From: Legionella rubrilucens
Lineage (GTDB): Bacteria > Pseudomonadota > Gammaproteobacteria > Legionellales > Legionellaceae
Reading direction: 5' to 3'
NCBI RefSeq assembly: GCF_001468125.1
Contig: NZ_LNYT01000022.1
Span: 456,160-520,159, forward strand
Length of the DNA: 64,000 nt
The translations under genes were made by a program, and so were the position numbers. Shown here one piece after another: positions 1 through 64,000 of the stretch (its first letter is position 1; every line of letters begins with the position of its first letter). A model generated the notes under the pieces. The model searched no databases and had not been told where the DNA came from. It saw only the letters and a list, made by a program, of their open reading frames with translations.

Positions 1-437
1 AGAAGGTTGATAAGGAAATACAGACCACGGAAGACGGCAGGGTTAACAAGGCGGAGGCAAAGCCCAACCCCCTCCGGTTAACGCAATCCTTAGACAGGGA
101 GCAACCTGTTCTTTCATTCCCATCCAGTGGTGAAACACTCTACAGCTGGTGGAAAAAACACAGCCAACTGCATTGGTTGACCTGGCGCTCCGATGCCACC
201 AAAGAACTCGATAAAGCCATTCGCTGGTATTCCAACTCCATCATTATTGATCAACAACAGGCTTTACAGCAGATTTTGCATGCGATTGATGTCTGGCTTT
301 ATGCACGCAATGGATTAAGCAGCCGCCAATCGCGGGTTTTGGAATTAAAAAGCAGGATAGAAGAAACATTGACCTCCCTCCAGGGGGTTGATGAAGAAAG
401 AGAGGCCAAGGCATTCTCATTCAATTGTCATGAATAA
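1..437 (+). CDS. C-terminal part of an unknown protein, cut by the window edge
   Basis: The reading frame is open from base 3 through the TAA at 435-437, so this is the 3' end of a gene whose start lies before the window. An internal TTG at 177 could be mistaken for a start, but the frame is open and protein-like before it (a Trp-Trp-Lys-Lys-His stretch lies just upstream). The visible 144 residues are charged and mostly helical in character, with no membrane segment or cysteine motif. The end overlaps the start of yhhQ, suggesting co-transcription. I do not recognise the family. An effector or regulator is possible, but nothing visible decides it. Confidence 0.6.
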   Translation, partial: KVDKEIQTTEDGRVNKAEAKPNPLRLTQSLDREQPVLSFPSSGETLYSWWKKHSQLHWLTWRSDATKELDKAIRWYSNSIIIDQQQALQQILHAIDVWLYARNGLSSRQSRVLELKSRIEETLTSLQGVDEEREAKAFSFNCHE

Positions 438-1044
438 ACGGTACTTCACTCTGCTTCTTGTTGCCCATGTTTTCATTTTTTGTTTAAGTAATGTGCTGGT
501 GCAATACCCCTTTGATGTGGCCGGATTTAAAACCACCTGGGGTGCTTTAAGCTACCCATTGATTTTTATTTTATCCGATTTAACCGTCCGTCTTACCGAA
601 GCAGCCACAGCGCGCCGGATTATTTATCTTGCCATGCTCCCTGGCCTGGCGGGCTCTTACCTGATTTCCAATGTGCTGACTTACCATACCCTGGTTGCCG
701 GCAACGCCATGGCCCTGCGCATTGCCTTAGCCAGTTTTGTTGCCTACGTCTGTGGTCAGTTAAGCGATATTCTATTGTTTCAGCGCCTGCGTCAAAAGAA
801 GCCGTGGTGGATTGCGCCCACGTTTTCCACGACCTGGGGGAATGTGCTCGACACGTATTGTTTTTTCTTCATTGCCTTTTTTCACAGCAGCAACGTGTTT
901 TTAAGCCAGCACTGGTTGGAAATTGCCAGTGTCGATCTGGTGTTTAAGTGGCTCATTAGCCTGGTGTCGTTTGTGCCGCTTTATGGCTTAATCCTTGCCT
1001 GGATTCTACGCTCCCGGCAAAGAGCCGGGGAAGCAGCGGCCTAA
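430..1044 (+). CDS. yhhQ: YhhQ/VUT-family queuosine precursor transporter
   Basis: This inner-membrane transporter of about 204 residues belongs to the YhhQ (VUT) family, which imports the queuosine precursors preQ0 and preQ1 in E. coli. It matches that protein from end to end as I recall it: an N-terminal helix, the FKTTWGALSYPLIF segment, the SDLTVR signature followed by an ARRI motif, and the C-terminal FGN/WGN-x-LDT and PLYG segments. About six hydrophobic helices are visible. I chose ATG 430 because it fits the family start; ATG 391 is in frame, lies three bases after GGGGG and would add 13 polar residues. The gene overlaps the preceding frame by 8 bases. QueC is encoded at 41.3 kb, so the cell may both make and salvage preQ0. 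Confidence 0.9.
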   Translation: MNKRYFTLLLVAHVFIFCLSNVLVQYPFDVAGFKTTWGALSYPLIFILSDLTVRLTEAATARRIIYLAMLPGLAGSYLISNVLTYHTLVAGNAMALRIALASFVAYVCGQLSDILLFQRLRQKKPWWIAPTFSTTWGNVLDTYCFFFIAFFHSSNVFLSQHWLEIASVDLVFKWLISLVSFVPLYGLILAWILRSRQRAGEAAA

Positions 1045-2810
1045 TTCACAATGGCGGCCAGGGCAATACTGCCTTTGCCTGCATGAAGACCGATGGCCGT
1101 GGAGGCCGGCTCGATGAAGGCAGGCTCATAACCAAAGGCTTCCGTAGTCATTAAGGCAAATTCTTCCGCCTTTTCCGGCACGCCCGCATGAATAATGCAA
1201 TAGTTATCCAGACCCTTGTCACTGGCCTGCTCCTGAATGAGCGACACCAGTTTGCTTAAGGCTTTCGTTTCGCTGAACGCTTTGTCATGGATGATGCCTT
1301 TTCCTTCTTCGTCCAGGCTGATGATCGGCTTAACACCAGAAAATTGCGCCAGCATGCCTTTCAATTTGCTGACCCGTCCCGAACGAATTAAGGAGTCAAA
1401 CTGGTTGACCATGACAAAAATTTTCGTTTTGGCAATTTTATCCTGCAGAGACTGTTTAATTGCCTCAATGCTGTGTCCGTCAGCGATCAATTCCGCGGCG
1501 TGATTCAGTAAAAGACCCTGGCTGCCGGCGACATGGCGGGAGTTAATCACGTGAACATTGGCAAACGGCTGGCTCGCTTTGACAATGGCATCGTGTGTGC
1601 CGCTTAACGCTTTAGCCACACTGATAACCAACACCTGTTCATAATGCGCTGAAAGATGCCGCAGCTTTTCTTCTATTAAAGCGGGGGCGGGAAACGATGT
1701 GGTCGGGTAAACCACGGATTGAGTTAAATGATCATAAAAATTTTCACCGTCCAGGCAATAGCGATCCAGTAAATCATGGCCGTCGAAATGGACATTGATG
1801 GTGATAAAATGGATTTGATACTGATCAGCCACGTCGTGTGGGATATTGGCGCAAGTGTCAGTGACTAAGGCGATGGGGTATTGACGCTGGTGGATAATTT
1901 CGTATTGACGAAGCATGTCGTCGACTTTGGGGTATTGCACTTTGCCTAACGATTGCAGGGAAGAAAAAACCTGCCAGGGTTTATTGCAGTGGAGATGCAG
2001 ACGGCAGATGCGGGAATTGGCTGTCAGTACAATACTGTCGCCTTTGTCCTGAACAGCCTGCGTGATGGCGGCTTTGTCAATTCCCTCGCCGACTAACATG
2101 GCCTCGGTACAATAACGGGTAACAGGTGGTTGGCCACTGACGGGTTGATCTTCATGATGTGATTCACAGTGCAGGAGATCGATTGTTTCCCGCTTTTGCA
2201 GGGGATTGGCCAAAAACTCTGCGAATCCTCTCACAAAAAGACGAAATCCCAGGGCGCCGGCATCCACCACATGCGCTTCCTTAAGAACCGTTAACGTATT
2301 GGCAGTCCCTTGCAGAGCCTCTTCAAGGGGAGGCTCGGTTTCAATCATTAACTGGTTGAAACAAGAGGTCCGCACGGTTGCGTGTTCGAGGGCTAAGGCC
2401 CAGGTTTCCATGACCGTCAGGATAGTGCCTTCAACCGGATTAACAATGGCGGCGCGCACGCTGGCTGCTGCACGGCTGACCATGGCCGCAAAATACCGCG
2501 TATCCAGTTGCGGCGGCATCGTGGTGTCTAAAAGCCCATTAAAAAACTGTGAAAAAATCATGCCGGAATTGCCGCGTGCCCCCAATATGCCTGCATCTGC
2601 AATGGCGCGGCATGTTGCCTCCATGCTGGTCATTGGTTTGGCATGTATGACGATGGCTCTTGCGGTGGCGGCCATGTTATCACCCGTATCGCCATCGGCT
2701 ACCGGAAACAGGTTAATGGCATTCAGTGATTCGCGTTGTTGGATGAGGGTGTAACACGCATGAATAACTGCAGAATGGAGCAATTCAGCATCAAGGTGCA
2801 ATAATGCCAT
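1041..2810 (-). CDS. DhaL (DAK2)-DegV fusion protein, FakA/FakB-like
   Basis: This protein of about 589 residues joins two domains usually encoded separately. Residues 1-200 form a DhaL/DAK2 nucleotide-binding domain with the NLFPVADGDTGDN motif, whose aspartates bind metal and ATP in dihydroxyacetone and fatty acid kinases. Residues 310-589 form a DegV domain (VTDTCANIP, TTSFPAP and SGTH motifs), which binds fatty acids in FakB proteins. The family logic suggests a kinase acting on a fatty acid bound in its own second domain, although substrate and product are inferred. ATG 2810 is preferred to TTG 2819; neither has a strong ribosome site. The gene converges on yhhQ, overlapping it by 4 bases. 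Confidence 0.85.
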   Translation of the reverse strand: MALLHLDAELLHSAVIHACYTLIQQRESLNAINLFPVADGDTGDNMAATARAIVIHAKPMTSMEATCRAIADAGILGARGNSGMIFSQFFNGLLDTTMPPQLDTRYFAAMVSRAAASVRAAIVNPVEGTILTVMETWALALEHATVRTSCFNQLMIETEPPLEEALQGTANTLTVLKEAHVVDAGALGFRLFVRGFAEFLANPLQKRETIDLLHCESHHEDQPVSGQPPVTRYCTEAMLVGEGIDKAAITQAVQDKGDSIVLTANSRICRLHLHCNKPWQVFSSLQSLGKVQYPKVDDMLRQYEIIHQRQYPIALVTDTCANIPHDVADQYQIHFITINVHFDGHDLLDRYCLDGENFYDHLTQSVVYPTTSFPAPALIEEKLRHLSAHYEQVLVISVAKALSGTHDAIVKASQPFANVHVINSRHVAGSQGLLLNHAAELIADGHSIEAIKQSLQDKIAKTKIFVMVNQFDSLIRSGRVSKLKGMLAQFSGVKPIISLDEEGKGIIHDKAFSETKALSKLVSLIQEQASDKGLDNYCIIHAGVPEKAEEFALMTTEAFGYEPAFIEPASTAIGLHAGKGSIALAAIVN

Positions 2811-2920
2811 GGCTAACAAAATTCAGTGACTTTCCATTAGCATACACCGACTTTTGATTGGCTTCATCCCTCTTGGCCTTAATTTATTAACTTTTAATAA
2901 CTTATGCCGGCAAACTTTAC

Positions 2921-2950
2921 TTGACATCTCGCATGGCGCAACCGAACATA
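2921..2950 (+). promoter_or_regulatory. Possible promoter of the outer membrane protein gene
   Basis: A perfect -35 hexamer TTGACA (2921-2926) lies about 64 bases before the ATG at 2990. The best -10 at usual spacing is AACATA (2945-2950, spacer 18), which is poor. An alternative TATATT sits too far downstream, so the -10 assignment is uncertain. Confidence 0.35.
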
Positions 2951-2989
2951 GCGTCTATATTCATAAATTTAGTCGCAGGGAGAGCTGAG

Positions 2990-3733
2990 ATGATAAAACA
3001 GAAATGGCTAATCAGTGCTGCTTGTTTTTTAAGTGCGCATGCATTTGCTGATGGCCTGTTGAATAACCCGGTTGTCAATGGTCAAAAAGTAATTACCCTG
3101 AGTGCAGGGCCTGCCTGGTATTCTTCAGGAAGTACCCAGACTGTGACGCTGCAGCCCGATGTTTTAAAAACCTACATTGGCGACAGTGAAACGCGCGTTC
3201 TTGGCACGGCTGAAGTTTTCTTTGGAATTCAATGCCTGCTGACCAATCAGATTTACAGCCAGTTCGGGATTGCCGCCGCTTACGCTGGCAATGCCAAATT
3301 GCGCGGCGATGTCCTCGAGGACGGCGACCCGAATTTTAACAATTTCGTTTACCGCTACCAGCTTAATCATGGCCGCGTTGGCTTAAAAGGCAAGCTGCTG
3401 GGTGATTTTGGCTATTGGGTTACCCCTTATTTGAGCGGTAGTGTGGCTGTGGCGTTCAATCATTCCTTCGACTGGTCATTAACGCCCAAGATTTTTGAAG
3501 AAGTCCCTGCACCGCCGTTTGCTTCCAACACCACAACCGCTTTTGCCTATACGGTCGGTGCCGGTTTGCAGGCGCCGCTGAACAAACATTGGCAACTGGG
3601 CCTGGGGTATGAGTTTGCCGATTTAGGCAAAAGCCAATTGGGTGCGGCCATTGGCCAGAGTGTGAATGATCGATTCAAGGAAACGCATCTTTATACCCAT
3701 CAACTGCAATTCAGCGCGACGTATTTACTCTAA
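2990..3733 (+). CDS. Outer membrane beta-barrel protein
   Basis: This secreted protein of 247 residues has a clear Sec signal peptide (MIKQK, hydrophobic core, then AFA-DG cleavage near residue 18). The mature part alternates polar and aromatic residues as in small beta-barrels, with short Gly/Asn-rich turns and a final strand ending in LQFSATYLL. It resembles the porin-like or OmpW/OmpA-sized barrels common in Legionella outer membranes, but I cannot name a subfamily. The start at 2990 has GGGAG about seven bases upstream; an in-frame upstream start would put about 23 residues before the signal peptide. The gene is followed after 12 bases by another secreted protein, so the two probably share a transcript. 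Confidence 0.75.
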   Translation: MIKQKWLISAACFLSAHAFADGLLNNPVVNGQKVITLSAGPAWYSSGSTQTVTLQPDVLKTYIGDSETRVLGTAEVFFGIQCLLTNQIYSQFGIAAAYAGNAKLRGDVLEDGDPNFNNFVYRYQLNHGRVGLKGKLLGDFGYWVTPYLSGSVAVAFNHSFDWSLTPKIFEEVPAPPFASNTTTAFAYTVGAGLQAPLNKHWQLGLGYEFADLGKSQLGAAIGQSVNDRFKETHLYTHQLQFSATYLL

Positions 3734-3745
3734 AAGGATTAAGAA

Positions 3746-4180
3746 ATGCGAGGGATAATTCATTTTATCGGACTGGTTTTCTTAGGCTTGCTCTCAATGG
3801 ATGCACTGGCGGGAGCACAGCCTAAATTTTCTTTTTTTGTGATTGAGCGGGGACAGCCGGTTATTACCTCGGATGGCGCTACCCAGGTCATTTATCAAGT
3901 CACCAATAACACTCGGATTACCAGAACCCTGGTGATGGTGCCAAGGCCAGGTCTTGCGCTGGTTGCGGGTCTGCCTGGCAAATGCGACGCGCCGTTTACC
4001 CTGGCACCGGGGCAATCCTGCCAATTGCACATAATCGTTGTAGGCAGTGAGATTGGCAGCGGTGTTTCCGGGGGGCCTGTCGTCTGCAAAACTTACCTCC
4101 CCAACAGTACGATTCCGGATACATCCCTCTGCTCTCAACCTGCTTCCGGCGACACGCTCAATATCAGAGTTGTGGGATAA
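3746..4180 (+). CDS. Secreted Ig-like protein of Legionella type
   Basis: This exported protein of 144 residues has a signal peptide ending near DALAGA (residues 20-24). The mature domain has the order TNNT, TRTL, a GKCDAPFTLAPGQSC segment, GGPVVCKT and a late LCSQP. Four cysteines could form two disulfides in a beta-sandwich. I recall this signature from Legionella secreted proteins, where it occurs alone or joined to larger repeat domains; that link is from memory. The function is unknown, perhaps a surface or adhesion module. ATG 3746 follows AAAAGGA and lies 12 bases after the barrel gene. It converges on ybbP with a 23-base gap. Confidence 0.65.
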   Translation: MRGIIHFIGLVFLGLLSMDALAGAQPKFSFFVIERGQPVITSDGATQVIYQVTNNTRITRTLVMVPRPGLALVAGLPGKCDAPFTLAPGQSCQLHIIVVGSEIGSGVSGGPVVCKTYLPNSTIPDTSLCSQPASGDTLNIRVVG

Positions 4181-4203
4181 TTTGCACGAATCCATGCCCG
4201 TCT

Positions 4204-6681
4204 TCAATGAGTGATACGGAGGCGGGTCGAGTGATTGTATTGCATGCGTTGAACTGCAATATTAATTGCCACGGTCGCTGCGGCTGTCGCGAACGGCACA
4301 AAAAGCACCATGCCCCAGGGGATGGAAAATGAAATATCCAACAGGGCTGAAGCCAGGTAACTATTAATGGCTATTGCTGTAATACTGGCCAGAAATCCTG
4401 CATAACCGCCAATAATGAATGCCTCGCTGCTGCGTATCCAAAGCAGGGCATAACGGCGCATACCTAACAGTTTAAGGATTTGTGTTTCCTGCTGTTTGCT
4501 GCTGCTGAACGACAGAATAGCCAGTGCCGCCACCACGAGACCTGCCAATAATGCGAAGAGGGTAATAAAACTGACGGCATTCCCTGCACTGGTGATGATG
4601 GCTTGAATACGCTTAAGGGTATTCGCCACATCGATGAGGCTGACGTTAGGGAATTGCTTCACCAGTTTAATCAGAACCGTTTGTTGTTCAGGCGGCACAT
4701 ACAGGCTGGTAATCAGCGTATGGGGAAACGCATCCAGTAGCCCCGGTTTAAACAGCATAAAGAAATTGGGTTTAAACGAGGTCCAGTCCACTTTGCGCAG
4801 ACTGCTGATCTCAACCTGCATCTGGCTGTCCCCTAGCTGAAAAGTCAGACGGTCGCCTGTTTTTAACCTAAGCCGGTTCGCCACACCCTGTTCGACGGAG
4901 ACCCAGGGTTTATCGAGGTTTAAAGCCCAGCGGCCCGCAGTAATGTCGTTGCCCTCGGGGAGTTCTGCAGTCCAGGATAAATTAAGCTCCCGTTGCAACG
5001 CATTGATGTTTTTGGTTTCTTCGCCAAACAGGTTTTTTACAGGCTGATGGTTAATTTCAATCAATCGCCCGCGTACGACAGGATAAAAAGCGGCTGATTG
5101 GATGCCCTCCTGTTGAAGCAACGAATGGAGGTCGTTCAATTGCGAGGGTTCGACATTAATGATGAAATAATTCGCGGTATTGGCCGGCAATTGTTGCCGC
5201 CAATTGGCCAACAAATCATTCTTAAGCAGAAACAGGGATAAAATGGCAGTCAGGGCAAGGCCGATGCCCACCACCTGCAGGGCACTGTCTTCGAGATTGC
5301 GGGCAATGTTATTAAACCCAAAACGCCAATTCAGCGGTATGGCCCGCTGGCTTTTCATCAGCCCAAAAATCAACCATAAGCTGGCAATGACGACGCCGAC
5401 ATAGGCCACACACCCCATCAGCACAGCGACCGTCATGCTTAAGGATTGGGTATACAGGTAGGCCAGCAGAGCAAGCAGTAATAAGGCTAAGCCGTAAGTC
5501 AGGTAAGCGCTGTTTTGCCCGATGTGATGCTGCTCGCGGAAAATAGCAATGGCTGTCACCTGGCGCAATGCCCAGATATTACCCAAAGAAAAACAGAGCA
5601 GCAGGAGCATGCCGCTTAACAGACTAAAGACGAAGGGGATTGCGTGGATTTGCAGTTTAACATCCGGCAATAAGCCGCCCAACCACTGAACCAGTAAAGG
5701 CTGCAATCCATAGCCCAAGAGCGCCCCTGTCAAACTGGCCAAAAAGCCGAGAAGGCTTAAGCCAATGAGATAAAGGGTAATCACCTGCTTTTCAGACGCG
5801 CCGAAACAACGCAACAGGGCCACTTGTTTTAAATGACGCTGACAATAGCGTAACGAGGCCATGCTGACTGCCACACCCGCAAGTACCAGACTCATCAGGG
5901 TTCCCAGGTGCAGATAATTTAAGGTGCGCTCAATGGTTCGGCTGACGGCGGGCGTGCTGTTTTGGCTATCAAGCCACTGCTGCTGATCGGTGAGCTGAGA
6001 TTGAAGCAGATCCTGCAATTGTGCGAGTTTGTCCGGGTTGCCTTTCAGGAGCCAACTGTAAATGAGGTTGCTTCCGGGTCTAATCACCTGGGTTTTATCA
6101 ATGTCGGTCTGATTCATCAGGATGCGCGGCGAAAAAGAAAACCAGTCGCCCGTCTGGCCGGGTTCCTGACGGATAATGCCGGCCACCCGGAATGCGCCTG
6201 CGCCGATATGAATGGTCTCGCCGAGAGTGACGTTGAGCAGGGGCAACAGACGGGGATTGAGCCAGACTTCGCCCGGGGGCGGCGCATGGGCGATGTGACC
6301 TTCGGCATCATCCATTCGTAAGGCTATGGTCAGCGAGCCCCGTAAAGGGTATAGCGGTGAGATGGCCTTGATCTGCGCTAACTGCAACTGGTCATCGTGC
6401 TCCACCATACTGAGAAAAGTCAGACTGACGGTTTGGGTGAGGTTTCGTTGTTTAGCTTCTTTAATCCATAGAGGGTCAATGGGGGCATTGCTGGTGACCA
6501 CCACGTCAGCTCCCAGCAGACTGGCTGCACCCTGTTGCAATTGGAGGTTGACTGAATAGGTGAAATTATTTAATGCGCTGATGCAGGCCACAGCAATGAC
6601 CAGCGCCATGAATAAAAGGGTTAACTCCCCGCTTCGCCAGTCACGGCTTAGGGCTTTAATCGGCAAGGGCCATTTCAGCAT
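4204..6681 (-). CDS. ybbP: YbbP-like ABC transporter permease with FtsX domains
   Basis: This inner-membrane permease of 825 residues pairs with the ATPase encoded just upstream. An N-terminal transmembrane helix (residues 20-45) precedes a large periplasmic domain, then three to four helices near 260-400 and further pairs. A second periplasmic domain and a C-terminal FtsX module follow, ending near residue 820. The two-FtsX layout and the tesA-ybbA-ybbP gene order match E. coli YbbP, part of a system linked to export of lipids or hydrophobic molecules; the true substrate is not established. ATG 6681 overlaps the ybbA stop by 7 bases, consistent with translational coupling. Upstream in-frame starts would run deep into ybbA and are rejected. 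Confidence 0.88.
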   Translation of the reverse strand: MLKWPLPIKALSRDWRSGELTLLFMALVIAVACISALNNFTYSVNLQLQQGAASLLGADVVVTSNAPIDPLWIKEAKQRNLTQTVSLTFLSMVEHDDQLQLAQIKAISPLYPLRGSLTIALRMDDAEGHIAHAPPPGEVWLNPRLLPLLNVTLGETIHIGAGAFRVAGIIRQEPGQTGDWFSFSPRILMNQTDIDKTQVIRPGSNLIYSWLLKGNPDKLAQLQDLLQSQLTDQQQWLDSQNSTPAVSRTIERTLNYLHLGTLMSLVLAGVAVSMASLRYCQRHLKQVALLRCFGASEKQVITLYLIGLSLLGFLASLTGALLGYGLQPLLVQWLGGLLPDVKLQIHAIPFVFSLLSGMLLLLCFSLGNIWALRQVTAIAIFREQHHIGQNSAYLTYGLALLLLALLAYLYTQSLSMTVAVLMGCVAYVGVVIASLWLIFGLMKSQRAIPLNWRFGFNNIARNLEDSALQVVGIGLALTAILSLFLLKNDLLANWRQQLPANTANYFIINVEPSQLNDLHSLLQQEGIQSAAFYPVVRGRLIEINHQPVKNLFGEETKNINALQRELNLSWTAELPEGNDITAGRWALNLDKPWVSVEQGVANRLRLKTGDRLTFQLGDSQMQVEISSLRKVDWTSFKPNFFMLFKPGLLDAFPHTLITSLYVPPEQQTVLIKLVKQFPNVSLIDVANTLKRIQAIITSAGNAVSFITLFALLAGLVVAALAILSFSSSKQQETQILKLLGMRRYALLWIRSSEAFIIGGYAGFLASITAIAINSYLASALLDISFSIPWGMVLFVPFATAAATVAINIAVQRMQYNHSTRLRITH

Positions 6682-7355
6682 TGCAGTTGACCATCCACCA
6701 GCGGCCAATGACACTGACAACGCCTGGCCAGTTCTTCGTCGTGCGTCACAATCACCAGGGTCGTCTGATGGGAGCGATTCAGTTCAAACAGCAACTCGAT
6801 GATGGTTCGGCCCGTTTGTTTATCCAGGTTGCCGGTAGGTTCGTCTGCAAACAGAATGCGGGGAGAAATCGCAAAGGCGCGGGCAATAGCTACCCGTTGC
6901 TGCTCCCCACCGGATAATTGGGTCGGGTAGTGGCCTGCACGCTGGCTTAAGCCCACTTGAGATAACCAGGCCGTGGCCACTGGCAACGGGTCATCGTATT
7001 GGCGGTTAATTTCCAGGGGCAATAACACGTTTTCCAACGCGGTCAGGTTGGGCAATAAATGGAAGGACTGAAAAATAAAGCCTATATTCCTGGCACGCAA
7101 TTGGGCACGCTGGTCTTCATCCGCTATAGTTATATCCTGAGTGTCATAATAAATTTGCCCTGAGGTGGGTAAATCAAGGCCTGCCATTAAATTAAGCAGC
7201 GATGTTTTTCCAGAGCCTGACGCGCCGGTAATGGCGATGGTGGCTCCTGCCTTGATTACCAGATTAATATCTTTCAAAATAGGCACTATTTGATCACCAC
7301 TGGGCACGGTGAAATGGACATTCTGTAATCGAATTAACGTCTCTGGAGGCGACAT
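6675..7355 (-). CDS. ybbA: YbbA-like ABC transporter ATP-binding protein
   Basis: This ATPase of 226 residues powers the YbbP permease. It shows Walker A GASGSGKT (near residue 45), a Q-loop in FIFQSFHLL, the signature [14 protein letters not shown], Walker [13 protein letters not shown] and a switch histidine in VTHD. This is the LolD/MacB-type subfamily. The start ATG at 7355 gives [13 protein letters not shown], which matches the length of E. coli YbbA, and has AGAGG about seven bases upstream inside tesA. Its start codon shares bases with the tesA start on the other strand, so each gene's ribosome site and probably its promoter lie within the other's coding sequence. Confidence 0.92.
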
Positions 7356-7959
7356 GAAACCTCTGCACACAGGTCTTGTTCTCTTTGCATTGATCATAGC
7401 ACCCCTTTACGCAAAGAACATTGTGGTTCTTGGGGATAGCCTAAGCGCCGGCTACGGAATTGATATCCAGAAAGGCTGGGTCGTACTGCTGAGTGAAAAA
7501 CTCAAGCAGGAATATCAGTCCTACCGCATCATTAATCTCAGTACCAGCGGGGATACAACCAGTAATGGTTTGCGAAAGTTAAAGCCGGCATTGCAAAAAT
7601 ATCAACCAGAGGTCATTATTATCGAGTTAGGGGCTAATGACGGCCTGCGCGGCCTGCCGGTGAGGCAGATGAAAGACAATCTTGAAAAAATGGTAATTGC
7701 CAGCCAGAAAACCGGCGCTAAAGTCATTGTGCTTGCGACCCTCCTGCCGCCCAACTACGGTTCGCGTTACCTTGACCAGTTTAATCAGGTTTATGCTGAA
7801 TTGGCAAAAGCTTACGGGATAATTTTAGTTCCCATGTTTCTTGATGGCGTGGCAGGTGACAATGAATTGATGCAAAAAGACGGTCTTCATCCCAATGAAC
7901 GGGCGCAACAGCGCATTCTGGACAATGTATGGCCGCATTTAAAACCCGTGCTGGAGTAA
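7354..7959 (+). CDS. tesA: TesA-like periplasmic SGNH esterase/thioesterase
   Basis: This GDSL/SGNH hydrolase of 201 residues is exported by a signal peptide (cleavage near LYA-KNI, residue 19). All SGNH blocks are visible: block I GDSLSAGYG with the nucleophilic serine, a block II glycine after SGDTT, block III GAND, and block V DGLHPN with the catalytic Asp and His. E. coli TesA acts on acyl-CoA, arylesters and lysophospholipids in the periplasm. The start has GGAGG four bases upstream. The divergent ybbA-ybbP neighbours match the E. coli arrangement. A palindromic stem follows the stop codon. Confidence 0.92.
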   Translation: MKPLHTGLVLFALIIAPLYAKNIVVLGDSLSAGYGIDIQKGWVVLLSEKLKQEYQSYRIINLSTSGDTTSNGLRKLKPALQKYQPEVIIIELGANDGLRGLPVRQMKDNLEKMVIASQKTGAKVIVLATLLPPNYGSRYLDQFNQVYAELAKAYGIILVPMFLDGVAGDNELMQKDGLHPNERAQQRILDNVWPHLKPVLE

Positions 7960-7960
7960 A

Positions 7961-7981
7961 ACAGGCAAGGTTTTTGCCTGT
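7961..7981 (+). terminator. Hairpin after tesA
   Basis: ACAGGCAA (7961-7968) pairs perfectly with TTGCCTGT (7974-7981) around a five-base loop, two bases after the tesA stop. The next run of T residues starts only about ten bases later (7990), so intrinsic termination is likely but not textbook. Confidence 0.5.
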
Positions 7982-8064
7982 AAATTACGTTTTTATAGTT
8001 TAGTCGGTGCAAAACAGACTACGAATGATGGCTGACTAGAAGATCAATGAGAAAGGGGAAGGTT

Positions 8065-9036
8065 ATGAATAAATTGACGTGCTTGCTCGCAGCCTGTTGG
8101 CTGCTTTCAGCCTCGGCGGCCATGGCGAATCAGCAAAGCTGGCAATCCTGGGTTGCTGAAGTGCGTAAGCAGGCCCTGGATCAAGGCATCTCAGCCGAGT
8201 TGTTTGATGAAGCCTTTGCTGATATCCGGGAACCAAGCCGTCAGGTGAAAAGTCTGGCACGCTCTCAGCCGGAACATCGATTGACGTTCACCAAGTATTT
8301 AAATACCCGCGCAGACAATTACCGCATTGCCATGGGTAAAAAGAATTACACCAAAAACAAGGCTATCCTGGACGAGGTGGCTGCCCAATTTGGTGTCGAT
8401 CCCTGCTTTATTGTTTCATTCTGGGGTATGGAAACCAGTTACGGTACCTACATGGGCAATTTCCCGGTCATTAAGTCATTAGCGACCCTGGCTTATGATT
8501 CCAATCGACCTGACTTCTTCCGTAAACAACTCTTTTTAGCCCTGCACATTGTCAATGACGGGCATGTGTCTCTGAATCATTTCAAGGGCGAGTGGGCAGG
8601 GGCATCAGGTCAGCCGCAATTTTTACCGTCAAGCTGGGTAGAATATGCGGTGGATTATGATGGGGATGGCCGTAAAGACATTTGGGAGAGTAAACCCGAT
8701 GTGTTCGCCTCGATTGCCAATTACATGAAGAAGAACGGCTGGCAGACAGGGCAACCCTGGGCTATCCGGGTGAAATTGCCTGCGAAATTTGATTATACTC
8801 TGGAAGGTAAATCCATCGTCAAACCGGTCAGTGAGTGGAATGCGCTTGGCGTTCGCACTGAAAAAGGCGAACCCTTGCCTTACCAGGAATTGGAAGCCAG
8901 CATTGTTCAACCGCATGGCGGCCCGGTCTTTCTGGCATTCCCCAATTACAAGATGATTTTGCGCTACAATAATTCTATCTACTATGCCGGCGCGATTGGG
9001 TACATGGCGGATAAAATCTGTAACCGCGTGCAGTAA
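8065..9036 (+). CDS. mltB: MltB-family lytic murein transglycosylase
   Basis: This exported enzyme of 323 residues cleaves the MurNAc-GlcNAc bond in peptidoglycan to give 1,6-anhydro products. A signal peptide ends near AMA-NQ (residue 22). It lacks the Leu-Ala-Cys lipobox of E. coli MltB and is therefore probably soluble. The catalytic glutamate is in FWGMETSYGTY, and the family segments GASGQPQFLPSSW and DGDGRKDIW are present, along with a substrate-site FASIANY. ATG 8065 has GGGGAAGG immediately upstream; GTG/ATG starts further out add only six residues. A strong stem-loop follows, before the msrBA gene. Confidence 0.88.
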   Translation: MNKLTCLLAACWLLSASAAMANQQSWQSWVAEVRKQALDQGISAELFDEAFADIREPSRQVKSLARSQPEHRLTFTKYLNTRADNYRIAMGKKNYTKNKAILDEVAAQFGVDPCFIVSFWGMETSYGTYMGNFPVIKSLATLAYDSNRPDFFRKQLFLALHIVNDGHVSLNHFKGEWAGASGQPQFLPSSWVEYAVDYDGDGRKDIWESKPDVFASIANYMKKNGWQTGQPWAIRVKLPAKFDYTLEGKSIVKPVSEWNALGVRTEKGEPLPYQELEASIVQPHGGPVFLAFPNYKMILRYNNSIYYAGAIGYMADKICNRVQ

Positions 9037-9044
9037 CGGCAAGC

Positions 9045-9074
9045 AGCCGCACCAGCGCCGCTCTCGGTGCGGCT
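9045..9074 (+). terminator. Stem-loop between mltB and msrBA
   Basis: AGCCGCACC (9045-9053) pairs perfectly with GGTGCGGCT (9066-9074), loop 12 bases. The T-tract after it is weak (CTTCGATTTC). It ends ten bases before the msrBA ribosome site, so it could also influence that gene's translation. Confidence 0.45.
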
Positions 9075-9096
9075 CTTCGATTTCAAGGAGGCTTTG

Positions 9097-9969
9097 GTGA
9101 CCACTTTTCTCGATAAGACCGCAAGCTTAACGCCGCTTGCCCGCCGAGTGATCTGCGACAAAGCCACCGAATACCCTCACACGGGACAATACACCCAGCC
9201 TGTAAGCCGGGGCACCTACCTCTGCCGCCGTTGCGGATTGGCCCTGTTTCGAGGAGAAAGTCAGTTTCATTCCGGTTGTGGTTGGCCGAGTTTCGATGAC
9301 GATATCGTTCAGGCGGTCAAACAGATTCCCGATGCAGATGGCCAGCGGACTGAAATTGTTTGCGAGCGCTGCCAGGCGCACTTGGGTCATGTGTTTACCG
9401 GTGAGCAGTTTACTGCCAAAAATCGGCGTCATTGTGTGAATTCGGCGGCCCTGGATTATGTTGCGGACAGCGAGGTGCTGGATACCGAAGAGGCCATTGT
9501 CGCGGGGGGGTGCTTCTGGGGCATTGATCACTTCCTGCGTCGATTACCCGGGGTGTTGAACGTGGAGGTGGGTTATACCGGCGGGCATGTGCCTGAACCA
9601 GGCTATGAGCAGGTTTGTCAAGGCAATACCGGCCATTACGAGGCGGCGCGTGTGGTTTTTGATAAAAGTAAACTGGATTATCACGCCGTCATCAAGCGCT
9701 TTTTTGAAATTCACGATCCAACCCAACGCACGGGCCAAGGGCCCGATCTGGGCCAGCAATACCGCAGTGCAGTGTTTTATTATAATGACGAACAAAAGGC
9801 GACGATCGAGGGTTTAATCCAGCAATTACGGCAACGCGGTTACGATGTAGCTACTCGGCTCCTGGAGGTTCGCCCCTTCTGGCCTGCAGAAGCCTACCAT
9901 CAGGATTATTATGCCAAACACAGCAAGGCACCGTACTGCCACCGGCCCGAGCCGCGTTTTGGTGACTAG
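9097..9969 (+). CDS. msrBA: Bifunctional methionine sulfoxide reductase MsrB-MsrA
   Basis: This fusion of about 290 residues repairs both diastereomers of methionine sulfoxide. The MsrB half (about residues 10-135) shows two zinc CxxC pairs (CRRC, CERC), GWPSF and the catalytic RRHCVNSAAL. The MsrA half (about 140-290) begins with GGCFWG, whose cysteine is the nucleophile, and has the GYTGG and GHYEA motifs. No signal peptide is visible, so it should act in the cytoplasm. The start is GTG 9097, five bases after AAGGAGG (9085-9091); a GTG at 9067 would lie before this ribosome site. It converges on the next gene with a 4-base overlap at the stops. Confidence 0.92.
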   Translation: MTTFLDKTASLTPLARRVICDKATEYPHTGQYTQPVSRGTYLCRRCGLALFRGESQFHSGCGWPSFDDDIVQAVKQIPDADGQRTEIVCERCQAHLGHVFTGEQFTAKNRRHCVNSAALDYVADSEVLDTEEAIVAGGCFWGIDHFLRRLPGVLNVEVGYTGGHVPEPGYEQVCQGNTGHYEAARVVFDKSKLDYHAVIKRFFEIHDPTQRTGQGPDLGQQYRSAVFYYNDEQKATIEGLIQQLRQRGYDVATRLLEVRPFWPAEAYHQDYYAKHSKAPYCHRPEPRFGD

Positions 9970-10895
9970 CCTAACGCGGGTTGCGCGCTGTACAGTTGAT
10001 TATTGCTTGTCTGTGACGCTTCAACTTCAGGACGTAAGTACTTCGCCAGATGCGTTGTGGGGTATCGCTTTAAAAACTGCACGGCCTCATGAAACCGCTG
10101 CGTTTCAGAAAGCGCGTTATTCTTAAGTGATTTAATGGCGGCCAGACTGGCATCGCTTGAAAAGAAAGTATTTAATCCTAAACGTCCTGACAGCCCGCCC
10201 AAACGAGACGATTTATACTCGTTGTATTGTCTGATCACGTCGTTGATCTGGCTCATGGTCAGTTTAGGCGCTGCGTCTTTCCTGTTATACAAGGTGTGTC
10301 GAAACGTCTTCGCACGCACCTCTTCGCCGGTTTGATTCAAGCGAATGAATTTATGAGCAGGCTCATCGCTCTGTTTTGCTTTAAGTTCTGACAACTGCCC
10401 AGGATAATAATCAATGCGAATGTTGCCCTGGTGATATTGGTCGTATTTACGTAAGGAGTTACAAAACGCTGACGCCAGCGTTCCTGCCTGCGCCCCTGCA
10501 TCAAAGAAAAAAAGCTTGATGCACAAACTGCGTTGCGAGTCCACGCTGAATCCTTGCAGTAAACCGTCCTTGACCAGGTCATCGGCAATTTGCGGTACAA
10601 GCACGCTGTCTTTCTGTTTATGGGTCAACCGCAGATGGCTTGATGTACTCGGGAGATGTCTGGCAGTTTCACTGTCGAGTCCCAGAAACGTGGAGGACGG
10701 CAGGCTGCCCGGTGTTCCATGCAACCACACGCCCACTTTGGCCCTGGCAGGCAAGGGCGGTATTTTTTCTCCTTGATAACAAAGGATGACGTTTTTATTT
10801 TTTTGTCTCTCAAGTTCTACCCATTTGTTTACTGCTTCCTGCTGATCAAGGGCGAATTTTTTCCTTGGGATTGGAATGTAAAGGTAATATGTCAT
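9966..10895 (-). CDS. Unknown soluble protein, possible secreted effector
   Basis: A protein of 309 residues that I do not recognise. It starts MTYYLYIPIPRKKF at ATG 10895, preceded by an AAAGG-like ribosome site; an upstream in-frame start would add an unconvincing hydrophobic segment. There is no membrane helix. The middle contains a VWLHGTPG motif and a Phe-Phe-Phe-Asp strand, and the C-terminal third is charged and helical. The tail ends in a mainly polar, small-residue stretch with hydrophobic residues near the end. Flanking 5' sequence is strongly AT-rich. A Dot/Icm substrate is possible because such singletons are common in Legionella, but no diagnostic motif is seen. Confidence 0.6.
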   Translation of the reverse strand: MTYYLYIPIPRKKFALDQQEAVNKWVELERQKNKNVILCYQGEKIPPLPARAKVGVWLHGTPGSLPSSTFLGLDSETARHLPSTSSHLRLTHKQKDSVLVPQIADDLVKDGLLQGFSVDSQRSLCIKLFFFDAGAQAGTLASAFCNSLRKYDQYHQGNIRIDYYPGQLSELKAKQSDEPAHKFIRLNQTGEEVRAKTFRHTLYNRKDAAPKLTMSQINDVIRQYNEYKSSRLGGLSGRLGLNTFFSSDASLAAIKSLKNNALSETQRFHEAVQFLKRYPTTHLAKYLRPEVEASQTSNNQLYSAQPALG

Positions 10896-11027
10896 AGCAA
10901 GAAAACCTTTGGTAAGTAACAATTGAGTAAAGATTTGTAAAAAATCATACTTAAAAAACGCTGAAATGTAAATAATTATTTCTTTTTGATTTGACAATGA
11001 ACAAGAAATACCCGTTTGGTCAACGGC

Positions 11028-12080
11028 TTAACATGAAAGGAGGCGTAAGGCTCCATCCTCGATATAAAAGTGGATGCAGTTACGACCGGCTCGTTTACCT
11101 TTTAACAGTGCCATTTCTGCATTCGTTAACAGGTATTCAGGTCGTGTGGATTGAGGATCAAACCAGGTATAGCCAATTGTTACGCTGAAATTGATTTGAT
11201 GGTGCGGTGTTTCGACAATAATCAGCGTCAGGTTGTGCTGAATTCTTTCAACGACAGTATGGATGTTGGCTGTGTTGTCGGTATGAATCAGGATAATGAA
11301 ATCGGAAAAATCACTGCGGGCAATGGTGTCCTCTGCACGGCAGGTACGCATTAAGGTTTTTGAAATTTTTTTAAGAAGATCATCGCCGGCCTCAAAACCA
11401 TGGTGTTCATTAATGGCTTTCAAACCATCAATGTCCACTGTAACCAGGCCAAACCCTTTTTGAGTTTCCAAACTTTCAGCGAGTTGATAGGCCAGTATTT
11501 TCTTAAAGCCGGTAAAATTCCAGGCCCGGGTTTTTTGATCCGTGAAATCCAGGCGTTGATCATAAGTCATTTCATCCAGAAGCATTTTTTGCGCTTTGGA
11601 CAGGCGGCAATTATTAATTTCCGTTTCAGCCAGTTTAATGATGTCATTGAGATTGCTCAAATCGGTCAGGCAAAAGGTTCTTGGTTTGTTGTTGAGCAAC
11701 ACAACAGCCCCTATTTTTTTCCTTTTTTTACAGTAAATGGGGCAACTGACATAAAAGCGTATTTCTGCCCCTTCAAGAATGAGCGGGGTTTTGATGAACC
11801 GTTCATCGTTATGGGTGTCTTCGATAATCAGAATGTCGTCATTAATGTACTGGGTAAAAAGCGATAAATCCCTGTTTTTACCAAACACCTCTGTTGAGTT
11901 AATTAAATTAAATCGCTGACGCTTCTCGTCAAACAGGCTGATGGCGACAATGGGTACATCAAACAGTCGCTTGCTTAAGCTCACAAGACGGGTCAGGCTG
12001 TCTTCAATGGGGGTATCAATGATTTTACTCAATTGCTGCGTAATGATATGGATATCTGAGGAAAATGCTTTTTGCCCCAT
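11028..12080 (-). CDS. GAF plus degenerate GGDEF protein, probable c-di-GMP receptor
   Basis: This protein of 350 residues has an N-terminal GAF-like sensor (about residues 20-165) and a GGDEF fold (about 185-345). The signature is DFSDF (residues 257-261, bases 11298-11312) instead of GGDEF, so GTP binding and catalysis should be lost. However, RAED sits at residues 248-251, exactly five residues before it, which is the RxxD product-binding I-site. The pattern fits a non-catalytic protein that binds cyclic-di-GMP. There is no membrane segment, so it is cytoplasmic. ATG 12080 is the first start. It is transcribed away from the ParB-like gene. Confidence 0.85.
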   Translation of the reverse strand: MGQKAFSSDIHIITQQLSKIIDTPIEDSLTRLVSLSKRLFDVPIVAISLFDEKRQRFNLINSTEVFGKNRDLSLFTQYINDDILIIEDTHNDERFIKTPLILEGAEIRFYVSCPIYCKKRKKIGAVVLLNNKPRTFCLTDLSNLNDIIKLAETEINNCRLSKAQKMLLDEMTYDQRLDFTDQKTRAWNFTGFKKILAYQLAESLETQKGFGLVTVDIDGLKAINEHHGFEAGDDLLKKISKTLMRTCRAEDTIARSDFSDFIILIHTDNTANIHTVVERIQHNLTLIIVETPHHQINFSVTIGYTWFDPQSTRPEYLLTNAEMALLKGKRAGRNCIHFYIEDGALRLLSC

Positions 12081-12287
12081 GATGAATCCTTATTCTGACT
12101 CGGCTACTATCAACTATAGCACGCAAAGCCGGGTATGCAGAGAAATCTGCTTATAAGTCAAGCTATTGGCCTTTCATTTAGCGTTATTTTTTGCGGTGGA
12201 CAGGCATTCTTGAGCAATATGGTATAAAATTTAATAAATTTGTGCAAACTTATGTCTTCAGCCGTCTTCAAGGCGTAGATTAAAGTT

Positions 12288-13247
12288 ATGGGCAGAAAGC
12301 CCGATATAAAACACGTGGACAGGGGGCAGCCCAAGGTTGGAGAAAAGGTTATGCAAAGTTATTCTTTATCTGAAATTCTATGTGAACGCATGCAGAATGC
12401 AGAAGAGGAACTTGGTTTCGTTGAGCGCATTATCCAACTGAACTGTAAGGAAATCGACACATGGGAATTCAGAGACCGAAAAGCCTTTGAAATCGGCAAC
12501 ATTGAAGAACTGGCCTTCAGCATCAAGCACAAGGGGCAGTGTCAACCTATTGTGATTGTGAGGGCTTCCGATGAATTTCGACCCAAAAGCGACCCGAGTG
12601 CCAAATACATCGTTATTGCCGGGTATCGCCGCTGGTCAGCCTGCAAACTCTATAATATTCCCGTCAAGGCTGTGCTAAAAGACTTAACGTTTAATCAGGC
12701 GATTTCGGTGCTGGTTTCTGAAAATGAAAAAGAAAACGTGTCGGATTATTCCAAAGGGATGTTTTACACCACACTTCTGCGAACTGAAAAAATCACTCAG
12801 GAACAGTTAAGCGACAAACTTGGGCTTAGTCCTTCGGTTTTGAGTAACTACCTGGCTTTTGCCCAGGTTCCCAACGAAATATGGGAGGCGGTTGGCGACT
12901 TGTCTCATGTCTCAGCCAAAACGGCTTCTGTCATCCGTGCCATCGCTAAAAAGGGCACAATCTATATCGAGGTTTTGTGTGAAATCGGCGATAAGATTGC
13001 CAAGGGATTTGGAGAAAAACGGATTAAGGAAGCGGTGGAAGAGCAATTGGATAAAAAATTAAAGCGGTCGCCGATTGATAAATTTAATAACCATCGTTTT
13101 AACTATCGAGGCAGACAATTGATGACTCTGCATCGCGGCACCATCAAGTTGAGCAATACCCTGGTCCAGCACGAACATTATGACAATCTGGTGGCCAATC
13201 TCGAAAAATTGCTGGCTGACTTTGCGGATTTCTATATCAACAAATGA
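12288..13247 (+). CDS. Orphan plasmid-type ParB/RepB-like protein
   Basis: This ParB-superfamily protein of 319 residues is separate from the chromosomal parB at 33.3 kb and has no ParA beside it. The ParB/Srx domain covers about residues 45-155. The usual GERR box appears as AGYRRWSAC (residues 111-119), and the following ENxxR-type box is ENEKEN (145-150) with no arginine. A helix-turn-helix follows (TQEQLSDKLGLSPSVLSNYL, near 170). The layout resembles plasmid RepB/ParB partition proteins, so this may be a remnant of an integrated plasmid or a regulator derived from one. The start ATG 12288 lacks a strong ribosome site. It meets tatB tail to tail with no gap. Confidence 0.75.
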   Translation: MGRKPDIKHVDRGQPKVGEKVMQSYSLSEILCERMQNAEEELGFVERIIQLNCKEIDTWEFRDRKAFEIGNIEELAFSIKHKGQCQPIVIVRASDEFRPKSDPSAKYIVIAGYRRWSACKLYNIPVKAVLKDLTFNQAISVLVSENEKENVSDYSKGMFYTTLLRTEKITQEQLSDKLGLSPSVLSNYLAFAQVPNEIWEAVGDLSHVSAKTASVIRAIAKKGTIYIEVLCEIGDKIAKGFGEKRIKEAVEEQLDKKLKRSPIDKFNNHRFNYRGRQLMTLHRGTIKLSNTLVQHEHYDNLVANLEKLLADFADFYINK

Positions 13248-13481
13248 TCACTGCTTTTTTTCTTCCTCCTGATACAGGGCATCAGCCTGTTCCGCCTTTT
13301 TGGTGTTTTCAAGCAGTTGCTGCTCTTTCAACTGCTCTTGCCAGAAGTCATTCAACTGGGCTTTCAGGCGATTGAGAAAGCGAAACAGCTTGCCGAGATG
13401 GCCGGCGAGCATGGGAAGTTTATTCGGGCCGAATACCAGAAGCGCAATGATTAAGGTAAGCAGGAGTTCACCCGAGGTCAT
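13248..13481 (-). CDS. tatB: Twin-arginine translocase subunit TatB
   Basis: This membrane protein of 77 residues has one N-terminal helix, then FGPNKLP, an amphipathic helix and a charged coiled tail rich in Glu, Gln and Lys. The FGP motif and the position after tatA mark it as TatB, which with TatC receives folded twin-arginine substrates. It is shorter than E. coli TatB (171 residues). The ATG at 13481 overlaps the tatA TGA as ATGA, so translation is probably coupled. No tatC follows; the next gene is on the opposite strand. As I recall, Legionella pneumophila also has tatC at a different locus from tatAB. Confidence 0.85.
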
Positions 13482-13636
13482 GATTTTTCGTCGTCTTCAT
13501 TGAGCGCCTTACGAAAATTTTTAATGGCGCTGCCCAAGTCGGAGCCAATGTTTTTAAGTTTGCTGGTGCCGAAAAGGGCAATGACGATTAACAAAATAAG
13601 CAACAGCGACAAAGGACTCACTCCGCTTAGCCCCAT
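13478..13636 (-). CDS. tatA: Twin-arginine translocase subunit TatA
   Basis: A small gene of 52 codons found by reading the minus strand between ubiB and tatB. The product starts [16 protein letters not shown], has one membrane helix, the FGTSKL hinge, an amphipathic helix ([15 protein letters not shown]) and an acidic end (NEDDEKS). This is the standard TatA pattern, though shorter than most. A second ATG directly before it (13639) overlaps the ubiB stop; AGGAG lies three to six bases upstream of the two ATGs. TatA forms the size-variable pore of the Tat system. Its TGA overlaps the tatB ATG. Confidence 0.85.
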
Positions 13637-15288
13637 CATTCACTCCTGTTTGTGCGGTTAACTAACATTATCATACCGCCAACCAGGGCGGCAATCAAAG
13701 CAACGGGCGCTATTTTATCAGGCTCAATCAAGTCAAGAAAACAGAGTGCGCTGATGGTCAGCATGGCGCTGAAAATACCAGCCCCAAGCCCTTTATTCCA
13801 TGCCTGTTGCCGGTTTTGCGGAGGGTTGTCGGCGGAAAGCATTAATGAGCGTATTTTCTCCTCTTTACTGAGTACCAGAAGGTCATTAAGCAATCGCGGC
13901 ATGTGTGGAAGTTGTTCCGCAAAGAAAGGCAGATTTTCTTTTAACCGTGCAAAAAACGCTTTGGGACCAATTTGTTCTTTAAGCCATTTTTCTAAAAAGG
14001 GTTTGGCTGTAGCCCAAAGATCCAACTCAGGATACAACTGCCGGCCAAGGCCTTCGATGGCCAGCAATGTCTTTTGCAATAACACCAGTTGCGGTTGAAC
14101 TTCCATCTGAAAACGCCTGGCCACCTGAAATAGACGCAAGACGACCTGGGCAAAGGAAATGTCCTTTAATGGTTTTTCAAAAATGGGTTCGCAGACGGTA
14201 CGAATGGCGCTTTCAAATTCCTCAATACGGGTATTTCGCGCAACCCAGCCTGATTCCACGTGCAATTGGGCAACGCGGCGGTAATCGCGGTTGAAGAAAG
14301 CATAAAGATTTTCAGCCAGGTAGCGCTTGTCATTCTCATTGAGCGTACCGATAATGCCAAAATCAATGCAGATGTACTGTGGGTCGTTGGGATGCTGCGT
14401 GGATACAAAGATATTGCCGGGATGCATGTCGGCGTGAAAAAAGCAATCGCGAAAAACCTGAGTGAAAAAAATTTCAACACCACGCTCGGCAAGCTTTTTA
14501 ATGTCGATGCTGTAGTCGCGAAGGGTTGCTACGTCGGCGACGGGAATCCCGTAAATGCGCTCCATCACCAGGATATTTTCCCGTGTGTAATCCCAGAACA
14601 CTTCTGGAATGTAGAGCAGCGGTGAATTGAAGAAATTACGACGCAATTGACCGGCATTGGCCGCCTCACGCTGCAAATCCAGTTCATTGAGCAGGCTGTG
14701 TTCAAATTCTGCAACGATTTCCTTTGGTTTAAGGCGCTTGCTTTCCGGCCAGTACCGATCCGCAAAATTGGCAATGGTGTGCATGATGCTTAAGTCGTTT
14801 TCGATGACTTTGCGCATGTTGGGACGCAAAATTTTCACCACCACCTCTTCACCGCTTTTTAAGCGGGCCGCGTGCACCTGGGCCATGGAGGCCGAGGCCA
14901 GCACCTGGGTGTCAAATTCAGCAAACACATCAAAGGCTGAGCGGCCATAGGCGGCTGCAATGATGGTCAGTGCCTGCTCACTGGGAAAAGGCGGCACTTT
15001 ATCCTGTAGTTTGCAAAGCTCCAAAGCAATGTCTGCTGGCAAAATGTCGGGCCGAGTGGATAGCGCCTGACCAAATTTAATGAAAATAGGCCCCAGTTCT
15101 TCGAGGGTTTTACGCAAGGCTTCCCCGCGCGTTAAGGGCTGGCGGCGCCACCAGGTCCAGGGATTGAGGTAGACGATGAAACGAAACGGTGCAAACAAAT
15201 GAATGGAGACGATGAGTTGATCAAGGCCATTACGTGCCAAAACCCAGTTAATGTAAAGCAGACGAAGAACTTGTTTAATCGATTTCAT
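13636..15288 (-). CDS. ubiB: UbiB, atypical kinase-like ubiquinone biosynthesis protein
   Basis: This protein of 550 residues belongs to the ABC1/ADCK/UbiB atypical kinase family required for ubiquinone synthesis. It shows the family KxGQ segment ([14 protein letters not shown], near residue 75), an Ala-rich nucleotide loop in [11 protein letters not shown], the lysine in VVVKILRP, the catalytic HADMHPGN and the metal-binding IDFG. Two C-terminal membrane helices (about 500-545) anchor it at the inner membrane, as in E. coli. It overlaps ubiJ by 14 bases upstream and the tatA start downstream, making a translationally linked chain. Confidence 0.95.
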
Positions 15289-15892
15289 AGGCGGCCGCTA
15301 GTAAATTAATTCGTGCCATGAGACGCTCCACGTCGTGCCCCAGTTCATCGATGTCCCTGAAAAAATCCTCGATTTCCTCCCGAGAGGGGAAAAGCCTTAA
15401 CTCGTCATGCAGGTAATGGTTTATATTATGCTGCATGGATTGTGTAAAATGGTTGGTGAAGGCCCGGCCGCGTTTCACTAAAGAGCCCAGCTGATGGGCG
15501 ATCACATCCCCCGTAAAGTGGGCAAGATGCCCCTCCCAGTCAATGTCAAGTTCATCAAACAGCTTCTTAACCTGATAACCCAATTCCGTATCGCCTGAGA
15601 GCCTGATTTTATCATTAAACAGGGAGCGCGCTTTGGAGGCCGGCAGGAAACTTAAGCGGATTAACCCTAAAGGATTGCTGTGAATAACCGTGTCGGGATG
15701 CTCCGAACAACTGTCTAACAGCAGGAGCTGCTGATTTTCAAAGGTAATAAAAAAATGAATGTCGAGCGGTGAAACAACCACTTCTATCCGTTTGCCATGC
15801 AGGGCGGCAATTTTTTCCGGCATGGTATCATCCAGCGCCAGCGCGCCGTTAATGGCCGTCTGCAACGCTTTAAGCGAGTATTTTTTTATCAT
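15275..15892 (-). CDS. ubiJ: UbiJ, SCP2-domain ubiquinone biosynthesis accessory factor
   Basis: This protein of 205 residues carries an N-terminal SCP2 sterol-carrier-like domain (about 15-115) and a C-terminal helical, charged region. E. coli UbiJ has the same layout, binds ubiquinone intermediates and organises the cytoplasmic Ubi complex. The gene lies between ubiE and ubiB, the same order as in E. coli. I chose ATG 15892 because AGAGGG lies just upstream and 7 bases separate it from the ubiE stop; the longer reading adds 13 residues and would overlap ubiE. Confidence 0.88.
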   Translation of the reverse strand: MIKKYSLKALQTAINGALALDDTMPEKIAALHGKRIEVVVSPLDIHFFITFENQQLLLLDSCSEHPDTVIHSNPLGLIRLSFLPASKARSLFNDKIRLSGDTELGYQVKKLFDELDIDWEGHLAHFTGDVIAHQLGSLVKRGRAFTNHFTQSMQHNINHYLHDELRLFPSREEIEDFFRDIDELGHDVERLMARINLLAAAYEID

Positions 15893-15899
15893 AACCCTC

Positions 15900-16652
15900 T
15901 CAGTATTTGTAGGCGATATGCAGGGCAACAATGCCGCCGCTTAAATTGTGATAATGACAATCCTCAAAGTCTGCGTTTTCAATCATGGTTTTTAATGTGT
16001 TCTGATCCGGGTGTTGCCGGATGGATTCTGCCAGGTATTGGTAACTGGCGGCGTCTTCGGCAAACCATTGCCCCAGTTTTGGCAGTATGGCAAAGGAATA
16101 CCAATCATAAACCGGCTTTAAGCCCGGCAGGGTGGGTGTGGAGAACTCCAGTATCATCACCTTGCCTCCCGGTTTGCAGGTTCTGAACATCGAACGCAGG
16201 GCTTCATTTTTATCCGTGACATTACGAAGCCCAAAGCCCATCACAATGCAATGAAAACTGTTGTCGGCAAAAGGCAGGTATTGGGCATTGGCCTGGACAT
16301 AATGAATATTGTCAAACAAACCCTCATCCAGCAGCCGATTGCGGCCGACGTCAATCATGGCGTCGTTAATGTCCGCGAGAATAACCTGCCCTTTCGGCCC
16401 TGCCTTTTTACTGAGCAGGCGGGTTAAATCGCCGCTGCCGCCAGCCAAATCAAGCACAACCTGTCCTTCACGAACCTGGCTTAATTCAATTGTGAAGCGT
16501 TTCCACACATGATGAATGCCAAGGGACATCAGGTCATTCATTAAATCGTAATTTTTAGCTACCGATTTGAACACCGCGCCGACTTTTTTTTCCTTTTCAT
16601 CCCAGGCTACAGACTGGAAGCCGAAATGCGTGGTTTTTTGCTCATGAGTCAT
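15900..16652 (-). CDS. ubiE: UbiE, demethylmenaquinone/ubiquinone C-methyltransferase
   Basis: This SAM-dependent methyltransferase of 250 residues catalyses C-methylation in ubiquinone and, where present, menaquinone synthesis. The UbiE signatures are visible: the motif I loop [12 protein letters not shown] (near residue 70), an acidic residue in ADINDAM, [11 protein letters not shown] and the FGLRNVTDK segment. Length matches E. coli (251). ATG 16652 has an AGGG site upstream; the longer in-frame start has none. It is the first gene of the ubiE-ubiJ-ubiB-tatA-tatB chain, and its promoter should lie in 16653-16860. Confidence 0.95.
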
Positions 16653-16864
16653 CAGAAGCCCTTCGATTAAACAAAGAAACAAGTTTACCGCAAATTGGTG
16701 TTAACTTCATGTGCCTGTTGCATGGATGCCCCGTTTTTAGAAAAATTGTGTAAACTAAATAAGATAGGTCTGTAAACCGGTTAATAGAGGGCTGCAGAAC
16801 AGCCTCAGGCATTGGAATAAGGCTTCACCTATTTCTATTAAGCCTTTCACTGCGAGGAAAATGA

Positions 16865-18907
16865 ATGGACTTTCCAGGTGTTGCCAAGTCACAGCTTGAA
16901 GACAGATTAATCAGTGAGTCCTATAAAGATTTTTATTTTATCATTCTGGCGGATTTCTTTGCCGTTATTTTATACTCCCTGATCTTAATACCCGTCATTA
17001 CAAGCCCCTGGCTGCTCTTTTCCTGGGCTTTACTGATGATCACCGTTAATAATGGACTGCGTGCCCTCATGGTCTTTTATTTTAACCGCGAAGTCGCACA
17101 GTTCGGCCTGCGCAGCGCTTCATTCTGGAAAACCTATTTCGTGTTAAACAATACCCTGTCGGGTATTTTATGGGCCTTGGGAGGATTGCTGTTTCTGTAT
17201 GTTGACGATGCACTATACCGCATGGTGATTTTCGTTTACTTAACCGGTTTGTTAGGCGCCCCGCTGGCTAAATTACTGACCCATATCGGCGCCTACCTTG
17301 GTTTTATGACGCCCATCGTGATGGTCATGCTTTTTTTATCCGTCTCAGTCATTCCCGGCTTCTCCCTCATGCTCTTTTTGGCCGTTGTCCTCTATGTGGC
17401 TCTCATTATTTTTGCCTCAACCAGTGCCAATCAGTTTTTACTGAAATCGATCTACCTTGAGCTCTACAGTTCCGCTCTGTTGCTGGATTTAAAACGCAGT
17501 GAAGAAAATTTTCGTAATACCATTGAAAATGCGCCCATAGGCATGGCGCTGGTGTCGCCCGAAGGGTACTGCATTCACGCCAACCGTACCCTTCAGGATA
17601 CATTGGGCTACAGCGATAAGGAGTTAAAAAATAAAAACCTTCTGGATATTACCTATCAGGATGATTTAGGCATGACCAAGGAATCGATGGTTAAAATCAT
17701 GAACGGCGACATGCGCATTTCCCATCTTGAAAAACGCTTTGTACGCAAAGACGGGAGTGTAATTTGGGCCATGGTGAGCCTGTCGTTAATTCGCGATGAA
17801 AAAGGCGAACCGCTCAATTTTATTCTGCAGATGAAAGATGTGAGCGATCGGATTCAAAATGAAGAAAAAATGCGGCAGCTTAATGAAAAAACACTGGAAA
17901 CCCTAAACGAATTGAAGCTGCTGGAACATGACGAAAGCCTTTTAAATAAACTTAACCGCTCCCTTCAGATCTGTATTTCCGTTGAGGAGGCCTATCCTCG
18001 AATCCGTCTGGTGGCAGAGGAATTATTCCCCGAACTAAGCGGCGGCCTGATGGTGTTTAACAAGACAACGAATCAGTTGGAAACGGTTATACAATGGGGC
18101 GACCAGGAGCTACTAACGAAACAGTGCTTACCTCTGGATTGTTATGTTATCCGGGAAGCAGACATCATTGATGTGGATGAGCCTCAGAAGAGCATTCCCT
18201 GCAATCATTACGTCAGCCTGCCCCGGGGAGGTTCCATAGGGTTGCCAATGATTGTACAAAATGAATTAATCGGTGTGATTCACGTGTTTGCTCCTGCCCA
18301 AAGAAAACTAACTCAGCACCAGCGGGATATGGCGATTTCTTTTGGTAACATTGTAAAACTGGCTTTAGCCAATATTAATTTGCGAGCCTCACTCAATGAA
18401 CTGTCCCTGCATGATCCGCTGACCAATTTATACAACCGCCGTTATTTAAACGATTTGTTATCCCGGGAATTGATTCGCCTTGCCCGTGAAAAAAGCACAT
18501 TGTGTGTTGCCATGCTGGACCTCGATAATTTCAAAAAATTCAATGACACCTACAGTCATCTCGCGGGAGACGAGGTATTAAAAATAACAGGGCAATTGTT
18601 AAAGAAAAATTTCCGCGATACGGACATCGCTTTCCGTTTTGGAGGCGAGGAATTTGTGGTGGCCTTACTTAACACAACACTGGTGCAAGCGGCTAAAAAA
18701 CTGGATCAGTTCCGTGAGCTGTTGAAAGAAACGCCGATTGTGTATAAAAACCAGCGGTTGTCCGAGATTACTATTTCAATCGGTGTCGCTGAGGCGCCAC
18801 GGCATGGCGCGACCATTGACGAAATTATCAAAGCCGCCGATCAGGCACTGTATGAGGCGAAACAAACCGGTAAAGATCGGGTTAAAGTCTATAAAAGTGA
18901 CATTTAA
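16865..18907 (+). CDS. Membrane PAS-GAF-GGDEF diguanylate cyclase
   Basis: A sensor of 680 residues that should make cyclic-di-GMP from two GTP at the inner membrane. About six hydrophobic helices fill residues 20-200. A PAS domain follows (about 212-325, starting SEENFRNTIENAPIG), then a short coiled linker, a GAF-like domain (about 355-520) and a GGDEF domain (about 525-680). The active site is intact as GGEEF (near 593), and RDTD five residues before it is the product-inhibition I-site. The start ATG 16865 follows GAGGA; an ATG at 16861 is out of frame. The stimulus is unknown, but PAS plus GAF suggests redox, light or small-molecule sensing. Confidence 0.9.
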   Translation: MDFPGVAKSQLEDRLISESYKDFYFIILADFFAVILYSLILIPVITSPWLLFSWALLMITVNNGLRALMVFYFNREVAQFGLRSASFWKTYFVLNNTLSGILWALGGLLFLYVDDALYRMVIFVYLTGLLGAPLAKLLTHIGAYLGFMTPIVMVMLFLSVSVIPGFSLMLFLAVVLYVALIIFASTSANQFLLKSIYLELYSSALLLDLKRSEENFRNTIENAPIGMALVSPEGYCIHANRTLQDTLGYSDKELKNKNLLDITYQDDLGMTKESMVKIMNGDMRISHLEKRFVRKDGSVIWAMVSLSLIRDEKGEPLNFILQMKDVSDRIQNEEKMRQLNEKTLETLNELKLLEHDESLLNKLNRSLQICISVEEAYPRIRLVAEELFPELSGGLMVFNKTTNQLETVIQWGDQELLTKQCLPLDCYVIREADIIDVDEPQKSIPCNHYVSLPRGGSIGLPMIVQNELIGVIHVFAPAQRKLTQHQRDMAISFGNIVKLALANINLRASLNELSLHDPLTNLYNRRYLNDLLSRELIRLAREKSTLCVAMLDLDNFKKFNDTYSHLAGDEVLKITGQLLKKNFRDTDIAFRFGGEEFVVALLNTTLVQAAKKLDQFRELLKETPIVYKNQRLSEITISIGVAEAPRHGATIDEIIKAADQALYEAKQTGKDRVKVYKSDI

Positions 18908-19018
18908 CCCCTCACCACGGACAGCTAACGGAACGGTGCAATACGGTAGACGTGGTTTGAACCCGGCAAATTTGCTAAGCTCATTATTCCGTTCTGCAAT
19001 CACTTGAAGCCCAAAACA

Positions 19019-20209
19019 ATGACACCTTTGATAAAGTGTGCTTTTGCACCTTTGTTCAGTCTGTTTATTTTTCTTCTCGGCGCTGGATTTTTTTCAACCC
19101 TGCTGATTTTAAAAATGACGCTGGAGCAGGCTTCAACCTGGTTGATGGGGGCGATAACCAGTGTGTTTTATATCGGTGTGGTGGCGGGTTCGCTTCGCAC
19201 GGAACAGATTATTCTCCGGTTGGGGTATCGCAGCGCCTATGGGCTTTTTTCGCTCATTCTGGCCATGTGCTGCCTATTGCACGGGTTCTTCTATGAGCCT
19301 GGCTTGTGGCTGGTTTTGCGTTTTATTGCCGGCTTTGTGATGGCTGGCGTTTATGTCGTAATTGAAAGCTGGTTGTTATCGGTGAGTTCGATCCGCAATC
19401 GTGGTCAGGTCATGGCCTGGTACATGATTGCATTTTACAGTGCCCAGAGTGTTAGCCAGTTTATCCTCTGCCTTAAGGACACAGCGCCCTTTCTTCTTTA
19501 TGGATTAGCGGCTCTGCTCAGTGTGATTTCGGTCATTCCAATCGCTTTTTTAGCCAGCCGGATTCCCAGGTTAACCGCGTCTTCCTCATTGCCCAGGATT
19601 GCTTTGTTGAAAGCCTCCATACCGGGATTGACCGGGGCGCTGGTTTCAGGACTGATTATGGGTGTTATCTACGGTTTATTACCGGTTTACCTCAGCGCAT
19701 TATCAGGCGGTGTGTCCTTGGTAGCCACCTACATGTTTGCGGTGATATTTGGCGGTATGTTGCTGCAATATCCATTAGGCAAATGGTCTGATCAGCGTGA
19801 CCGGCGTCAGGTCCTTATGCGAATTACCGTTCTGACCATGCTGACGCTGCTGTGTTTGATTGGTTTTAAAGGCCCATCGGTCTGGCTTTTTGGTTTGATG
19901 ATGCTTTTTGGCGGGCTTACTTTCGCACTTTATCCCATCAGTGTCAGTGATGCCTGTGATGCATTAGGTCCGGAGGACATTGTGGCGGTAACGCAAACCC
20001 TGCTGCTGGCCTACAGCGTAGGAGCCATGGTGGGGCCGGTTATTGCTTCATTGTTTATGCAGGAGTTGGGGAACCGCGGGTTATTCATTTACTGCATCAT
20101 GGCTTGTGCGGCAACACTGCCGATGTATGCACAAAAAAGAGAACGGCTTCCACCGGGCGAGTTTGTCAGGACAGGGCGTCTTCCACTTGATTTAAAGAAG
20201 CCGGATTGA
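19019..20209 (+). CDS. YcaD-like MFS transporter
   Basis: This major facilitator of about 396 residues has twelve hydrophobic helices. It resembles the YcaD family: the N-terminal FAPLFSLFIFLLGAGFF helix, the loop IESWLLSVSSIRNRGQVMAWYM near residue 120, and the second-half loop GKWSDQRDRRQVL, a version of the MFS motif A. The substrate of this family is not established. ATG 19019 is preferred over TTG 19004. The 3' end overlaps the convergent downstream gene by 44 bases, so antisense interference between the two transcripts is possible. Confidence 0.8.
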   Translation: MTPLIKCAFAPLFSLFIFLLGAGFFSTLLILKMTLEQASTWLMGAITSVFYIGVVAGSLRTEQIILRLGYRSAYGLFSLILAMCCLLHGFFYEPGLWLVLRFIAGFVMAGVYVVIESWLLSVSSIRNRGQVMAWYMIAFYSAQSVSQFILCLKDTAPFLLYGLAALLSVISVIPIAFLASRIPRLTASSSLPRIALLKASIPGLTGALVSGLIMGVIYGLLPVYLSALSGGVSLVATYMFAVIFGGMLLQYPLGKWSDQRDRRQVLMRITVLTMLTLLCLIGFKGPSVWLFGLMMLFGGLTFALYPISVSDACDALGPEDIVAVTQTLLLAYSVGAMVGPVIASLFMQELGNRGLFIYCIMACAATLPMYAQKRERLPPGEFVRTGRLPLDLKKPD

Positions 20210-20906
20210 GCAGCCATTGAATCTGTGTATTAAGATCAATATCTATCTGCGAAGGCTCTTCAATGTCTCGCGATTCGTATGCATTTTCTTCAGGGAACGC
20301 GGTTTTAAAGTCCCGCATTCGCTGTTGACGCTGTTCATGCAGCCAGACAATTTGCGGTGAGAAAAGCCTCAGCATACCCTGCACCCAGCGATCCAATACC
20401 TGCCAGTATTCGCTGTCGTTAAGCGTCATTTTAAACCGTCTGATAAAACCGGCGACGTGGCGGGCGTCGTAAATGATATCGGAAGAAACCCAGCGGTTGA
20501 CGGTAAACAGGCGGATGGGTTGTCCGTAACAATTCATGGCAATGGCGACCAAATGGGTCATGGGATTGTCCATGTACTTATCCCAGTCAGGCAAGGCGGT
20601 GGGCTTAATCTTTGCCGGAATGCCTTTATACCTCAGAAAACAATGGAAATGTCCATGCTCCATGCTTTCAAAATTTTCACGATGGCAGTGGTAGAAATAC
20701 TGAGCTCCCGTTTGATGATCAATGCGATCGCCTTTGGGGTAATGATTCATGGATACATGTTTGCGTTTTTTCTCAAGGGTGTAGTGAATGATATTCCTGC
20801 CCCTGGCTGTCGTCATTTGTTGCTGGCTTTCAAGCACCTGCCTTGCGGCACGCAGCAATTGCGATTGCTGAAAAGCACTTAAGTCTGGAAGAGAAAAATT
20901 CGGCAT
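20166..20906 (-). CDS. Conserved cytosolic protein, DUF6969-like
   Basis: A protein of 246 residues with no membrane segment. It contains HYPKGDRIDHQTGAQYFYHCHR, then EHGHFHCFLR, clusters of His and Asp that look like a metal site. This resembles my memory of the DUF6969 family, which has unknown function. The C-terminal part is helical and Arg/Gln-rich, ending in an acidic stretch. The gene lies just downstream of the cysteine-rich peptide gene on the same strand, with the intervening hairpin at 20935-20963. Whether the two are functionally linked is unknown. ATG 20906 is the natural start. Confidence 0.6.
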   Translation of the reverse strand: MPNFSLPDLSAFQQSQLLRAARQVLESQQQMTTARGRNIIHYTLEKKRKHVSMNHYPKGDRIDHQTGAQYFYHCHRENFESMEHGHFHCFLRYKGIPAKIKPTALPDWDKYMDNPMTHLVAIAMNCYGQPIRLFTVNRWVSSDIIYDARHVAGFIRRFKMTLNDSEYWQVLDRWVQGMLRLFSPQIVWLHEQRQQRMRDFKTAFPEENAYESRDIEEPSQIDIDLNTQIQWLLNPASLNQVEDALS

Positions 20907-20934
20907 GGGTCATTTCGTTAAAGAGAAGAAGCAC

Positions 20935-20963
20935 AGGGAAACAGCCGCCATGACTGTTCCCCT
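20935..20963 (-). terminator. Hairpin after the cysteine-repeat gene
   Basis: AGGGAAACAG (20935-20944) and CTGTTCCCCT (20954-20963) form a ten-base stem with one A-C mismatch around a nine-base loop. It begins nine bases after the gene's stop and resembles the hairpin at 21361-21386. No T-run follows in the minus direction. Confidence 0.45.
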
Positions 20964-20971
20964 GACATGAA

Positions 20972-21193
20972 TCAGCTGCCGCTGCAACCGCCACAGCCTT
21001 TGCAACCGCCGCAACCTTTGCAGCCGTTACAACCTTTACAGCCTTTGCAACCGTTACAACCTTTGCAACCGTTACAGCCTTTACAACCAGTTACTTGAGT
21101 GCCTGCCGTATCATTTGCATAGGCAGCAGGAGCAACCGTAGCAGCAGATAAAGCAGTTAATAAAGCGGCAACAGCAACAGTTGATTTTTTCAT
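20972..21193 (-). CDS. Secreted glycine-cysteine triplet-repeat peptide
   Basis: A peptide of 73 residues with a clear signal peptide (MKKSTVAVAALL, cleavage near AYA-ND at residue 26). The mature 47 residues consist of a nine-residue lead, then twelve uninterrupted Gly-Cys-X triplets (X is Lys, Asn, Gly or Ser) and a Gly-Ser end. Twelve cysteines at exact three-residue spacing suggest metal binding, dense disulfides or post-translational modification as in peptide metallophores. The known HvfA peptides have cysteine repeats of a different sequence and sit beside DUF692 enzymes; none is encoded here. ATG 21193 is preferred over an upstream start because it begins the signal peptide. Function unknown. 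Confidence 0.75.
   Translation of the reverse strand: MKKSTVAVAALLTALSAATVAPAAYANDTAGTQVTGCKGCNGCKGCNGCKGCKGCNGCKGCGGCKGCGGCSGS
20981..21088 (-). repeat. Twelve-unit 9-base tandem repeat coding for (Gly-Cys-X)12
   Basis: Bases 20981-21088 hold twelve 9-base units read on the minus strand as GGY-TGY-NNN. Third positions vary (AAA/AAG/AAC/GGY) and synonymous changes are common, so the array has been kept by selection on the protein rather than by recent slippage alone. Confidence 0.85.
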
Positions 21194-21360
21194 GATAAGT
21201 CTTCCTTGAAAGTAAGTTAAGAACATGAAGCCACTTAAAGAGTAGCAGAAAAAAAATAATTTTTCTTACCTCCTCAATAAAAAAATGAGTCTGTTTTAAA
21301 GAGGTTATGGACAGTGTGTTAAAAGTTAGCGAATAGCGTTTTAAAAGGAGACAGGGGGAA

Positions 21361-21386
21361 GGGAAACAGCGGGATGGCTGTTTCCC
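21361..21386 (-). terminator. Perfect 10-base-pair hairpin after the Asn/Gln-rich gene
   Basis: GGGAAACAGC (21361-21370) and GCTGTTTCCC (21377-21386) pair perfectly around GGGATG. It lies 12 bases past the stop of the Asn/Gln-rich gene and shares the GGGAAACAG arm with the hairpin after the cysteine-repeat gene. Confidence 0.55.
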
Positions 21387-21398
21387 GATACCGGTGAA

Positions 21399-21674
21399 TT
21401 AAGACTGAGGGGCCTGATTGGCATTGCCAGGATTGCTGGGGTTATTTGAACCGGTGTTACTGGCTGGCGTATTTTGCTGACCGGGGTTGGCTTGATTTTG
21501 AGTCGTATCCGTCGTTTGTTGTTGACTGGGTTGGCTGGGATTCGCCGCATTGGCATCCGCGTAAGTTTGAGTTTGTGTCGCATGGGATTGAGTGCTGGTC
21601 TCTGCATTGGCATTGGGTTGGGCAGAAACGGCGGTTGCAGCGAAAATGGCCAATAAAGCAATTACTTTTTTCAT
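21399..21674 (-). CDS. Secreted Asn/Gln/Thr/Pro-rich low-complexity protein
   Basis: A protein of 91 residues with a signal peptide (MKKVIALLAIFAATAVSA, cleavage before QPNAN). The mature part is almost entirely Asn, Gln, Thr, Ser, Pro and Ala, with no cysteine and very few charges, so it should be disordered outside the membrane. It is probably periplasmic or surface exposed. The gene lies upstream of the Gly-Cys repeat gene on the same strand, 205 bases away, and both end in similar hairpins. ATG 21674 starts the signal peptide; the longer reading adds seven residues. I do not recognise the family. Confidence 0.6.
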   Translation of the reverse strand: MKKVIALLAIFAATAVSAQPNANAETSTQSHATQTQTYADANAANPSQPSQQQTTDTTQNQANPGQQNTPASNTGSNNPSNPGNANQAPQS

Positions 21675-21795
21675 GATCTCTCCATCGATTTTCATTTGGG
21701 AATGCCTCTAGCCGATACAGCCCATCAAGAGGCAGACTCACTATAGCGGTTAATGGCTGAATTTGACAAGAGTTTCTTGTTTATCAAGGAATTAG

Positions 21796-22230
21796 TTAAG
21801 GTTGCAACAGTGATTTGACGGCCAGAAGGTATTGGTTTTCATCCGGATAACTGCCGGTACGCTGCGCCTGCCAGAGGCATTCAGCCAGTTTCTCAAGCAG
21901 CAGGTGTTCAACTGCCAGTCTATCCTGGTATTTTGCAAGTAATTGTTGATAAGCCGCGACAATGCCTGCGGGACGATTGGTAGCCAATTGATCGCGGACT
22001 GCCAGGTGAAGCCCCATGTGCAGAAAGGGATTGGTCTGACCTAATTCGGGAAAATAAGCCTGTTCGTTTTCAGGGATGGGGTTTTCCAGCAGGGCCTGGT
22101 ATTCAGGATGATCGGCAATGACATTGACAATCTGCTGTTCCAGGGGCAGTAAGGGCATTGCATGGCGGTGCTTATGCCAGCTTGAATAAAACATTTGCCG
22201 GGTGTCTTTCACATTGTCGCCGTAAAACAT
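21796..22230 (-). CDS. DUF1841 family protein
   Basis: A small cytosolic protein of 144 residues. The pattern fits DUF1841: N-terminal MFYGDNVKDTRQMFYSSWHKHR, then LEQQIVNVIADHPEYQALL, the ETNPFLHMGLHLA-like segment (here GQTNPFLHMGLHLA), EHLLLEKLAECLW and PDENQYL. The conserved histidines suggest a metal or active site, but the function of the family is unknown. It is transcribed toward the Asn/Gln-rich gene 122 bases away. Confidence 0.8.
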   Translation of the reverse strand: MFYGDNVKDTRQMFYSSWHKHRHAMPLLPLEQQIVNVIADHPEYQALLENPIPENEQAYFPELGQTNPFLHMGLHLAVRDQLATNRPAGIVAAYQQLLAKYQDRLAVEHLLLEKLAECLWQAQRTGSYPDENQYLLAVKSLLQP

Positions 22231-22503
22231 GGTTGCCTCGTTTTGCCAAAACGTTGAGTTTACTGCATTGAATCGTTAACAACAAACGCAATCTGCTGGA
22301 ATTGTTGACAATCAAGCGCGGCTTGTGAGATAGTTTCGCCTGCGAGGTTGGACTTGCTATGTGTCATTCCACTGGGTCAATTGGCGACACACTGATTGGC
22401 CCTTTCTATTTTTCTGCCTATCCTCTTTTTTTATTGGTATTTTTTTCTTCAATTTAGCCGAATAATGTGATTATATCGAGGTTTTCAATGGACGGAGATT
22501 ACC

Positions 22504-23193
22504 ATGCGATTTTTTACAGGCTTCTTTAACTCGGCTGTTTCTGGCCAGTCAACCGACCGGTTTGTCAAACCGGACAGTGATTTTGATTATCAATCCAGTA
22601 CGCACATCAATATCGTCAATCAGCAGGTGGCGCGTTTCAGCAAGGCATTGGCTGATTTGCAAACGGTTGATGCTCATATCCTTGTCGGCACTGGGGCTGC
22701 CGTCGTTTCGTGGTTGACCTGCGGGTTTCTTCCCTTGGCTACGGTAGGAATGGTAGCCAGTGTCTACGTGGGTTATTGCGCCCGCTCTCGAAAAGAATAT
22801 GCCAATGATTACAAAAAAGCCCTTGACGATTTGATTGCCGTTTATCAATGGGCGATGGGAAAAAACAGCGACAAGATGTGGTACAAGCTTGGCCAAAAGG
22901 ATCTTCAGAATCTCATTGTGACACTGGGTCCCTGGGTGAATACCGACACCATTCATACCTGGAGAAAGGAGGATCTTCAACCTTCAACGCTCGCTAAGCT
23001 CACCACTGGCCGTCGGGCTGAAATTTCGGAAGAAACCGAAAGGCAATTACTCCGTCTTGCAGAAGGTGTCCACATGAATTCAACCCAATTCCGTCTTTAC
23101 GGTGAAGGGAGTGTGGATACCTTGCTGAGCAGCATCAAGGACAATGCCATGGCAAAATTAACCGAGTTGGCTACGGGCCCTAAACAATCCTAG
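22504..23193 (+). CDS. Unknown protein with membrane hairpin, effector candidate
   Basis: A protein of 229 residues, starting MRFFTGFFNSAV with GGAG eight bases upstream. Residues 55-90 form a hydrophobic hairpin (ILVGTGAAVVSWLTCGF, then ATVGMVASVYVGY), flanked by charged helices. The C-terminal half is soluble and basic, with the tail ending LATGPKQS. I do not recognise it. The short paired helices inside an otherwise soluble protein resemble Legionella proteins that insert into host membranes, yet no Glu-rich tail motif is seen. The upstream 270 bases hold no obvious gene. Confidence 0.55.
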   Translation: MRFFTGFFNSAVSGQSTDRFVKPDSDFDYQSSTHINIVNQQVARFSKALADLQTVDAHILVGTGAAVVSWLTCGFLPLATVGMVASVYVGYCARSRKEYANDYKKALDDLIAVYQWAMGKNSDKMWYKLGQKDLQNLIVTLGPWVNTDTIHTWRKEDLQPSTLAKLTTGRRAEISEETERQLLRLAEGVHMNSTQFRLYGEGSVDTLLSSIKDNAMAKLTELATGPKQS

Positions 23194-23194
23194 A

Positions 23195-23803
23195 TTAAAA
23201 CTGGCTGCCCGCCAGTTTAAGGCTTAAACAGATCATCAATAAGCCGCTGCACAATTCCACGCGCCGCCACACGGTGGTGCGGGACAACACGTCGGAAAAA
23301 TAATGGGTCGTGAATGTCAATGAACCGAACCATAACAGGCTGGAGGTGGCTACTCCCAGTACAAAGGCTTTTTGATGTTCGGGGAATTGGGCGCTGTTGG
23401 TGCCGATAATGACTAAGGAATCAATAATGGCATGGGGATTAAGCAAGCTGAATCCCAGCGCGAGCAGAATGATTTGTAAGCGATTGCTGCCTTGCTGATC
23501 GGGCAACTGGGATTTTGCCGATTGCGACTGAAAGGCATTTTTTAAAGCCTGACTGCCGTAATACATCAGAAAAGCCACACCAAACCACGTCATTCCTACC
23601 TTCAATTGCGGGTGCAATTCCAGGACATGGTACAAGCCTGCTACGCTGCCGCAGACTAAAATAAGGTCGCAACAGAAACACACCAGCGCAGACAAAATGG
23701 CGTGTCGACGTTGTGCACCCTGGCGAATTAAGAACACATTTTGAGGGCCTAAGGCCATGATCAGGGAGAGACCGAGTACTAAACCATTAAAATAAACCAA
23801 CAT
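23195..23803 (-). CDS. argO: ArgO/LysE-type basic amino acid exporter
   Basis: This inner-membrane exporter of 202 residues has about six helices. The N-terminal GLSLIMALGPQNVFLIRQG segment is the LysE/ArgO signature; ALGFSLLNPHAIID follows near residue 120. In E. coli ArgO exports arginine and is activated by ArgP. Here the argP-like gene is divergent, 94 bases away, matching the LysE-LysG arrangement. It ends one base from the upstream unknown gene's stop, tail to tail. Confidence 0.9.
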   Translation of the reverse strand: MLVYFNGLVLGLSLIMALGPQNVFLIRQGAQRRHAILSALVCFCCDLILVCGSVAGLYHVLELHPQLKVGMTWFGVAFLMYYGSQALKNAFQSQSAKSQLPDQQGSNRLQIILLALGFSLLNPHAIIDSLVIIGTNSAQFPEHQKAFVLGVATSSLLWFGSLTFTTHYFSDVLSRTTVWRRVELCSGLLMICLSLKLAGSQF

Positions 23804-23897
23804 GATTATTTCCTCCTCAAATTGCGAATCCAGGCATTATCTCTGAAAACAGGCTATTATAGAAATTAATAATTTTGATTATTGATAAATTTGACTT
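23804..23897. promoter_or_regulatory. argO/argP divergent control region
   Basis: These 94 AT-rich bases separate the divergent exporter and its LysR regulator, so both promoters and the ArgP operator should lie here. An interrupted AT-rich stretch (GGCTATTATAGAAATTAATAA and on) lies in the argP-proximal half. I cannot place the operator exactly. Confidence 0.45.
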
Positions 23898-24782
23898 ATG
23901 AGACTTGATCATCGTGGATTACAGGCTTTAGATGCTGTCATTAACACCCAAAGCTTTGCCGCCGCCGCAGAGCAATTGTTTATTACGCAGCCAGCGATAA
24001 GCCAGCGCATCAAGCAACTGGAAGTGATGATGGGGCAGCCTTTGCTGATTCGAACTCATCCTTACAGGGCGACTCCTCTGGGTGAAAAAATGCTGGGCTT
24101 GCTTCGCCGCATTCATCTGCTTGAAGAGCACTTTCTTCAGGAAATTGAACAGGATTTACCTGCTCGGTTGTCAGTAGCCCTCAATCGTGACAGTCTGGAA
24201 ACCTGGTTTACTCATTTGCTGGCGGATTTGCGCTTTCTTGAAAAAGTGAATCTCGACATCATTACCGATGATCAGGAATTAACGCTGGACTATTTCCGCA
24301 AGGGGGCGGTTTCTGCCTGTGTATCGAGCCATGATAAAGCGTTACCCGGTTGTGAATGCGCCCTTTTGGGGCATATGGATTATTTACTGGTCGCCTCGCC
24401 AGCATTCATCGAACGCTACTTCGAGAATGATGCCGCAATGGAAGACAATCTCTACCATGCGCCCCTGCTGGTTTTTGACAGCCGTGATCGTCTTCATGAG
24501 CGTTTTTTTACCCACTTTTTTAAAAAAGCCCTGTTGCCCAAGCGTTACAATATGGTCCCTTCCGTACAGGGGTTTAGGGAGTTTGCTATCCAGGGATATG
24601 GCTTTGGTCTTATTCCGAGTCTGGACATTACCAGCGAACTGGCGGAGGGCCTTCTTAAGGAAATCTGCCCCGGCAAACGCTGGCTCATGCCGCTGTATTG
24701 GCATTACTGGCAATTGCCAGCGCTTCATTATCAGGAATTCATTGAGACCATTATCCACGGCGCCAGCCGTTACCTCATTTGA
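23898..24782 (+). CDS. argP: ArgP-like LysR regulator
   Basis: This LysR-family regulator of 294 residues has an N-terminal winged helix (LQALDAVINTQSFAAAAEQLFITQPAISQRIKQLE region, residues 7-45) and a periplasmic-binding-like effector domain. The closest known family is ArgP (IciA), which responds to lysine and arginine and activates argO. The N terminus MRLDHRGLQALDAVI is typical of ArgP. The divergent placement next to argO supports the pairing. Its end is only 6 bases from the Rieske gene's end. Confidence 0.88.
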   Translation: MRLDHRGLQALDAVINTQSFAAAAEQLFITQPAISQRIKQLEVMMGQPLLIRTHPYRATPLGEKMLGLLRRIHLLEEHFLQEIEQDLPARLSVALNRDSLETWFTHLLADLRFLEKVNLDIITDDQELTLDYFRKGAVSACVSSHDKALPGCECALLGHMDYLLVASPAFIERYFENDAAMEDNLYHAPLLVFDSRDRLHERFFTHFFKKALLPKRYNMVPSVQGFREFAIQGYGFGLIPSLDITSELAEGLLKEICPGKRWLMPLYWHYWQLPALHYQEFIETIIHGASRYLI

Positions 24783-24788
24783 AGCGGT

Positions 24789-25142
24789 TTACTCAAGGCA
24801 AACCATGATTTTTCCCTCCTCGATACGGGTGGGATAAATCTTTAAAGACTTGGATGAGCTGACTTTCCCTAACAGTTTGCCGATGGCGGGTGGCCAGGGC
24901 GACCAGCAGGCCACCTCCCCGCTGTCTAAATCAAATTCACTTTTATGAAAAGGACAGACAATGGTGTTTTGTTCTGTGATTTTGCCTTTCGCCAGCGGCA
25001 GTTTGAAATGCGGGCACTGCGACGACAGCGCATGGACCTTGTCTTTGTGCCACAGAAATAGAATTTTGTTGCCGTCAATGCTTGCCACATGCCGTTGCTG
25101 ATTCTGTAACAGTTCCAAGGCGAGTGCTTCCTTCCAGATCAT
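24789..25142 (-). CDS. Small Rieske [2Fe-2S] ferredoxin-like protein
   Basis: A soluble protein of 117 residues with a Rieske domain. The cluster ligands are Cys-x-His in CPHF (near residue 43) and Cys-x2-His in CPFHKSEFD (near 63). This pattern belongs to NirD/BphA3-like single-domain Rieske proteins, which pass electrons to oxygenases or reductases. No oxygenase is encoded nearby, so the partner is unknown. The start ATG 25142 has AAGGAG about eight bases upstream; an upstream alternative would add 16 residues with no ribosome site. Confidence 0.85.
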   Translation of the reverse strand: MIWKEALALELLQNQQRHVASIDGNKILFLWHKDKVHALSSQCPHFKLPLAKGKITEQNTIVCPFHKSEFDLDSGEVACWSPWPPAIGKLLGKVSSSKSLKIYPTRIEEGKIMVCLE

Positions 25143-25268
25143 GATGATTCTCCTTCCAAAGAAAGCCAACAGAATACCAGCCGGAGGCAAAGAAGTCAGT
25201 CAAAAAAACCATTTTGTGTAAATAAAAAACAATTTAACAACATTTAATAAATACTGCAGCAATCATCA

Positions 25269-25296
25269 TTGCAAGTTCTCTACCGAGGGGTATAAA
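25269..25296 (+). promoter_or_regulatory. Likely promoter of the cytochrome c/cox locus
   Basis: TTGCAA (25269-25274) and TATAAA (25291-25296) are separated by 16 bases. Transcription would begin near 25303, giving a leader of about 50 bases before the GTG at 25355. Confidence 0.5.
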
Positions 25297-25354
25297 ATGC
25301 TTGATTATTTTTCTTGTCTGTCGCTGTTTAAGGTAAGCATATTAAGGAGGGGGC

Positions 25355-27040
25355 GTGCGCTCTTTGTTGAAAAACAACGCAATTTTTGCGATTTTATTCA
25401 TGAGTGTGATTTCATTCGTCAATGCATCGTACGCTGCGAAAGCCAGTGATGAAACCTCAAAAGCAGCGGCTGAACCGGTAACCACGTCCAATGAGGCCCA
25501 ATCAAACGAGGCCCAATCCATTGTTCCCGAAGAAGTGAAACCGGTTCCCAAACAGGACGTGACAGCAGAAACAGGGACGCCACAGGAAAAAATCGCGGAG
25601 CCCTTGATCGACGGCTACTACCCCGCCTACCCCCAAACCAAAGCACCAGCGGATGACGTTCAGAAAAAACTGATTGAGCGCGGCGAATACCTGGCTAAAA
25701 TGGGTGATTGCATTGCCTGCCATACCAATGTGAAGGGCGGTACGCCTGCCTTTGCCGGAGGGTTGCCGATCAATACGCCTTTCGGTACGTTTTACAGCCC
25801 CAATATCACCCCGGATAAAGAAACCGGCATTGGTAACTGGACTGAAGACGATTTTATCCGTGCCATGAGAGAAGGCCGTGATCCCAAGGGCAGAAATTAT
25901 TTCCCGGTTTTCCCCTACATTTACTTCTCAAAGACCACAGACGACGATTTACGCGCGCTTTATGCGTATTTCATGAGTCTTCCGCCAGTCAAGCAGGAAA
26001 ATAAATCGCTTCCTTTCCCATTCAATGTTCCAGGAGCCCGGTTTTCTTTATGGGGATGGAATCTGTTGTTCTTCTTCCCTGAGGAAGACGCCATTGAATA
26101 CCAAAGTGATAAATCACCGGCCTGGAACCGCGGCAAATACATAGTTGACAGTTTAGGGCATTGCAGCATGTGCCATACGCCGCTCAACATTTTTGGTGCA
26201 CCAAAGGATCGCTATTATTTGACTGGCAGTTTCATTGATGGTTACTGGGCTCCCAACATCACCAAATTCGGTTTGCGCTCAGCGAGCCGCTACGAAGTGG
26301 CGGATGTGTTCCTGAAAGGGGAGCTTATCAATCGTGCCGGCCCTGTCGCAGGTCCCATGGCGGAGGTCAATCACAACAGTTTAAGTTATCTGACTGAAGA
26401 AGATCGTCTGGCGATTGCAACCTATTTAAAGACTGTTGTCAGCGAGGAGTCTCTGGGTGTTTCTCCATCCGAGCAGCAACCTACCCTGAAACGCGGTAAA
26501 CAGGTTTATGTCAATGCCTGCATCATTTGCCACCAGGATAATAAAATGGGTGCTCCCGTCATTGGGGATGGTGCAAACTGGTATCGGCGTCTCAAAGACA
26601 GCGGCCTGACAGGGCTGTATCGCCATGCCATTAACGGCTATAACAGCATGCCGGTTAAAGGGGCCTGCGTAACCTGCAGCGACAACGACATCATGGCGGC
26701 CACGGATTATATTTTAAACAAATCGCTGTCCCGCTCCCAATGGACGGATTTGGACAATGCCGGTTCGCAAAAATACCCGTCGAGCGGAAAGGCTGTTTAC
26801 AATGAAAACTGCGGCATGTGCCATGACGATGGCAAACAAGGCGCGCCGAAAATTGGCGACAAAGCCATCTGGAAACCGCTGCTGCAGAAAAACATGGATG
26901 TCTTAATCAAGCAAACGGTAAGTGGTGAATACCATCCCAAAAACGGGGGCTGCAAGCATTGCACAACGGGTGAAGTGATTGAAGCTATCAAATACATGGT
27001 GAGCCAATCGAAGGAAGAGGGAAACTATTCCTTGTGGTAA
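25355..27040 (+). CDS. Periplasmic tetrahaem cytochrome c
   Basis: A protein of 561 residues with four CxxCH haem sites: C119-H123, C270-H274, C389-H393 and C486-H490. A signal peptide ends near SYA-AK (residue 28), then a disordered Glu/Pro/Ala-rich linker. The first two domains resemble the cytochrome c subunit of alcohol/gluconate dehydrogenases. The last two resemble cytochrome c5, including the extra Cys pairs (GACVTCSD and GGCKHCTT) that form a disulfide in c5. The gene lies directly before coxB, so it probably donates electrons to the oxidase. The start is GTG 25355 with a strong AAGGAGGGG upstream. Confidence 0.88.
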   Translation: MRSLLKNNAIFAILFMSVISFVNASYAAKASDETSKAAAEPVTTSNEAQSNEAQSIVPEEVKPVPKQDVTAETGTPQEKIAEPLIDGYYPAYPQTKAPADDVQKKLIERGEYLAKMGDCIACHTNVKGGTPAFAGGLPINTPFGTFYSPNITPDKETGIGNWTEDDFIRAMREGRDPKGRNYFPVFPYIYFSKTTDDDLRALYAYFMSLPPVKQENKSLPFPFNVPGARFSLWGWNLLFFFPEEDAIEYQSDKSPAWNRGKYIVDSLGHCSMCHTPLNIFGAPKDRYYLTGSFIDGYWAPNITKFGLRSASRYEVADVFLKGELINRAGPVAGPMAEVNHNSLSYLTEEDRLAIATYLKTVVSEESLGVSPSEQQPTLKRGKQVYVNACIICHQDNKMGAPVIGDGANWYRRLKDSGLTGLYRHAINGYNSMPVKGACVTCSDNDIMAATDYILNKSLSRSQWTDLDNAGSQKYPSSGKAVYNENCGMCHDDGKQGAPKIGDKAIWKPLLQKNMDVLIKQTVSGEYHPKNGGCKHCTTGEVIEAIKYMVSQSKEEGNYSLW

Positions 27041-27084
27041 GGGCGATTGGTGGTAAATAGGGTTATAAGAAAAATTAATCATCA

Positions 27085-27105
27085 GGCTGGTTACCGCAAC
27101 CAGCC
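27085..27105 (+). other. Intergenic hairpin before coxB
   Basis: GGCTGGTT (27085-27092) pairs perfectly with AACCAGCC (27098-27105) around ACCGC. It ends about a dozen bases before the coxB ribosome site and has no T-run, so mRNA processing or stability is more likely than termination. Confidence 0.5.
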
Positions 27106-27124
27106 AATAAGAATAAGGTGAGGA

Positions 27125-28339
27125 ATGGGGATGCGAAACAGGTTTAAGGCTGGCGGATTGCTTGCCGCTGCCGGAGTCGGGCTAATGACAACTCAAACGG
27201 CCGCTGCAGCAGCAGACACGTGGCAGTTAAATATGTACAAAGGTGTGACGCCTTTAAGCCATGACATGTATTTCCTGCATACGACATCGATGATTGTGTG
27301 TGCATTGATTGGTATCGTGGTGTTTGGCGTGATGATTTATTCGCTTATTCATCATCGCAAATCCGTAGGTTACAAACCGGCAACCTTTCATGATAACCCG
27401 CGTCTTGAAATAATCTGGTCAGTGATTCCCTTCCTGATTCTTATTGCCTTAGCCATTCCCGCCACAACTATCCTGATGCGGCTTGAAGACAGCAGTGATT
27501 CTGACGTCACCATTAAGGTCGTTGGATCTCAATGGAAATGGCAATACCAATACCTGGATCAGGGGATTAGTTTTTTCAGTAATCTCGCCACGCCCTATGA
27601 TCAGATTCAAAACAAACAAAAAAAAGAACAGTGGTATCTGCTGGAGGTGGATAAACCGCTGGTGGTTCCTGTTAACCGTAAAATAAGGTTTTTGGTGACC
27701 TCAACGGATGTGATTCATTCCTGGTGGGTACCTGAGCTTGGCGTCAAGCGCGATGCTATGCCTGGATTCATGCACGAGGCCTGGGCCCGTATCGAAAAAC
27801 CGGGGGTTTATCGCGGTCAATGTACCGAATTATGCGGTATTAACCATGCCTATATGCCGATTGTAGTGCAGGCTGTGAGCGATGAAGAATTTAAGCAATG
27901 GGTCGATGCACAGGTGAAAGTGGAAGATATTTACGCAGCCGGCGCGGACAAACCCAAAGAACAGGTTAAAATGACCCGCGAAGAACTGATGACTCTGGGT
28001 AAAACCAAATACGAGGCCATCTGTGCGGCCTGCCATAAAGCTGATGGTAAAGGTTTGCCGCCCATGTTCCCACCATTGAAGGGCAGTTCGATTGCCGTCG
28101 GTAAACCCATCAGCCGACACATTGCCCTGGTGCTTGATGGCGTTCCAGGTTCAGCCATGCAGGCTTACAAAGACCAACTGACGGATCAGGAAATCGCGGC
28201 CGTGGTAACCTACGAGCGAAATGCCTGGGAAAATAATACCAATGACGAAGTGCAGCCTGCCGATGTGGCTAAGGTACGATCCGGTGAGGTTCAGGCACCT
28301 AAAATAGTGAAAAAAGCGCAAGCTGGAGGTTTACGATGA
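27125..28339 (+). CDS. coxB: Cytochrome c oxidase subunit II with fused cytochrome c
   Basis: This 404-residue subunit takes electrons into the aa3-type oxidase. A leader/signal region is followed by two membrane helices (about residues 50-120). The periplasmic cupredoxin domain carries the CuA ligands: His in TDVIHSWW, then CTELCGINHAYM with two Cys, His and Met. A C-terminal cytochrome c domain (CAACH at C300-H304) makes it a caa3-like subunit. ATG 27125 is used; ATG 27131, two codons later, has better spacing to GAGG. It overlaps coxA as ATGA. Confidence 0.93.
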   Translation: MGMRNRFKAGGLLAAAGVGLMTTQTAAAAADTWQLNMYKGVTPLSHDMYFLHTTSMIVCALIGIVVFGVMIYSLIHHRKSVGYKPATFHDNPRLEIIWSVIPFLILIALAIPATTILMRLEDSSDSDVTIKVVGSQWKWQYQYLDQGISFFSNLATPYDQIQNKQKKEQWYLLEVDKPLVVPVNRKIRFLVTSTDVIHSWWVPELGVKRDAMPGFMHEAWARIEKPGVYRGQCTELCGINHAYMPIVVQAVSDEEFKQWVDAQVKVEDIYAAGADKPKEQVKMTREELMTLGKTKYEAICAACHKADGKGLPPMFPPLKGSSIAVGKPISRHIALVLDGVPGSAMQAYKDQLTDQEIAAVVTYERNAWENNTNDEVQPADVAKVRSGEVQAPKIVKKAQAGGLR

Positions 28340-29955
28340 GTCAAACATTGGCACATGATCTCGACCACCATGATGATCATGATCATGGACCAGAACAAGG
28401 CAAAGGGTTTATCGGTTTTGCCAGACGATGGTTATTTACCACCAACCACAAAGACATTGGCTCGCTTTATCTTTGGATAGCGATGTTGAGTTTCTTTTTA
28501 GCCGGTGGCATGGCATTGATCATTCGTGCGGAATTATTTCAGCCCGGCCATCGTTTTGTTGACCCCAATTTCTTTAACCAGATGACTACCATGCATGGCC
28601 TTATCATGCTTTTTGGGGTGGTAATGCCTGCGTTTACCGGTATGGCGAACTGGCAAATTCCGATGATGATTGGTGCACCAGACATGGCCCTGCCGCGTCT
28701 AAACAACTGGAGTTTCTGGATACTGCCGTTTGCGTTTGCGTTGTTGTTTTCAACCATGTTCCACAGCGGCGGCGGCCCCAATTTCGGTTGGACAATGTAT
28801 GCTCCCCTGTCAACCAAATATGCTCCGCCCAGCACCGATTTCATGATCTTTGCAGTGCACATGATGGGTCTGTCTTCGATCATGGGATCTATCAACATCA
28901 TTGCCACTATTCTGAATATGCGTGCTCCCGGCATGACCTTGATGAAAATGCCGATGTTCGTCTGGACCTGGTTGATCACAGCGTTTCTGCTGATTGCGAT
29001 CATGCCGGTTCTGGCTGGTGCAGTCACCATGATGTTGGCTGATCGTCATTTTGGTACCAGCTTTTTTGACGCGGCAGGCGGCGGTGATCCGATTTTATTC
29101 CAGCATGTTTTCTGGTTTTTTGGACATCCGGAAGTTTACGTTCTGATATTGCCGGCTTTTGGCGTGATCTCTGAAATTATTCCTACCTTCAGCCGCAAGC
29201 CATTGTTTGGTTATCATTTCATGGTGTATGCAACGGTCAGTATTGCGCTGCTTTCATTCATTGTCTGGGTCCATCATATGTTCACCACCGGTGTGCCGCT
29301 TGGTGCTGAATTGTTCTTTATGTATGCGACCATGCTGATTTCGGTTCCCACAGGCATTAAAGTCTTTAACTGGGTCAGCACCATGTTTAAAGGCGCCATG
29401 ACGTTTGAAACGCCCATGCTGTTTGCGGTAGCCTTTGTGTTCCTGTTCACTATCGGCGGTTTTACCGGGTTGATGCTTGCACTGGTACCTGCGGATTATC
29501 AATACCAGGATACCTATTTTGTTGTAGCTCATTTCCATTATGTTCTGGTTCCCGGCGCTATCTTCTCCTTGATGGCAGCCACGTACTATTGGCTACCGAA
29601 ATGGACGGGGCACATGTACAACGAGTGTTTGGGTAAATGGCATTTCTGGTTGTCAGCCATTTCAGTAAATATTGCCTTTTTCCCCATGCACTTCCTGGGA
29701 CTGGCTGGTATGCCAAGACGTATTCCTGACTATGCGTTGCAGTTTACCAACTTCAACATGGTATCTACCGTGGGTGCATTTATTTTTGGTTTCTCACAGC
29801 TGCTGTTTTTATACAACGTGTTCATGACGGTTAAGCGGCGCCATGAAGGCAAGCGCTTGGATGCACGAGTATGGGAAGGGGCTCATGGTTTGGAGTGGAC
29901 ATTGTCTTCACCGCCTCCATATCACAGCTTCACCACGCCGCCAACGGTTCCCTAG
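28336..29955 (+). CDS. coxA: Cytochrome c oxidase subunit I
   Basis: This 539-residue catalytic subunit holds haem a and the haem a3-CuB site and has about 12 helices. Visible landmarks are TTMHG with a haem histidine, the D-channel region GAPDMALPRLNN, the HPEVY motif with CuB histidine and cross-linked tyrosine, the HH pair in WVHHMFTTG, the K-channel TGIKVFNW, and AHFHYVL with the haem ligands. The residue before DTYF is Gln391 where most relatives have His (see findings). An N-terminal His-rich stretch (HDLDHHDDHDHG) precedes the first helix. Translation is coupled to coxB. Confidence 0.96.
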   Translation: MSQTLAHDLDHHDDHDHGPEQGKGFIGFARRWLFTTNHKDIGSLYLWIAMLSFFLAGGMALIIRAELFQPGHRFVDPNFFNQMTTMHGLIMLFGVVMPAFTGMANWQIPMMIGAPDMALPRLNNWSFWILPFAFALLFSTMFHSGGGPNFGWTMYAPLSTKYAPPSTDFMIFAVHMMGLSSIMGSINIIATILNMRAPGMTLMKMPMFVWTWLITAFLLIAIMPVLAGAVTMMLADRHFGTSFFDAAGGGDPILFQHVFWFFGHPEVYVLILPAFGVISEIIPTFSRKPLFGYHFMVYATVSIALLSFIVWVHHMFTTGVPLGAELFFMYATMLISVPTGIKVFNWVSTMFKGAMTFETPMLFAVAFVFLFTIGGFTGLMLALVPADYQYQDTYFVVAHFHYVLVPGAIFSLMAATYYWLPKWTGHMYNECLGKWHFWLSAISVNIAFFPMHFLGLAGMPRRIPDYALQFTNFNMVSTVGAFIFGFSQLLFLYNVFMTVKRRHEGKRLDARVWEGAHGLEWTLSSPPPYHSFTTPPTVP

Positions 29956-29963
29956 CGGATAGA

Positions 29964-29989
29964 CGGTTAATGCCTGCAGGCATTAACCG
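29964..29989 (+). other. Perfect 26-base palindrome between coxA and ctaG
   Basis: CGGTTAATGCCTG is followed directly by its exact reverse complement, CAGGCATTAACCG, giving a stem of up to 12-13 base pairs. There is no T-run after it and ctaG begins 14 bases later. It could act as a weak terminator, an mRNA-stability element or a protein-binding site. Confidence 0.7.
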
Positions 29990-30002
29990 CTTCATGTATT
30001 GA

Positions 30003-30560
30003 ATGAACGAGCAGGCGGGTAACGCAGTGAAAGGTCATAAAAAATTAGTGTTGTTATTGTCACTCATTGTACTTGGCATGTTTGGATTTGGATTTGCTCT
30101 GGTGCCCATTTATAACAGCCTTTGCCAAACGTTGGGGATCAATGGCAAAACTAACAATAAGGCAGCGGCTTATAATAGTGCACAGGCTTTTGTGGATAAA
30201 AACAGGGTGGTGACAGTGCAATTTGTCTCAACCAGTAACAGCAGTTTACCCTGGGCCTTTTATCCAAAAGTAACCCGGATTAAAGTGCACCCCGGCGAAA
30301 TTGCCAAACTTGCTTTTTATGCGGAGAATAAAAGCAATTTCCGGATGACTGTACAGGCAATACCCAGCGTAACGCCCGGAATTGCCGCAAAATATTTAAA
30401 GAAGACAGAGTGCTTTTGTTTTACCCAGCAAACCTTGAATGGACACGAGGCGATGGATATGCCTTTGCTGTTTCATCTTGATAACGACTTGCCGGGGGAG
30501 ATAAAAACAATCACCTTGTCTTATACCTTATTCGATGTGACTAATCGTGTAATTAATTGA
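30003..30560 (+). CDS. ctaG: CtaG/Cox11 copper chaperone for the oxidase
   Basis: This membrane-anchored protein of 185 residues delivers copper to the CuB site of CoxA. One N-terminal helix (about residues 14-36, with VPIYNSLCQ just after it) anchors a periplasmic domain. The copper-binding motif is ECFCF (near residue 138), and the MDMPLLFHLD segment is typical of the family. Its place between coxA and coxC is the common order. The palindrome at 29964-29989 lies just before it. Confidence 0.92.
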   Translation: MNEQAGNAVKGHKKLVLLLSLIVLGMFGFGFALVPIYNSLCQTLGINGKTNNKAAAYNSAQAFVDKNRVVTVQFVSTSNSSLPWAFYPKVTRIKVHPGEIAKLAFYAENKSNFRMTVQAIPSVTPGIAAKYLKKTECFCFTQQTLNGHEAMDMPLLFHLDNDLPGEIKTITLSYTLFDVTNRVIN

Positions 30561-30613
30561 CTCTGGATTGACTGCGGTTATCCAGGCGAATAATAAAGAG
30601 GAGAAAGAAACCC

Positions 30614-31483
30614 ATGGGAGCGCACGGTACTTATTACGTCCCTAAGCCTAGCCATTGGCCGCTGGTCGGCTCCATTGGCCTGACCACCACGTTGGTCGGC
30701 GCTGCGTCATGGCTGCATGATGACTGGTATGGCCCTTATATTTTCTTTGCCGGACTCTGCATCCTTGTGGGCATGATGTTTGGTTGGTTTGGCCAGGTCA
30801 TTTATGAAAATGAAAAAGGACTTTATGACCTCCAGGTCGATCGTTCTTTCCGTTGGGGTATGTGCTGGTTTATTTTCTCAGAAGTGTGTTTCTTCGGCGC
30901 TTTTTTCGGTGCTTTGTTTTTTTGCCGCTATTGGTCAGTTCCTCTGCTCGGCGGAGAAATGCACCCAATTACTCACTACACCTTGTGGTCTGATTTTGTG
31001 GCGCAATGGCCGCTTTTGCAAAATCCCAATAACCAAACCTTTGTGGGGGCTTCTGAAGCCATGGGGGCATGGGGGCTTGCCGCAATTAACACGTTAATCC
31101 TGCTTACTTCCGGTGCGACCATTACCTGGGCGCATTGGGCATTAAAGCTCAATAAGCGAAAGCAACTCATCGTGGGCATGGTCTTAACCATTTTACTTGG
31201 TATGTTGTTCCTTGGCTTGCAATCCTATGAATACCATGAAGCCTATACCGAAATGAATCTGACCCTGGATGCCGGGATTTATGGTACGACCTTCTTTATG
31301 CTGACTGGCTTCCATGGCTTGCACGTGACCATCGGAACCATCATGTTGATTGTTATTCTTATCCGCTGTATCAAAGGCCATTTTACCCCGGAACGGCATT
31401 TTGCCTTTGAAGCGGTTGCCTGGTACTGGCACTTTGTGGATGTGGTCTGGCTTTTTCTGTTTATCTTTGTTTACTGGCTCTAG
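30614..31483 (+). CDS. coxC: Cytochrome c oxidase subunit III
   Basis: This 289-residue subunit has about seven helices. The family pattern is clear: HYVPKPSHWP-like start (here YYVPKPSHWPL), GMCWFIFSEVCFFGAFF, a GHLTxx-like tail with FAFEAVAWYWHFVDVVWLFLFIFVYW. It stabilises the oxidase and contributes to the proton entry region. A GAGGAGA ribosome site lies about ten bases upstream of the ATG. A small inverted repeat (CTGGAT...ATCCAG) precedes it. Its end faces the PilZ-like gene. Confidence 0.95.
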   Translation: MGAHGTYYVPKPSHWPLVGSIGLTTTLVGAASWLHDDWYGPYIFFAGLCILVGMMFGWFGQVIYENEKGLYDLQVDRSFRWGMCWFIFSEVCFFGAFFGALFFCRYWSVPLLGGEMHPITHYTLWSDFVAQWPLLQNPNNQTFVGASEAMGAWGLAAINTLILLTSGATITWAHWALKLNKRKQLIVGMVLTILLGMLFLGLQSYEYHEAYTEMNLTLDAGIYGTTFFMLTGFHGLHVTIGTIMLIVILIRCIKGHFTPERHFAFEAVAWYWHFVDVVWLFLFIFVYWL

Positions 31484-31493
31484 GCAGCCTGCC

Positions 31494-31519
31494 AGGCGCG
31501 CAGCAAAACCCGCGCGCCT
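31494..31519. terminator. GC-rich hairpin between convergent coxC and PilZ-like gene
   Basis: AGGCGCGC (31494-31501) pairs perfectly with GCGCGCCT (31512-31519), loop ten bases. It sits between two convergent genes and reaches the stop codon of the minus-strand one. It has no T-run and could slow polymerase from either side. Confidence 0.45.
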
Positions 31520-31790
31520 AAAGTTTGGTATTCACCAGAAAGCCAGGTTGATAATTAATGTGAAGAATTTCAAAGGTATAGGTAAACTGGTAATGGCTGT
31601 AGCGGGTATGAGTTATCTGGGCCTCACCACGAAAAAACTTAGAAATAAAGGCAACAGGACTCCCCTTGTCAATATACTCTGTGGAGGTAACTACCAGTTC
31701 GTTTTCTGACAATACAACAAGACTGCATGAAATTTCCCTATTTTCAAATTTAATGGTAACTTTTACTTCATGAACGGGTTGAATTTGCAT
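31518..31790 (-). CDS. Small PilZ-like beta-barrel protein
   Basis: A 90-residue protein of mostly beta character: alternating polar and hydrophobic residues through VKVTIKFENREISCSL, then LVVTSTEYIDKGSPVAF and ITHTRYSHYQFTYTFEIL. The size and strand pattern recall a stand-alone PilZ domain, but the RxxxR and D/NxSxxG cyclic-di-GMP contacts are not seen, so ligand binding is doubtful. It follows the EAL gene on the same strand after a 232-base gap, which may suggest a shared pathway. Family assignment is tentative. Confidence 0.45.
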   Translation of the reverse strand: MQIQPVHEVKVTIKFENREISCSLVVLSENELVVTSTEYIDKGSPVAFISKFFRGEAQITHTRYSHYQFTYTFEILHINYQPGFLVNTKL

Positions 31791-32022
31791 CTAAATCTCC
31801 CTTCATTGTTAATTATAGGTAGAAATAGAAGCCGTGATTGGTATTCTGGGGTTTATTTTCATCAATGGAAAGTCGTTTCAGCATAAAATGCGCAAAATTA
31901 TACCAAAATGGATGTGAAAAATAAATAAACAGTCAGGGCAATTTTTAATGGCTAGGCCAAAGGCTCATTATCGACTCGGACCTGATAAATTCATCAATAA
32001 GGTTTTTCTTAACCGCTACCTA

Positions 32023-33108
32023 TCAGCCAATCGTCTGGATATACTCAGGAATGCATTCGTAGGGCATGGGTTTTGAAAATAAAAATCCTTGATAAAAATC
32101 AATGCCATACTGCTGGATGATCTGGAGTTCCTCATTGCTTTCTATTCCTTCGCAGATCATTTTTATCTTTAGTTTTGTGGCCATTTCGCCTATTTTTTCC
32201 AGTATGATTTGCTTAAATTCATTGGTATGAATCTGATGAACCAATTCATAATCCAGTTTGATGTAATCCGGCTGTAACTCCGTGAGTAAATTTAAGGAGC
32301 TGTAGCCTGAGCCTAAATCATCAAGCGCGACGCCATAACCCTGATTTCGGTAATAATCAATTATTTTTAATAAATGCCTTTTATCCTTCACCTCATCGCT
32401 TTCCGTAACTTCAAATACAATCTGCGAAGGCTGAATCCCGGTTTTCTTCAAGGATTGATTCGTAGTCGTCAGGCAAAAAAGTGGATCGTAAATGGCAGTT
32501 GGGTTGAAATTAATGAATAATTTCTTTTCAGAAACATCGATTTTACTCATGTTTTCTATATGGCAGATGCGGGCGTTTTTATCTAATAAGAAAAGCAACT
32601 CACTGGATTTTGCCGCGCCAAACAGAGCTGCAGGGGAGATAATGGCCGTATCCCCCTGCTTTCCTCTCAGCAGGCACTCAAAACCATAGGGTTTAAGGGT
32701 ATCACTGTGTAAAATGGGTTGGCAGAAAGTGGTTAAACCCTGATTGGTGATGAGTTCCACCAGCCATTGGGACAAACACAAACCGACCACTTTTTTTAAT
32801 GAATGCGTGTGATTCAATACCCGCTCAATGTGCTTGTCAGGAATATCCAGGGGCAGCAAAACGGCCTTGCTGTCTTCAAGCTCTGCCTGAGAAAAACAGC
32901 ATTCCAGGGCATGCCCTAAGTCTTTGGCTTCTTCAGAAGAAAAAAACAACTCAATTATTTCCCCGTCCTTTGTGTTGAATGCATAATGACACTGGGTCAG
33001 GTGATTGATCAATTTTGAATAACAATGGCCTCGCGGAGGTGAAATAAGCAGCTGGTAGGCTCCAGACAGTCGATAGGTAGCTGTGGAATCACATTTTTGA
33101 CAAGGCAT
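32023..33108 (-). CDS. EAL-domain cyclic-di-GMP phosphodiesterase
   Basis: A protein of 361 residues with an EAL domain over about residues 115-360. The EAL motif appears as ECL (E144 in GFECLLRG). Other metal and catalytic residues look intact: FINFNP, FEVTES, DDLGSGYSSL with the Asp pair, the lysine in YIKLD, CEGIES and QGFLFSKP. It should therefore hydrolyse cyclic-di-GMP to pGpG. The N terminus MPCQKC holds a CxxC pair, with a second Cys-rich stretch near residue 80 (ECCF), possibly a metal or redox sensor. No membrane segment is seen. Confidence 0.9.
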   Translation of the reverse strand: MPCQKCDSTATYRLSGAYQLLISPPRGHCYSKLINHLTQCHYAFNTKDGEIIELFFSSEEAKDLGHALECCFSQAELEDSKAVLLPLDIPDKHIERVLNHTHSLKKVVGLCLSQWLVELITNQGLTTFCQPILHSDTLKPYGFECLLRGKQGDTAIISPAALFGAAKSSELLFLLDKNARICHIENMSKIDVSEKKLFINFNPTAIYDPLFCLTTTNQSLKKTGIQPSQIVFEVTESDEVKDKRHLLKIIDYYRNQGYGVALDDLGSGYSSLNLLTELQPDYIKLDYELVHQIHTNEFKQIILEKIGEMATKLKIKMICEGIESNEELQIIQQYGIDFYQGFLFSKPMPYECIPEYIQTIG

Positions 33109-33265
33109 CGTCTTTCCCTGATTGACTATTCTTCCTTTCTTGTGAGTATAGATCGCTTTTTACGAAGACTGGTCAAAAGCCAATGCAAAACAGGGATGCT
33201 ATGACGGTTACGCAGGCAAGAAACCTCGGTTGCAGTCTAGGGAATATACCCCGTTGTGGCTATTA

Positions 33266-34126
33266 CTATCCCAACATTTGCTGCAAAACAGCCTGTAACT
33301 CATGATCTGAATTGTAATGAATCACCAATGACCCTTTTCCTGACTTGCCCTGTTTGAGTTTTACTTTGGCTTTCAAGTGTTGTGAAAGATGATGTAACTG
33401 ATTTTTTACCTCGGGATGAACGTCAACTGCTGCGGCTAACGGCTGAGGTTTGCCTTCTTTGATTCGTTTGACCAGTTGTTCCGTTTCACGAACCGATAAA
33501 TTTTTAGCCACGATGAGCTGGGCTGCCTGATTTTGCTGTTCATCGTTTAGAATCAGCAGGGCGCGGGCATGGCCCATGTCCAAATCGCCATGCTCCAGTA
33601 AACGTTTCACTTCATCCGATAATGTTAAAAGGCGGAGAAAATTGCTGACGGCGGTTCTTGATTTAGCGAGTAAATCAGCCACTTGCTGATGTGTCAGGGC
33701 AAATTCATGGGTTAGGCGGTGCATGGCCCTGGCTTGATCGAGTGCATTTAAATCTTCCCGCTGCAGGTTTTCGATAAGGGCAATGGCCATGGCTGTTTCA
33801 TCATCGACCGTGCGGACAATGACCGGTACTTCGGTTAATCCTGCCAACTGCGAGGCACGCCAACGGCGTTCACCGGCAATGATTTCATAACACTGGTCAT
33901 TAAGGGGTCTCACAATTAACGGCTGCAACAGCCCCTGTTGGCGGATTGATTCGGCCAATTCTGCGAGCGTGTCCTCGGAAAAATCAGTACGCGGCTGGTA
34001 CTTACCCGGCTTAAGGCAGGCCGGTGACAGGGTCAAAGGCGAATCGGGGTTCTTAGTCTCAGGCGCCGCTGTCTGCCCTAAGAGAGCCGATAAATTTCGA
34101 CCTAAACCACCACGTTTAACTGCCAT
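33266..34126 (-). CDS. parB: Chromosomal partition protein ParB
   Basis: This 286-residue CTP-dependent clamp binds parS sites and loads chromosome-organising factors. The CTPase boxes are intact, with GERRWRAS near residue 80 and ENLQREDL near 115. The HTH is LTHQQVADLLAKSRTAVSNFLRL (near 135-157) and the C-terminal dimer domain follows. The start MAVKRGGLGRNLSALLG is typical. It ends the mnmG-rsmG-parA-parB cluster, 14 bases after parA. Confidence 0.96.
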   Translation of the reverse strand: MAVKRGGLGRNLSALLGQTAAPETKNPDSPLTLSPACLKPGKYQPRTDFSEDTLAELAESIRQQGLLQPLIVRPLNDQCYEIIAGERRWRASQLAGLTEVPVIVRTVDDETAMAIALIENLQREDLNALDQARAMHRLTHEFALTHQQVADLLAKSRTAVSNFLRLLTLSDEVKRLLEHGDLDMGHARALLILNDEQQNQAAQLIVAKNLSVRETEQLVKRIKEGKPQPLAAAVDVHPEVKNQLHHLSQHLKAKVKLKQGKSGKGSLVIHYNSDHELQAVLQQMLG

Positions 34127-34140
34127 AATGCACCTCTGAT

Positions 34141-34911
34141 TTAACCGGTTACTGTCTGCTTGCTGATGACTTCTGAAGCTAAAACCATGTAGGCTGCGGC
34201 CCCAGGCGACGATTTGTCATATTGCAGGGCGGGCATACCGTGGCTTGGTGCTTCAGCAAGACGTACGTTGCGCGGTACAACCGTGCGGTAGACTTTGTTG
34301 CCAAAGTGCTCCAGTAATTGCTTGGATACTTCGGCACACAGACGATTGCGCGCATCATACATAGTCCGCAGCAGACCTTCAATGTGCAAGCGGGGATTAA
34401 CTGCCGATTTAATCTGCTCAATGGTTGACATCAGGGCGGCCAGGCCCTCCAGCGCATAATATTCACATTGCATGGGAATCAGCACCGAATCGGCTGCGAC
34501 CAGCGCATTGATGGTCAATGTGTTTAGGGTCGGAGGGCAGTCAATCAAAATAAAATCATAATTGCTTAATAGCGGCTGCAGGGCTTTGAAAAGGAATGTT
34601 TCACGGTGGTTTCTTTCCATGAGACTGACCTCGGCCACCGTCAAATCGCCATTGGCAGGAATTAAATCGTATCCGTAGACCGTTTTTAAACAGGCCTGTT
34701 CTGCCAGACAATCCCTGAGAATCACATCATTGCTGCTGTGAACCAGTTCATTCTTGTTAACACCTGAACCCATGGTGGCATTGCCCTGGGGGTCAAGATC
34801 AATGAGCAGTACCGCCTGGCGGTTCGCGGCGATGGAAGCAGACAAATTGATGGCGGTCGTCGTTTTTCCTACGCCACCTTTCTGGTTAGCAATGGCAATG
34901 ACTTTCGCCAT
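34141..34911 (-). CDS. parA: Chromosome partition ATPase ParA (Soj)
   Basis: This 256-residue deviant Walker ATPase moves ParB-bound origins. The N terminus MAKVIAIANQKGGVGKTTTA holds the KGGVGKTT Walker A with the signature lysine; LIDLDPQGNAT and LIDCPPTL follow. ATG 34911 is chosen because it starts the conserved strand. A longer reading adds 33 residues that run back into rsmG. It lies 16 bases after rsmG and 14 before parB. Confidence 0.96.
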   Translation of the reverse strand: MAKVIAIANQKGGVGKTTTAINLSASIAANRQAVLLIDLDPQGNATMGSGVNKNELVHSSNDVILRDCLAEQACLKTVYGYDLIPANGDLTVAEVSLMERNHRETFLFKALQPLLSNYDFILIDCPPTLNTLTINALVAADSVLIPMQCEYYALEGLAALMSTIEQIKSAVNPRLHIEGLLRTMYDARNRLCAEVSKQLLEHFGNKVYRTVVPRNVRLAEAPSHGMPALQYDKSSPGAAAYMVLASEVISKQTVTG

Positions 34912-34927
34912 GGTGTTGTATCCTTGA

Positions 34928-35545
34928 TTAGTGATTGTTGATAATGACCGCGCATCGTTCCCCATCAAGACCGGGAACAGTGTAAGGATGGACCTGGTAT
35001 GGGAAATCAATCATGGCCAATTCTGTCTCGGGGTAACGGCCCTTCATCGCGAGCCAGAGACCGTCTTTTGCCACCAGATGCTTAGTCCAGCCAACCATTT
35101 GCGCCAAATCGCTAAATGCCCGACTTATTACTGTATCAAAAGCAAGGGAAGGGTGGTAGTTTTCTGCCCGGGATTGTATGATTTCAATGTTATCGAGCTG
35201 CAATTGCCTTTTGACTTCCTCAAGAAAACGGATTTTTTTGCCATTGCTGTCAAGTAAGACGAGACTTAACTCAGGGCGGGCGATGGCCAGCGGGATTCCC
35301 GGTAAGCCCGGTCCGGTGCCCACATCAATCAGGGATTGGCCGTGCAGAAAAGGCAAAATGGCCAAACTGTCCAGAGCGTGGCGGGTAACCATGGCCGGCA
35401 CATCGCGGATGGCTGTCAAATTGTAAACATGATTCCATTTTTCCAGCAATAACAAGTAAGCCAGCAGGGGTTCGCTGAAATCAGGCAATCCCAGTTGTTC
35501 AAGTCCTTCGCGCAAAAGAGGGGCAGGCGGTCTTAGTGCTTTCAT
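34928..35545 (-). CDS. rsmG: 16S rRNA m7G527 methyltransferase RsmG
   Basis: This 205-residue SAM enzyme (GidB) methylates G527 of 16S rRNA; its loss gives low-level streptomycin resistance in many bacteria. The SAM motif is [17 protein letters not shown] (near residue 70), preceded by [13 protein letters not shown] and RHALDSLAI. Length matches E. coli (207). Its ATG overlaps the mnmG TGA as ATGA, coupling translation of the two RNA-modification genes. Confidence 0.96.
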
Positions 35546-37416
35546 GCAGTTGTCCGTTGTTTTTTAAGGTGAATTAACAGCAGCGATAAAGCGGCAGGTG
35601 TCACGCCGGAAATGCGCCCGGCCTGTGCCAGAGTGACCGGCTTAATGCGCGTTAGTTTTTGCATGACTTCCGTCGATAAACCAGTGACCTGACTGTAATC
35701 GAAGTCGGCCGGCAACTGGGTATTATCGTGTTTGCGCAGACGTTCAATTTCCAGTTGCTGACGCTCAATGTAGCCTGCGTACTTGCTTTGAATTTCAACC
35801 TGCTCAGATACATCCGCCGGCAAAACAGGCAGATCAAAGGCAGCAATGCTTTGTAATTGGTGGTAAGTGATTTCCGGTCGTTTCAATAATTCAGCGGCAC
35901 GGCAATCCTGCTGCAGGGGTTTTTCGAGCAGCGGCTGAAGCAGATCATTGTGACTGACACGAATGAGTGTGTCTTTCAAGGCGGCCTGCGCCCGTTCAAT
36001 GGCTTCCCGTTTCTCACAAAATGCCTGCCAGCGTTGCTGAGACACCATGCCCAATTGATAGGCTTTTTCTGTCAGGCGCAAATCGGCATTGTCTTCGCGC
36101 AGTAACAGACGGTATTCCGCGCGCGAAGTAAACATGCGATAGGGTTCCTGAGTCCCGCAGGTAATCAGATCATCGATAAGGACGCCAATATAAGCCTCAT
36201 CGCGGCGAGGACACCACAAGGCCTTCTCCTGAACCTGCAATGCCGCATTCATGCCGGCAATGATGCCCTGCGCGGCGGCCTCTTCATAGCCGGTGGTGCC
36301 GTTAATCTGGCCGGCAAAAAACAGGTTGGCTATGGGTTTGGTCTGCAGATAGGGAGTTAAACCGCGCGGGTCAAAATAATCGTATTCGATGGCATAGCCC
36401 GGGCGGGTGATGTGGGCATTTTCAAAGCCTTTAATGGTGCGGACGAAAGCGACCTGCACCTCAAACGGCAGGCTGGTCGAAATGCCGTTGGGGTAAATCT
36501 CATCGCTGGTCAGCCCTTCCGGTTCAACAAAAATCTGATGGGATGATTTATCAGCAAAGCGCACCACTTTGTCTTCAATAGACGGGCAGTAACGGGGCCC
36601 CACGCCTTCAATAACCCCGGCGTACATGGGCGATTGATGCAGGTTTGCCTGAATGATTTCATGGGTCTTTGCGGTGGTATGCGTAATGTGGCAGGGCAAT
36701 TGCTGGGGGTGCATGCCGGCATGACCCAGGAACGAGAAGACGGGTACCGGCGTGTCCCCAGGCTGTTCTTCCATCTGGGAGTAATCCAGCGAGCGGCTGT
36801 CGATGCGCGGCGGTGTGCCGGTTTTTAAACGGCCGACGGGTAACTCCAGCTCGCGTAACCGCTTCGCCAGGGCAATGGCAGGCGGATCGCCTGCACGACC
36901 GCCGGCATAATTGTTCATACCGACATGAATCTTCCCGCCAAGAAACGTTCCGACAGTCAGGACCACCGCTTTGGCGCGCAAGGTTAAACCCAGTTGAGTG
37001 ACCACGCCGGTGACCCGTCCCTGTTCAATGATCAAATCATCCACGGCCTGTTGAAAAAGGGTCAGGTTCGCCTGCCGTTGCAGACGCTGTCGTATGGCCT
37101 GACGGTAAAGCACCCGATCCGCCTGAACACGGGTTGCCCGCACGGCAGGGCCTTTGGAGGCATTCAGGATGCGAAATTGAATCCCTGCCTCATCGGCTGC
37201 TAAGGCCATGACACCGTCCATCGCGTCAATTTCCTTAACCAGATGGCCTTTGCCAATGCCGCCGATGGCCGGATTACAGGACATCTGCCCCAGTAAATCC
37301 ATGTTATGGGTTAAAAGCAGGGTTTGGCACCCGAGGCGTGCCGCTGCCATAGCGGCTTCAGTGCCGGCATGGCCGCCGCCGATAACAATCACGTCATAGT
37401 GTTTATCAAGATTCAT
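35542..37416 (-). CDS. mnmG: tRNA uridine-34 modification enzyme MnmG (GidA)
   Basis: This 624-residue FAD enzyme acts with MnmE to add carboxymethylaminomethyl groups at the wobble uridine of several tRNAs. The FAD motif [21 protein letters not shown] is at the N terminus, followed by the conserved [16 protein letters not shown] and [13 protein letters not shown] 37416 is used; the ORF extends upstream by 11 residues with no support. It heads the mnmG-rsmG-parA-parB cluster. Confidence 0.97.
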
Positions 37417-37448
37417 GGTCGCAAGGAAATTGAACAACAAATTGTGCA

Positions 37449-37477
37449 ATTATACACTTTTTTATCATCATACCCAA
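37449..37477 (-). promoter_or_regulatory. Likely mnmG promoter
   Basis: Read on the minus strand, TTGGGT (37477-37472) and a perfect TATAAT (37454-37449) are 17 bases apart. Transcription would start near 37442, about 25 bases before the mnmG ATG at 37416. Confidence 0.55.
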
Positions 37478-37509
37478 CTTCCTTATTGGGTAAGATGCGG
37501 TGGAGATGA

Positions 37510-39525
37510 TTAGATGGTGAGTAAGTCCGGTGAGGTGCCTGAGTCTGGCTGCCGGTTTTCCCCGGTATCGAGTAAAAGGCTTTTTTCCTCTTCCACCGGA
37601 CTGAAAAAGCCGCCGGCATTGGGTGACTTTTGTTTATTGAACGCATTGACTGGTTTTTCCAGGAATTTTGCAAAGTCGTTATCATGGCCGTCCAAAACCG
37701 CCTTCTCAGCCGGTTTAGGCTCAAACCGGTTAATCAGCAGGTAAGACAAACCCGCCAGTAATAAGCCTGCAGCCAGAACGGCGATGGCGATGGGCAGCGG
37801 CATGAACGTGAAGCTTGCAAAAATTAAAACCGGTATGCAGGCATCGACAACGATCGAGCGCACCAGTTTTACGCTCTGGAATCGGGCCAGACGGTTTTGG
37901 TAGTCGACCCCCGCTTCAAAATCTTTAAGCATCAGGTAGTAAACCCGCATTTGATCTTCGAGCTCCTCACGCCTTTCTTTGCGGACCTCGGAGAAATCAA
38001 TTAAGAGCTCTTCTTCGTTCCCCTCGAGGCGTTTGTATTCGGTCTGGCAGGCCAGGAGCTTGTTGAAACATTCGTCGTATTCCTTCTTCATCTGCTCAGC
38101 GGTGGCTTTGGTTTTAGCCATTTCAATGCCGCTGGTGACTGCGGAGTAAATCACTGTCAACGTAAAACACAGGGCGGCCCCTACCGCCGCAACGATCAGC
38201 AGCGCGGGTGCTGCAATGAGCCCCGGCGGTGCAAACCCGCAGCAAACCACGGCAAAGGCAATCAACAGGCCAGCAGAGTAGGCGATGTCATTGATTGTGC
38301 TGTACTTTTTATACTTCCAGTTAAACTCAGCCTGGACAATTGCTCTATGAAGCTCGGCAATGCGTTCTTCATTTCCGGGCGTTAATCGAAGCTCGCCAAT
38401 GGTTTTATTAAGCATGGCAATGTGCTGTTTATGATTCGTTTCTTCTTCAAAATAACGAATGACCGAGAGAACCAGATCCATGGCCAGCAAGGCGGCTGTC
38501 GCTAAATTACCGCCCCAACCCATCCAGCCCGGGCCTTTTAACCAGAAGAAACAGACTAGATTGGCTGTTGCCCAAATGGAATCATTCAGCAATGCAAATT
38601 TGCGCTCTTTCAACTGGCCTGTGAATCGCTGCCAGGGTGAGGTTAATTTGGCTGCTTCCTGCTCTTCCGTTGTCATCCAGGGACCGACAAAGGTATGTTT
38701 TAATACCAGGATCATATTAAGAATAAAACGGGCATAATAAAGCAGCCAGCTCATGTAACCGGTGAAAGGCGAGGGTGCGGAGACCGCGGTCTGTGTCTGC
38801 TGTTTGTTAAAGAAATCATCCGATAACAAGTCGAGCACGCTGGCCAGCATGCCGCCGCCCCATACCCAATAAAGACGGCGCTCATTAATGGCACCCATCC
38901 ATTTCTTAATGAAGGCGGTATTGCCGCTGGCAAATTCACCTTGCGCGATTTTTTCTGCTTCAATGGCCTCGAGTCTGGCAAACTCAGCATTCTCAGAAGC
39001 TGGCTTAAGATCCTTAAGACCGTAGAGCTCTTGAAGTCTGTCGGCCAACCACTGCCCCACAATCATACCCGTGAATTTCAGGTACTTTTCAGTGGAAACC
39101 TGTTCGATTTGATGCTGTTGTTCAGGCGAGTGTAAGTCTGTCTCCGTCATAACCCTTAATTGATCCATCAACGCCGCGCATCGCTCCATGGATTCGCGGT
39201 ATTTTTTTAAATTGTACTGCCGGCCCTGCGTGGATTCGAGCTGGTATTGGGCATACAGTAAAAAATAGATCAGTGTTAACTTCTTCTGCAAAGCCTCTTT
39301 CTTTACTTTATTTAAGAAAGCGAAGCTTGCCGTATTAATGGCATCTAATTCAGTGAGGTAAAAAGGGAGAAGGCTCGGAGCGTAATTTTGTAACCCTGCC
39401 AGTTCTTCACCATTGAAAAGGTTAACCAAAGTGCGTGCACGATAAAAGTTAGAGGCGGCATCAATACCCATAGGACTTAACAGGGTTTCAGGCTTCAGTA
39501 ACAATGTTTCGGTCTTCACACTCAT
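37510..39525 (-). CDS. Large membrane and coiled-coil protein, effector candidate
   Basis: A protein of 671 residues that I do not recognise. The N-terminal 220 residues are helical and charged. About eight hydrophobic segments then occur in groups near 225-375 and 415-475, with a coiled, Glu/Lys-rich stretch (about 480-560), and a last pair near 565-610. The soluble tail contains PVEEEKSLL about 25 residues from the end and finishes PDLLTI, with Leu at positions -3 and -4. Such Glu-rich tails are recognised by the Dot/Icm system. The start has GAGGTGAT immediately upstream. A host-membrane protein is a fair guess but unproven. Confidence 0.65.
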   Translation of the reverse strand: MSVKTETLLLKPETLLSPMGIDAASNFYRARTLVNLFNGEELAGLQNYAPSLLPFYLTELDAINTASFAFLNKVKKEALQKKLTLIYFLLYAQYQLESTQGRQYNLKKYRESMERCAALMDQLRVMTETDLHSPEQQHQIEQVSTEKYLKFTGMIVGQWLADRLQELYGLKDLKPASENAEFARLEAIEAEKIAQGEFASGNTAFIKKWMGAINERRLYWVWGGGMLASVLDLLSDDFFNKQQTQTAVSAPSPFTGYMSWLLYYARFILNMILVLKHTFVGPWMTTEEQEAAKLTSPWQRFTGQLKERKFALLNDSIWATANLVCFFWLKGPGWMGWGGNLATAALLAMDLVLSVIRYFEEETNHKQHIAMLNKTIGELRLTPGNEERIAELHRAIVQAEFNWKYKKYSTINDIAYSAGLLIAFAVVCCGFAPPGLIAAPALLIVAAVGAALCFTLTVIYSAVTSGIEMAKTKATAEQMKKEYDECFNKLLACQTEYKRLEGNEEELLIDFSEVRKERREELEDQMRVYYLMLKDFEAGVDYQNRLARFQSVKLVRSIVVDACIPVLIFASFTFMPLPIAIAVLAAGLLLAGLSYLLINRFEPKPAEKAVLDGHDNDFAKFLEKPVNAFNKQKSPNAGGFFSPVEEEKSLLLDTGENRQPDSGTSPDLLTI

Positions 39526-39678
39526 GGATCACCTCATATAGCTGGAGTGGTGATAGCAATGCACAATTAATCGCGCAATCTGTATTATTTTATAACATAG
39601 CAGGCGTTTGGTGCACAAGATGTGAGTATGGAATTTACACTGTTGAAAAATTATTTACTGTAAAACGCAGTTAAATTA

Positions 39679-41118
39679 CTAAGAATCAACCAATTTGCGC
39701 TGATAAATGTCATCAAATCGCTCAATGTCATCTTCGCCAAGGTAATGACCGCTTTGCACTTCAATGACAAAAAGCGGTTGCTTGCCGGGATTTGAGAGGC
39801 GATGGCGGGTCCTGGGCGGAATGTAGGTGGATTGATTGGCCTCCAAGTGCATGATTTTTTCATCATTCACGACTTCGGCCTCACCGCCGACCACCACCCA
39901 ATGTTCAGCGCGATGCTGGTGTTTCTGCAGGGAAAGGCGGGCGCCGGGTTTAACCATCAGGCGTTTGACTTTAAAGGCAGGACCCTCCGCTAATATTTCA
40001 TAATAACCCCAGGGGCGCATGACGCGCTGGTGATCGTCCACCAGTTGCTGATTGTCACCCGTGAGGGAGTTCACCAGATCTTTCACCTGCTGCGAGTAGC
40101 TCTTGTCGGCGACCAGCACGGCATCGGGCGTGGCGACAATGATCTGGTTTTTGATGCCTAAGGTCGTGATCAAGGCATTGCTGCTGCTGATGAGGGAATT
40201 ATGGCTTTCCTTGGCAATGACGTTGCCATGCAGGACATTGCCCTGCTCATCCAAGGTATTGGCTTCAGCGACTGATGTCCAGCAGCCTAAGTCACTCCAC
40301 TGAATATCGACAGGAATAACCACCGCCTTGTCGGTTTTTTCCATGACCGCGTAATCGATGGAGTCACTGCGGCATTGGGAAAACGCTTCATCATCCAGGC
40401 GAAGAAAATCCTGGTGATGATGGCCTTTGCTCAAGGCCTGCTGGCTTTGGCTGGCAATATCCGGCGCATGCCGTTCAATTTCATCAAGGTACACGCCGGC
40501 GCGGCAGACAAACATGCCGCTGTTCCAGTAATAATGCCCCTGCTCCACAAAGGAGGCGGCCAGAGCGGCATCCGGTTTCTCTCGGAAGCATTGCAATGCG
40601 AAAATACCTGGTGCCAATTCATTGCCGGCTTCAATATAGCCATAGCCGGTTTTAGGGCTGTCAGGGCGGATACCAAAGGTAATGATAACGTCTTCTTCCG
40701 CGGCATACTGACAACCCTGAGCCATGGCTTTTTGCCAGGCTGAGGAGTCGGCTATCCAGTGGTCGGAAGGCAAAACCAGCATCAACGCTTCACGACCGGC
40801 CTGATTGACCAGATGACGGGCGGCGACGGTAATGGCGGGTGCGGTATTGCGGGCGCAGGGCTCAAGCAGGTAGGTCAATTGCGGCGTTTCAGCCAATTGC
40901 AATTGCTCCAGCTGCTCCTGGCAAAGAAAATAATGCGCGTCATTGCTGACCACCAGAATCTGCTCGCAGGCAAGGCTTGCTACCCGCTTCATGGTTTCCT
41001 GCAGTAAGGAGTGTTGCCCCTGCAGGCATAAAAACTGTTTGGGAAAGTTTTTACGGGATAAGGGCCACAAGCGGGTACCCGACCCTCCGGCCAGGATAAC
41101 AGGAAACAGTGCTGACAT
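39679..41118 (-). CDS. manC: Mannose-1-P guanylyltransferase/mannose-6-P isomerase
   Basis: This bifunctional enzyme of 479 residues makes GDP-mannose for surface polysaccharides. The N-terminal nucleotidyltransferase shows GGSGTRLWPLSRKNFPKQFL (residues 10-29), LPSDHWI and FREKPD. The C-terminal cupin isomerase (about 350-475) shows the metal motif QKHQHRAEHW. ATG 41118 gives MSALFPVILAGG, as in XanB/AlgA proteins; ATG 41124 two codons upstream is an alternative. It is transcribed away from queC. No other mannose or capsule gene is seen near it. Confidence 0.94.
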   Translation of the reverse strand: MSALFPVILAGGSGTRLWPLSRKNFPKQFLCLQGQHSLLQETMKRVASLACEQILVVSNDAHYFLCQEQLEQLQLAETPQLTYLLEPCARNTAPAITVAARHLVNQAGREALMLVLPSDHWIADSSAWQKAMAQGCQYAAEEDVIITFGIRPDSPKTGYGYIEAGNELAPGIFALQCFREKPDAALAASFVEQGHYYWNSGMFVCRAGVYLDEIERHAPDIASQSQQALSKGHHHQDFLRLDDEAFSQCRSDSIDYAVMEKTDKAVVIPVDIQWSDLGCWTSVAEANTLDEQGNVLHGNVIAKESHNSLISSSNALITTLGIKNQIIVATPDAVLVADKSYSQQVKDLVNSLTGDNQQLVDDHQRVMRPWGYYEILAEGPAFKVKRLMVKPGARLSLQKHQHRAEHWVVVGGEAEVVNDEKIMHLEANQSTYIPPRTRHRLSNPGKQPLFVIEVQSGHYLGEDDIERFDDIYQRKLVDS

Positions 41119-41221
41119 CTTCATCCAATGGACAGGCAAATTGTGCGGATTTTAGCAGTATCCGGCTGAAATTGGCAATCACCGGTCATCGGGGATTTAA
41201 GGACTGGCTTGTCTCAGATTG

Positions 41222-41230
41222 TGCTATGAT
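41222..41230 (+). promoter_or_regulatory. Extended -10 element before queC
   Basis: TGC-TATGAT (41222-41230) is an extended -10 hexamer. No good -35 is visible at 17 bases. Transcription would begin near 41237, about 25 bases before the queC ATG. The same TGC-TATGAT occurs before the next gene. Confidence 0.4.
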
Positions 41231-41262
41231 GGCCGCCCTTGTTGGTTTTTTTACGGGTAATC

Positions 41263-41940
41263 ATGAAAAAGGCCCTTGTTTTATTATCCGGCGGTCTGGA
41301 TTCCACCACCTGCCTTGCTATCGCCAAATCACAGGGATATGCCTGTTATGCCCTGAGTTTTGATTATGGCCAACGCCACAACGCCGAGCTTGAGGCCGCC
41401 AAGCGCGTCGCCCGCCAGTTAGGGGTAATCGAGCATCGTGTGTTTACTCTGGATATCGGTCAATTCAAAGGGTCTGCCTTAACGGATGCCTCCGTGGCTG
41501 TGCCGGATTATTGCGGTGACGGCAAAATCCCGGTCACTTACGTGCCGGCACGCAACACCATTTTTTTAGCGGTGGCTTTGGGGTTTGCTGAAACGCTTGA
41601 GGCTTTCGATCTGTTCATTGGTGTTAGCCAGATTGACTATTCCGGTTATCCTGATTGCCGGCCGGAATACATTGCCGCCTTTGAAGCCATGGCCAATCTC
41701 GCCACCAAAGCGGGGATAGAAGGCCATAAAACCATGATTCATACCCCTTTAATTGCATGGAGCAAGGCAGAAACGATTCGCCAGGGAATAGCCTGCGGTG
41801 TGGATTACAGTCTGACGGTTTCCTGTTATCAGGCTACGCCTGAAGGATTGGCCTGTGGTCGTTGCGACAGTTGCGCTTACCGCAGGAAAGGCTTTAATGA
41901 AGCGGGCATAATCGACCCTACACGTTACGTAACCGACTGA
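41263..41940 (+). CDS. queC: 7-cyano-7-deazaguanine (preQ0) synthase QueC
   Basis: This 225-residue ATP-dependent ligase converts 7-carboxy-7-deazaguanine to preQ0, a queuosine precursor. The PP-loop [10 protein letters not shown] is at the N terminus, FDYGQRH follows, and the zinc ligands are in [20 protein letters not shown] (a Cys then a CxxCxxC cluster). ATG 41263 is the first good start; an upstream frame start adds eight residues with no support. No other que gene is adjacent, but a YhhQ transporter opens the window. Confidence 0.96.
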
Positions 41941-42016
41941 TAACAGTAAAAAAATTGCTCCTTTACAGAAACGTTACAACATACTGCACATTTTTGTTTC
42001 ATGCTTGGGTGAATGC

Positions 42017-42025
42017 TGCTATGAT
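42017..42025 (+). promoter_or_regulatory. Extended -10 element before the 189-residue protein
   Basis: TGC-TATGAT (42017-42025) matches the queC element exactly. TTTCAT (41997-42002) could be a weak -35 at 17 bases. It would start transcription near 42032, about 30 bases before the ATG at 42064. Confidence 0.4.
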
Positions 42026-42063
42026 GAGTCCCGCTTTGAGCCAAAATAATAAAGGAGTAATCG

Positions 42064-42633
42064 ATGTTAAAGTGGTTAAAAAATAACTGGAAATTAGTCA
42101 CTGCGGTTTTTATGGCCCTGCTGGTTGGTGCTGTTCTGACTGCACTGTATTTTTTCGTTCCGCCTGTGGCTGTCGCTATCACCGGTTTCCTCGCTGTTAA
42201 TGCGCCTGCGATTGGTGCAGCGATCACGGCAATGTCGCCTGTAGCGGGTGCTTTTGTTGTGGGTGCATTAGGTAGTGCCGCTACTCTGGCCTTTACCCTC
42301 ATATGGAACCTGGGTGTTAAATTAACCAATTCGCTGGATGCCTGGATTAATCCCCCAGGCAAAGATAAAAAACCGGCCTTCAGTCCATTGGTTGAGGATG
42401 AAGAATCAGACAATGAGTCGCAAAATTCTCCAAAAGCGCCCCAAAAAGGATTGTCTTCTCCAAATCCTATGGCAAAGTTAGGTGGAAACCCCTCTAAAAC
42501 ATCGCTTATTACCTTTGACGAAGACGATCTGGAAGAGAAGAACGTTGAAAAAGTGAAGGCAACGACTAGCGAGCCTATCGTCTCTGAACATGAAAGCCCG
42601 AATCCAAACGGGGCAACCGTTTTGTCCTCGTAA
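42064..42633 (+). CDS. Small membrane-hairpin protein with acidic tail, effector candidate
   Basis: A protein of 189 residues. Two or three hydrophobic stretches fill residues 10-90, rich in Ala, Gly and Val; the remaining 100 residues are acidic and polar, with SPLVEDEESDNES near residue 115 and DEDDLEEKNVEK near 158. The tail ends ATVLSS, with Leu at -3. This suggests a protein anchored in a membrane with a disordered acidic arm, possibly a Dot/Icm substrate. The start follows AGGAG by six bases. A strong terminator ends the unit. A long open frame on the opposite strand is considered a shadow. Confidence 0.65.
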   Translation: MLKWLKNNWKLVTAVFMALLVGAVLTALYFFVPPVAVAITGFLAVNAPAIGAAITAMSPVAGAFVVGALGSAATLAFTLIWNLGVKLTNSLDAWINPPGKDKKPAFSPLVEDEESDNESQNSPKAPQKGLSSPNPMAKLGGNPSKTSLITFDEDDLEEKNVEKVKATTSEPIVSEHESPNPNGATVLSS

Positions 42634-42652
42634 TCGTTCAATCGCTTCTGTT

Positions 42653-42677
42653 AACGCGGCGTAAGCCGCGTTTTTTT
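42653..42677 (+). terminator. Intrinsic terminator after the 189-residue protein
   Basis: AACGCGGC (42653-42660) pairs with GCCGCGTT (42665-42672) around GTAA, followed by seven T bases (42671-42677). A textbook rho-independent terminator that separates this gene from metG. Confidence 0.85.
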
Positions 42678-42710
42678 ATTTCTTCATATGCATTCTTAAG
42701 AGTCATGGGG

Positions 42711-42716
42711 TATAAT
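42711..42716 (+). promoter_or_regulatory. metG -10 element
   Basis: Perfect TATAAT (42711-42716), 28 bases before the metG ATG. No good -35 is visible at 16-18 bases, but the position is right for a promoter following the terminator just upstream. Confidence 0.45.
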
Positions 42717-42744
42717 CGGCCATTTTGACTGCGCAGGCAAACGT

Positions 42745-44760
42745 ATGAGCGATTCTCGAAAAATGCTGGTCACCAGCGCGCTGCCCTATGCCAATGGCCA
42801 TTTGCATCTGGGCCATCTCGTTGAACACATTCAAACCGACATCTGGGTTCGTACCCATAAAATGCTGGGGCATCAGTGCATCAGTATTTGCGGGGATGAT
42901 GCGCACGGTACGCCGATCATGCTCAAGGCTGAGCAGATGGGGGTGACGCCTGAGGCGCTGACTTCGGAAATGAAAGCCAGCCATGAGCACGATTTTAAAG
43001 CTTTTGCTATTGCTTATGATTATTACCATACCACCCATTCCCCGGAAAACCAGGCCCTGGCGGGTTTAATTTACGAACGGCTTAAAGCCAATGGCGACAT
43101 CGTGACCAAAACCATTCGTCAGGCTTATGATCCATTGAAGGCGATGTTCCTGCCCGACCGGTATGTCAAAGGCACCTGCCCCAAGTGTGGAGCGAATGAT
43201 CAATACGGTGATAATTGTGAAGCCTGCGGTGCGACTTATGCGCCGACGGATTTGGTTAATCCTGTTTCCGCCATTTCCGGCGCCACCCCGATTGAAAAAG
43301 AATCGGAGCATTATTTTTTTGATTTACCGCGCTATGAACAACTCTTAAAAGACTGGACGCGTAAAGGCCATTTGCAGCCGGAAGTCGCCAACAAACTGGA
43401 TGAATGGTTTGCCGCCGGCTTAAAGCAATGGGATATTTCGCGGGATGCACCCTATTTTGGTTTTCCTATTCCCGGTCAAACGGACAAGTATTTTTATGTG
43501 TGGTTGGATGCCCCAATCGGCTACATGGCCAGCTTTAAAAAATACTGCGATGAACAGGGGCTGTCTTTTGATGAATTCTGGAATAAAAATTCTCAAACGG
43601 AGCTGTATCATTTTGTCGGAAAAGACATTGTCTATTTCCATGCCCTGTTCTGGCCGGCCATGTTGGCGGGCAGCAACCACCGCTTGCCCACCGCGGTTTA
43701 CACCCATGGGTTTTTAACCGTGGAAGGGCAGAAAATGTCGAAGTCGCGCGGCACGTTTATCGAGGCGCGGACTTACCTTAAGCATTTGCATCCAGAATAC
43801 CTGCGTTATTACTTTGCGGCCAAACTGAACGGGCGCGTGGATGATCTGGATTTAAATTTTGATGATTTCATTAATCGCGTAAACGCGGATCTGGTCGGAA
43901 AGGTAGTGAACATTGCCAGCCGCTGCGCGGGATTCATTAACAAACGCTTTGATAATCGCCTGGCCGCCGAATTGTCTGAGCCTGCACTTTACCAGGATTT
44001 ACTGGCAGTTAAGCCGGCGGTGATTGACGCGTTGGTGCAACGCGATTATGCCCGTGCTGTCCGACTCATCATGGAATGTGCCGATCGGGTGAATCAATAC
44101 ATCGATGCCAATAAACCCTGGGCGTTGGCCAAAGACAATGATCGCCTTCCCGAGGTACAACGTATTTGCACCATGGGACTCAATTTATTCCGGGTGCTGA
44201 TGACCTATCTAAAACCAGTCCTGCCGGACATGGCCAGGGAAGCGGAATCTTTTTTAAATTGTGCGCCGTTTGACTGGTCTACTGTGGATACCCCCTTGCT
44301 TAATCATGCCATTCACCCCTTTACTCCATTGATAACCCGTGTTGAGCGGGAAAAAATTGATGCCATGCTGAATGAAGGCAAGTTAACGGCCGCAAAGCCT
44401 CAGGAGGAAAAGAAAATGCAGAACCCTGCTCAAGAAGACACGGTCTCGATTGATGATTTCAGCAAAATCGATTTACGCATAGCCCGTATCATTGCGGCCG
44501 AGCCCGTTGAAGGCGCTGATAAATTGCTGCGGCTTCAACTCGATTTGGGCGAGCAGAAAAAACAGGTGTTTGCCGGTATCAAGAGCGCTTATCAGCCGGA
44601 ACAACTCGTTGGCCGATTGACGGTGATGGTCGCTAATCTCGCGCCGCGTACCATGCGTTTCGGCGTATCGGAAGGCATGGTCTTGGCGGCAGGTGACGGC
44701 AAAGGACTCTTTTTGCTTAACCCGGACGAGGGGGCGCAACCCGGTATGAAAGTTAAATAA
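42745..44760 (+). CDS. metG: Methionyl-tRNA synthetase
   Basis: This 671-residue class I synthetase charges methionine tRNA. The HIGH-type motif is ANGHLHLGH, zinc ligands are in [18 protein letters not shown] (near 148-165), and KMSKS appears in [10 protein letters not shown] (near 333). A C-terminal OB-fold tRNA-binding domain covers about residues 570-671, as in the E. coli-type dimeric enzyme. The stop TAA overlaps the ATG of the next gene by one base. Confidence 0.97.
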
Positions 44761-45374
44761 TGGCCACGGTCGAAGACATTGACGCGCTTTTGCCCCAGAC
44801 GCAATGCGGGGAATGCCGTTATGCCGGTTGCCTTCCCTATGCCGAGGCCCTGGCGCGTGGCGCGACCACGATCGATCGCTGCCCGCCGGGGGGAATTAAT
44901 ACCGTTAAGGCCTTAGGCCAATTGCTGAACGTGGATGTTAAGCCTCTGCTTGCCGAAGTAAAACTGAATACCCGTGCCCCGGCGCTTGCGCGTATTCGTG
45001 AGGCCGAATGCATCGGGTGCACCAAATGCATTCAGGCTTGTCCTGTGGATGCCATCCTGGGCAGCGCCAAACGCATGCATGCCGTCATCACCCATGAATG
45101 CACCGGATGCGGTCTATGCGTTGAGCCCTGTCCCGTGGATTGCATTGATTTGCACCCGCTTGAGGAGCCGCAGTATGACCGCCAACTGGCACGCCAGCGC
45201 CATCGCGCCCGCCAGACGCGTCTTTTGCGGGAAGAACATGAAAAGCAACAGCAATACCGCCAAAAAAGCCGATTGGCTCTTCAGGAAAGCAATCAACAGG
45301 ATTTAAAGGCAAAACAGGATTACATTCTTCAGGCACTGGCGCGGGTGGAAGCAAAAAAGAAAACCAATGGATAA
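44760..45374 (+). CDS. rnfB: RnfB-like iron-sulfur protein, standing alone
   Basis: This 204-residue protein carries an N-terminal RnfB-type cluster (Cys-Gly-Glu-Cys, then AGC and DRCPPGG) and two ferredoxin motifs: [12 protein letters not shown] and [12 protein letters not shown]. It lacks the N-terminal membrane helix of E. coli RsxB and no other rnf gene is seen. The C-terminal 60 residues are Gln/Arg-rich and helical. It precedes nth and overlaps it by eight bases; in E. coli, nth also follows the rsx cluster. It may supply electrons or interact with Nth's iron-sulfur cluster, but this is inference. Confidence 0.85.
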
Positions 45375-45999
45375 AAACAAACGACGGCTTATTTTTGAGC
45401 GCTTTCGCGCCCAAAACCCGCACCCCACCACCGAACTCCATTACCGTTCCCCGTTTGAACTGCTGATTGCCGTGATGTTGTCGGCGCAGGCGACGGACAT
45501 CAGCGTCAACAAGGCAACAGCGCGCCTATTTCCTGTCGCCAATACCCCGCAGGCGTTGCTTGCGCTGGGGGAGGATGGATTAAAAGAATACATCAAAACC
45601 ATCGGACTCTATAACAGCAAAGCCGCCAACGTCATTAAAACCTGCCAGATTCTGCTGACACGCTACCACGGCCAGGTGCCGGATAACCGCGAAGCCCTGG
45701 AGTCATTGCCGGGTGTCGGCCGAAAAACCGCCAATGTGGTGCTTAATACCGCCTTCGGCCAGCCCACCATGGCGGTGGATACGCACATTTTCAGGGTGTC
45801 CAATCGCACCGGCATTGCGCCGGGTAAAACACCGCTCGCGGTGGAAATGAATTTACTGGCCAGGGTGGATAAGGAATTTCTGCAGGATGCCCACCACTGG
45901 TTGATTCTTCACGGACGCTATGTCTGTGTCGCCCGCAAGCCCCGTTGTCCACAGTGCCTTATCCGTGATTTGTGCGAATACCCTGATAAAACAAAATAA
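45367..45999 (+). CDS. nth: Endonuclease III
   Basis: This 210-residue DNA glycosylase/AP lyase removes oxidised pyrimidines. The helix-hairpin-helix [12 protein letters not shown] is followed by [13 protein letters not shown] with the catalytic Asp; the [4Fe-4S] ligands are in [17 protein letters not shown] (C-x6-C-x2-C-x5-C) near the end. The start overlaps the RnfB-like gene by eight bases, so the two are probably translated together. Confidence 0.97.
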
Positions 46000-46087
46000 A
46001 TTTCCTTCGTAAAAAAAACCGGCGGATCTGGTAATTAGTAGGCATTCCCCCTTAGAATGATCATCTCACCGTTTGCAGGAGAGCTAA

Positions 46088-47956
46088 ATGGGATGGAATG
46101 ATGTTTGGAAAACAGCCAGTGATTGGGCGCAGTCAGCCTGGACCCAGGCGGTAAAATTTAAATACACCTTGAATTCGATGTCTTTGCCCGTGGTCGCGGG
46201 TGAGACGGCGAAGTTCTCGTACAACACGCTGATCGGGCTGACAGAAGAAGTGGCGGCCTTGCCTCATGTATTGAAGGCTGCCCTTCTGCATCCCAAAACT
46301 CGCCGCACGTTTGGGCATCTTGCCCGCATTGGGGTTGAGGATTACGGCGCTCTGGTTCTCGCCTACCAAATCGAAAAAAGCCTTGAATCCGTGCTGCTGG
46401 CCGCACTGGAAGGCAGCGAAGGGCAGCCCTGGCTAAGCACCAGCACGGCATTATCTCTGGCGCTGATGCTTTTAAGGACGACTCACACGGCCTACGCATT
46501 CCGTAAACGCATCCAGATAGGTATCCGCTTAGCCACTGTCTCGATTGAGGCGAGCGGCACCATTACCTCGGCGAATCCGCAATTGGACAAAATGGGGGAG
46601 ATCAGCAAGAACGAATCAAAATTAAGTGGCATCATTGGCGCATTGAGTGATCTGGTCAAGTACAGCCTGACCGATTTCACGATCAACCAGGGGGTCAAAA
46701 AAATTCCGGTGGTGGGGCCTGTAGTCGGCAATGGCCTGGCCGCCAAGCACACAGGCGACTTCATTCTGACCTCGGTTTTAAAAGGCATGGCCCCAAAGCA
46801 TGTGCAAGCCTATTTGCAAGAATACCCTGAGTATGCCTGGGTACTGGGCATGACTCATACGATCCTGTCGTATTACGTCAATGATTTCATTGAAAACACG
46901 ACGGGTGTTCCTCGGGAATTGTATGAAACCATCATCAACCAGACAGGGTTAGTGACGCTTATCGCAGTGGCCGCGCACATTCGTCTTCCACCGCCCGTTG
47001 CCGAATCAAAACGGCAAGTGCCTGATCCCATTCGGCTTTATAAGGCCGGCCTGCAGGTAGGACTGGATATCATCGGTTATGGACTGAAGGCCAAAATCCC
47101 CGAAATGCTTAAGAATGAATCCGTTATTCCCTGGGGGAAAGTATTCACTGTGGGGAAAACCGTGTGGTACCACCCGTCGACACAGACGGCAAAAATCATC
47201 TTTTTGCCCCGCATGCTGCATGGGAAAAAAGCGTTTTATCGCGATCCGGTGGTCGAACCCAATTGGGAAAGTCTGCGCACCCGGATAATTGCGGCGATTC
47301 AGTTGATTGAAAAATACAGTCAAAAGCTGCTTGTTGCCGCCGCCACAAAAATACCTAAAATTTCGGCGAAGGTTGCGGGGTTCTTGGGAGCCCCGCCGGG
47401 TGTTGTAGCCTTTGTTTTAAAACTGATGGCCAATGAGCCATTCATGCAGCGTTTGTCGGCTTTCCGCCGGCGTCTGGAGGCCATGCACATTGTCGATCTG
47501 CCGGAGCAGGAAAATTTAAGGCAGATGGAATACCTGCATCTGTCTTCACCTCAAAAAGAAAAAAAGGGGGAAAAGTCCGAACCTGTTATCAAGAAAACTC
47601 TGCTCTCACCAGACGAGGTACTCCATGGCTCCAGAGAGGTTTCAACGCCGCAACCTCTACCAGAAGTGGGCTATGCAACGCGCGACAACGAGGACTATTC
47701 TCCGAGTCTTTTGATGACCGGTGGTTTTTTTGCGAAGCAGGCGAGTAGCAAAAATGCAGCCGATTTAGATCCGGCCAGCCTGATGGGGATAAGTTCCAAT
47801 TCCGACAGCAAGAATCTGAGGAAAGATCCCTTAACCAGTGATTTTTTTGCGAGGAAGGTGAATAGCAGAAATGAAGACGATTTAGATCCGGCCAGCCTGA
47901 TGGGTATAAGTTCCCATTCCAGCAGCAAAAGTCTGGGGAAGGATCCCCTGGGTTAA
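46088..47956 (+). CDS. Large unknown protein with C-terminal tandem repeats, effector candidate
   Basis: A protein of 622 residues with CAGGAG upstream of its ATG. The N-terminal 430 residues contain several moderately hydrophobic helices (for example around 110-135, 285-300 and 420-440), interspersed with Lys/Arg-rich segments. A polar hinge (QKEKKGEKSEP) follows. The last 80 residues are two head-to-tail 39-residue repeats (bases 47717-47833 and 47834-47950), each with FFA, a DLDPASLMGISS core and a KDPL end. Such repeats can bind host proteins or be duplicated secretion signals. I do not recognise the family. Confidence 0.65.
   Translation: MGWNDVWKTASDWAQSAWTQAVKFKYTLNSMSLPVVAGETAKFSYNTLIGLTEEVAALPHVLKAALLHPKTRRTFGHLARIGVEDYGALVLAYQIEKSLESVLLAALEGSEGQPWLSTSTALSLALMLLRTTHTAYAFRKRIQIGIRLATVSIEASGTITSANPQLDKMGEISKNESKLSGIIGALSDLVKYSLTDFTINQGVKKIPVVGPVVGNGLAAKHTGDFILTSVLKGMAPKHVQAYLQEYPEYAWVLGMTHTILSYYVNDFIENTTGVPRELYETIINQTGLVTLIAVAAHIRLPPPVAESKRQVPDPIRLYKAGLQVGLDIIGYGLKAKIPEMLKNESVIPWGKVFTVGKTVWYHPSTQTAKIIFLPRMLHGKKAFYRDPVVEPNWESLRTRIIAAIQLIEKYSQKLLVAAATKIPKISAKVAGFLGAPPGVVAFVLKLMANEPFMQRLSAFRRRLEAMHIVDLPEQENLRQMEYLHLSSPQKEKKGEKSEPVIKKTLLSPDEVLHGSREVSTPQPLPEVGYATRDNEDYSPSLLMTGGFFAKQASSKNAADLDPASLMGISSNSDSKNLRKDPLTSDFFARKVNSRNEDDLDPASLMGISSHSSSKSLGKDPLG
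47717..47950 (+). repeat. Tandem 117-base repeat coding for two 39-residue units
   Basis: Two adjacent 117-base units (47717-47833 and 47834-47950) encode units identical at 26 of 39 residues, with the 12-residue core DLDPASLMGISS identical in both. Only one codon separates the second unit from the stop. Confidence 0.9.
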
Positions 47957-47962
47957 ATGCAG

Positions 47963-47982
47963 ACCCCTTGTTCTAAAGGGGT
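47963..47982. terminator. Hairpin between convergent effector-like gene and corA
   Basis: ACCCCTT (47963-47969) pairs with AAGGGGT (47976-47982) around GTTCTA. A short TTA follows on the plus strand. It sits between convergent genes and could serve both. Confidence 0.5.
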
Positions 47983-49047
47983 TTATAACAGCTTTTTGCG
48001 CTTGAAAAAATAAAACATCAGTATGGCGAGCAGAATCATCAGGGTTAAAATGGCGGGATAACCATAACGCCATTTTAATTCCGGCATGAATTCAAAATTC
48101 ATACCGTAAACTCCGGCGATAAATGATAAGGGTATAAACAGGCTCGCAAACAGCGTTAAGATTTTCATGGTTTCGTTCATGTGATTATTGACGGCCGAGA
48201 GGTAAATTTCCAGCATGCCGGTTGACATTTCACGATGCAGATCAATCAATTCAACCAGGCGGATGCTGTGATCATGCAGGTCACGGTAATAGAGGTAATA
48301 ATGGGAATCAATCAGACGGCCATGCTCGGTTATCAGCAGATGGACGATGTCCCGCATCGGGGCGATAATTTTGCGGAGCGTCATGGTGCGCCGCTTGATG
48401 GTATAGAGTTCGCGTAATGAAATGGCGGAGGGGTTAATGATGATGATGTCTTCAATCTCGCCTAATTTTTTCTCCGTCTCTTCCACAAAATTAAAGTAAT
48501 CATCAACAATGGTATCCATGAGCAGGTAGGCTAAGTACTCCATGCGGTGCTGACAGACCAGGGAATGGGGGTTACTTAACCGCTCGTACAACGAAGCCAG
48601 GTTAAAACGAGATGATTCACGGAAAGTGAGCAGCAGGTTTTTGCGAAGCAGCATACTGAATTGCTCGCGCTGGTAAGTCACCTCGTCGCCGGACGTGTCC
48701 AGTAATTGCAGAACAATAAAGAGGCTGTCATCGAGGATGTCGAGCTTTGGACGTTGGTGGGTGTTTAAGATGTCCTCAACGACCAGCGGATGAATATGGA
48801 ATTCATTGCACCAGTCTGCGATCTTGCTGCTGTCTGAAAGGCCCTGCACATCCACCCACACATTCTGGTGAGCCGCCAGCGCTTCATGAATTTTTTCGGC
48901 ATTAAAATGGTCATGGCGATGATAGGAATTGGCATCAAAAACATGGATGATGACCTGGGTTGCTTGCGGTTCCTTGTCCCCGACATACACGGCGGAGCCG
49001 GGTAACATGCCGCTTTTGGCCGAAGCCTTTCGCCGATATTTCGCCAT
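47983..49047 (-). CDS. corA: CorA-family Mg2+/Co2+ transporter
   Basis: This 354-residue channel has a large cytoplasmic N-terminal domain and two C-terminal helices. The YGMNFE motif between them is the CorA selectivity signature. The protein ends in a basic FKRKKLL. ATG 49047 has AAAGGA about eight bases upstream; longer readings run into the divergent gene's start and are rejected. The start lies 67 bases from the divergent 729-residue gene. Confidence 0.93.
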   Translation of the reverse strand: MAKYRRKASAKSGMLPGSAVYVGDKEPQATQVIIHVFDANSYHRHDHFNAEKIHEALAAHQNVWVDVQGLSDSSKIADWCNEFHIHPLVVEDILNTHQRPKLDILDDSLFIVLQLLDTSGDEVTYQREQFSMLLRKNLLLTFRESSRFNLASLYERLSNPHSLVCQHRMEYLAYLLMDTIVDDYFNFVEETEKKLGEIEDIIIINPSAISLRELYTIKRRTMTLRKIIAPMRDIVHLLITEHGRLIDSHYYLYYRDLHDHSIRLVELIDLHREMSTGMLEIYLSAVNNHMNETMKILTLFASLFIPLSFIAGVYGMNFEFMPELKWRYGYPAILTLMILLAILMFYFFKRKKLL

Positions 49048-49114
49048 GAACAATCCTTTCAGTAGGCAGGTTATTGTGACATGATAGGGTATCACTCCTT
49101 CAGTTTCTAGCACC

Positions 49115-51304
49115 ATGGAATGGTTTTATAAACTGCTGTATAGCCTGGTTGATCATTACGTTTCTGAAAAGGAACGTGAAGCGGCCAAATTCTTTGTCGA
49201 TATCATCCTTGAACATTCTCTTGAAGTCTGTGCCAGTAATATACCGGTTGAAATCAGAAGGGTATCTGCACTGTATGGCATCGATTTGGGAGTTATGAAC
49301 TACCAGGGCAATAAAGAACGCCTGTGGCGGATGAATTGCGAGTTGAGCGGCTTGGCGTATGACTATTTTCTAGCCCAGAGAAACCCGCAGAAGACAACAC
49401 TGCTGAGCGATCTGCTCACGGAGGCCGAGGAGTGCATCCAAACGACAATGTCGGCATTAAAATGCCCAGGCAAAAAACATCTTCCAGCGGATGATACGTC
49501 GGAGCTGAGGGAAAACGAAGTGGGGACGTCAATCTGCGAAGACATTTTCGTTTATGAGGGAAGTCCCCTGCACGATGAGACCGTTGTTGTTTCCAAAGAG
49601 AGCGTCACGGAGGAAGAACAGTCTGTCAGCAGTGACTCGTCTGCCAGTGACTCGTTTTCCGAAGAGCAACCGTTCAGGCCTAAAACACCGCCTGAGGACG
49701 AGCTTCGGCGAGAAGTGATCGTGATGTTTAACCAGGTTATTCAGCAAATTGATGATGGGAAAGGACTCCTGTCGCTGGAAACCTGTTTTGGCGTATTGAG
49801 CAAATTGTTAGACATCCTCCATGGGATTTACTCCCTGCCCAACGATGATCATGCCTTTATTCTTCAGGCTATTGTGCGGATGAGCAATACACCCAATGAA
49901 ACCGCCCGGTTATTGTACCAAAAAATTGGCGGCGTCAATTCGCGGTGGACCACCGACGCCTGCCAGGCATTCGCCCTGCATGTTGAAAAGGAATTGTATC
50001 ATCTGATGGTAAGCGGTCAGAACAATACCAGTGAGCTCGCGGCCGCCGCCGATCGTCTTTACCTGATTTTATGGGAACAGGCAGGTATTCACTTAACCGA
50101 GGCCGCTATCAGGAATTTAATCATCTGCACTGGAAATGCATTAATACATGACTTAAACGAGAAAGTCCCACCTCTTTTAGATCCGAGCGACTTCAAGCGG
50201 TTTCCAACCCGGTTTTTCAACACCCCTTCCGGTCAGGCATTCTATGTTCACCTGCACAAGGAAGTGTATGATTTATCCCTCAATCAAAAGACAGAAGAGG
50301 ATTTAATTGCCGCCTCAGAGAGGCTTTATCTTCTCTTATGGGAAATCAATTGCCCGCTGAGGCCGGATGATGTGACCGCTATCGTCAGGGCATCGTTGAA
50401 AAAGCAGCTTGAAAATCCATCGTTATCGCTGTTCAGTGCCGTTAATTCAGCGCCCTTTCCGCCTCATTTTTTTAAGTCCGCGACTGGATACCTTTTCCTT
50501 GACCACCTGCAGAATGCCATCCTTCGCCTGCCGTTGAATAAAAACCTCAATGAGAAGACTGTTCTCGCTGTCATGGAGGATTTTCACTCCTCTTTGCCCG
50601 CTGTGCTGCTCGGAGTAACGCCGGCTTCGATCATCGATCTGCTAAAGGTTAAAATGAATCAATTGAAGCTTAAGCTGCTTATTGAGAAGGATGCGCCGCT
50701 TTGCACATTTGATTTACTGAAATATGCCGCGCGGGCTAACCGTATTTTAGGAGGTACGCTTAAGGATGCAGTACTGAATCAACAGTTCATGACCCAGTTT
50801 AAACCCGATAGAAACTACCATAAACAACAATGGAACGCCGATGCCTTTGCTGAATTGCTGTTAGGCCTGATGATTCTTTATATTAAACAGGATGAAAGTT
50901 ACTTTGTCTTGTCGACGGGGGATTTCTTTAAAAAAGAGTTTGTCTTTTTAAAAAATCCAGGGCAAAAAGCGGCGGCCGTGAAAGAAATGCTGATGATAGA
51001 AAAAGAAGTGTTTGCCTTAATGGATCACAATGCCATGATTAGCCATGAGCGCCTGCGGCAGTTTGTGAACGAAGAACCGGCGGAAATAGCTGACATTCTG
51101 CTTGAGGATTGCCGAAAACAAAGCAACGAGTTCTACATGGAAATGAGCGCATATTATCAACCGCCTAAAACCCCCTGCAGTCATTCAGGGTATTCATGCC
51201 TGTTTTTCCCTTCATTTAAAACGGATGAAAGCCGGGATTCTAACCCGTCAAGCGTCATGGAGATGCAGGAGGAATCGGAAGAGCCGGGGTGCTGGTTGCA
51301 ATAA
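49115..51304 (+). CDS. Large soluble protein with internal repeats and Glu-rich tail, effector candidate
   Basis: A protein of 729 residues with no membrane segment. Residues 110-190 are acidic and Ser-rich (probably disordered). From about 285 a unit of 85-90 residues recurs with anchors at A285, A375 and Y459: aromatic-x-H-hydrophobic, a Glu/Asn gap, then RLYLILWE or RLYLLLWE in the first two and a diverged form in the third. A fourth, weaker copy may begin near residue 200. The tail holds EESEEPG (seven to eleven from the end) and finishes CWLQ, a good match to the Dot/Icm E-block signal. I know no family for it. Confidence 0.7.
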   Translation: MEWFYKLLYSLVDHYVSEKEREAAKFFVDIILEHSLEVCASNIPVEIRRVSALYGIDLGVMNYQGNKERLWRMNCELSGLAYDYFLAQRNPQKTTLLSDLLTEAEECIQTTMSALKCPGKKHLPADDTSELRENEVGTSICEDIFVYEGSPLHDETVVVSKESVTEEEQSVSSDSSASDSFSEEQPFRPKTPPEDELRREVIVMFNQVIQQIDDGKGLLSLETCFGVLSKLLDILHGIYSLPNDDHAFILQAIVRMSNTPNETARLLYQKIGGVNSRWTTDACQAFALHVEKELYHLMVSGQNNTSELAAAADRLYLILWEQAGIHLTEAAIRNLIICTGNALIHDLNEKVPPLLDPSDFKRFPTRFFNTPSGQAFYVHLHKEVYDLSLNQKTEEDLIAASERLYLLLWEINCPLRPDDVTAIVRASLKKQLENPSLSLFSAVNSAPFPPHFFKSATGYLFLDHLQNAILRLPLNKNLNEKTVLAVMEDFHSSLPAVLLGVTPASIIDLLKVKMNQLKLKLLIEKDAPLCTFDLLKYAARANRILGGTLKDAVLNQQFMTQFKPDRNYHKQQWNADAFAELLLGLMILYIKQDESYFVLSTGDFFKKEFVFLKNPGQKAAAVKEMLMIEKEVFALMDHNAMISHERLRQFVNEEPAEIADILLEDCRKQSNEFYMEMSAYYQPPKTPCSHSGYSCLFFPSFKTDESRDSNPSSVMEMQEESEEPGCWLQ
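49967..50740 (+). repeat. Three-unit internal protein repeat of about 85-90 residues
   Basis: Units begin near 49967, 50237 and 50489 (270 and 252 bases apart). The first two share the AF-x-x-H-x-x-KE-x-Y motif and a RLYLxLWE core at matching distances; the third has YLFLDHLQNAILRL. The repeat is visible in protein, not as near-identical DNA, so it is old. Confidence 0.6.
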
Positions 51305-51409
51305 AGTTGCCAAAATAATGGAAATAATGCTATATTCGTGGACAATTTGTAAACAGCCACGGTAAAGGCTTTATTTTGCCCTCAGATTGGCAAATTGCAT
51401 GATATTTTT

Positions 51410-52699
51410 ATGACTTCATCTCAGCCTCGTCATTACCTCATCCTTTCTGTGGCCATGATGACCTTCCTGCCGCTGCTCATTAATGTGTCCTTTAAAATCA
51501 TCAGCCTGCAGGGGATGGTATTTACAGCCAGCAGCGTGCTTTGTCCTCTGGTGGCTTGTTTTTATTTGCTGGTTTTGAAAGCATGCACGTTGACTCAGCA
51601 ACGGCAGGTGCTTCATCAATCGCTGCTTGCCCTTTACCTGTTCTCCATAGGGGTTTATCTATTGGTCAATCTGCCGTCTGTCGATTATGTCCGCGACAAC
51701 ATGGCTTACCAGATAGTTTTTGAAGACATTCCCAAGAAATTTTTCGCCGCGACGCTTGCATTTGGCTTGAGCTTTTATATTCCCCACCTGCTGTGCTGCT
51801 CTCCCCAGAATGAAACGTTCGCCTCGCCTCGCAAGCGGCTGTTGCTGGCTTTGTTCGGCGGATTCAGTTTTTTTACCCTGGATTTTTTTCTGCTGTTCTC
51901 TGATCCGAAGGTGCCTAATTTTCAGCAGATTTACATTGATTCCCTAATGATTGCTTCCGGCATCATGTTCAGCGCCAGTATCCTGTATCTGGCCGGTTTA
52001 TTGTTTGGCAGCCGTTTGCGCTTGTTTCGCCGGGCGGCGACGCCGGATTACCTGCTGTCGCCTTTTTACCATTACCTGCTTGGCTTTTCCGTCGTCATTA
52101 CGTTAATCTGCTTAGCCTGCGAGTACCGGCTGGTTTCATTTAACAATGGTTGGACCTTGCCCGCCAGCGGCATCCTGTCGCCGTTTCTACTGGTTGCCAG
52201 TAATCTGGTGGGCGAGATTTATGACTACCGCGCCAATTTGCGTCTGATGTTTGTGGTCTTACTGAGTGAATTAACCTTCGATGTGTTGTTGATGACGACG
52301 ATCGTTTTGCCTTCACCATCTTATTTTGATCTCAATCCCTTTTACCATTTCATCATGCCCCGCCGCATCACAGCGACCACCCTGGCCCTGTTTGTCACCT
52401 TGACCTGCAATGCCGTGCTGCTTAAGAACTTAAAGGAAAGCGGCTACGCCGGGGGGAATCAGAGTCTGCGCCTGTTTGTGGCCAACAGTATTGCCATTTC
52501 CCTGTTATGCCTGGTCAACTACAGCCTGCTTTTTGCCGGCATTTACCCCTACGAGCAGATTTTCAGTCTGGCGATTACAAGCTGGGTTTATAAACTGGTG
52601 ATGGTGGTTTTGGGATTGCCTCTGGTGCTTTGGCTCTACCGTTTGGTCAAGAAGCGGCAATCGCTGGGCCTTATGGACAGCCGGGCCGGCAAGGTTTAA
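51410..52699 (+). CDS. Membrane protein with two VUT/YhhQ-like halves
   Basis: An inner-membrane protein of about 429 residues with ten to twelve helices. Each half resembles the YhhQ family. The second half shows SGILSPFLLVASNLVGEIYDYRANLR, then RRITATTLALFVTL and a C-terminal YKLVMVVLGLPLVLWLYRL like YhhQ's end. The first half shows a similar FTASSVLCPLVACFYLL and KKFFAATLAFGLSFYIP. A duplicated transporter would act as a single-chain dimer. The Asp of the YhhQ SDLTVR motif is Asn here, so the substrate may differ. ATG 51410 is used; neither it nor TTG 51395 has a good ribosome site. Confidence 0.6.
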   Translation: MTSSQPRHYLILSVAMMTFLPLLINVSFKIISLQGMVFTASSVLCPLVACFYLLVLKACTLTQQRQVLHQSLLALYLFSIGVYLLVNLPSVDYVRDNMAYQIVFEDIPKKFFAATLAFGLSFYIPHLLCCSPQNETFASPRKRLLLALFGGFSFFTLDFFLLFSDPKVPNFQQIYIDSLMIASGIMFSASILYLAGLLFGSRLRLFRRAATPDYLLSPFYHYLLGFSVVITLICLACEYRLVSFNNGWTLPASGILSPFLLVASNLVGEIYDYRANLRLMFVVLLSELTFDVLLMTTIVLPSPSYFDLNPFYHFIMPRRITATTLALFVTLTCNAVLLKNLKESGYAGGNQSLRLFVANSIAISLLCLVNYSLLFAGIYPYEQIFSLAITSWVYKLVMVVLGLPLVLWLYRLVKKRQSLGLMDSRAGKV

Positions 52700-52711
52700 A
52701 GACCTGCCGGC
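52685..52711. terminator. Hairpin between convergent VUT-like gene and glmU
   Basis: GCCGGC (52685-52690) pairs with GCCGGC (52706-52711), with inner GGT/ACC pairing around TTAAAG. It includes the stop codon of the upstream gene and has no T-run. Confidence 0.4.
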
Positions 52712-52720
52712 TTAAGCCTG

Positions 52721-54091
52721 TTAGGGTTCTTTTTTGATCGGCCGTTTCCAGCCAAAGACGGTTTTTTGCCGGCTTTCAGTAAGGGTCAGTTCGCCGGAGG
52801 GGACATTTTTACGAATGGTGCTGCCAGCGCCAATGGTGGCATGGGCGCCTACCGTGACTGGCGCGACCAATTGCGTGTCTGAGCCGATAAACACCCCGTC
52901 CTCAATAATGGTTTGATGTTTGTTGACGCCGTCATAATTGCAGGTAATGGTCCCCGCACCGACATTGACCTTTTTGCCTAAGGTGACATCACCCAGATAG
53001 CTTAAATGACTGGCCTTACTGCCGATGTCAAACACCGCGTTTTTGGTTTCAACAAAATTGCCTATTTTGCAGTGTTCGGCTAAGCGGGTGCCCGGGCGCA
53101 GACGGGCAAAAGGGCCGACCTGGCAATGATCACCCAACACTGCCCCATCCAGCACGCTGTTGGCTAAGACTTCGCAATGTTCGCCCAGGGTGACATTGGT
53201 CAAGGTGCAATGAGGGCCTATACGGCTGCCTTTGCCAAGCGTCACTTTTCCTGAAAAAACGCAGTTCACATCAATGAAAACGTCTTTGCCGCATTCTAAT
53301 TCGCCGCGAATGTCAATGCGTGCTGCATCGGCGATGCCAATGCCCTGAAGCATGAGCTTTTCAGCCTGGTACTGCTGCCAGACGCGCTCCAGTTGCTGTA
53401 ACTGCAGGCGATTATTGACGCCTTGAATTTCAAACACGTGCGGGGTGGGCATGGAACCGATAGTCTGGCCTTCGTTCACCGCCAGAGTAATGATTTCCGT
53501 GAGGTAGTATTCTCCCTGCGCGTTATCATTGCTTAACCGGGGCAACCAGCGGACGAGATCACTGACCCTGGCACAGCAGATGCCGCTGTAGATTTCGCGA
53601 ATTTGCCGTTGGTCCGGTGTCGCATCCTTTTCCTCAACGATGGCTTCGATGGCCTGATTGGGGTTACGGACGATGCGGCCAAGGCCGGTGGGATCGTCCA
53701 ATGTGGCCAGTAGCAGGGTCAAGGCCTGAGCGTCTGTCGCCGAAGTCACCAGCGCCTTTAACGTGTCGGCCTGAATCAAAGGCACATCGCCTGAAAGCAC
53801 GAGGACCTGCGCCTTGGGATTTAAATGAGGCAGGGCTTTAAGCAGGGCATGCCCTGTGCCTAGTTGTTGCTCCTGCACCACCCAGTTGACGGATAGATGT
53901 GAAAGCGCCTCTTTGATCTGCTGCCCGCCATGGCCATAAATGACATGAATTGCCTGGGGACGTAGCTGTTGTGCTGTCTCCACCACCCGTTCAAGCATGG
54001 GTTTGCCGGCCAAGGGGTGCAGGACTTTGGGTAAATCGGAGTACATTCGTTTGCCCATCCCGGCCGCTAAAATAACAATCTCTAATGACAT
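52721..54091 (-). CDS. glmU: Bifunctional UDP-GlcNAc synthesis enzyme GlmU
   Basis: This 456-residue enzyme makes UDP-N-acetylglucosamine for peptidoglycan and lipopolysaccharide. The N-terminal uridylyltransferase shows LAAGMGKRMYSDLPKVLH (residues 7-24). The C-terminal acetyltransferase is a left-handed beta-helix of hexapeptide repeats from about residue 250, with the CNYDGVNKH motif near 385. Length equals E. coli GlmU (456). No glmS is seen next to it. Confidence 0.97.
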   Translation of the reverse strand: MSLEIVILAAGMGKRMYSDLPKVLHPLAGKPMLERVVETAQQLRPQAIHVIYGHGGQQIKEALSHLSVNWVVQEQQLGTGHALLKALPHLNPKAQVLVLSGDVPLIQADTLKALVTSATDAQALTLLLATLDDPTGLGRIVRNPNQAIEAIVEEKDATPDQRQIREIYSGICCARVSDLVRWLPRLSNDNAQGEYYLTEIITLAVNEGQTIGSMPTPHVFEIQGVNNRLQLQQLERVWQQYQAEKLMLQGIGIADAARIDIRGELECGKDVFIDVNCVFSGKVTLGKGSRIGPHCTLTNVTLGEHCEVLANSVLDGAVLGDHCQVGPFARLRPGTRLAEHCKIGNFVETKNAVFDIGSKASHLSYLGDVTLGKKVNVGAGTITCNYDGVNKHQTIIEDGVFIGSDTQLVAPVTVGAHATIGAGSTIRKNVPSGELTLTESRQKTVFGWKRPIKKEP

Positions 54092-54163
54092 GAATAAATT
54101 AATCCTTGCGTTATGTCGTGTTTATGTGTTGGCCGTAGCCGAATTAAACAGTCTGCATTTATG

Positions 54164-54191
54164 TTGCGAATCCTGAAATTACTGATATGAT
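54164..54191 (+). promoter_or_regulatory. Likely promoter of the 296-residue effector-like gene
   Basis: TTGCGA (54164-54169) and TATGAT (54186-54191) are 16 bases apart. Transcription would begin near 54198, about 23 bases before the ATG, leaving room for the AAGGAG site. Confidence 0.5.
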
Positions 54192-54220
54192 AAAAAAATT
54201 GCGACAAAAGGAGTAGTGCA

Positions 54221-55111
54221 ATGACTATTTTTCTTGAAATAGCGAAAGAATACCTCATTAAAGAACTGACCAAAATAAGCGATACGTCAGTGGCTTCAGA
54301 TAAAAGTGTAGGTAATACGGTGTGCAGTTGGTTGGGGCTAGGCCGTGATGAAAGCTTGTCTCAATGCAAGCGCGAGTTGACGGACATATTACGGACGGAC
54401 ATTCGCAATCTGGCATCGGATGCGTCGGATGAAAATAACGTCGGGGCATTAAATCATTTATTGAGTGAATGCCGGAGAAAAGCACGAGAGAAAGCCGATG
54501 AAAAAGGCTATTCGGAGGGAACATTCGGGCCTGCCATGAATGAGGTCAGTACCCTGCTCACTCAACTGTATGATCGTTTTGCCGCAGCCGGTTTATTGGA
54601 CATTCCCTACAACGCCAAAGATTCCGAACGACACCCTTTGACCGTGTTTCGCTACTGGGCAGGCGTTTATCTGGCCCACAAAGTGAAAGAAAACCGAGAT
54701 AACTCGCAAAGCACACTAAAAACCATTACCCATAATCCCAAAATCACGTCCCTCAATCTCCTGGAAAAACAAAAACAGGATGCTGTGGTGAGTTTTATCA
54801 GGGAATGCGACAAAGATCTCAAAACGATTAAAGAAGACCTTGAGAATTATAGAGACGTCTGCACTAAACGAGTGCTGGAATTCCTTCGGCGACTGCTGCT
54901 TAAAAATAAAGAACTGGTTGAGCATCATGGTACGAACTTAGAAATTCCGGTGACCATTTCGTTTTTTGCCTCGGCAACTGTTTCAGGTCCTGCACTGGGA
55001 CCTCATTCCGGGGAGCTAAAAAAATGCATTATGATGGCCATCAAAGAGTTAGGGGGCGACAAGGAAGAGAGTAAGGAAGAGCTACATACCGCGGCCACTT
55101 ACAACAGCTAG
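54221..55111 (+). CDS. Soluble helical protein with classic E-block tail, effector candidate
   Basis: A protein of 296 residues, mostly helical and charged, with no signal peptide or membrane helix. A coiled segment (FIRECDKDLKTIKEDLENYRD) lies near residue 190-215 and a hydrophobic strand pair near 245. The tail is KEESKEELHTAATYNS, with EESKEE ten to fifteen residues from the end, the position typical of Dot/Icm E-block signals. The start follows AAGGAG (eight bases). It ends one base from the ansA stop, tail to tail. The biochemical role is unknown. Confidence 0.7.
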   Translation: MTIFLEIAKEYLIKELTKISDTSVASDKSVGNTVCSWLGLGRDESLSQCKRELTDILRTDIRNLASDASDENNVGALNHLLSECRRKAREKADEKGYSEGTFGPAMNEVSTLLTQLYDRFAAAGLLDIPYNAKDSERHPLTVFRYWAGVYLAHKVKENRDNSQSTLKTITHNPKITSLNLLEKQKQDAVVSFIRECDKDLKTIKEDLENYRDVCTKRVLEFLRRLLLKNKELVEHHGTNLEIPVTISFFASATVSGPALGPHSGELKKCIMMAIKELGGDKEESKEELHTAATYNS

Positions 55112-55112
55112 T

Positions 55113-56123
55113 TTAATGACTGAGCTCCCCAAACAAGTTCATCTCCATGCGTTCCCTGACTTCCCCGGAAGTCAGGTTTTTACTTAAAAGGTAAAGCAGC
55201 TTGCAATGCGCCGCTTCCGGCGTCATGTCATGGCCGCTGATTAACCCGGCTTCTTTTAATGTATGCCCCGTGGCGTATTGATTCATCTCGACCCGCCCCT
55301 GCTGGCATTGGGTGCAATTCACGATGATGACGCCGCGATCGCAGGCTTCCCTGAGGATGTTTAAAAAGCGGGGATCCTTGTTCTGCGCATTGCCGGCACC
55401 GTAGGTTTCTAACACCAGTCCCTGCAAGGGTTGCTGCAACAGGTAGTTCAGCACATCCGCCGCAAAGCCCGGAAACAGGCGAAAATTGGCAATAAAATGC
55501 GGCTGTATGGGTTGCAGATGGAAGGATTTTGAAGGCGGTGGCAACAGATTGTCGTAATACAATTCAATGTTGATGCCAATGGAGGCCAGATGCGGGTAAT
55601 TGGGCGAGTCGAAGGCATCAAAGCTTTGCGCACTGATTTTGCGGGACCGGTTGCCGCGCAGCAGGCGTTGGTTGAAGTAAATGCAAACCTCGTTGATCGG
55701 CTGATGGGCACACAACCACAGCGAGGTGACCACATTGTCCAGTGCGTCATTGCGCACTTCGGCTAAGGGAATCTGCGAACCGGTGATGATGACGGGCTTG
55801 GCTAAATTTTCGAGCATAAAGGACAGCGCCGAGGCCGTGTAGGCCATGGTGTCGGTCCCATGAAAAACAACAAAGCCGTCGTAATGCTCATATTCCTCGG
55901 CAATGTCCCTAGCGATTAAATTCCAGTCATTGAGCGTCATGTTGGAGGAATCAAGCAGGGGCTTGTATTCTTTTATGGAATAGAATGGCATCTCCTGATG
56001 ACGCAAGGCGGGCACCAGCGCCAGAGCGGCGGAAACATAGCCTTCCGCCGGTTCATAACCGTGTTCGGTTTTCACGGAGCTGATGGTGCCGCCGGTATTA
56101 ATAATAAGTATTCTTTTTTTCAT
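55113..56123 (-). CDS. ansA: Type I L-asparaginase
   Basis: This 336-residue enzyme hydrolyses asparagine to aspartate and ammonia. Catalytic landmarks are the N-terminal INTGGTISS with the first threonine, HGTDTMAYTA with the second Thr-Asp pair, and VIITGSQIPL. No signal peptide is visible, so it is the cytoplasmic type I form. It uses the ATG at 56123 and converges on the effector-like gene with a one-base gap. Confidence 0.95.
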   Translation of the reverse strand: MKKRILIINTGGTISSVKTEHGYEPAEGYVSAALALVPALRHQEMPFYSIKEYKPLLDSSNMTLNDWNLIARDIAEEYEHYDGFVVFHGTDTMAYTASALSFMLENLAKPVIITGSQIPLAEVRNDALDNVVTSLWLCAHQPINEVCIYFNQRLLRGNRSRKISAQSFDAFDSPNYPHLASIGINIELYYDNLLPPPSKSFHLQPIQPHFIANFRLFPGFAADVLNYLLQQPLQGLVLETYGAGNAQNKDPRFLNILREACDRGVIIVNCTQCQQGRVEMNQYATGHTLKEAGLISGHDMTPEAAHCKLLYLLSKNLTSGEVRERMEMNLFGELSH

Positions 56124-56215
56124 GATGAGGACTAATTTATTCTCTTTTAATTATAGCGTTCATTGCCTGCTGTCTTCCAGAATGACGTGACGATTACGCA
56201 AAAATAATAATCGCC

Positions 56216-56245
56216 TTGACAGCCTTCGATTCGTAGTGATGAAAT
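56216..56245 (+). promoter_or_regulatory. Possible promoter of the 392-residue unknown gene
   Basis: A perfect TTGACA (56216-56221) is followed at 18 bases by TGAAAT (56240-56245). The -10 is weak. Transcription would begin near 56252, about 25 bases before the ATG at 56277. Confidence 0.4.
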
Positions 56246-56276
56246 TACCGCCAGAGATGATGTCAAGGAGACCGGC

Positions 56277-57455
56277 ATGACCAAAAGTAAACTGGAAGAA
56301 TTGCAACTTGAAATGGAAAAGGTTTTCTCGCCACTGGAAAAGCGCAGAGAAAACTACTTAAGCACCTTAAAAAAAGTAAGGTTACAGCTCTGCAGCTATT
56401 TTTTTAATGAAAAAAACCAGGATTTGCATGAAAGGGCGGCCAGTGGGCAGCAATGGTTTGACTGGGAGGACGTCAAACCCGGTATGGAAAATTGTTTGCC
56501 TGAAGAACAAGTTCTGGCAGAGCGCGCTAACGAACTGCAGTCACAGTCGCCCGTCAGAATAAGCATTACCGAGGCGCTGGATTACCAGGTTGCCCAGAGC
56601 GGGCTATCGCTTCAACGGGTAAAAATGGGGTATGAATTTAAACCGGAAAAACCTTATACCCCAAAGGCTCAGCTTTTTATGCAGCAATTTGCCGGCGCTT
56701 TGAGTATTTACCGTGTGTATTTAAACATTTATGAAATTTATTGCTGCAATTACCCGTTTTTAAAAGTGGACAGTCATAAACAGTGTTTGGAAAAGGCAAC
56801 GGACATCCACAAGGAAACACAGCAGGCCTCATACGATGCCGCTCTGATTTTTCATGAGGCCAAGGACAATGCCCGTGTCATTAAAACCTTGCTGGCGGCT
56901 ATCCGAGAAGGGCAGGAGGACTTCGATCATGCCATGAAACTGCAGGCCGCTCATCTGGCTAAGCAATTTGAATTGGCTGCCGAAGTCATTGAAGATTGCT
57001 ATAAGAAACACCCGAACAGTTCCCTGTTGTTTTTTGCTATGGATTCTGAATGGCAGCGTTTACTTAAAGGCATAGCAGCTGACTTATTCGAAAATCAATA
57101 CACGTATTCTTCTTTTGGCGGAACGCTGACCATTTTGCCTAAATTCATGGAAACGGTCATTGCTGAAATCATGCAATTTTACCTGGTTGCGTGTGAAAAC
57201 CAGATTCCCTATCGCGGAGAACTGTTGCGTAGAGCTCTCCATTTGACGTCCGAGGTGATGACCAAGCTCCGAGTGGACGCGGCGATCAAGGACGTGTCTC
57301 TCGACATCCAGATGGCGACGCCTGAGTCCCAACCATCCGATTTTCCATCCTTGTATGCACTGTATGGTTTGTGCCTTAATCCAACAGCAAAATCGGCCCC
57401 AGAGGAATCCTTGAAGCAGTCTGATTTGGCCCCCTATTCGTTAAGTCAGCAATAA
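56277..57455 (+). CDS. Soluble helical protein, effector candidate
   Basis: A protein of 392 residues with AAGGAG seven bases upstream of its ATG. It is helical and Gln/Glu/Lys-rich at the N terminus, then aromatic-rich helices (YRVYLNIYEIYCCNYPF near 145-160) and a charged amphipathic stretch (200-250). There is no membrane helix or recognisable domain. The tail has APEESLKQSDLAPYSLSQQ, with EE about 16-17 residues from the end and Leu at -4, a weaker fit to the Dot/Icm signal than its neighbours. Its position between ansA and nudH may mark a species-specific insertion. Confidence 0.6.
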   Translation: MTKSKLEELQLEMEKVFSPLEKRRENYLSTLKKVRLQLCSYFFNEKNQDLHERAASGQQWFDWEDVKPGMENCLPEEQVLAERANELQSQSPVRISITEALDYQVAQSGLSLQRVKMGYEFKPEKPYTPKAQLFMQQFAGALSIYRVYLNIYEIYCCNYPFLKVDSHKQCLEKATDIHKETQQASYDAALIFHEAKDNARVIKTLLAAIREGQEDFDHAMKLQAAHLAKQFELAAEVIEDCYKKHPNSSLLFFAMDSEWQRLLKGIAADLFENQYTYSSFGGTLTILPKFMETVIAEIMQFYLVACENQIPYRGELLRRALHLTSEVMTKLRVDAAIKDVSLDIQMATPESQPSDFPSLYALYGLCLNPTAKSAPEESLKQSDLAPYSLSQQ

Positions 57456-57532
57456 TCGCAGATTTATTTGCCAAGGTCTTGCAGTTTATGGAAAAATTAT
57501 GCCATTAGTGATTTAGTCTAAGCAGTGATGAG

Positions 57533-58057
57533 ATGGTGATTGATCGTGCCGGGTATCGGCTGAATGTAGGGATCATCCTGGTTAATGACTCTGGACGGGT
57601 TTTTTGGGGGCGAAGGCACGGTCATGATGCCTGGCAATTTCCGCAGGGCGGTTTGGCGCAGGGGGAAACCGCACTGGATGCCATGTTTCGTGAGTTGCGG
57701 GAGGAGGTGGGTCTTGATAAAGAAGACATCGAAGTCTTAGGCTCTACCCGGCGCTGGCTTAAATACCGCCTCCCCAAACAATATTTGCGCCATGGCAGCG
57801 AACCTTTAGTCATTGGTCAAAAGCAAAAATGGTACCTGTTGCGGTTAGTCGCCAGCGAGCAGAAAGTGCGTCTGGATTTAAGCGATTCACCCGAATTTGA
57901 CAGCTGGCGCTGGATTGATTACAACGAACCGCCGGCGCAGGTTATTTTTTTTAAACGACAAGTGTATGCCCAGGCCATGAAGGAACTGGAGTATTTATTA
58001 AAAAAACGCCGTAGCCCATTCAGCCACCGCCGCAAGCGAGGTAATCATAATCGATAA
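57533..58057 (+). CDS. nudH: RNA 5' pyrophosphohydrolase NudH/RppH
   Basis: This 174-residue Nudix enzyme converts 5'-triphosphate mRNA ends to monophosphate, starting decay. The Nudix box is [23 protein letters not shown] (G-x5-E-x7-REx2EExG), and WQFPQGG precedes it. GQKQKW and PEFDSWRW match RppH. The C terminus is basic ([18 protein letters not shown]). ATG 57533 is used; a GTG one codon later is nearly equivalent. The next gene starts on the base after its stop, so the two are probably co-transcribed. Confidence 0.95.
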
Positions 58058-60355
58058 ATGTTAAAAATTCTCAAGCGCATCGTACAGGACGTCACCACAG
58101 CCAACCATTTGACAGAGGCTTTGGACATATTGGTACAACGGGTCAGAAAGGCTGTTGATACCGATGCTGTCTCTGTTTACCTCATTGACAGCAAGCATGC
58201 CGAATACGTCCTGATTGCGACTGACGGATTGAACAAACAGGCCCAGTTTCGCGTACGGGTGGGTTTGGACAACGGTATCATTGGTCTGGTAGGGCGCCGT
58301 GAAGAACCCATCAATGTCGAGGATGCGCCCAATCATCCTGATTTTCACCACGATCCGCTGCTGGAGGAAGAGCAATTCAAAGCGTTTCTTGGTGTGCCCA
58401 TTATTCAGCATCGTAAATTATACGGCGTGATTACCGTGCAGCAGTCTGAACGGCGCTGTTTCGACGACGCGGAAGAGGCGTTTTTAATTACGCTTGCCGC
58501 CCAGCTCGGCGGCATTATTGCCCATGCTGAGGCGACAGGAGAACTGGCCGAACTCACTCAGCCAAAACCCATAGGTGCCCAGAAGGCCGATGTGGTACAG
58601 ACTTCATTAAGCGGAATAGGCAGCGTGCCGGGCATCGGGATTGGCAGTGCCGTGGTCGTTTATCCGCCCGCAGACATTGACGCCGTACCGCGTATCCCTG
58701 TTGAGGAAGCGGATGTCGATGAGGAAGTGACGACCTTTTATGACGCCCTGCAGGTGGCCCGCGAGGACATGCAACGCTTAAGCCGGCGCATGAAAAGCAA
58801 TGTCGCGGAAGAAGAACATGCTCTGTTCGACGTGTATGTCCGTATCCTCGATGACGAAAGCCTGGGCGCGGAAGTGGAAGAGGTGATTCGTCAGGAAAAA
58901 CTAAGCGCTCAGGCGGCCTTGTCCGTCGTGATTAAAAAACACGTGCAGCAATTTGAAAGCATGGAAGATGAATACCTGCGCGAGCGCGCCAGCGATTTTC
59001 GCGATCTTGGCCGGCGTGTACTGGCCGAATTGCAGCGCGGCCAGCGTGAGGAAATCACTTACCCGCGCCGCACGGTGCTCATTGGTGAGGAAATCCCTGC
59101 CTCGGCGTTGGCTGAGGTGCCCAAAGGGCAGCTCGTGGGTGTGGTATCGGCTCGCGGCGCCAATAATTCCCATGTGGCCATTTTAGCGCGTGCCCTGGAT
59201 GTGCCCACCGTGATGGGGGTCAGGGGGTTAAAAGTCGAGCAGTTAAGCGGTCGTGCCATTATTGTCGATGGCTTTCTCGGGCATATCTATCTTTCGCCGT
59301 CCAAATCGGTATTGGCTGAGTTTAAAAAGCTTGCCAAAGAAGAGGAAGCCTTGAATCAGAGTTTAGTCAGCCTGCGCGACAAGCCGGCGGAAACCCTCGA
59401 TAATTATCGGATTTCTCTCCAGGTGAATACCGGCCTGGCGATGGATGCGGGCCTGTCCATGAGTGTTGGGGCTGAGGGAGTCGGTCTTTACCGGTCTGAA
59501 ATTCCATTCATGAGCCGCGACAGGTTTCCTTCCGAAGACGAACAATACATTATCTACCGTCAAATCCTGAAGGCCTTCGCCCCGCGTTATGTGACCATGC
59601 GCACGCTGGATATTGGCGGCGATAAAACCCTGCCTTATTTCCCGGTCGAAGAAGATAACCCTTATTTAGGCTGGCGGGGCATCCGCATCACCCTGGATCA
59701 TCCCGATGTGTTTTTGATGCAAATCCGTGCCATGATGCGGGCCAGTGAAGAATTAAACAACCTTAAAATCATGTTGCCTATGGTCACAACCCTGGGCGAG
59801 GTGGAAGAAGCGATTTTGCTGATTGAGCAGGCTTATCGTGAATTATTGGAAGAAGGCTGCAACATTGAAAAACCCCGTCTTGGCGTGATGGTGGAGGTTC
59901 CCGCTGCCGTTTATCTGGCTCGCGAATTGGCGAAGCGTGTTGATTTTCTCTCGGTTGGCAGCAATGATTTAACGCAGTACTTATTGGCAGTCGATCGTAA
60001 CAATGCCCGGGTGGCAGGCCTCTATGATGCGTTTCACCCGGCCATGTTGCAGACCTTGATGAAAGTGGTGGAAGGCGGGCATGCTGCGGGCGTCGAGGTC
60101 AGCATTTGCGGCGAGATGGCCAGCGATCCGCTGGCGGTTATTTTATTAATGGCCATGGGTTTTGATATTTTAAGCATGAATTCGGTCAGTTTACCTCGCG
60201 TCAAATGGGTGATTCGCAATTTCTCGTTAGCCAATGCCCGTAAAATTTTAGCCGAGGTACTTGAGTTTGAGCACCCCCAGGCCATACGCCTGCACCTGCA
60301 GCGCGCGCTGGAAGCGGAAGGCCTGGGCGGCCTGATTCGGGCCGGGCGGTCCTAG
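58058..60355 (+). CDS. ptsP: PtsP, enzyme I of the nitrogen PTS
   Basis: This 765-residue protein transfers phosphate from PEP to NPr (PtsO). An N-terminal GAF domain (about residues 1-150) is followed by the enzyme I N-domain, the phospho-histidine swivel domain (catalytic His in RGANNSHVAILARALDVP, near 370) and the PEP-binding barrel (SVGSNDLTQYLLAVDRNN and the EMASDP region). It senses nitrogen or metabolic state in many bacteria; the ptsO and ptsN partners are not seen here. The upstream ribosome site is poor. Confidence 0.96.
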   Translation: MLKILKRIVQDVTTANHLTEALDILVQRVRKAVDTDAVSVYLIDSKHAEYVLIATDGLNKQAQFRVRVGLDNGIIGLVGRREEPINVEDAPNHPDFHHDPLLEEEQFKAFLGVPIIQHRKLYGVITVQQSERRCFDDAEEAFLITLAAQLGGIIAHAEATGELAELTQPKPIGAQKADVVQTSLSGIGSVPGIGIGSAVVVYPPADIDAVPRIPVEEADVDEEVTTFYDALQVAREDMQRLSRRMKSNVAEEEHALFDVYVRILDDESLGAEVEEVIRQEKLSAQAALSVVIKKHVQQFESMEDEYLRERASDFRDLGRRVLAELQRGQREEITYPRRTVLIGEEIPASALAEVPKGQLVGVVSARGANNSHVAILARALDVPTVMGVRGLKVEQLSGRAIIVDGFLGHIYLSPSKSVLAEFKKLAKEEEALNQSLVSLRDKPAETLDNYRISLQVNTGLAMDAGLSMSVGAEGVGLYRSEIPFMSRDRFPSEDEQYIIYRQILKAFAPRYVTMRTLDIGGDKTLPYFPVEEDNPYLGWRGIRITLDHPDVFLMQIRAMMRASEELNNLKIMLPMVTTLGEVEEAILLIEQAYRELLEEGCNIEKPRLGVMVEVPAAVYLARELAKRVDFLSVGSNDLTQYLLAVDRNNARVAGLYDAFHPAMLQTLMKVVEGGHAAGVEVSICGEMASDPLAVILLMAMGFDILSMNSVSLPRVKWVIRNFSLANARKILAEVLEFEHPQAIRLHLQRALEAEGLGGLIRAGRS

Positions 60356-61156
60356 ATGCCGGATCTTTTATTCACCTCCCTGATTTATGCTGTAGCCGGT
60401 GTAATTGCCGGTTTGCTGTCTGGCATACTTGGCATTGGCGGCGGCCTTGTGGTGGTGCCGGCCCTGCTTGCTATTTTCCAGCAGCAAGCCGTGATCCCGC
60501 CTCCGTTAAGCATGCATTTTGCGGCAGGGACATCGTTAGCCGTGATGATATTTACCTCGCAATCGTCCATTTATTCACACTTTAAACTGGGCGATATTTT
60601 ATGGGGAGTTTATCATCGTTTATGGCCGGGTATTTTCGTCGGTGTGATTGCTGGCGCTGTCAGTGCCTATTTTATTCCGACGCGGGTGCTTGAGATTATT
60701 TTTGGTCTCTTTTTGTTGTTAGTGGGTGTTAAAATGCTTCGGGAAGAGAAAGTAACCCGGCATCGCCAATTCCCTCGCGGATGGGTTAATGCCCTGGTGA
60801 CAGGGATCATCGGTTTTAAATCAGGATTGTTAGGCGTTGGCGGCGGCGTGCTGATTATCCCCTACCTTACTTATTGCGGGGTGGATACGAGAAAAATTGC
60901 TCCCGTATCCTCCTTATGCACTCTAACGGTGGCTCTTCTTGGCACCCTTATTTTTATTCTGACCGGCAGCCGGGAGTCAGGACTGTCTGCTTATGCCACC
61001 GGGTTTATTTATTGGCCGGCCGTGGTCGCTGTGGCCATCCCCAGTGTGTTATTTGCACCCCTTGGTGCAAAATTAAATTATATTCTGCCTGTAAAACAAT
61101 TGCGTTACGGTTTTGTGGTCATTTTGTTTTGTACAGCGCTGACCCTGCTGTTCTGA
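60356..61156 (+). CDS. TauE/SafE-family sulfite/anion exporter
   Basis: A membrane protein of 266 residues with about eight helices. The GLLSGILGIGGGLVVVPALL segment near the N terminus and the repeated GFKSGLLGVGGGVLIIPYL near 145 are the two-repeat signature of the TauE/SafE (DUF81) family, which exports sulfite, sulfonates and similar anions; the substrate here is unknown. It starts on the base after the ptsP stop and is probably in the same transcript. Confidence 0.9.
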   Translation: MPDLLFTSLIYAVAGVIAGLLSGILGIGGGLVVVPALLAIFQQQAVIPPPLSMHFAAGTSLAVMIFTSQSSIYSHFKLGDILWGVYHRLWPGIFVGVIAGAVSAYFIPTRVLEIIFGLFLLLVGVKMLREEKVTRHRQFPRGWVNALVTGIIGFKSGLLGVGGGVLIIPYLTYCGVDTRKIAPVSSLCTLTVALLGTLIFILTGSRESGLSAYATGFIYWPAVVAVAIPSVLFAPLGAKLNYILPVKQLRYGFVVILFCTALTLLF

Positions 61157-61177
61157 CACCAATTTATTGAGGTTATC

Positions 61178-61951
61178 ATGCTGCCATTTCCCTCCATTGA
61201 TCCCGTTGCCTTTTCCATTGGCCCCCTGCAGGTGCATTGGTATGGGTTAATGTATCTTTTTGGCTTTGTCATGGCCTGGCTGCTTGCGCATTGGCGGGCG
61301 AAACGGTATTCGCTTGACTGGAGCAGTGAACAAATCAGTGATCTGATTTTTTATGCGGCCATCGGCGTTATTCTAGGCGGCCGCTTAGGGTATATGCTGT
61401 TTTATGGGACTCAGCAACTCCTTGCCAACCCCTTGTCCTTGTTAAAGTTATGGGAAGGCGGTATGTCGTTTCATGGCGGATTGCTGGGGGTGATGGTTGC
61501 TCTGGCTTTGTTTGCCCGTAAAACCCAAAAAACCTTCCTGCAAGTGGGGGATTTCATCGCACCGCTGGTGCCTTTGGGATTGGCTGCCGGTCGGGCAGGG
61601 AATTTTATTAATGGTGAACTGTGGGGGCGGGTAACGACTGTCCCCTGGGCCATGGTATTCCCCCACTCTGATGGGCTGCCGCGGCATCCGTCGCAACTGT
61701 ACGAATTGGGCCTTGAGGGGATTGGTTTGTTTATCCTGCTCTGGTGGTATGCCTCCAGACCGCGTCCGACAGGGCGGGTATCGGCTTTGTTCTTAATCGG
61801 GTATGCTATTAGCCGGATGTTTGTCGAATTTTTCCGGGTACCCGATGTGCAATTGGGTTATTTGGCATTGGGTTGGTTAACCATGGGGCAGTTGTTATCA
61901 ATTCCCATGCTTATTTTAGGACTCTGGTTGTGGTGGCGGGCTGAATCATGA
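61178..61951 (+). CDS. lgt: Prolipoprotein diacylglyceryl transferase
   Basis: This 257-residue inner-membrane enzyme adds diacylglycerol to the lipobox cysteine of prolipoproteins. About seven helices are visible. The family signature is [14 protein letters not shown] (near residue 140), and MSFHGGLLG with the conserved histidine lies near 95. The stop TGA overlaps the thyA ATG as ATGA; a lgt-thyA pair is common in gammaproteobacteria. Confidence 0.97.
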
Positions 61952-62742
61952 AAACATATCTTGAATTATTACAACATGTGCTGGATAAAGGGGTAAAAAA
62001 ATCGGATCGTACCGGTACCGGTACCCTGTCGGTGTTTGGTTACCAGATGCGTTTTAATTTACAGGAGGGCTTCCCTCTGGTCACAACCAAGAAATTGCAC
62101 ACGCGAAGCATTATTCATGAATTATTGTGGTTTTTAAAAGGCGATACCAACATTGCCTACCTCCATGAAAACGGCGTGACCATCTGGGATGAGTGGGCTG
62201 ACAGCGAAGGCAATCTGGGACCTGTGTACGGACAGCAATGGCGCTCCTGGCCGGCGGCGGATGGCCGTACCATCGATCAATTAAGCGATCTGCTTCAGCA
62301 GATTAAGAACAATCCTGATTCAAGGCGGTTGATTGTCAGTGCCTGGAATGTCGGCGAACTCGACAAGATGGCTTTAATGCCCTGCCATGCCCTTTTTCAG
62401 TTTTATGTCGCCAACGGTCAGTTATCTTGCCAGCTTTATCAACGTTCTGCCGATATTTTTTTAGGCGTGCCGTTTAATATCGCCTCCTACTCCCTGCTGA
62501 CCCACATGATCGCGCAACAGTGCAATCTGGGTGTGGGGGAGTTTATCTGGACTGGCGGGGATTGCCACCTGTATTTAAATCATCTTGAGCAGGCCCGCAC
62601 GCAATTGGCACGCGAGCCGTTGCCTTTACCGCAACTGCACTTGGCTCGTCGCCCGGACAGCCTGTTTGATTACCGGTTCGACGATTTTGTCTTTGAAAAT
62701 TATCAATGCCATGCGGCAATCAAGGCGCCCATTGCGGTTTAA
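61948..62742 (+). CDS. thyA: Thymidylate synthase
   Basis: This 264-residue enzyme makes dTMP from dUMP with methylene-tetrahydrofolate. The catalytic cysteine is in [11 protein letters not shown] (near 146), with [17 protein letters not shown] and the N-terminal [13 protein letters not shown]. Length equals E. coli ThyA (264). Its ATG overlaps the lgt stop. Confidence 0.98.
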
Positions 62743-62773
62743 CGTGGCGCAATCGATACCAACCTGACTGCTT

Positions 62774-62793
62774 TACCGCGGCTTGCCGCGGTA
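62774..62793. terminator. Palindromic hairpin after thyA
   Basis: TACCGCGG (62774-62781) pairs with CCGCGGTA (62786-62793) around CTTG. It lies between convergent thyA and the YhhN gene, with no clear T-run on either side, so a bidirectional or factor-aided terminator is likely. Confidence 0.55.
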
Positions 62794-62815
62794 TGCAATT
62801 AAACAGGGTCTGAGG

Positions 62816-63496
62816 CTAAACCGACTGATAAGGATTCACAGACTGAGCCGACGTCTCCAGTTGTCGGTTCAGCACGCCCGTGGTTATAAACAGTTGCGCC
62901 AGATAATAAGTGAGCATGACGGCCAAAGGCATCCAGCGCGAAGGAATAACAAAGAGGCCCAGGCCCAGCAGACTGTCCGATACCAGGAAAAGGCAGGCGC
63001 CAGAAATAATCGTTCCTGCCTGTTGCTTTACCTGGAAAGCGGAAAAAACCATGGTCAGCAGGGCAATGAGATACACCAAAATCGGGATGGCCAACTGTCC
63101 AAAGGCTGTATGAAAATAGCTGTAGCCGCTAACAGCAAGACTTAAAGGAATTAAAAAAATCAACAGTCGATTGCGGTTAAACTGAAAATCACGCAAAAAA
63201 AGGTTGATGTAAACACAATGGGCCAATAAAAAGCACACCATCCCAATCATGAACGCGAGCTGGCTTGGGTGAGTTAAAACGACATCACCCGCTAAAGAAA
63301 AGCCAAGAGCCAGGGTGAGCAGGAGCTTAATCATGAAATCCTGCGGCATGGTTTTAACCAGGATCATCAGGCAGACTATGGGCAGCGGTTTTAAAATCGT
63401 GGTCAGAGGGTAGTCAATAAAAGGCAGCAGCAAAAGATAAAGAAAAGCAAACAATAAAAAGAGATTTAAAATCCGTTTGGGCAGTTCGTGAGGCAT
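62816..63496 (-). CDS. YhhN-family membrane protein (lysoplasmalogenase-like)
   Basis: An inner-membrane protein of about 226 residues with eight helices. YhhN (TMEM86) landmarks are visible: the LSLAGDVVL-like GFSLAGDVVL segment near residue 65, the FLVSDSLLG segment near 175 and YYLAQ near 205. The eukaryotic relatives cleave lysoplasmalogens; the bacterial role is uncertain. Several starts are possible (63526, 63505, 63496); I chose 63496, which has GGATGG nearby. Confidence 0.75.
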   Translation of the reverse strand: MPHELPKRILNLFLLFAFLYLLLLPFIDYPLTTILKPLPIVCLMILVKTMPQDFMIKLLLTLALGFSLAGDVVLTHPSQLAFMIGMVCFLLAHCVYINLFLRDFQFNRNRLLIFLIPLSLAVSGYSYFHTAFGQLAIPILVYLIALLTMVFSAFQVKQQAGTIISGACLFLVSDSLLGLGLFVIPSRWMPLAVMLTYYLAQLFITTGVLNRQLETSAQSVNPYQSV

Positions 63497-63647
63497 GATT
63501 ACCATCCAGTTGGTAGAATGGTTCATTTTAACGATTTCATGCGAATGAAGATATCCCTGTTTTTACGTATTGATGATTAAAATTTTGTCAACGGCGCCAA
63601 TGTATGATTTAATATTGCCCGTGTTGTTTTACTATGGATCTTTTGAT

Positions 63648-63917
63648 ATGAAAAAAACAATCGTTCTGATCATCATGAGTCTGGTTTTCTCATCCGTGTA
63701 TGCCAGCAAACTCAGCCATTATTTTAAGAAAATGGAAGAGGAAGATCGCGCCAATCAGCAGCGTGAATTACAACAGGACATGAATTTCGCTGATTTTGCT
63801 TTCCGCCTTGATAAACGCTACACCGATGAAAATGGTCAACGCTGCCGCGATTATGTATTCCGTTCCCGCAGTAACCCTTATCGTCACGGTTATTTTACTG
63901 TCTGCGATGAGCGGTAA
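63648..63917 (+). CDS. Small secreted protein with a conserved two-Cys domain
   Basis: A protein of 89 residues. The signal peptide (MKKTIVLIIMSLVFSSVYA) ends near residue 20. The mature part begins with a charged helix (KKMEEEDRANQQRE) and finishes with a compact domain holding two cysteines, in GQRCRDYVF and TVCDER, with several Arg and Tyr between them; a disulfide is likely in the periplasm. I do not recognise the family. The start at 63648 begins the signal peptide; a longer reading to 63570 is unsupported. Confidence 0.6.
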   Translation: MKKTIVLIIMSLVFSSVYASKLSHYFKKMEEEDRANQQRELQQDMNFADFAFRLDKRYTDENGQRCRDYVFRSRSNPYRHGYFTVCDER

Positions 63918-63922
63918 GCTTT

Positions 63923-63958
63923 AATCCCGGGGCGTTTTAAACAACGCAACCCGGGATT
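63923..63958 (+). terminator. Hairpin after the small secreted protein
   Basis: AATCCCGGG (63923-63931) pairs with CCCGGGATT (63950-63958), with an inner CGTT/AACG pairing. A TTTA run follows. A likely, imperfect terminator near the window end. Confidence 0.6.
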
Positions 63959-64000
63959 TACCCTTTCAATGTTCAGGTAATTTACCGCTGCTGGTGATAA

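What the first reader, a model, noticed from the sequence alone, without database searches (positions are those of the whole stretch)
20972..21193. Secreted (Gly-Cys-X)12 peptide: a possible undescribed metal-binding or modified peptide
After a clear signal peptide, twelve triplets of Gly-Cys-X follow without a break (X is Lys, Asn, Gly or Ser), giving 12 cysteines in a mature chain of about 47 residues. Codons vary at third positions, so the triplet is held by selection rather than recent slippage. The three-residue period would line up cysteines along a polyproline-II or collagen-like helix, an unusual metal scaffold. Known cysteine-repeat metallophore precursors (HvfA) use different repeats and sit beside DUF692 enzymes, which are absent here. 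The nearest candidates for a partner are the DUF6969-like His-rich protein and the Asn/Gln-rich secreted protein.
Basis: partly seen in the sequence, partly recalled or inferred. Interest (0 to 1): 0.7.

Follow-up and report, generated by a model that had tools for sequence, protein, structure and literature searches.

The report
Cysteine-repeat peptide with enzyme-like partner
A small exported protein made of Gly-Cys repeats travels with one uncharacterised, probably metal-binding protein (DUF6969), and the same pairing with other cysteine repeats recurs in other bacteria, suggesting an undescribed way of making cysteine-rich peptides for handling metals or sulfur.

The parts
20972..21193 (-). 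Cys-repeat peptide gene (GCX), 73 aa
   Evidence: orthologues; synonymous-only divergence
21116..21193 (-). Sec-type signal peptide region (about residues 1-26, cleavage inferred after AYA)
   Evidence: by eye; conserved in 30 aligned sequences; kept even where the Cys repeat is lost
20981..21088 (-). (Gly-Cys-X)12 repeat
21201..21207 (-). ribosome-binding-site-like AAGGAAG
   Evidence: by eye in the sequence
20934..20964 (-). terminator-like hairpin between the two genes; may keep peptide mRNA in excess over DUF6969 mRNA (inferred)
   Evidence: 13-pair stem, T-rich tail; 5 such sites in the region against 3.1 +/- 1.9 in shuffles, so weak by itself
20166..20906 (-). DUF6969 protein (PF22308), 246 aa, no signal peptide seen; proposed cytosolic partner metalloenzyme

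Best explanation
GCX and DUF6969 form one functional module. The precursor is made in the cytosol, where the soluble DUF6969 protein, through a metal site built from invariant His/Glu residues, acts on the repeated cysteines (installs a modification, or loads metal or sulfur) before the Sec signal takes the peptide to the periplasm. There the multi-thiol peptide serves as a buffer or carrier, most likely for copper-like soft metals or sulfane sulfur. Shown: the peptide, the pairing, its recurrence over Pseudomonadota, lower Cys content where DUF6969 is missing, no evident signal on DUF6969, invariant His/Glu. Inferred: that DUF6969 binds metal, that the peptide is its substrate, the kind of modification, and the periplasmic role.
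For: Pairing: 67 of 72 DUF6969 genomes in Legionellaceae have GCX 94-382 nt upstream on the same strand; presence/absence table 70/12/2/59 over 143 genomes. Outer neighbourhoods differ while the pair stays. Outside the family a strict scripted rule finds a Cys-repeat ORF within 1 kb on the same strand in 25 of 40 DUF6969 loci, against 2 such ORFs in 390 kb farther than 2 kb. Cys content of the mature part: median 24.4% (50 genomes with DUF6969 read) against 7.0% (11 without); four of the 11 have no Cys. Peptide type follows the DUF6969 tree, 8 changes against 28.2 in shuffles. H73, H75, E83, H86, H88, H118, N137 in 56 of 56. Confident fold, pLDDT 91.8. Company: SoxA/TsdA cytochrome fusions, YeeE, rhodanese, FGE-sulfatase, thioredoxin, sigma factor, sigma/NrsF, DsbD directly upstream of GCX in two loci. 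Bufferins, reported to chelate copper (abstract), also have sigma/NrsF genes and rare cytochrome/FGE fusions (PMC12452194 section 14).
Against: No chemistry was observed. Four genomes with DUF6969 have only 3 Cys in the peptide (G034, G037, G087, G098) and one has 4 (G054). Five of 49 DUF6969 genes outside the family have no Cys repeat nearby (L129, L130, L150, L152, L162); so do the one Azospirillum and one Sinorhizobium plasmid record opened. Four second copies in Legionellaceae lack GCX, three of them beside a HemF-cluster gene, so DUF6969 may have another job. Three genomes without DUF6969 keep 9 Cys (G072, G079, G082). The repeats share no strict motif around Cys, unusual for a sequence-specific modifier. 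E83 is Asp in Skermanella. DUF6969 and DUF692 also co-occur somewhat (50/22/33/38, p 0.007). Co-loss and tree tests are not corrected for shared ancestry.
Confidence: 0.5

Rival explanations
1. GCX is a sulfur carrier: its cysteines hold sulfane sulfur like the SoxY swinging arm (recalled), and DUF6969 is a cytosolic sulfur-handling partner (persulfide transfer or sensing) rather than a peptide-modifying enzyme.
For: In seven non-Legionella loci (L185-L187, L189, L190, L209, L211) a YeeE/YedE-cluster gene lies upstream and a rhodanese-cluster gene directly downstream of DUF6969, with an anchored Cys-repeat protein between YeeE and DUF6969; the rhodanese cluster follows DUF6969 in 10 of 44 loci (Cys proteins by reading; Pfam on one representative each). 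Two Cys-repeat proteins carry SoxA/TsdA cytochrome c domains. DUF6969 has such a peptide next to it in Ciceribacter thiooxidans.
Against: No sulfur gene was found among the 8 window proteins scanned or as a common GCX neighbour in Legionellaceae; the YeeE arrangement belongs to one DUF6969 clade; a cytosolic DUF6969 and a periplasmic carrier do not meet after export.
Confidence: 0.2
2. GCX is a bufferin-type RiPP modified in trans by the DUF692 (MNIO) enzyme encoded elsewhere; DUF6969 is accessory.
For: Own genome has one DUF692; in the own genus GCX and DUF692 are both present or both absent in 11 of 11 genomes; DUF6969 and DUF692 co-occur over 143 genomes (50/22/33/38, p 0.007); weak BufA2 profile hit, E 0.0077, 16.4 bits against a cut-off of 60.
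Against: 21 of 70 genomes with GCX and DUF6969 have no DUF692, among them G061, G095 and G104, listed as 100% complete; bufferin-like paralogues sit beside DUF692 in 63 of 68 rows, GCX on none of the 22 contigs with both; GCX-DUF692 association is weak (53/29/30/31, p 0.09).
Confidence: 0.07
3. GCX is an unmodified thiol or metal-binding peptide (metallothionein-like, kept reduced by DsbD), and DUF6969 is only a dedicated chaperone, metal sensor or regulator.
For: Cys repeats of many sequences tolerated; DsbD directly upstream in L052 and L067; thiols alone bind soft metals (general knowledge).
Against: The invariant His/Glu set in DUF6969 is more typical of a catalytic or metal centre (inference); no second Pfam family beyond chance in 56 DUF6969 proteins.
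Confidence: 0.2
4. GCX is a TOMM/heterocycloanthracin-like peptide made by a YcaO enzyme.
For: Weak TIGR03601 hit, E 0.0007 but 20.2 bits against a cut-off of 35; Gly-Cys repeats are reported for that family (PMC4603692, passages); own genome has one YcaO match, 9 of 11 genus genomes have one or more.
Against: G009 has GCX with a run of 14 and no YcaO match; the conserved neighbour is DUF6969.
Confidence: 0.03

Closest known systems
Bufferins (Buf1/Buf2; DUF692-MNIO plus DUF2063)
   Same: Short Sec-signal Cys-rich peptide encoded beside a probably cytosolic, probably metal-dependent protein; sigma factor/NrsF, and rare cytochrome c and FGE-sulfatase company (PMC12452194 section 14)
   Different: Partner is DUF6969, with no detectable kinship to DUF692 (hhalign probability 0.1%); peptide is a simple tandem repeat below the BufA2 cut-off; genomes without any DUF692 match keep the pair
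Buf_EGKCG/oxazolin precursors (HvfA-type, name recalled)
   Same: Exported, repeated Cys motif (passages)
   Different: No EGKCG motif; no DUF692 nearby; DUF2063 not among the 8 window proteins scanned, not searched elsewhere
Heterocycloanthracin TOMMs
   Same: Gly-Cys repeats
   Different: Signal peptide; no YcaO among the window proteins scanned; profile score below cut-off
SoxYZ sulfur carrier with SoxA/TsdA
   Same: Cysteine near glycine in an exported carrier (SoxY arm recalled); cytochrome domain kinship in two fused relatives
   Different: Many cysteines in tandem, and a DUF6969 partner

Membership tests
Bufferin / MNIO-modified RiPP | DUF692 (PF05114) gene beside the precursor | tested here: not met
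   nearest 65 kb on 22 contigs with both; own DUF692 on another contig; 21 of 70 genomes have none
Bufferin / MNIO-modified RiPP | Precursor passes a bufferin model (BufA2, NF050166) | tested here: not met
   16.4 bits, cut-off 60
Bufferin / MNIO-modified RiPP | Sec signal on the precursor | tested here: met
   by eye, (no predictor run)
Bufferin / MNIO-modified RiPP | DUF2063 partner | not tested
   only the 8 window proteins were scanned; none is DUF2063
MNIO enzyme (for DUF6969) | Sequence-profile kinship to DUF692 | tested here: not met
   probability 0.1% (10-sequence DUF692 profile)
MNIO enzyme (for DUF6969) | TIM-barrel fold (recalled) | tested here: inconclusive
DUF6969 (PF22308) | Pfam gathering score | tested here: met
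   242.7 bits against 27
Heterocycloanthracin/TOMM | TIGR03601 cut-off | tested here: not met
   20.2 against 35 bits
Heterocycloanthracin/TOMM | YcaO enzyme in the genome with the peptide | tested here: not met
   own genome has one YcaO match, but G009 has GCX and none
Collagen-like protein | Collagen Pfam cut-off | tested here: not met
   16 bits against 27.2
RiPP in general | Observed post-translational modification | not testable with these tools
   needs mass spectrometry

The most novel reading that the evidence does not exclude
DUF6969 is a new class of peptide-modifying metalloenzyme with a fold not seen in solved structures, founding a RiPP-like family in which one enzyme lineage acts on cysteines of rapidly changing tandem repeats (GCX, NPCAAK, SPCGL, GCC), including repeats fused to cytochromes, to make exported metal or sulfur carriers across Pseudomonadota.
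Probability: 0.4. Interest if true: 0.9.

Novelty: new variant of a known kind. Interest (0 to 1): 0.72.

Why it matters
It gives a context to a Pfam family of unknown function and to exported Cys-repeat proteins of which the 10 scanned match no NCBIfam model and the 6 scanned without a cytochrome-like domain no Pfam model at E 0.001. If right, it is a parallel solution to the bufferin system and adds a new enzyme family for Cys chemistry in peptides, testable with two genes.

Full report
1. Observation. The minus-strand ORF 20972-21193 encodes a signal-peptide-like start (MKKSTVAVAALLTALSAATVAPAAYA), a short spacer (NDTAGTQVT), twelve unbroken Gly-Cys-X triplets and Gly-Ser. Wobble positions vary, the motif occurs at one place in the genome, and three close relatives differ only synonymously over the first 36 codons: 6, 5 and 8 against 0. 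The genome is taken as Legionellaceae because the one named relative found is Fluoribacter gormanii, whose peptide is identical to that of a genome of the same family code (L001 and L036).

2. Family. Of 143 family genomes, 100 match the query at E 0.001 (its list of matches is cut at the end). I divided the listed rows by reading: 82 genomes hold the GCX-position peptide (one, G042, proved spurious), and 68 rows belong to a second, bufferin-like peptide of mostly 39-50% identity (examples). In 29 fetched GCX orthologues the longest run is 7 to 14 triplets.

3. The partner. In loci of up to 16 kb the gene after GCX is DUF6969 (PF22308) in 26 of 28 loci with a GCX run of three or more by the automatic gene choice; L046 makes 27, where that choice had missed it; the exception is L079. 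These loci had been fetched around GCX or bufferin-like matches (41 loci and the window), so the count asks only what follows GCX. The outer genes differ between groups of loci, so the pair is not merely carried by one conserved neighbourhood. Asked from the other side, DUF6969 occurs in 72 of the 143 genomes, and GCX lies 94-382 nt upstream on the same strand in 67 of them. In three of the rest (G019, G023, G037) the two are on different contigs; two (G013, G021) have no GCX row, though G013 has a small Cys-containing peptide before DUF6969. Presence table 70/12/2/59. DUF692 behaves differently: 21 of 70 genomes with GCX and DUF6969 lack it (some are incomplete assemblies, G061, G095 and G104 are listed as 100% complete), and on the 22 contigs holding both, GCX is 65 kb or more away, whereas the bufferin-like peptides sit directly before DUF692 in 63 of 68 rows. 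That contrast is a control for the linkage method. Against this, in the own genus GCX and DUF692 share presence in 11 of 11 genomes, and DUF6969 and DUF692 co-occur over the family (50/22/33/38, p 0.007).

4. Co-loss. I read the peptide in 50 of the 70 genomes with both genes and in 11 of the 12 with GCX but no DUF6969 (G042 left out). With DUF6969: median 24.4% Cys after residue 26, median run 9.5. Without: 7.0%, run at most 3; G028, G031, G051 and G059 have the same kind of signal peptide on Thr/Asp/Ser-rich tails with no Cys. Within genera, the contrast is clear in g13 and g18, mild in g15, absent in g14. Against: G034, G037, G087 and G098 have DUF6969 and only 3 Cys, G054 4; G072, G079 and G082 lack it and keep 9 Cys in an interrupted repeat. 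Relatedness is not corrected for.

5. Beyond the family. PF22308 was found in 30 of 369 sampled Gammaproteobacteria and 20 of 398 sampled Pseudomonadota, own genome included in both, and in 0 of 14 control genomes; that gives 49 other DUF6969 genes. Reading their surroundings, 40 have a Cys-repeat protein on the same strand within 1 kb, 3 more have one divergent within 2 kb (L154, L155, L157), one is at a contig edge with such a protein at the edge of another contig (L159), and 5 have none (L129, L130, L150, L152, L162; the genome of L152 has such a protein elsewhere). Some readings are generous: L140 and L142 have two Cys units only, L166 is irregular, and L127 runs off its contig, so its start is unseen. 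The strict scripted rule gives 25 of the 40 loci fetched at larger size, against 2 such ORFs in 390 kb farther than 2 kb; for Legionellaceae 27 of 32 against 0 in 318 kb, but those loci were mostly chosen for their GCX. Repeat types: NPCAAK, GGNPCAPSAR, SPCGL/NPCSLDED (anchored), GCC, CAAC, GCGAKC. Type follows the DUF6969 tree (8 changes, shuffled mean 28.2, as low in 0 of 200; labels assigned by me, quick tree with long branches).

6. Company. In 44 loci (40 plus four second copies) the clusters whose representatives are YeeE (PF04143) and rhodanese (PF00581) occur in 8 and 10 loci, both flanking DUF6969 in seven; single representatives also gave FGE-sulfatase, thioredoxin, DUF302 and a sigma factor. 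Two Cys-repeat proteins carry a SoxA/TsdA cytochrome c domain over cut-off; one has a sub-threshold cytochrome P460 match. Skermanella mucosa pSM-3 has DUF6969, an NPCAAK peptide, DUF302, a sigma factor and NrsF in a row. DsbD lies directly before GCX in L052 and L067. On plasmids, DUF6969-like genes match in 168 of 72,556 records; in the one Azospirillum and one Sinorhizobium record opened, my motif scan saw no Cys repeat nearby. The bufferin paper reports sigma/NrsF genes for Buf1 and a few cytochrome/FGE fusions.

8. Mechanism. Because DUF6969 appears cytosolic and the peptide exported, the simplest model is action before export, as inferred for bufferins. The invariant His/Glu set suggests a metal centre. 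What it does to Cys, and whether the product buffers copper, carries sulfane sulfur or protects against oxidants, is open; the YeeE-rhodanese company belongs to one DUF6969 clade. I put 0.9 on the two genes being one functional module, 0.5 on modification or loading before export.

Noticed in passing
L220, L221, L222 (second DUF6969 copies of G062, G077, G068): A second DUF6969 copy without GCX lies directly after a HemF-cluster gene (coproporphyrinogen III oxidase, Pfam-checked in L220 only); the cluster also lies near DUF6969 in L179 and L210. Unexplained; a heme link is possible.
   Followed up: partly
G000:C6:40740-41522 (L115): The window's genome has a DUF692 (MNIO) locus on another contig, with what look by eye like a DUF2063 gene and a small exported Cys-containing protein.
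   Followed up: partly
L214, L215, L071, L077: Much the same signal peptide as GCX carries Thr/Asp/Ser-rich Cys-free tails in genomes without a DUF6969 match.
   Followed up: yes
window 21350-21674: Asn/Gln-rich exported protein (21399-21674) just upstream of GCX, found in 3 of 41 relatives' loci; by eye a hairpin after it has nearly the same arms as the one after GCX.
   Followed up: partly
window 47717-47947: Two 117-bp tandem repeats, 85% matches; 117 is a multiple of three.
   Followed up: no
L194, L195, L197 and L234, L235, L237: One genus of the same phylum (g453) keeps long NPCAAN-type anchored repeats (open frames 193-242 aa) besides a short divergent one near DUF6969; an FGE-sulfatase-cluster gene is in all three loci, directly beside DUF6969 in L194 and L195.
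   Followed up: partly
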